Both the position numbers and the translations under genes were made by a program. 13,840 nt of DNA. It comes from Deltaproteobacteria bacterium (lineage in GTDB: Bacteria; Desulfobacterota; Binatia; UBA9968). The stretch is taken from positions 1 through 13,840 of the forward strand of contig VBLN01000067.1 of the NCBI GenBank assembly GCA_005878685.1. The letters are read 5' to 3'. The notes under the pieces are model-generated. The model made no database searches. It was not told the DNA's origin and saw nothing but the letters and a program-made list of their open reading frames with translations. This document shows positions 1 through 13,840 of this stretch, piece after piece (within the stretch, counting starts at the first letter, position 1; each line of letters starts with the position of its first letter).

Positions 1-90
1 AGCGCTGAGGCAGTCGGCGCCAGTCATCAAAATATAGATAAGGCAGTGAACCGCTCAACCAGGTCGCCTAGTTCTAACAATCATGACAGC

Positions 91-119
91 TTGATGGAGT
101 CACCCTGGAGTGCTATCAA
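91..119 (+). promoter_or_regulatory. possible sigma70-type promoter and dyad for the Sec peroxiredoxin-like gene
   Basis: TTGATG (91-96), a 17-bp spacer and TATCAA (114-119) form a moderate -35/-10 pair ahead of the gene at 148. The start site would be near 126, giving a leader of about 22 nt that contains the GGAGGA ribosome site. CTTGAT (90-95) and ATCAAG (115-120) are inverted copies around the same segment, so a repressor or activator could bind here. The rest of positions 1-147 shows no gene I can support. Confidence 0.35.
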
Positions 120-147
120 GAGGATGACGCAAACGGAGGAGACGTCT

Positions 148-735
148 ATGCGACGGATATTTCTGTGGATCACCTTCGCTCTGGTGTTCTTTCTCAGCCC
201 GTCCTCTCATGCCCAGATGGGCCCCAAAGACGGCGCGGGGTTGCCTGCGACGGATCTCGAGAGGGTCAAGATCGGCGATAAAGCCCCGGACTTCACTTTG
301 GAGAACATGGATGGAAAGAAAATTACACTCAGCACTTATCGCGGTAAAAAAAACGTGGTGCTGGTCTTTTATCGCGGCTATTGGTGAACGTACTGCACGC
401 TTCAGCTCGGGAAGCTGAAAACACTCCTTACTCCGGCAGAGAAAAAACGGGTCGAGGTTCTGGCCGTCAGCCCCGACACCCACGCCGAGTCTAAAGAATT
501 CCTCAAGAAGCTGAAACCTTTTCCCGGGGAGTTCGATTTCCCCATGCTCGAGGACAAAGACCACAGGACCATCGACCGCTACGGATTATTAAATCCCGAG
601 GTCAAGGGCATGCCACATCCGGCGACTTACGTGATCGACAAGGACGGCGTGGTGCGGTGGAAATTTGTCGAGGTGGACTATACGAAAAGACCCAGCAACG
701 AACAAATCTTACAGGCGATACGGGAGATCTCGTAG
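148..735 (+). CDS. exported peroxiredoxin-like selenoprotein (UxxC, in-frame UGA = Sec80)
   Basis: Reading UGA at 385-387 as selenocysteine gives one 195-residue protein. Residues 1-22 are a Sec signal peptide (RR, hydrophobic stretch, SHA before the likely cleavage site), so it should act outside the cytoplasm. The mature part is an AhpC/TSA thioredoxin fold: KIGDKAPDFTLENMDG near residues 43-58, then VLVFYRGYW-U-TYC. In Cys relatives the motif is RGxWCPYC, so UGA replaces the catalytic Cys. Sec80 and Cys83 are the only Sec/Cys residues and would form a selenenylsulfide pair. The C-terminal part is typical (HPATYVIDKDGVVR near 155-168). The ATG at 148 has GGAGGA 6 nt upstream. The last 27 bp overlap the convergent glycosyltransferase gene. 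Likely role: periplasmic thiol peroxidase or thiol-disulfide oxidoreductase; substrate unknown. Alternative: a Cys gene with a nonsense mutation, which the hairpin at 401-419 and the second such gene argue against. Confidence 0.85.
385..419 (+). promoter_or_regulatory. putative bacterial SECIS element with its UGA codon
   Basis: The UGA at 385-387 is followed by a 13-nt spacer and a perfect 7-bp stem, TTCAGCT (401-407) with AGCTGAA (413-419), closing a 5-nt loop CGGGA (408-412). The first loop G is 22 nt past the UGA. As I recall, bacterial SECIS elements lie inside the coding sequence just after UGA, with a short apical loop carrying G in its first two positions; this fits. It would recruit SelB with Sec-tRNA. 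The stem could be chance, since it also encodes the conserved Leu-Gln-Leu segment. Confidence 0.7.
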
Positions 736-1398
736 GATGGAAAGCTTCTTGATCATTTTGGAGGTTCGCGTTTGGGTACGCGTAGAAACCATCTGCTTCA
801 AGAACTTAAGGTCCTCGACCGTATCGACATCGAACCAGCCAGGCAAAAGTGAGGGTTCCACTCCGACCCGAGAGAGTCGATCCCGCGTCGCCTGAAGAAC
901 CCGCGCGGTTCCCCAGGGCATGCCGGTAAAAATCTCCGGGACGAGGCGGCTCAGACCGATCAAATAATATCCCCCATCGCGGCTTGGGCCCAAAACGACA
1001 TCGGAGGACCCAGCCAATGCACGAAAAGCATCGCGCAGGAAGCTCGAAGGGAAAACCGGCAAGTCACTGCCGATGACCACGGCACGCTCATAACTTTTCT
1101 CGAACAGGTCTTCGAAAATAGAGGCCATCCGTTCTCCCAGGTCGCCGCGCCGCTGCGGAAAACAAACGAAATCGCGCGGCGTGATCTCATGGAACAGAGC
1201 AGCCGCAGCCGCGGGAGAAAAGGCGACGTAGAGATCCGCCCCTTCGAAAGACCGAACATTTTCCAGGAGATCGAGCAGCAGGCAGCGATAAAGCTCTGCG
1301 GCCTCTTTCAACGAAAGCGGCGGAGCCAGTCTGGTCTTCACCTCGCCGACAAGGGGAGCTTTGGCCATGACGACGAGGGCGTTAGCGGACTTCGGCAT
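709..1398 (-). CDS. glycosyltransferase-like protein, TIGR04282/DUF2064 family
   Basis: This 229-residue protein matches the nucleotide-sugar-transferase-like fold of TIGR04282 (rSAM/selenodomain-associated transferase 1). Visible marks are the N-terminal ALVVMAKAPLVGEVKTRLAP (residues 7-26), like the nucleotide-binding loop of GT-A pyrophosphorylases and transferases, the VIGSDLPVFP segment near 113-122 in the metal-binding region, and GPSRDGGYYLIGL near 138-150, a family hallmark. The ATG at 1398 lies inside the end of the upstream glycosyltransferase gene (17-bp overlap), so translation is probably coupled. It is the last gene of the arsS operon and its 3' end overlaps the convergent Sec peroxiredoxin-like gene. 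Sugar donor and acceptor are unknown; a role in finishing an arsenosugar or related small molecule is inferred only from neighbours. Confidence 0.85.
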   Translation of the reverse strand: MPKSANALVVMAKAPLVGEVKTRLAPPLSLKEAAELYRCLLLDLLENVRSFEGADLYVAFSPAAAAALFHEITPRDFVCFPQRRGDLGERMASIFEDLFEKSYERAVVIGSDLPVFPSSFLRDAFRALAGSSDVVLGPSRDGGYYLIGLSRLVPEIFTGMPWGTARVLQATRDRLSRVGVEPSLLPGWFDVDTVEDLKFLKQMVSTRTQTRTSKMIKKLSILRDLPYRL

Positions 1399-2056
1399 AA
1401 AACCGCTTCAACCGGAAAGGAGAGACGCCGATTAGGAACAGAAACTTGAGCACCCACATTTTTAGAATCGTCCGGCCAACCCCGTCCTTTTGCCACCGCC
1501 GGGCGGAAGTCACCACCTGGGTTCTGAGACACGCTACCTTTCCCATTTTTTTGAGATTGCGGCAAAAGGCGATGTCCTCCAGGATAGGAATCTCCGGGAA
1601 TCCATTTATCGCGTCAAAGATCCCTCGGCGAACAAAAATCGCCTGGTCTCCGGTGGCGATCCTCGTCAGACGAGAGCGGAGGCTTATCAAAGAACCGATC
1701 AATCTGAAGATAATGCCGCTATGGTCCAACCTCAAGTCGAACCGCCCTCCCACGTACCGTGGATCATCCAGCGCCGATACCACGTCTCCGATCGCCGAGG
1801 ACGGAAGGCGGGTATCCGCGTGGAGAAAAAGGAGAACGTCGCTTTGGGCCGCCGCGGCGCTGGTGTTCATCTGTCTGGCCCGCCCCCGGGAAGAAGCGAT
1901 CACCCTGACCTGCATTTGCCCTGCAATGTCGGCTGTGCGGTCCTGGCTGCCTCCGTCGACCACGATCGCTTCGACCGGAAAGGAACCGAGGCTCTTCAAT
2001 GTGGACGCGATCGTGCTTTCTTCGTCGAGCACAGGGATGATGATAGACAAGCGCAT
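1382..2056 (-). CDS. family 2 glycosyltransferase, TIGR04283 type
   Basis: A 224-residue GT-A glycosyltransferase. It opens with LSIIIPVLDEE (residues 3-13), then IVVDGGSQDRT (donor-binding loop), then LFLHADTRLP with the metal-binding HAD (DxD-like) motif. GGRFDLRLD and the acceptor-side GFPEIPILEDIAFC follow. This is the pattern of TIGR04283, rSAM/selenodomain-associated transferase 2. The ATG at 2056 is chosen because family homology begins there and it follows the upstream stop by 2 nt; the open frame runs further upstream, but only as a shadow of the membrane protein gene. It lies between that gene and the TIGR04282 gene, all on one transcript. The substrate is not known. Confidence 0.88.
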   Translation of the reverse strand: MRLSIIIPVLDEESTIASTLKSLGSFPVEAIVVDGGSQDRTADIAGQMQVRVIASSRGRARQMNTSAAAAQSDVLLFLHADTRLPSSAIGDVVSALDDPRYVGGRFDLRLDHSGIIFRLIGSLISLRSRLTRIATGDQAIFVRRGIFDAINGFPEIPILEDIAFCRNLKKMGKVACLRTQVVTSARRWQKDGVGRTILKMWVLKFLFLIGVSPFRLKRFYAEVR

Positions 2057-2058
2057 GC

Positions 2059-2760
2059 TCAGCCTTGACTGTCCTCGGGTTCTTTCAGCCGACGCAGCAA
2101 ACGTGGAAGCATGAAAAGGAAAAGAATTATCCCGAGCACTGTGCTGATCTTTAACAAGGGCCAACCGTGGCCCAGGACTGCCTCCCTGCCTGCATACCCG
2201 ATCAGGCTGTACGCCGCGGCGCCCGGGATCATGCAGAAAAAAGAAGCCGCGACGTAGTGGGACAGCTTTATCCGCGTCAACCCGAAGCCGTAGTTCAGCA
2301 GATTGAAGGGAAAAAGCGGGACGAGCCGCGTGAAAGCGACGAAGCGCCATCCTTCTTCCTCGACGCCCTGCTTCAGGCGCTTGACGATTCCACCGGCTTT
2401 GAGCTCCGCCCACTCTCCCGCGAGATGGCGCGATATCAGAAACGCGAGCGTCGCGCCCCCAGTCGCGCCGACGACGCTGTAAAACGTTCCCCACATCGGG
2501 CCGAAGATCGCGCCGCCTGCAATCGTGATCGGCGCGCCGGGAAGGAATAGCGCCGGCGCGAGAAGAAAGATCAGCATGTAGACGAACGGTGCCCACGGCC
2601 CGAGTGATTGCAGCCAATCTGAAACGAGCGCCAAACCGAAGCGTTTACGCAGCCCATAGGCCATCGCGATGAGAAAGAGCAAAGCCAAAGCTAAGACAAT
2701 TCTCCGCGCCCGGGCCGCTTTAAAGCTGCTTTCGGCGGCTGCCATCGAGGCTAAGCGCAT
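2059..2760 (-). CDS. TVP38/TMEM64 (VTT/DedA-like) membrane protein
   Basis: A protein of about 233 residues with a basic N-terminus and a membrane helix (IVLALALLFLIAMAYG). The VTT domain follows: LAPALFLPGAPITIAGGAIFGP, then a glycine-rich stretch with GATGGATLAFLISRHLA, a conserved FVAFTRLVPLFPFNLLNYGFG segment and a C-terminal helix. This is the TVP38/TMEM64 pattern of inner-membrane proteins thought to move lipids or small solutes. The ATG at 2760 overlaps the arsS stop; ATG at 2745 is an equally possible start, as neither has a clear Shine-Dalgarno. It ends in TGA, followed after 2 nt by the next gene's ATG, which shows that UGA can be a real stop here. Genes of this type often accompany arsS; export or membrane handling of the product is a guess. 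Confidence 0.85.
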   Translation of the reverse strand: MRLASMAAAESSFKAARARRIVLALALLFLIAMAYGLRKRFGLALVSDWLQSLGPWAPFVYMLIFLLAPALFLPGAPITIAGGAIFGPMWGTFYSVVGATGGATLAFLISRHLAGEWAELKAGGIVKRLKQGVEEEGWRFVAFTRLVPLFPFNLLNYGFGLTRIKLSHYVAASFFCMIPGAAAYSLIGYAGREAVLGHGWPLLKISTVLGIILFLFMLPRLLRRLKEPEDSQG

Positions 2761-3725
2761 TGCTCGGAAACGAGCGCGCCGCCGCAACTGCTTCCCGCGC
2801 CTGCGGTACAGGCGTAGCAATGGTTGCCGGTCAAAATCATTTTATCCGGTAGCGCTTCGGCCGACAGCTCCGATATTTTCAATGCCCTGCCGTTCCGGTC
2901 CGCCAGCGGCAAGTTCACCATTTGGTTAAAATCACAATCATAAACAAAGCCATCCCAGCCGACGCTGAGCAGCTCCCGGCACATGACTTTCTCCAGTGTG
3001 GCGGAGTTGAAAGCCGACTCCAATAGCGCCACATAGCCGTCGTACTCGCCGCGAAGCTTAAGGAACTTCTCAAAGCGCGTGATGGGCATATTCGCAAGGC
3101 AGTAAAGGCGATTGAAGACAATGCCATATTCCTCTTTCAGAATTTGTTTGTAGTCCCGTTCCAACCGGTCCTGGGGTGGCGGCAGGTAGGCGCCCAGCGG
3201 ATTGTAAACTAGATGAAGCTCAAGCCCCGTCGCGGGATCGCCGTATCCCAATTCGTTGAAGCGCTGGAGAGCCCTGATGCTAGGCTGGAAGGTACCCTCT
3301 CCCCTCTGCTTATCCACATTTTCTTCTGTGTAACAGGGTAGAGAGCAGATGAGTTCGACTCGATTCGCTTTAAAAAATTCCGGCAGATGATCCTTCTCCG
3401 GCTCGAAGATCACCGTGAGGTTACATCGGTCCATGACGCGGCGTCCAAGGCGAACACAGGACTCGACGAGATAATCAAAATGCGGGTTGAGTTCGGGCGC
3501 GCCGCCTGTAATATCCACCGTGGGGATCTTGGACGCGGACAAAAATCTTAGAATCGCCTCGACGGTCTCGCGCGTCATCGCTTCTTTGCGACCGGGACCC
3601 GCCTCCACGTGGCAGTGAATGCAGGCCTGATTGCAATATTTTCCCATGTTGACTTGTAAAACTTCGATTGCGCGCTTGCGCAATGGTTGTCCGATTTCCC
3701 GGAGCCTTGCGGAAAATGGTGTCAT
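2751..3725 (-). CDS. arsS: ArsS-type radical SAM protein (Cys form)
   Basis: A 324-residue radical SAM enzyme. The [4Fe-4S] motif is CNQACIHC (Cys31, 35, 38), followed by VDITGGAPELNPHFDYLV near 75-92, the GGE-like SAM-binding segment. The C-terminal Cys-rich domain has HCYACTAGAGSSCGGAL with Cys303, 306 and 314, and a last Cys at 323. This matches TIGR04167, now called arsenosugar biosynthesis radical SAM (seleno)protein ArsS, which is reported to attach a 5'-deoxyadenosyl group to dimethylated arsenic. From memory, some homologues carry Sec in the C-terminal motif; here Cys314 is an ordinary TGC codon. It is the first gene of a four-gene operon. No arsM methyltransferase lies in the window, so arsenic as substrate is inferred from the family. 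The ATG at 3725 has no strong ribosome site; an 11-codon upstream reading frame overlaps it. Confidence 0.88.
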   Translation of the reverse strand: MTPFSARLREIGQPLRKRAIEVLQVNMGKYCNQACIHCHVEAGPGRKEAMTRETVEAILRFLSASKIPTVDITGGAPELNPHFDYLVESCVRLGRRVMDRCNLTVIFEPEKDHLPEFFKANRVELICSLPCYTEENVDKQRGEGTFQPSIRALQRFNELGYGDPATGLELHLVYNPLGAYLPPPQDRLERDYKQILKEEYGIVFNRLYCLANMPITRFEKFLKLRGEYDGYVALLESAFNSATLEKVMCRELLSVGWDGFVYDCDFNQMVNLPLADRNGRALKISELSAEALPDKMILTGNHCYACTAGAGSSCGGALVSEQCA

Positions 3726-3786
3726 CTGGCAGCGCCCTTCACTCCTAGATTCATAACATAGAAAAAGGTCGGGAGCAGCACGAGAT

Positions 3787-3820
3787 AAAAAAAAGAGGCC
3801 CCCGCTGCGCGAAGGCCTCT
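3787..3820 (-). terminator. rho-independent terminator after the transglutaminase-like gene
   Basis: On the minus strand AGAGGCC (3820-3814) pairs perfectly with GGCCTCT (3800-3794) across a 13-nt loop and is followed at once by a run of seven T (3793-3787). It starts 29 nt past the stop at 3849, so it separates that gene from the arsS operon. Confidence 0.85.
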
Positions 3821-3848
3821 TCGATCATTACAGAGAATCCCCGCTAGT

Positions 3849-4946
3849 CTAGACGCTGATCTCCTTGGATGCCATGGTGTAGCGGAACGACTCTGGATCG
3901 AGGCTATCCTTTCGGCCCTCGCTCGTCTCTCCTTGCGGATACATGAAAAACGGCAACGGCTTTGCCGATGAGTTCGGCAGCTTCACGTCGTGCGCGTAGT
4001 TGAACGCGAGCCAGTTCATTTCCCATGCGCCGAAAAGCTTCGCGCGCGCTTTCTTGACCAGCGGGTCCTGAAGGCTGAGCCCCTCGGGTTTTTCCTCGAG
4101 CACCACCTTGCGCACGTCGGCGGGATCGACCGGCACCCAACCGAAACCCGTCAAATAGACCTCAGCCCGGCAGTGCTGCGCCTTGGTGATGTCTCCCGCT
4201 TTGCCAAGGCTTTTAAACTCCGCCGAGTTTGCAACCCGCACGCCGTAAACATCGCGCGCCGGCAGGCCCGACGCGCGCGCGAGCCCGACGTAGAGCGCGT
4301 TCAGGTCAGCGCACTTGCCGCCGAGGTTCCGGGACTCGAGCATCGCCCGAATATCGCCGAGGCCGCAGCCCCTCACCTTGGGGTCGCGGAAGGTATTGTC
4401 CACGATCCACTCGTATATCGCCTTGGCTTTGTCGATGTCGCGCTTGGCGCCGAGCGTGATTACGCGCGCGTTGTCGGCGACGATGCCGTCGGTCGGGATC
4501 AGTGCTGAGGGCTCGAGATAGCGCTTGAGCACTTCCGGGTCTTCCTTGATCGCCTTGTTGGACTTTTTAAAATCGATCTGGCGGTCGCGGGCCGCGAAGC
4601 GGCTCGTTAGCTCCAGGACCGGCGCCTTCTCGGACGAAGCCCATTCCGCGTACACGATTCCGGCATCGTACTTTCCGTCGCGAAAATTCCCCATGCTCGT
4701 AGCGTTGCCGGCCCACGTGTCCCCCAATCTTTTGAAATAGTTCGTGTCGGTCATGAGCGGAACCGGGAGCCAGACCCGCGATCCAGCCGACGGATTGAGA
4801 ACTTCTACCTTGGTTGTGACCTCGAACGTACGCCATTTCGACGCATCGGTCGAAGCCTCCATCCGTGCGGGCGCCGGCAAGCGGCTGGCCACGAAGAGCC
4901 CGGCGGAAACCGTGAGACCCTGTTTCAAGAAGGTGCGTCGCTTCAT
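3849..4946 (-). CDS. Tat-exported transglutaminase-like domain protein
   Basis: A 365-residue protein starting with a twin-arginine signal, KRRTFLKQG (residues 2-10), then a hydrophobic stretch and an Ala/Pro-rich cleavage region near 20-32. The N-terminal half resembles the beta-rich domain before bacterial transglutaminase cores. The catalytic triad is visible: Cys212 in GGKCADLN, His258 in QHCRAEVYL and Asp274 in PVDPADV. The fold is that of papain-like transglutaminase/protease proteins; whether it cleaves or cross-links peptides is unknown. The ATG at 4946 has AGGAGA 6 nt upstream. It stands as a single transcription unit, with a terminator after it and a promoter near 5024-5050. Use of the Tat route suggests it folds, perhaps with a cofactor, before export. 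No functional link with the arsS operon is evident. Confidence 0.85.
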   Translation of the reverse strand: MKRRTFLKQGLTVSAGLFVASRLPAPARMEASTDASKWRTFEVTTKVEVLNPSAGSRVWLPVPLMTDTNYFKRLGDTWAGNATSMGNFRDGKYDAGIVYAEWASSEKAPVLELTSRFAARDRQIDFKKSNKAIKEDPEVLKRYLEPSALIPTDGIVADNARVITLGAKRDIDKAKAIYEWIVDNTFRDPKVRGCGLGDIRAMLESRNLGGKCADLNALYVGLARASGLPARDVYGVRVANSAEFKSLGKAGDITKAQHCRAEVYLTGFGWVPVDPADVRKVVLEEKPEGLSLQDPLVKKARAKLFGAWEMNWLAFNYAHDVKLPNSSAKPLPFFMYPQGETSEGRKDSLDPESFRYTMASKEISV

Positions 4947-5023
4947 AACCTCTCCTTTTTATATTTGGTCATTATTAAATTAAGCCCCTGTTCTGCAGCT
5001 CACGTTGTTTGGACATCACGATA

Positions 5024-5059
5024 CCTATACGCTTCGTTTCTATATGTCAAATACAAAAA
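5024..5059 (-). promoter_or_regulatory. promoter with 21-bp shared element (copy 1), upstream of the transglutaminase-like gene
   Basis: On the minus strand TTGACA (5050-5045) is a perfect -35. TATAGG lies after 15 bp (5029-5024), or TAGGTA after 17 bp. The -35 sits in the segment 5039-5059, which matches 7074-7094 at 20 of 21 positions. Positions 5041-5053 form a T-N11-A near-palindrome, the general shape of a LysR-type box. The predicted leader to the ATG at 4946 is about 70 nt. Confidence 0.5.
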
Positions 5060-5110
5060 ATCTATGGCTAATCGGGGCCTCGACCCATTGTCTATCGCAA
5101 ATTTCAAGCC

Positions 5111-5122
5111 GCATGCGCATGC
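5111..5122. repeat. 12-bp perfect palindrome in the intergenic region 4947-5230
   Basis: GCATGCGCATGC is fully self-complementary. It lies in the 284-bp gap between the end of the EgtB-like gene and the promoter of the transglutaminase-like gene. It could be an operator or chance. The rest of this gap holds the promoter above and a weak candidate small frame at 5134-5187 (-); I see no confident gene. Confidence 0.3.
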
Positions 5123-5230
5123 TAATCCGATGTTCAAGACATAAGGATCTTAAACACACAAACAGGATGATATGCAATTGCGCTCACAGTGAAACCTCCT
5201 CTGCAAGCCGGCTAAGACTAAAGCTTCATG

Positions 5231-6565
5231 CTATACGTCGGAGACGCACCGGAACTTTGCAAACACGTATGGATAGTGCGCCTGGTACCAGTTGCGGAAG
5301 CTGGGACGAAGAAGATCAGCGGCCGTGGCCCAAGAGGCTCCTTTTAATACATAATGCTTGCCGTCGAAAAAATCGGCGGAGTATTCGGGATAGGACTCGA
5401 GAGGAACAAAGCCCGGAAACGGAGCAAACGGAGTTTCGGTCCATTCCCACCCATTGCCGACAAGCTCGTGGATGCCCCACGGGCTTATTCCTTGAGGCCT
5501 GGACCCTACCGGTGCAGGAGACCAGCGGCAAAAATCAAAATTGCCGTGATTCGGACACGGCTCGTCTTCGCCCCAGGGAAAGGGAATTTCACGTCCGTCC
5601 GCTGTGCAGCAGGCAGCACGAGAATATTCCGCTTCGGTGGGGAGCCTCCGCCCCTTCCATCTCGCGTAGGCCTGCGCTTCAGCCAAGCTTACATAGACCG
5701 GCCAGTCGGAAACCGCGGACAAAGGCAGCAAATCAAACAAAGTGCGATAGCACCACTCGCCGCGGCGTCTCAGCCAAAAGTTCGGATGACGCATGCCTTG
5801 CCTCAACTTCCATGCCCAGTCTCCTCTACCCCAATAATAGGAATCCTCGTACGCACCGCTGTCTAAAAACTCAAGAAATTGCCTGTTGGTCACTGGGGTG
5901 GAGCCCATGCGAAAGGCGGGCACATCCACAATCTGCGCCTGAAACTCGTTATCCCAGCCGAACTCAATACTGCCCAGCGCCGCGCCAAGTCTCACACGCC
6001 CTCCCGGGATCCTGATTTCCTGCTCCGGTTCTCCTCTCTGAAAGGAGTATTCGGGCAACCCTTGCGGGCGAACTTTGAGTTCCGGTGGCAGCTCGTGAAC
6101 CATGTAAAGTAGGGTTTCCTGGTGCATGAGTTCATGCTCGAACACTATACGAAACGCCTGGCGGTAATTGGGCTTCCGCTCCCTCACCGCCTTCGACCGC
6201 GCGCCATCCAACGATTCCAGCACCGCCTCACGCACCCTATCGCGATAGAGTATGATCTCAGCAAGACGCGGCCAGACCTCGGGGACATCAGGATGGGAGT
6301 GACAACTGTCGGTATCGATGTCGGGATCAATCCCGCGGCAAAAGATCTCATCAAAATAGGCGTTGAAAGAAGCCTGCTCCATAAGATGCCGACAGATCTG
6401 GTTCCACGCAAAGGCCGGCAGATGTCCCAGGTAGAAGATAAACGGATGGCGCCACATGATAGGCTGCGCCAAAAGCGCATTAGGCTTCTCAAGCCGGAAT
6501 AAATTGTCGGTTCGTTCCCAAGCGGACTGGAATCGTCCTTCGAGCCTATCCGAGAAAGAACTCAC
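5231..6565 (-). CDS. EgtB/OvoA/SenA-family nonheme iron enzyme
   Basis: A protein of 444 residues with a DinB-like four-helix domain followed by an FGE-sulfatase (SUMF1) domain, the architecture of EgtB-type sulfoxide synthases. The three iron-ligand His are visible: His48 in FYLGHLPAF, and His144 and His148 in HELMHQE, the H-x3-H-x-E motif. The C-terminal domain has GWDNE, PVTNRQFLEF, GRRLPTEAEYSRAA, GNGWEWTETPF and VLKGASWAT, all usual for the family. Such enzymes join a thiol or selenol to a histidine-derived imidazole (ergothioneine, ovothiol, selenoneine). I cannot assign the substrate, and no EgtD-type methyltransferase is present. GTG at 6565 is chosen because it overlaps the stop of the peroxiredoxin gene by 4 bp (GTGA) after a GGGTAGG stretch, the usual coupled arrangement; an ATG in frame at 6637 lies well inside the upstream gene. 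Confidence 0.82.
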   Translation of the reverse strand: MSSFSDRLEGRFQSAWERTDNLFRLEKPNALLAQPIMWRHPFIFYLGHLPAFAWNQICRHLMEQASFNAYFDEIFCRGIDPDIDTDSCHSHPDVPEVWPRLAEIILYRDRVREAVLESLDGARSKAVRERKPNYRQAFRIVFEHELMHQETLLYMVHELPPELKVRPQGLPEYSFQRGEPEQEIRIPGGRVRLGAALGSIEFGWDNEFQAQIVDVPAFRMGSTPVTNRQFLEFLDSGAYEDSYYWGRGDWAWKLRQGMRHPNFWLRRRGEWCYRTLFDLLPLSAVSDWPVYVSLAEAQAYARWKGRRLPTEAEYSRAACCTADGREIPFPWGEDEPCPNHGNFDFCRWSPAPVGSRPQGISPWGIHELVGNGWEWTETPFAPFPGFVPLESYPEYSADFFDGKHYVLKGASWATAADLLRPSFRNWYQAHYPYVFAKFRCVSDV

Positions 6566-7030
6566 TGCCCTACCCTTTCCCCCAGGAACTTCAAAACCTC
6601 CGCCGGATGTTCTTGAGCATTCTTTACGGCCGGCCAATGCTTGATCACCTTACCATCGGGCCCGATCACAACCGTCGAGCGAAGCGTCCCTTCTACTGTC
6701 TTGCCGTACATTTGCTTCTTGCCCCATGCGCCGTAGGCGCGCATGAGCTTCATCTCGGGATCAGAAAGGAGGACGAATGGAAGACGGTAGTCACTAGAAA
6801 ACTTCTCATGGGAGGCGAGACCATCCTTACTCACTCCAAGGACCACCGGCCTTTTTTAACTGGTTATGCAGATCTCTAAAGCCGCACGCCTCTTTGGTAC
6901 AACCAGGTGTGTTATCCTTAGGATAAAAGTAGAGGATGACTGTCTTCCCATCGTAGTCCTTTAGCCGATGTCGTTTTCCATCGCTTCCGTCTAGATCGAA
7001 ATCCTTGGCTTTCTTCCCTTCGAGATTCAT
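6562..7030 (-). pseudogene. bcp: Bcp-type (PrxQ) peroxiredoxin with an apparent frameshift
   Basis: The 5' part (7030 to about 6850) encodes the PrxQ/Bcp start with the catalytic YPKDNTPGCTKEAC, including peroxidatic Cys and resolving Cys five residues later. The 3' part (from about 6846) continues the same fold in another frame: VVLGVSKDGLASHEKF, LPFVLLSD, YGAWGKKQMYGKT and STVVIGPDGKV. The break lies at LKKAG near an A6 run (6852-6857) and GGTGGTCC. In relatives two residues stand between KKAG and VLG, but here only one base remains, so about 5 nt seem missing. It is a real indel or a sequence error. The ATG at 7030 has AGGAGG 11 nt upstream. Unlike the two other peroxiredoxins in the window it keeps Cys codons. 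The stop overlaps the EgtB-like start. If the frame is intact, it is a cytoplasmic thiol peroxidase. Confidence 0.75.
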
Positions 7031-7058
7031 TATCCGCCGGGCCTCCTTTGCTGGACTC

Positions 7059-7094
7059 TTGTTAGAGTTTAAATCTATATGTCAAATAGAAAAA
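7059..7094 (-). promoter_or_regulatory. promoter with 21-bp shared element (copy 2), upstream of bcp
   Basis: On the minus strand TTGACA (7085-7080) is followed after 15 bp by TAACAA (7064-7059), a weak -10 at the same spacing as in copy 1. The segment 7074-7094 repeats 5039-5059 with one difference, and 7076-7088 is the same T-N11-A near-palindrome. It would drive bcp and the EgtB-like gene. The selenium-type LysR gene ends just upstream at 7137. Confidence 0.45.
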
Positions 7095-7136
7095 TACAAT
7101 AGCGATAGTGATGGTTTCGCGGACGCTCGGAAGGCG

Positions 7137-8048
7137 TTAGTTATTTTTCAGAAATTGGATGAAGGCGTCCGATACGGAAGAAAGAGCGCGTTGTCGATGA
7201 ATGACCTGATAGAAGTCTCGCTCCAGTCGTAGCCCGCGAATGCGAACCTCCTTGAGAGAGCCGTCTCGGAGCTCCCGTCGGATAGAGGTGCGGGAGAGAA
7301 TCGAAATGCCAAATCCCGCGATCAGGGCTTCTTTGATGGCCTCAGTGCTCCCGAGCTCCATGCTAACACGCAGGAGCTTCTCCGGCTTATGGCCTTTGCG
7401 GGTTAGCAATCTCCTGAACGAGCGCAGCGTGCCGGAGCCTCCCTCGCGGGATATGAACCCCTCCTTGCGGAGCTCTTGCACATCAATCGCCTTGAGACGA
7501 GCCCACGGATGGGTCTTAGGGATCGCCAAGACCATCTCATCCTTCCAGATCTTTTGGAAGGCGAGCCTCCCGTCTCCACCCTTGAAGCCGACGAACCCGA
7601 TTTCCACCTCCCCATCGAGAACAGCCTCGACGATCCCCGCAGAATCACCGCTGCGCAAGACCGGCTTGACTTCCGGATATTTCTGAGCGAAGGCGGCAAG
7701 TTTGGGCGGGAGGACGTACTCGCCGGGAATGTTGCTCCCCCCGACCCGGAGTTCCCCCCGAACCTTCCCGTGGAACTGGTCAAGAGACGCCAACGTATCC
7801 CTTTTCAAAGCCAACAGTCTTTTGGCCGAGTCAAAGAGAACTTGCCCGAGAGGGGTTGGGGCGATCTTTCCGCCCAGCCGATTGAAGAGCTTTGTGCCTA
7901 GCTTCTTTTCCAACTCATGTACATGGGCGCTGACCGTTGGCTGACGGAGCGAGAGATGACCGGCAGCGGCAGAGAAACTCTTGAGCTCGGCCACCCAATA
8001 AAACACTTCGACCTTGCGCAAATCTAAATCGCCCATCGTCCGGCCCAT
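7137..8048 (-). CDS. LysR-type regulator, selenium-metabolism-associated group
   Basis: A 303-residue LysR regulator. The winged helix-turn-helix is clear: LRKVEVFYWVAELKSFSAAA (10-29), then LRQPTVSAHVHELEKKLGTK. The effector domain begins with GELRVGGSNIPGEYVLPPKL. This wording closely resembles regulators named selenium metabolism-associated LysR family, found in Sec-using genomes; the name rests on my recall, and the effector is unknown. ATG at 8048 is preferred because a promoter (TTGACA, 18 bp, TTTAAT) would start RNA at about 8050, giving a leaderless mRNA; GTG at 8054 would lie before the RNA start. ATG at 8036 is also possible. It is divergent from the YgfZ-like gene and co-directional with bcp, 106 bp downstream. 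LysR proteins usually act on the divergent promoter, so ygfZ and bcp are natural candidate targets. Confidence 0.85.
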   Translation of the reverse strand: MGRTMGDLDLRKVEVFYWVAELKSFSAAAGHLSLRQPTVSAHVHELEKKLGTKLFNRLGGKIAPTPLGQVLFDSAKRLLALKRDTLASLDQFHGKVRGELRVGGSNIPGEYVLPPKLAAFAQKYPEVKPVLRSGDSAGIVEAVLDGEVEIGFVGFKGGDGRLAFQKIWKDEMVLAIPKTHPWARLKAIDVQELRKEGFISREGGSGTLRSFRRLLTRKGHKPEKLLRVSMELGSTEAIKEALIAGFGISILSRTSIRRELRDGSLKEVRIRGLRLERDFYQVIHRQRALSSVSDAFIQFLKNN

Positions 8049-8056
8049 CGTCACCC

Positions 8057-8086
8057 ATTAAAGATGGAGGCCGTCGACGTTGTCAA
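8057..8086 (-). promoter_or_regulatory. predicted promoter of the LysR gene
   Basis: On the minus strand a perfect TTGACA (8086-8081), an 18-bp spacer and TTTAAT (8062-8057). RNA should start near 8049-8051, only 1-3 nt before the ATG at 8048. The -35 box overlaps the -35 of the divergent promoter, because TTGTCAA read from the other strand is TTGACAA. Confidence 0.6.
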
Positions 8087-8108
8087 CCTGATTCAATGGC
8101 GTTATATT
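8080..8108 (+). promoter_or_regulatory. predicted promoter of the YgfZ-like gene
   Basis: TTGTCA (8080-8085), a 17-bp spacer and TATATT (8103-8108), each one base off consensus. RNA should start near 8114-8116, 2-4 nt before the ATG at 8118, which has no Shine-Dalgarno. This makes the in-frame ATG at 8064 very unlikely as a start. Confidence 0.65.
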
Positions 8109-8117
8109 TCGATAGTC

Positions 8118-9212
8118 ATGGCTAAAGAATCGCCGTTCGTAAAGATCGCCCGCTCGAGCGGGGCCGAATTTAGCGAAGAAAACGGCTGGCTGTTGCCATC
8201 ACACTTCGGCGATCCGCTCCGGGAATATCAAGCGGTTCGTTCAAAGGTTGGCCTGATCGATCTCTGTCACCGTGGCATTCTTCGCTTTACGGGGCCGGAC
8301 CGGATCTCTTTCCTTCAGGGGATGGTTTCCAATGACGTGAAGGCTTTGGCCGACGGAGAAGGCTTCCCTGCTGCGATCCTGAACGTGCAGGGGAAAATTC
8401 TAGCGGACACGAGAATCCTTTGCGGGAGTGACTTCATGCTCCTGGATCTCTGGGAGTTTTTGAAGGATAAAATTCTAGATCATCTGAACCACTACCTGAT
8501 TGCCGATGAAGTCGAAATCACTGACTTGACCGCTCATTGGGGGATCCTCTCTTTTCAAGGACCTAAGGCCCGGTCCTTTTTGACAGAACTTTTCGCAGAC
8601 GATAAGCTTCCCGCGCTCGAGCACAGCCATTGCGCCCTTTCTATTGGCGGCGCTCAGCTGCGCCTGATCCGCTCTACCCACACAGGCAATGAAGGCTATG
8701 ACTTGCTGGCGGAGATCAAAACCCTTTCGGCGATATTCCCTCGCATCCAAGCGCTGACAGAAAACTTTTCTGCCCGCTGGATCGGATCTCAGGCGCTAGA
8801 GATCCTCCGGATCGAGGCAGCCATACCTCGCTACGGAATCGACATGAACGAGGACAACCTTTTGCTTGAGACGGGATTAGAGCAAGCAGTCAGCTTTCAG
8901 AAAGGCTGCTACTTGGGACAGGAGGTGCTGGAGAGAATCCGCTCCCGGGGCCATGTAAACCGCAGGCTTGCCGGAATGGTTCTCGAAGGAGACGCTCCCG
9001 CGGGACGCAACGATGCCGTCCATAGCGGCGAGAAGGAGATCGGGAGAGTCACAAGCTCGACCTTCTCACCGTTTCTCAATCGTCCCATCGCCCTCGGATA
9101 TATTCATCGTAACTACCTCGAGCCAGGAATTCCTCTGCTCATTCATCATAACAGTAAGACCATTGCGGCCAAAGTCGCTCCGCTCCCCTTCTACCGGATG
9201 GATGGATCGTAG
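8118..9212 (+). CDS. ygfZ: YgfZ/GcvT-like folate-binding protein
   Basis: A 364-residue protein of the GcvT fold. The N-terminal part has YQAVRSKVGLIDLCHRGIL and the FLQGMVSNDVKAL segment near 65-77. The diagnostic YgfZ signature KGCYLGQE is at 262-269, with its conserved Cys264, followed by the C-terminal barrel domain (IGRVTSS, ALGYIHR). YgfZ (IbaG/COG0354 type) binds tetrahydrofolate and helps maintain certain Fe-S enzymes, such as MiaB in E. coli. The segment GFPAAILNVQGKILADTRIL is also typical. ATG at 8118 is chosen from the promoter position and the start of homology. A Rieske ferredoxin gene follows after 74 bp, which fits an Fe-S theme. It is divergent from the LysR regulator and may be under its control. 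Confidence 0.85.
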   Translation: MAKESPFVKIARSSGAEFSEENGWLLPSHFGDPLREYQAVRSKVGLIDLCHRGILRFTGPDRISFLQGMVSNDVKALADGEGFPAAILNVQGKILADTRILCGSDFMLLDLWEFLKDKILDHLNHYLIADEVEITDLTAHWGILSFQGPKARSFLTELFADDKLPALEHSHCALSIGGAQLRLIRSTHTGNEGYDLLAEIKTLSAIFPRIQALTENFSARWIGSQALEILRIEAAIPRYGIDMNEDNLLLETGLEQAVSFQKGCYLGQEVLERIRSRGHVNRRLAGMVLEGDAPAGRNDAVHSGEKEIGRVTSSTFSPFLNRPIALGYIHRNYLEPGIPLLIHHNSKTIAAKVAPLPFYRMDGS

Positions 9213-9286
9213 CGCCTCTTGAATTCCGCATAGGAGCTAAGCTAAATACAAGGCCTTGAAAATCGCTTACGGAAGGAGCCTGAATA

Positions 9287-9592
9287 ATGGCAGACTTTGT
9301 GAAGGTGTGTAAAAAAAGTGATCTCCCGGAAGGCCGCGGAAGAACCGTCGACGTGAACGGAAAGCCGGTGGCGATCTTCAACGTGGACGGAAATTTTTGC
9401 GCCATCAGCGACACCTGCATGCACCGCGGCGGACCTTTGGGAGAGGGGGAGCTGGATGGTAAAATCGTCGTCTGTCCCTGGCACGGTTGGAGATATGACG
9501 TCACCACAGGCGTCAACGAATTGAACCCTTCAATCTCCGTTCAGAAATATCAGGTCAAGGTCGAAGGAGATGATCTGCTCGTGGAAGGCTAA
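9287..9592 (+). CDS. Rieske [2Fe-2S] ferredoxin
   Basis: A 101-residue single-domain Rieske protein. The cluster ligands are in CMHRGG (Cys44, His46) and CPWHGWRYD (Cys63, His66), the spacing of soluble NirD or dioxygenase-ferredoxin types. There is no signal peptide or membrane segment, so it should be a cytoplasmic electron carrier. The ATG at 9287 has AGGAG 8 nt upstream. It lies 74 bp after the YgfZ-like gene on the same strand and is followed by a hairpin that probably ends the transcript. No oxygenase or reductase partner is present in the window, so its electron partner is unknown. Confidence 0.92.
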   Translation: MADFVKVCKKSDLPEGRGRTVDVNGKPVAIFNVDGNFCAISDTCMHRGGPLGEGELDGKIVVCPWHGWRYDVTTGVNELNPSISVQKYQVKVEGDDLLVEG

Positions 9593-9605
9593 CGCTCAGA
9601 GCTTT

Positions 9606-9655
9606 GAGGGACCCGCTGCCTCTTGAGGTGCAAATGTAAAACGGTCGGGTCCCTC
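9606..9655 (+). terminator. long-stem terminator-like hairpin between convergent genes
   Basis: GAGGGACCCG (9606-9615) pairs perfectly over 10 bp with CGGGTCCCTC (9646-9655) across a 30-nt loop that holds a small inner hairpin (CCTC-TT-GAGG, 9619-9628). The tail TTGTTT is only partly T-rich. It sits between the Rieske gene and the end of the convergent peroxiredoxin gene, so it may serve either strand. Confidence 0.6.
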
Positions 9656-9687
9656 TTGTTTCGGTTAAATGTCTACGAAAGTTTCCG

Positions 9688-10155
9688 TTACCCTTTGTTG
9701 ATTTTGTCCAGCTCCGCAAGGAGTTCCTTGTTTTCTGGAATTCCCTTATCATAGAGCTTCGTGAAACGTACGATCCCCTGCTTGTCAATGATAAAAACCG
9801 CCCGTTTCGGGTAACCTTCAGCCCTTAGACAATCATACGTGGCGCAAACCGCGCCGTGAGGATAAAAGTCAGAAAGCATCGGGAAGTTAATGCCTCCCAT
9901 CTTCTCGGCAAAAGCTTTGTGGGAAAAAACCGAATCAACACTCACGCTCAGCACCTGAGCGTCTCTCGCCTCGAAGCTTTTTCGCTCTGCTTCGAAGTTC
10001 GTGAGTTCTTGCTGTCAACCACCGGTAAAATCGAGGGGATAGAACGCCAAGACGACACTTTTTTTCCCCAGAAAGTCCCGCAGCCCCACCTTCTGCTCCC
10101 TAGTTACGGGCAAGCTGAAATCAGGGGCTCTATCCCCGACATTGGGCATTGTCAT
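9688..10155 (-). CDS. peroxiredoxin selenoprotein (in-frame UGA = Sec47, TxxU)
   Basis: Reading TGA at 10017-10015 as selenocysteine gives a full 155-residue AhpC/TSA peroxiredoxin. It begins [17 protein letters not shown] and has [21 protein letters not shown]. The peroxidatic motif P-x3-T-x2-C is intact (Pro40, Thr44) except that UGA stands at the Cys position. Downstream, [25 protein letters not shown], Cys104 and Cys109, Arg118 and [12 protein letters not shown] (119-130) complete the fold; either Cys could be the resolving thiol. Peroxiredoxins with Sec at this place are known in some anaerobes such as Eubacterium acidaminophilum (from memory). The ATG at 10155 has a perfect AGGAGG 6 nt upstream, so the 5' part is clearly translated. 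It follows the Nudix gene by 40 bp. Without Sec decoding the product would be a 46-residue stub. A nonsense mutation is the alternative, but the position and the hairpin make it less likely. Confidence 0.88.
9969..10017 (-). promoter_or_regulatory. putative bacterial SECIS element with its UGA codon
   Basis: On the minus strand the UGA (10017-10015) is followed by a 17-nt spacer, then CTTCGAAGC (9997-9989) pairing with GCTTCGAGG (9977-9969), 9 bp with one U-G pair. The loop is 11 nt, AGAGCGAAAAA, with G at position 2, 28 nt past the UGA. This fits the layout of bacterial SECIS elements as I recall it. Its sequence is unrelated to the hairpin at 401-419, as expected if only structure is selected. 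Confidence 0.7.
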
Positions 10156-10195
10156 GGCAACCTCCTTCTTCGTTCATTCTGTGCTTTCTTTCCTA

Positions 10196-10744
10196 TCAAG
10201 TCTTACCGGAGAGGTAAAGCCGGATATAGTCCTTAAGCGCATCTCTGGTGCTTGGGAAGGCCAGCTCTTGCCAAGGGATCTCCGCTGGGGTAAAGGTCTG
10301 AGCCTCGACGGACTCATCCCTAGCCCGAAGTTCCCCCCCTATCACCTCAGCGGCATATACGACAATCACATTTGGCGAATGAGGATACGAGTAGACCTCC
10401 AAGAGAGAACAGAGCTTTACGTCCAAATCACATTCCTCTTTGGTTTCTCGGATAGCCGCGTCTCGGACGCTTTCGCCGCGGTCCACATAGCCGCCAGGGA
10501 AGACCCATTTGCCCATCGACGGCTCCACTCCTCTCCGCAGCAAAACCACTCCACGGTCTATAGCAAAGATTGTTCCGGCAACAACCTTGGGGTCCAGGTA
10601 AAATATAAAGGCGCAGCTTTGGCAGACTAAGCGCTCCGGCTCGATGGTCTTGATCTTCCGCCGCTCCAGCTTTCCTCCGCAGCGCGGACAGAAGCTATAC
10701 TCCACATGGCCATGGGTATGGAGATGGCTTTCTTCTTTACTCAC
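10196..10744 (-). CDS. Nudix hydrolase with N-terminal zinc ribbon
   Basis: A 182-residue protein. Cys19, Cys22, Cys41 and Cys44 (CPRC and CQSC) form a zinc ribbon, as in NudC-like and related Nudix proteins. The Nudix box runs from Gly85 to Leu107: G-x5-E-x7-RE-x2-EE with Glu91, Arg99, Glu100, Glu103 and Glu104 in place, although the usual following Gly is Asp106. It should hydrolyse a nucleoside diphosphate linked to another group, using Mg2+; the substrate cannot be told. The start is GTG at 10744 with AAGGA about 4 nt upstream. It ends in TGA 40 bp before the Sec peroxiredoxin, so the two are probably co-transcribed, and is divergent from the HAD gene. Confidence 0.85.
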   Translation of the reverse strand: MSKEESHLHTHGHVEYSFCPRCGGKLERRKIKTIEPERLVCQSCAFIFYLDPKVVAGTIFAIDRGVVLLRRGVEPSMGKWVFPGGYVDRGESVRDAAIRETKEECDLDVKLCSLLEVYSYPHSPNVIVVYAAEVIGGELRARDESVEAQTFTPAEIPWQELAFPSTRDALKDYIRLYLSGKT

Positions 10745-10768
10745 GGGTTCCTTTTACCTTAGAACCAA

Positions 10769-10797
10769 TTGAAACAAAAGAGGATATTAGGTATCAA
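10769..10797 (+). promoter_or_regulatory. predicted promoter of the HAD hydrolase gene
   Basis: TTGAAA (10769-10774), a 17-bp spacer and TATCAA (10792-10797). RNA should start at about 10804, the first base of the GTG start codon, so a leaderless mRNA is predicted. Confidence 0.55.
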
Positions 10798-10803
10798 TGA
10801 GAT

Positions 10804-11487
10804 GTGCTGCGCGCTATCATTTTTGATTTCAACGGCATCCTGGTGGATGACGAGCCCATCCATCTCGAGCTGTTCCAAAAGGTTCTTTTCGAAGAGGGAC
10901 TATCTCTCACCAAGGAGGAATATTATGCGCGTTACCTTGGCATGGATGACCGCGGCTGCTTCAAAGCAGCCTACCGTGATCGAGGACGGACTTTAGATGA
11001 GGCTACCCTGACCGAGCTTATCCGGCGCAAGGCAGTCTATTATCGGAATGCGATTCAACGAAGGCTCACAGTCTTTCCAGGAGTCAAGAAGTTAATTCCC
11101 CAGCTCTCATCCTCCTATCCCCTAGCTATCGCGTCCGGCGCGCTGAGGAGCGAGATCGAAATGATAGTGCAAACGATAGGTTTAAGAAACTATTTTCAAG
11201 TTATTGTAAGTACTGAAGATATTACTGAAGGAAAGCCTAGCCCGGAGATTTTCGCCAAGGCGCTCACCTTGTTCAATCAGCACAATCTTGATGCTAAGCC
11301 GATAACTCCTTCGGAATGTCTCGTTATTGAGGATTCGAAGGAAGGCATCCTTGGCGCGCATCGCGCCGGAATGAAGTGCCTGGCGGTCACTAACTCTCAT
11401 CCAAAGGTAGAGCTGACAGAAGCGGACGCGATCGTGGGGAGTCTGGACGAAGTCACTATCCCCTTCCTCGAAAGCCTTCTGCCGTAA
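10804..11487 (+). CDS. HAD-superfamily hydrolase, beta-phosphoglucomutase-like
   Basis: A 227-residue protein with all four HAD motifs: FDFNGILVD (Asp8 nucleophile), Ser111 in IASGA, Lys144 in EGKPSPEIF, and Glu176/Asp177 in VIEDSKEGILGAHRAGM. The helical cap between residues 15 and 90 is the phosphoglucomutase/phosphatase type. The second residue of the DxD pair is Asn10 instead of Asp; it is a variant I have seen in related proteins, and it may alter the acid-base step. Substrate is unknown, probably a sugar phosphate or other small phosphate. GTG at 10804 is chosen because homology begins at once and the promoter places the RNA start there; there is no Shine-Dalgarno. It stands alone, between the divergent Nudix gene and a convergent SDR gene 19 bp away. 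Confidence 0.85.
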   Translation: MLRAIIFDFNGILVDDEPIHLELFQKVLFEEGLSLTKEEYYARYLGMDDRGCFKAAYRDRGRTLDEATLTELIRRKAVYYRNAIQRRLTVFPGVKKLIPQLSSSYPLAIASGALRSEIEMIVQTIGLRNYFQVIVSTEDITEGKPSPEIFAKALTLFNQHNLDAKPITPSECLVIEDSKEGILGAHRAGMKCLAVTNSHPKVELTEADAIVGSLDEVTIPFLESLLP

Positions 11488-11498
11488 AATATCTATCT

Positions 11499-11526
11499 GC
11501 CTGAATCTAGACGTACGGGCTTTTTT
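11499..11526 (+). terminator. possible terminator of the HAD gene inside the SDR 3' end
   Basis: GCCTG (11499-11503) pairs with CGGGC (11516-11520), 5 bp with one T-G pair, and is followed directly by TTTTTT. The stem is short. It lies 12 bp past the HAD stop and overlaps the last codons of the convergent SDR gene. Confidence 0.45.
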
Positions 11527-12226
11527 GCGGCCTGACGGTTATCTCGACGGGGCAGGACGTGATGGGAGAGGTCAAAACAAATAGGACAGCGCGGGCAATA
11601 TCCTCGGGACGGATCATCCTGGTCCTGTCCAATCTCTTTATCGGTGGAATCATCGGGGTATCGACAAAGCCCGGCAGAATCACCGTCACCTTGATTCCGT
11701 ACTCTCTAACCTCCTCGTACAGGGACTCTGTAAATCCGATGAGACCAAACTTCGACGCCGAGTAGGCGGCCGTGTTTTCCTGACCGCTCTTACCGGAAAC
11801 CGAGCTGATGTTGATGATCGCCCCTTCCCCTTTCTCCATGAGTTTGGGCAGGACCAGTTGGCTCAGAACCATTGGCGCGCGCAGATTGACGCGGAACGTC
11901 GCGTCCCAGTCTTCCCTTTTAGCCTTGAGGATAGGCCCTGTCTTTCCCCAGCCGGCATTGTTGATCAGATGATCAATCGATCCCCACTTTTCCAAAGTCG
12001 CCGTTACGAGCCGCTCTATCTCTTCATCCAGCGACAGATCTGTGGGGACGACCAACGCTTCTCCTCCCTGGTCCCGGATCTCCTCACCAACGGCTCTCAA
12101 TTGAGACTCGCTGCGCGCCGCCAACGCGACGCGAGACCCCGACCGGCCGAGCAGAACGGATATGGCCCTTCCGATTCCTCTTCCGGCACCTGTAACGATG
12201 GAGACCTTACCTGCGAGGGATTTCAT
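11507..12226 (-). CDS. short-chain dehydrogenase/reductase
   Basis: A 239-residue classical SDR. The dinucleotide-binding motif TGAGRGIG is at 12-19, NNAG at 89-92 and the catalytic Ser142, Tyr155 (YSASK) and Lys159 are present. ALAARSE at 35-40 places Arg residues after beta-2, which often favours NADP(H). The PGFVDTPM segment near the C-terminus is typical. It oxidises or reduces an alcohol/ketone of unknown identity. The ATG at 12226 follows the NTF2-like gene by 19 bp, in a three-gene operon with the cupin. Its 3' end is only 19 bp from the convergent HAD gene. Confidence 0.92.
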   Translation of the reverse strand: MKSLAGKVSIVTGAGRGIGRAISVLLGRSGSRVALAARSESQLRAVGEEIRDQGGEALVVPTDLSLDEEIERLVTATLEKWGSIDHLINNAGWGKTGPILKAKREDWDATFRVNLRAPMVLSQLVLPKLMEKGEGAIINISSVSGKSGQENTAAYSASKFGLIGFTESLYEEVREYGIKVTVILPGFVDTPMIPPIKRLDRTRMIRPEDIARAVLFVLTSPITSCPVEITVRPQKSPYV

Positions 12227-12245
12227 AAGCTCAGCTCATTGTCAT

Positions 12246-12668
12246 TTAATGAAAGGTCGACGGGCTTAACTGTCCTGGCTGCATGACCGTAGAGCCATGG
12301 TGGTGAATCATGAACCATTCAGCGTCGCGCCGCTCGAAGATATTCGTTGCCAGGACAGATCCCGTACTTAGTTCATTTCCCTCTCGGCTGGTAAGGTTCT
12401 CGTACAGAGTCACCCACGCGAGCGAGCCTCGGACTTCAACTTGAACTTCTGTCAGAATAAAGTGCATCTCTTCCGTGTTCTCGAAAATCCGGCGCCAGCT
12501 CGCCATCACAGCCTCCCAACCTCGCAGCAGCCCCCACCCCGGATGAAAGCACTGGACATAGTTCTCCTTAAGCCACATCTTCTCCATCTTTTGCGCGTCG
12601 AGACTCTCAAAGGCATTATAAAAATCTTCGTTGGCCTTATAGACATCGATCTGCTCTTTGCCCTTCAT
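12246..12668 (-). CDS. NTF2-like (SnoaL-type) protein
   Basis: A 140-residue single-domain protein of the NTF2-like fold. It shows an N-terminal helix pair (EDFYNAFESLDAQKMEKMW), the YVQCFHPGWGLLRGWEAVMASWRRIF region, and beta strands ending in WFMIHHHGS. Family members are small-molecule enzymes, such as isomerases or hydrolases, or binding proteins; the His-rich C-terminal strand may line the pocket. The ATG at 12668 has GGAG 5 nt upstream and lies 9 bp after the cupin stop. Being between a cupin and an SDR suggests work on the same metabolite, but I cannot name it. Confidence 0.8.
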   Translation of the reverse strand: MKGKEQIDVYKANEDFYNAFESLDAQKMEKMWLKENYVQCFHPGWGLLRGWEAVMASWRRIFENTEEMHFILTEVQVEVRGSLAWVTLYENLTSREGNELSTGSVLATNIFERRDAEWFMIHHHGSTVMQPGQLSPSTFH

Positions 12669-12677
12669 AACGGCTCC

Positions 12678-13004
12678 TCAGTGGGTGGGCTTCGGCGCCA
12701 TAAAGACAAGTAGAACCAGCCGCTCCGGTCCTGGGTTGCTAACCCCATGCCTCTGGCCCGACGGCGCTATCGCAATCTGTTGTTCCTCGAGTTCCTTCTG
12801 CTCCTGACCGATCTGAAACAAACCTTTTCCCTGCACCACAAAATAGATTTTATCCGACCCTTCATGCGTATGGGGAGCTTGCGCTTGTCCAGACTCAAAA
12901 CAATAGAGGTCGCAAAACATTCTCTCGGTTTCGAAAAGGCCGGTTTTCTTCATCTTTTCCGGCGAAAACTGCATCGCGTCTGAAACCGACTTGAAGTTTT
13001 CCAT
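12678..13004 (-). CDS. small single-domain cupin protein
   Basis: A 108-residue cupin. The first metal motif is seen in HTHEGSDKIYFVVQGKG (two His and a Glu-like position) and the second in PSGQRHGVSNPG, with one His. Together these could bind a metal, as in cupin 2 dioxygenases, isomerases or sensors. The ATG at 13004 is chosen because AGGAGG stands 5 nt upstream; the frame stays open to 13085 but without homology. It is the first gene of the operon with the NTF2-like and SDR genes, and is divergent from thiI. Confidence 0.82.
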   Translation of the reverse strand: MENFKSVSDAMQFSPEKMKKTGLFETERMFCDLYCFESGQAQAPHTHEGSDKIYFVVQGKGLFQIGQEQKELEEQQIAIAPSGQRHGVSNPGPERLVLLVFMAPKPTH

Positions 13005-13024
13005 ACAATCCTCCTTTAACAGAA

Positions 13025-13053
13025 ATTTTATCACACACGAATAGCCATGCAAA
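13025..13053 (-). promoter_or_regulatory. predicted promoter of the cupin operon
   Basis: On the minus strand TTTGCA (13053-13048), a 17-bp spacer and TAAAAT (13030-13025), the latter one base off consensus. RNA would start near 13018, leaving a short leader that includes AGGAGG. It lies in the 79-bp gap shared with the divergent thiI gene. Confidence 0.45.
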
Positions 13054-13083
13054 ACTGGAGCGAATCTGATATTTTGATTTTCC

Positions 13084-13840
13084 ATGAAGTCCGTCTTAGT
13101 TCGCTACCACGAAGTGGCTCTCAAAAAGGGCAATCGTCCCTACTTCATGGACATGTTGAAGCGGAATCTGCGTTCTTCTGTGAGTGGGCTGGGTCTTAAA
13201 GAAATAGAGAGCCTGCCCGGCCGCCTCGTGCTTTGCTTTGACGGCACCGCTGACCGAGAGGCTATCCATCAGCGGGTTCAGAGGGTCTTCTGCGTCGCTA
13301 ACTTTTCCTTTGTGGAGCGCACGACCCCGGACCTCAAGGCCCTTGAGGAGAATATCCTGCAATATCTGGACGGGAGGCGATTTTCTTCCTTCCGCGTCGA
13401 CACCAAGAGAGCCGACAAACAATTTCCCCTGACCTCACCGGAAGTGAATCGAAAGGTGGGCGCAGCGGTCAAGAACAAAACCGGCGCCCGGGTGGATTTG
13501 GACAACGCGGAGCTGACGATAACGATCGAGATCCTTCCTCACGACGCATTCTTCGGCTTTGATAAGATAGCTGGGTCGGGAGGCCTGCCGGTTGGGGTCA
13601 GCGGCAGGGTTGTTTCCCTGATCTCCGGCGGGATCGACTCTCCGATAGCTGCTTGCCGGATGATGCGGCGGGGCTGTCGGCTCATCTTCGTTCATTTTCA
13701 TAGCAGGCCGTATCTCGATCAAACCTCCCAAGAGAAAGTCCGAGAACTGGTGAAACTCCTTACTCGCTACCAGTTTTCATCCCGTCTTTATCTTGTTCCC
13801 TTCGGGGAGATTCAGCGGCAGATCGTCGCCGCTGTTTTGA
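13084..13840 (+). CDS. thiI: tRNA 4-thiouridine synthase ThiI, 3' end cut by the window
   Basis: The first 252 residues are visible and the frame is still open at the window edge. The start SVLVRYHEVALKKGNRPYF matches the ferredoxin-like domain of ThiI, followed by a THUMP domain (about 60-160, with FRVDTKRADKQFP). The PP-loop SGGIDS at 181-186 activates uridine 8 of tRNA with ATP. ThiI makes 4-thiouridine and, in some bacteria with a C-terminal rhodanese domain, sulfur for thiamine; that domain would lie beyond the window. The ATG at 13084 has no Shine-Dalgarno. TATTTT at 13070-13075 is 8 nt before the start, so a leaderless mRNA is possible, though the -35 is poor. Confidence 0.9.
   Translation, partial: MKSVLVRYHEVALKKGNRPYFMDMLKRNLRSSVSGLGLKEIESLPGRLVLCFDGTADREAIHQRVQRVFCVANFSFVERTTPDLKALEENILQYLDGRRFSSFRVDTKRADKQFPLTSPEVNRKVGAAVKNKTGARVDLDNAELTITIEILPHDAFFGFDKIAGSGGLPVGVSGRVVSLISGGIDSPIAACRMMRRGCRLIFVHFHSRPYLDQTSQEKVRELVKLLTRYQFSSRLYLVPFGEIQRQIVAAVL

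Follow-up and report, generated by a model that had tools for sequence, protein, structure and literature searches.

Near the start of a 13,840-nucleotide contig from a member of the Binatia, a long reading frame is interrupted by one UGA codon, which raises the question of whether this UGA ends a protein or is read as selenocysteine (Sec), and, in the latter case, what kind of redox protein is made. The whole contig is referred to here as the window (contig C243 of a 3.79-Mb assembly in 507 contigs, 80.6% complete). The first-pass annotation had proposed an exported selenoprotein with a Sec80-x-x-Cys83 pair. Its coordinates for the frame and for the UGA held: there is a single frame broken only at this codon (the sole in-frame UGA), the Shine-Dalgarno sequence is intact, and gene callers do split the gene at the UGA, as it had said they would (Table 1). 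Homology on both sides of the UGA was likewise borne out by the AhpC/TSA domain (PF00578), which runs across it (residues 42 to 171; 128.7 bits against a cutoff of 26), and Sec80 and Cys83 are indeed the only redox pair. The model of the fold is of the AhpE-like, peroxiredoxin type. As far as sequence can decide, we regard the original observation as confirmed and its interpretation, that the locus encodes a selenoprotein, as supported.

Table 1. Coordinates and strands of the features discussed, numbered by window position
Feature	Position	Strand	Remarks
Shine-Dalgarno sequence GGAGGAG	135..141	+	6 nt upstream of ATG148; read from sequence
Gene for predicted Sec-containing Prx-like UxxC redoxin	148..735	+	195 residues, stop TAG
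Probable export signal MRRIFLWITFALVFFLSPSSHA	148..213	+	cleavage likely before Gln23; by inspection of orthologue alignment
UGA predicted to be read as selenocysteine, Sec80	385..387	+	UGA in 16/16 aligned orthologues
Cys83, partner of Sec80	394..396	+	aligned with peroxidatic Cys of peroxiredoxins
bSECIS-like hairpin TTCAGCT-CGGGA-AGCTGAA	401..419	+	conserved core 403-407 with 413-417
Hairpin loop CGGGA	408-412	+	begins 20 nt past UGA
Second predicted selenoprotein, peroxiredoxin with PxxxTxxU	9688..10155	-	UGA 10015-10017; relative, separate gene

A sequence search retrieved matches in 33 of the 35 genomes of the order. For alignment, one full-length or nearly full-length orthologue per genome was taken from 16 of these genomes, with extra copies or fragments in G015, G023, and G025 left outside; the aligned orthologues share 58 to 71% identity with the window protein (the window itself excluded). 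All 16 carry UGA at codon 80 and none has another in-frame UGA within the gene, and R76, W79, Sec80, C83, and P158 are invariant. Two contrary findings that the first-pass annotation had named, random stops along the gene in homologues and TGC or TGT at the UGA codon, are both absent from the 16. Selection is purifying on either side of the UGA, as expected of a selenoprotein, with a median dN/dS of 0.148 upstream and 0.118 downstream (57 and 68 of 120 pairs with finite dS, respectively; dS is close to saturation in this comparison). Judging from the alignment, the sharing of a single UGA at one codon by all 16 orthologues is not due to chance.

The protein was expected to leave the cytoplasm, and inspection of the alignment agrees: the hydrophobic N-terminus, of export type, ends in SHA-Q, with the AhpC/TSA domain next, and the protein is probably exported via this signal. 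Twin-arginine export was considered, as the window protein starts MRRIFL, and rejected; most orthologues are without the RR pair, and ordinary export by the Sec pathway is preferred for that reason.

Placement of the UGA within the active site required correction. The first-pass annotation had put it at the catalytic Cys position, when it in fact lies three residues upstream of that Cys in peroxiredoxins: the alignment pairs Sec80 with their Thr and Cys83 with their peroxidatic Cys. The assignment of Sec to the RGxWCxxC motif stands in that Sec is the leading residue of a thioredoxin-like UxxC, the one that attacks, but not in its implication of a peroxidatic position. By strict standards of peroxiredoxin membership, only the fold is present; the PxxxTxx(C/U) motif is replaced by R76xxxU80xxC83, and Pro158 stands in the column of the catalytic Arg of 2ywn, 2cx3, and 3hjp. 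With Pro, Thr, and Arg of the site all replaced (by Arg76, Sec80, and Pro158), strict membership was rejected. The definition of the Prx-like UxxC group, a PF00578 match with UxxC replacing TxxU, describes the protein well, and its residues indicate a UxxC redoxin of thioredoxin type built on a peroxiredoxin fold. A selenoprotein that nonetheless works as a peroxiredoxin, with Cys83 peroxidatic and Sec80 resolving, would be in keeping with PF00578, the AhpE-like fold, and the column in which Cys83 lies, but we consider it unlikely in view of the three replacements, which are invariant in the 16 orthologues.

Downstream of the UGA, the perfect 7-bp hairpin with loop CGGGA described in the first-pass annotation is present in the window, but only its five inner pairs are conserved (each kept in 15 or 16 of the 16 orthologues, one outer core pair being disrupted in one genome); the two outer pairs form in 4 of 16. 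The core CAGCT-loop-AGCTG begins 15 nt past the UGA, and its loop 20 nt past it, in every orthologue. Among 45 columns with an invariant, degenerate amino acid, one codon is used by all 16 orthologues in only two, CAG and CTC, which adjoin and make the 5' arm of the hairpin. The Gly codon is GGG in all 10 orthologues with Lys as the next residue and GGC or GGT in all 6 with Glu next, where a sixth pair closes over a GGC/GGT loop. The core varies so little that covariation within the 16 orthologues is weak. A 48-nt stretch from the UGA folds no better than shuffles (57 of 200 as good), and for a 27-nt cut 8 of 200 shuffles fold as well. PMC13188914 describes the bacterial SECIS (bSECIS) as a small stem-loop whose loop lies 16 to 37 nt after the UGA and has a G as its first or second base, with an energy limit of -7.5. 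The window hairpin fits both the geometry, with CGGGA at 20 nt, and the limit, the segment from UGA to +38 folding at -8.3; the same segment passes in 11 of the 16 orthologues but not in the other 5, and several orthologues have a different fold as their lowest-energy structure. An Rfam scan of the window at gathering cutoffs gave no match.

Of the selenocysteine genes for which a search had been proposed, selA, selB, and selD lie together on contig C197 of the window genome, and selC is missing from the assembly. The selD gene is itself of the Sec type, with UGA in its GUAAK site, and a second, weaker SelD-like gene occurs at G000:C481. The selB gene runs across two overlapping frames (locus L022, 2243-2959 and 2844-4154, minus strand), which may reflect either an assembly error or a real break. 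In the 80.6% complete assembly, selC was found neither with a tRNA-Sec model (150 of 397 candidates scored) nor by BLAST with the selC of a sister genome; the model gave 10 matches, none above its cutoff, and the eight loci given are ordinary tRNAs. Across the order, selA is above cutoff in 32 of 35 genomes and selC in at least 25 of 35 (part of the candidates scored), and ARAGORN called all 26 selC loci tRNA-SeC with anticodon TCA. The 16 aligned genomes include 12 with selC and 14 with selA, G031 having neither.

The absence of selC from the assembly, together with the splitting of the frame by gene callers, could be taken to mean that the UGA is a true stop (in a pseudogene, through a sequencing error, or between two genes), but the conserved hairpin, the identical UGA in 16 of 16 genomes, and the similar purifying selection on either side make this extremely improbable; pseudogene, error, and split gene were all rejected. 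We instead favor, with high confidence, an exported selenol/thiol:disulfide oxidoreductase of peroxiredoxin-like fold, on the basis of the frame, its conservation, the two-sided selection, the conserved hairpin, the machinery genes, and the fold model. Counting against it are the missing selC and broken selB of this assembly, the failure to find selA or selC in G031, the window hairpin's showing against shuffles, the five orthologues beyond the energy limit, and the weak covariation. In this scheme, the ribosome would decode UGA385 as selenocysteine, SelB binding the hairpin ∼20 nt downstream and bringing Sec-tRNA as in the known bacterial pathway, and the N-terminal signal would export the product. 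Sec80 would serve as the nucleophile of the Sec80-x-x-Cys83 pair, attacking a disulfide or a peroxide, and the resulting selenenylsulfide would be resolved by Cys83, in the manner of thioredoxin, ResA, or TlpA.

The use of Sec in redoxins seems to extend through the class. At an E value of 1e-16, 56 of 148 genomes match, and among the 70 AhpC/TSA matches listed, 66 carry one in-frame UGA. By site, 54 are of the UxxC type (52 Sec, 2 Cys), in agreement with the expectation that the column should hold Cys or UGA only, 15 are of the TxxU/C type (Sec in 14, Cys in 1), and one fragment lacks the site. The window genome has four matches at 1e-10, all with UGA. Two further redoxins in this genome, L164 (G000:C385) and L165 (G000:C24), have in-frame UGA codons (FTPTU and FSPTU) and hydrophobic N-termini and are probably exported. 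A phylum search with the alignment at 1e-35 found only G000 and G031 of 395 genomes, a weak negative with at most 8 candidates per genome scored.

Cys relatives from other phyla were obtained at 64 of 80 loci; they show that the UGA is not created by the reading method, and they provide no independent test of the column because the retrieval pattern demands the site. A tree built from 113 rows (48 with Sec and 65 with Cys, a length filter having removed one of 66 Cys rows) calls for at least seven Sec/Cys changes, and well-supported branches force four of these. The window falls in a clade of 18 Sec rows (support 100/99) that adjoins seven Cys proteins of Acidobacteriota (93/83). With the published bSECIS geometry and an energy limit of our own, -4 kcal/mol for the hairpin by itself, all 48 Sec rows pass versus 13 of 66 Cys rows; when the Sec rows were redrawn 100 times with synonymous codons, the mean number passing was 10 of 48 and the highest 17. 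For L031, the count took a neighboring paralogue, and its orthologue carries the same hairpin. Outside both tree and count are L198, L215, and L219, which have no UxxC motif, and four further UxxC rows of the class (L175, L176, L221, and L222); the fragment without the site, L070, was omitted. A hairpin CAGCUCG(G/U)(C/U)CGAGCUG is common to some of L184-L220 and other class matches, and in others the stems are rewritten.

That the organism simply reads UGA as an amino acid throughout, to which the 66 UGA-bearing matches might seem to point, is scarcely credible, because UGA ends ordinary genes (among the 17 reading frames of the window, TGA closes 4, including one fragment, and it also closes 2 of the 16 orthologues), the adjacent Trp is TGG in all 16, and relatives from other phyla have Cys at the site. 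For the class as a whole, we incline, with some reserve, to the view that Sec is now the default active-site residue of AhpC/TSA redoxins, exported and cytoplasmic, UxxC and TxxU, and that several subfamilies went through repeated Cys/Sec switches. Each would have its own small SECIS, often that portable stem or a rewritten one with the same G-first loop; two such proteins would lie in the window and at least four, plus SelD, in its genome. Since callers cut these genes, the redox biology of the lineage would therefore be under-read. Redoxins split by UGA look like the norm in this lineage, which offers a natural series for studying repeated Cys/Sec exchange. A literature search that covered few subscription journals found no paper on Binatota selenoproteins or Binatia selenocysteine.

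The neighborhood is conserved in part, 15 of 16 queried window genes being in the same order in the sister genome G027. At 10 of 16 relatives' loci, an epimerase and/or a short-chain dehydrogenase lies upstream on the same strand, and at 6 (G012, G015, G024, G026, G030, and G031) a DUF3179 gene follows downstream, again on the same strand. DUF3179 is a listed selenoprotein family in PMC13188914, and five of these six neighbors, in part read, have their own UGA (VTWUPLC; L235 4820-5947, L236 1-303, L237 4989-6110, L243 380-1393, and L244 4372-5406), the sixth being a fragment without the site. Where DUF3179 lies directly 3' of the orthologue, two exported-looking selenoproteins are adjacent; it was found neither beside the window copy nor elsewhere in the window's genome. 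Elsewhere in the window, the predicted PxxxTxxU peroxiredoxin has relatives in the order that share its UGA, and a Cys-type BCP/PrxQ-like gene at ∼6562-7031 (minus strand) is apparently frameshifted in this assembly. An arsenosugar-type cluster at 709-3725 (minus strand) comprises TIGR04282 and TIGR04283 glycosyltransferases, a VTT-domain protein, and ArsS above its cutoff; the SSCGG end of ArsS carries Cys rather than Sec. At 5231-6637 (minus strand) lies an EgtB/OvoA/SenA-type protein, below all three cutoffs (266/400, 253/420, and 250/360 bits); a link to selenoneine would be conjectural.

The first-pass annotation had called such selenoproteins uncommon, which was overstated. PMC1088965 (2005) presents Prx-like selenoproteins as a family whose UXXC is thioredoxin-like, PMC2398784 gives 225 as the number of UxxC-containing Prx-like 1 selenoproteins, and a "Prx-like thiol:disulfide oxidoreductase" (PF00578; representative WP_010940744.1) is included in Table 1 of PMC13188914. 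As the kind has been known since 2005, the window gene is a new, probably exported member of it. As the family is described in these sources, the window protein shares with it PF00578, UxxC replacing TxxU, and a bacterial UGA with a downstream hairpin; it differs, by description of the family, in its export-type N-terminus and its FYRGxWUxxC site. What may be new is the exported subfamily and the reliance on Sec across the class. The locus brings together, for an exported UxxC selenoprotein, the frame, two-sided selection, hairpin, and machinery genes, and it places the predicted selenium at the attacking residue of a thioredoxin-like motif, correcting the peroxidatic assignment. No NCBIfam model reaches its cutoff on the window protein. 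With the Sec-containing peroxiredoxins (TxxU), of which the window has one, it shares superfamily and fold; in those proteins, however, Sec is peroxidatic and follows P-x-x-x-T-x-x, whereas here Sec is at the Thr position. In ResA and TlpA/DsbE-type thiol-disulfide oxidoreductases, which are exported, the site aligns as W-C-x-x-C, and a later Pro, in the cis form in those proteins, is aligned with a Pro of the window protein (E value of 1.4e-13 against 4nmu). Unlike ResA, the window protein scores 69.8 bits against a cutoff of 170 (NF002854), and Sec replaces the first Cys.
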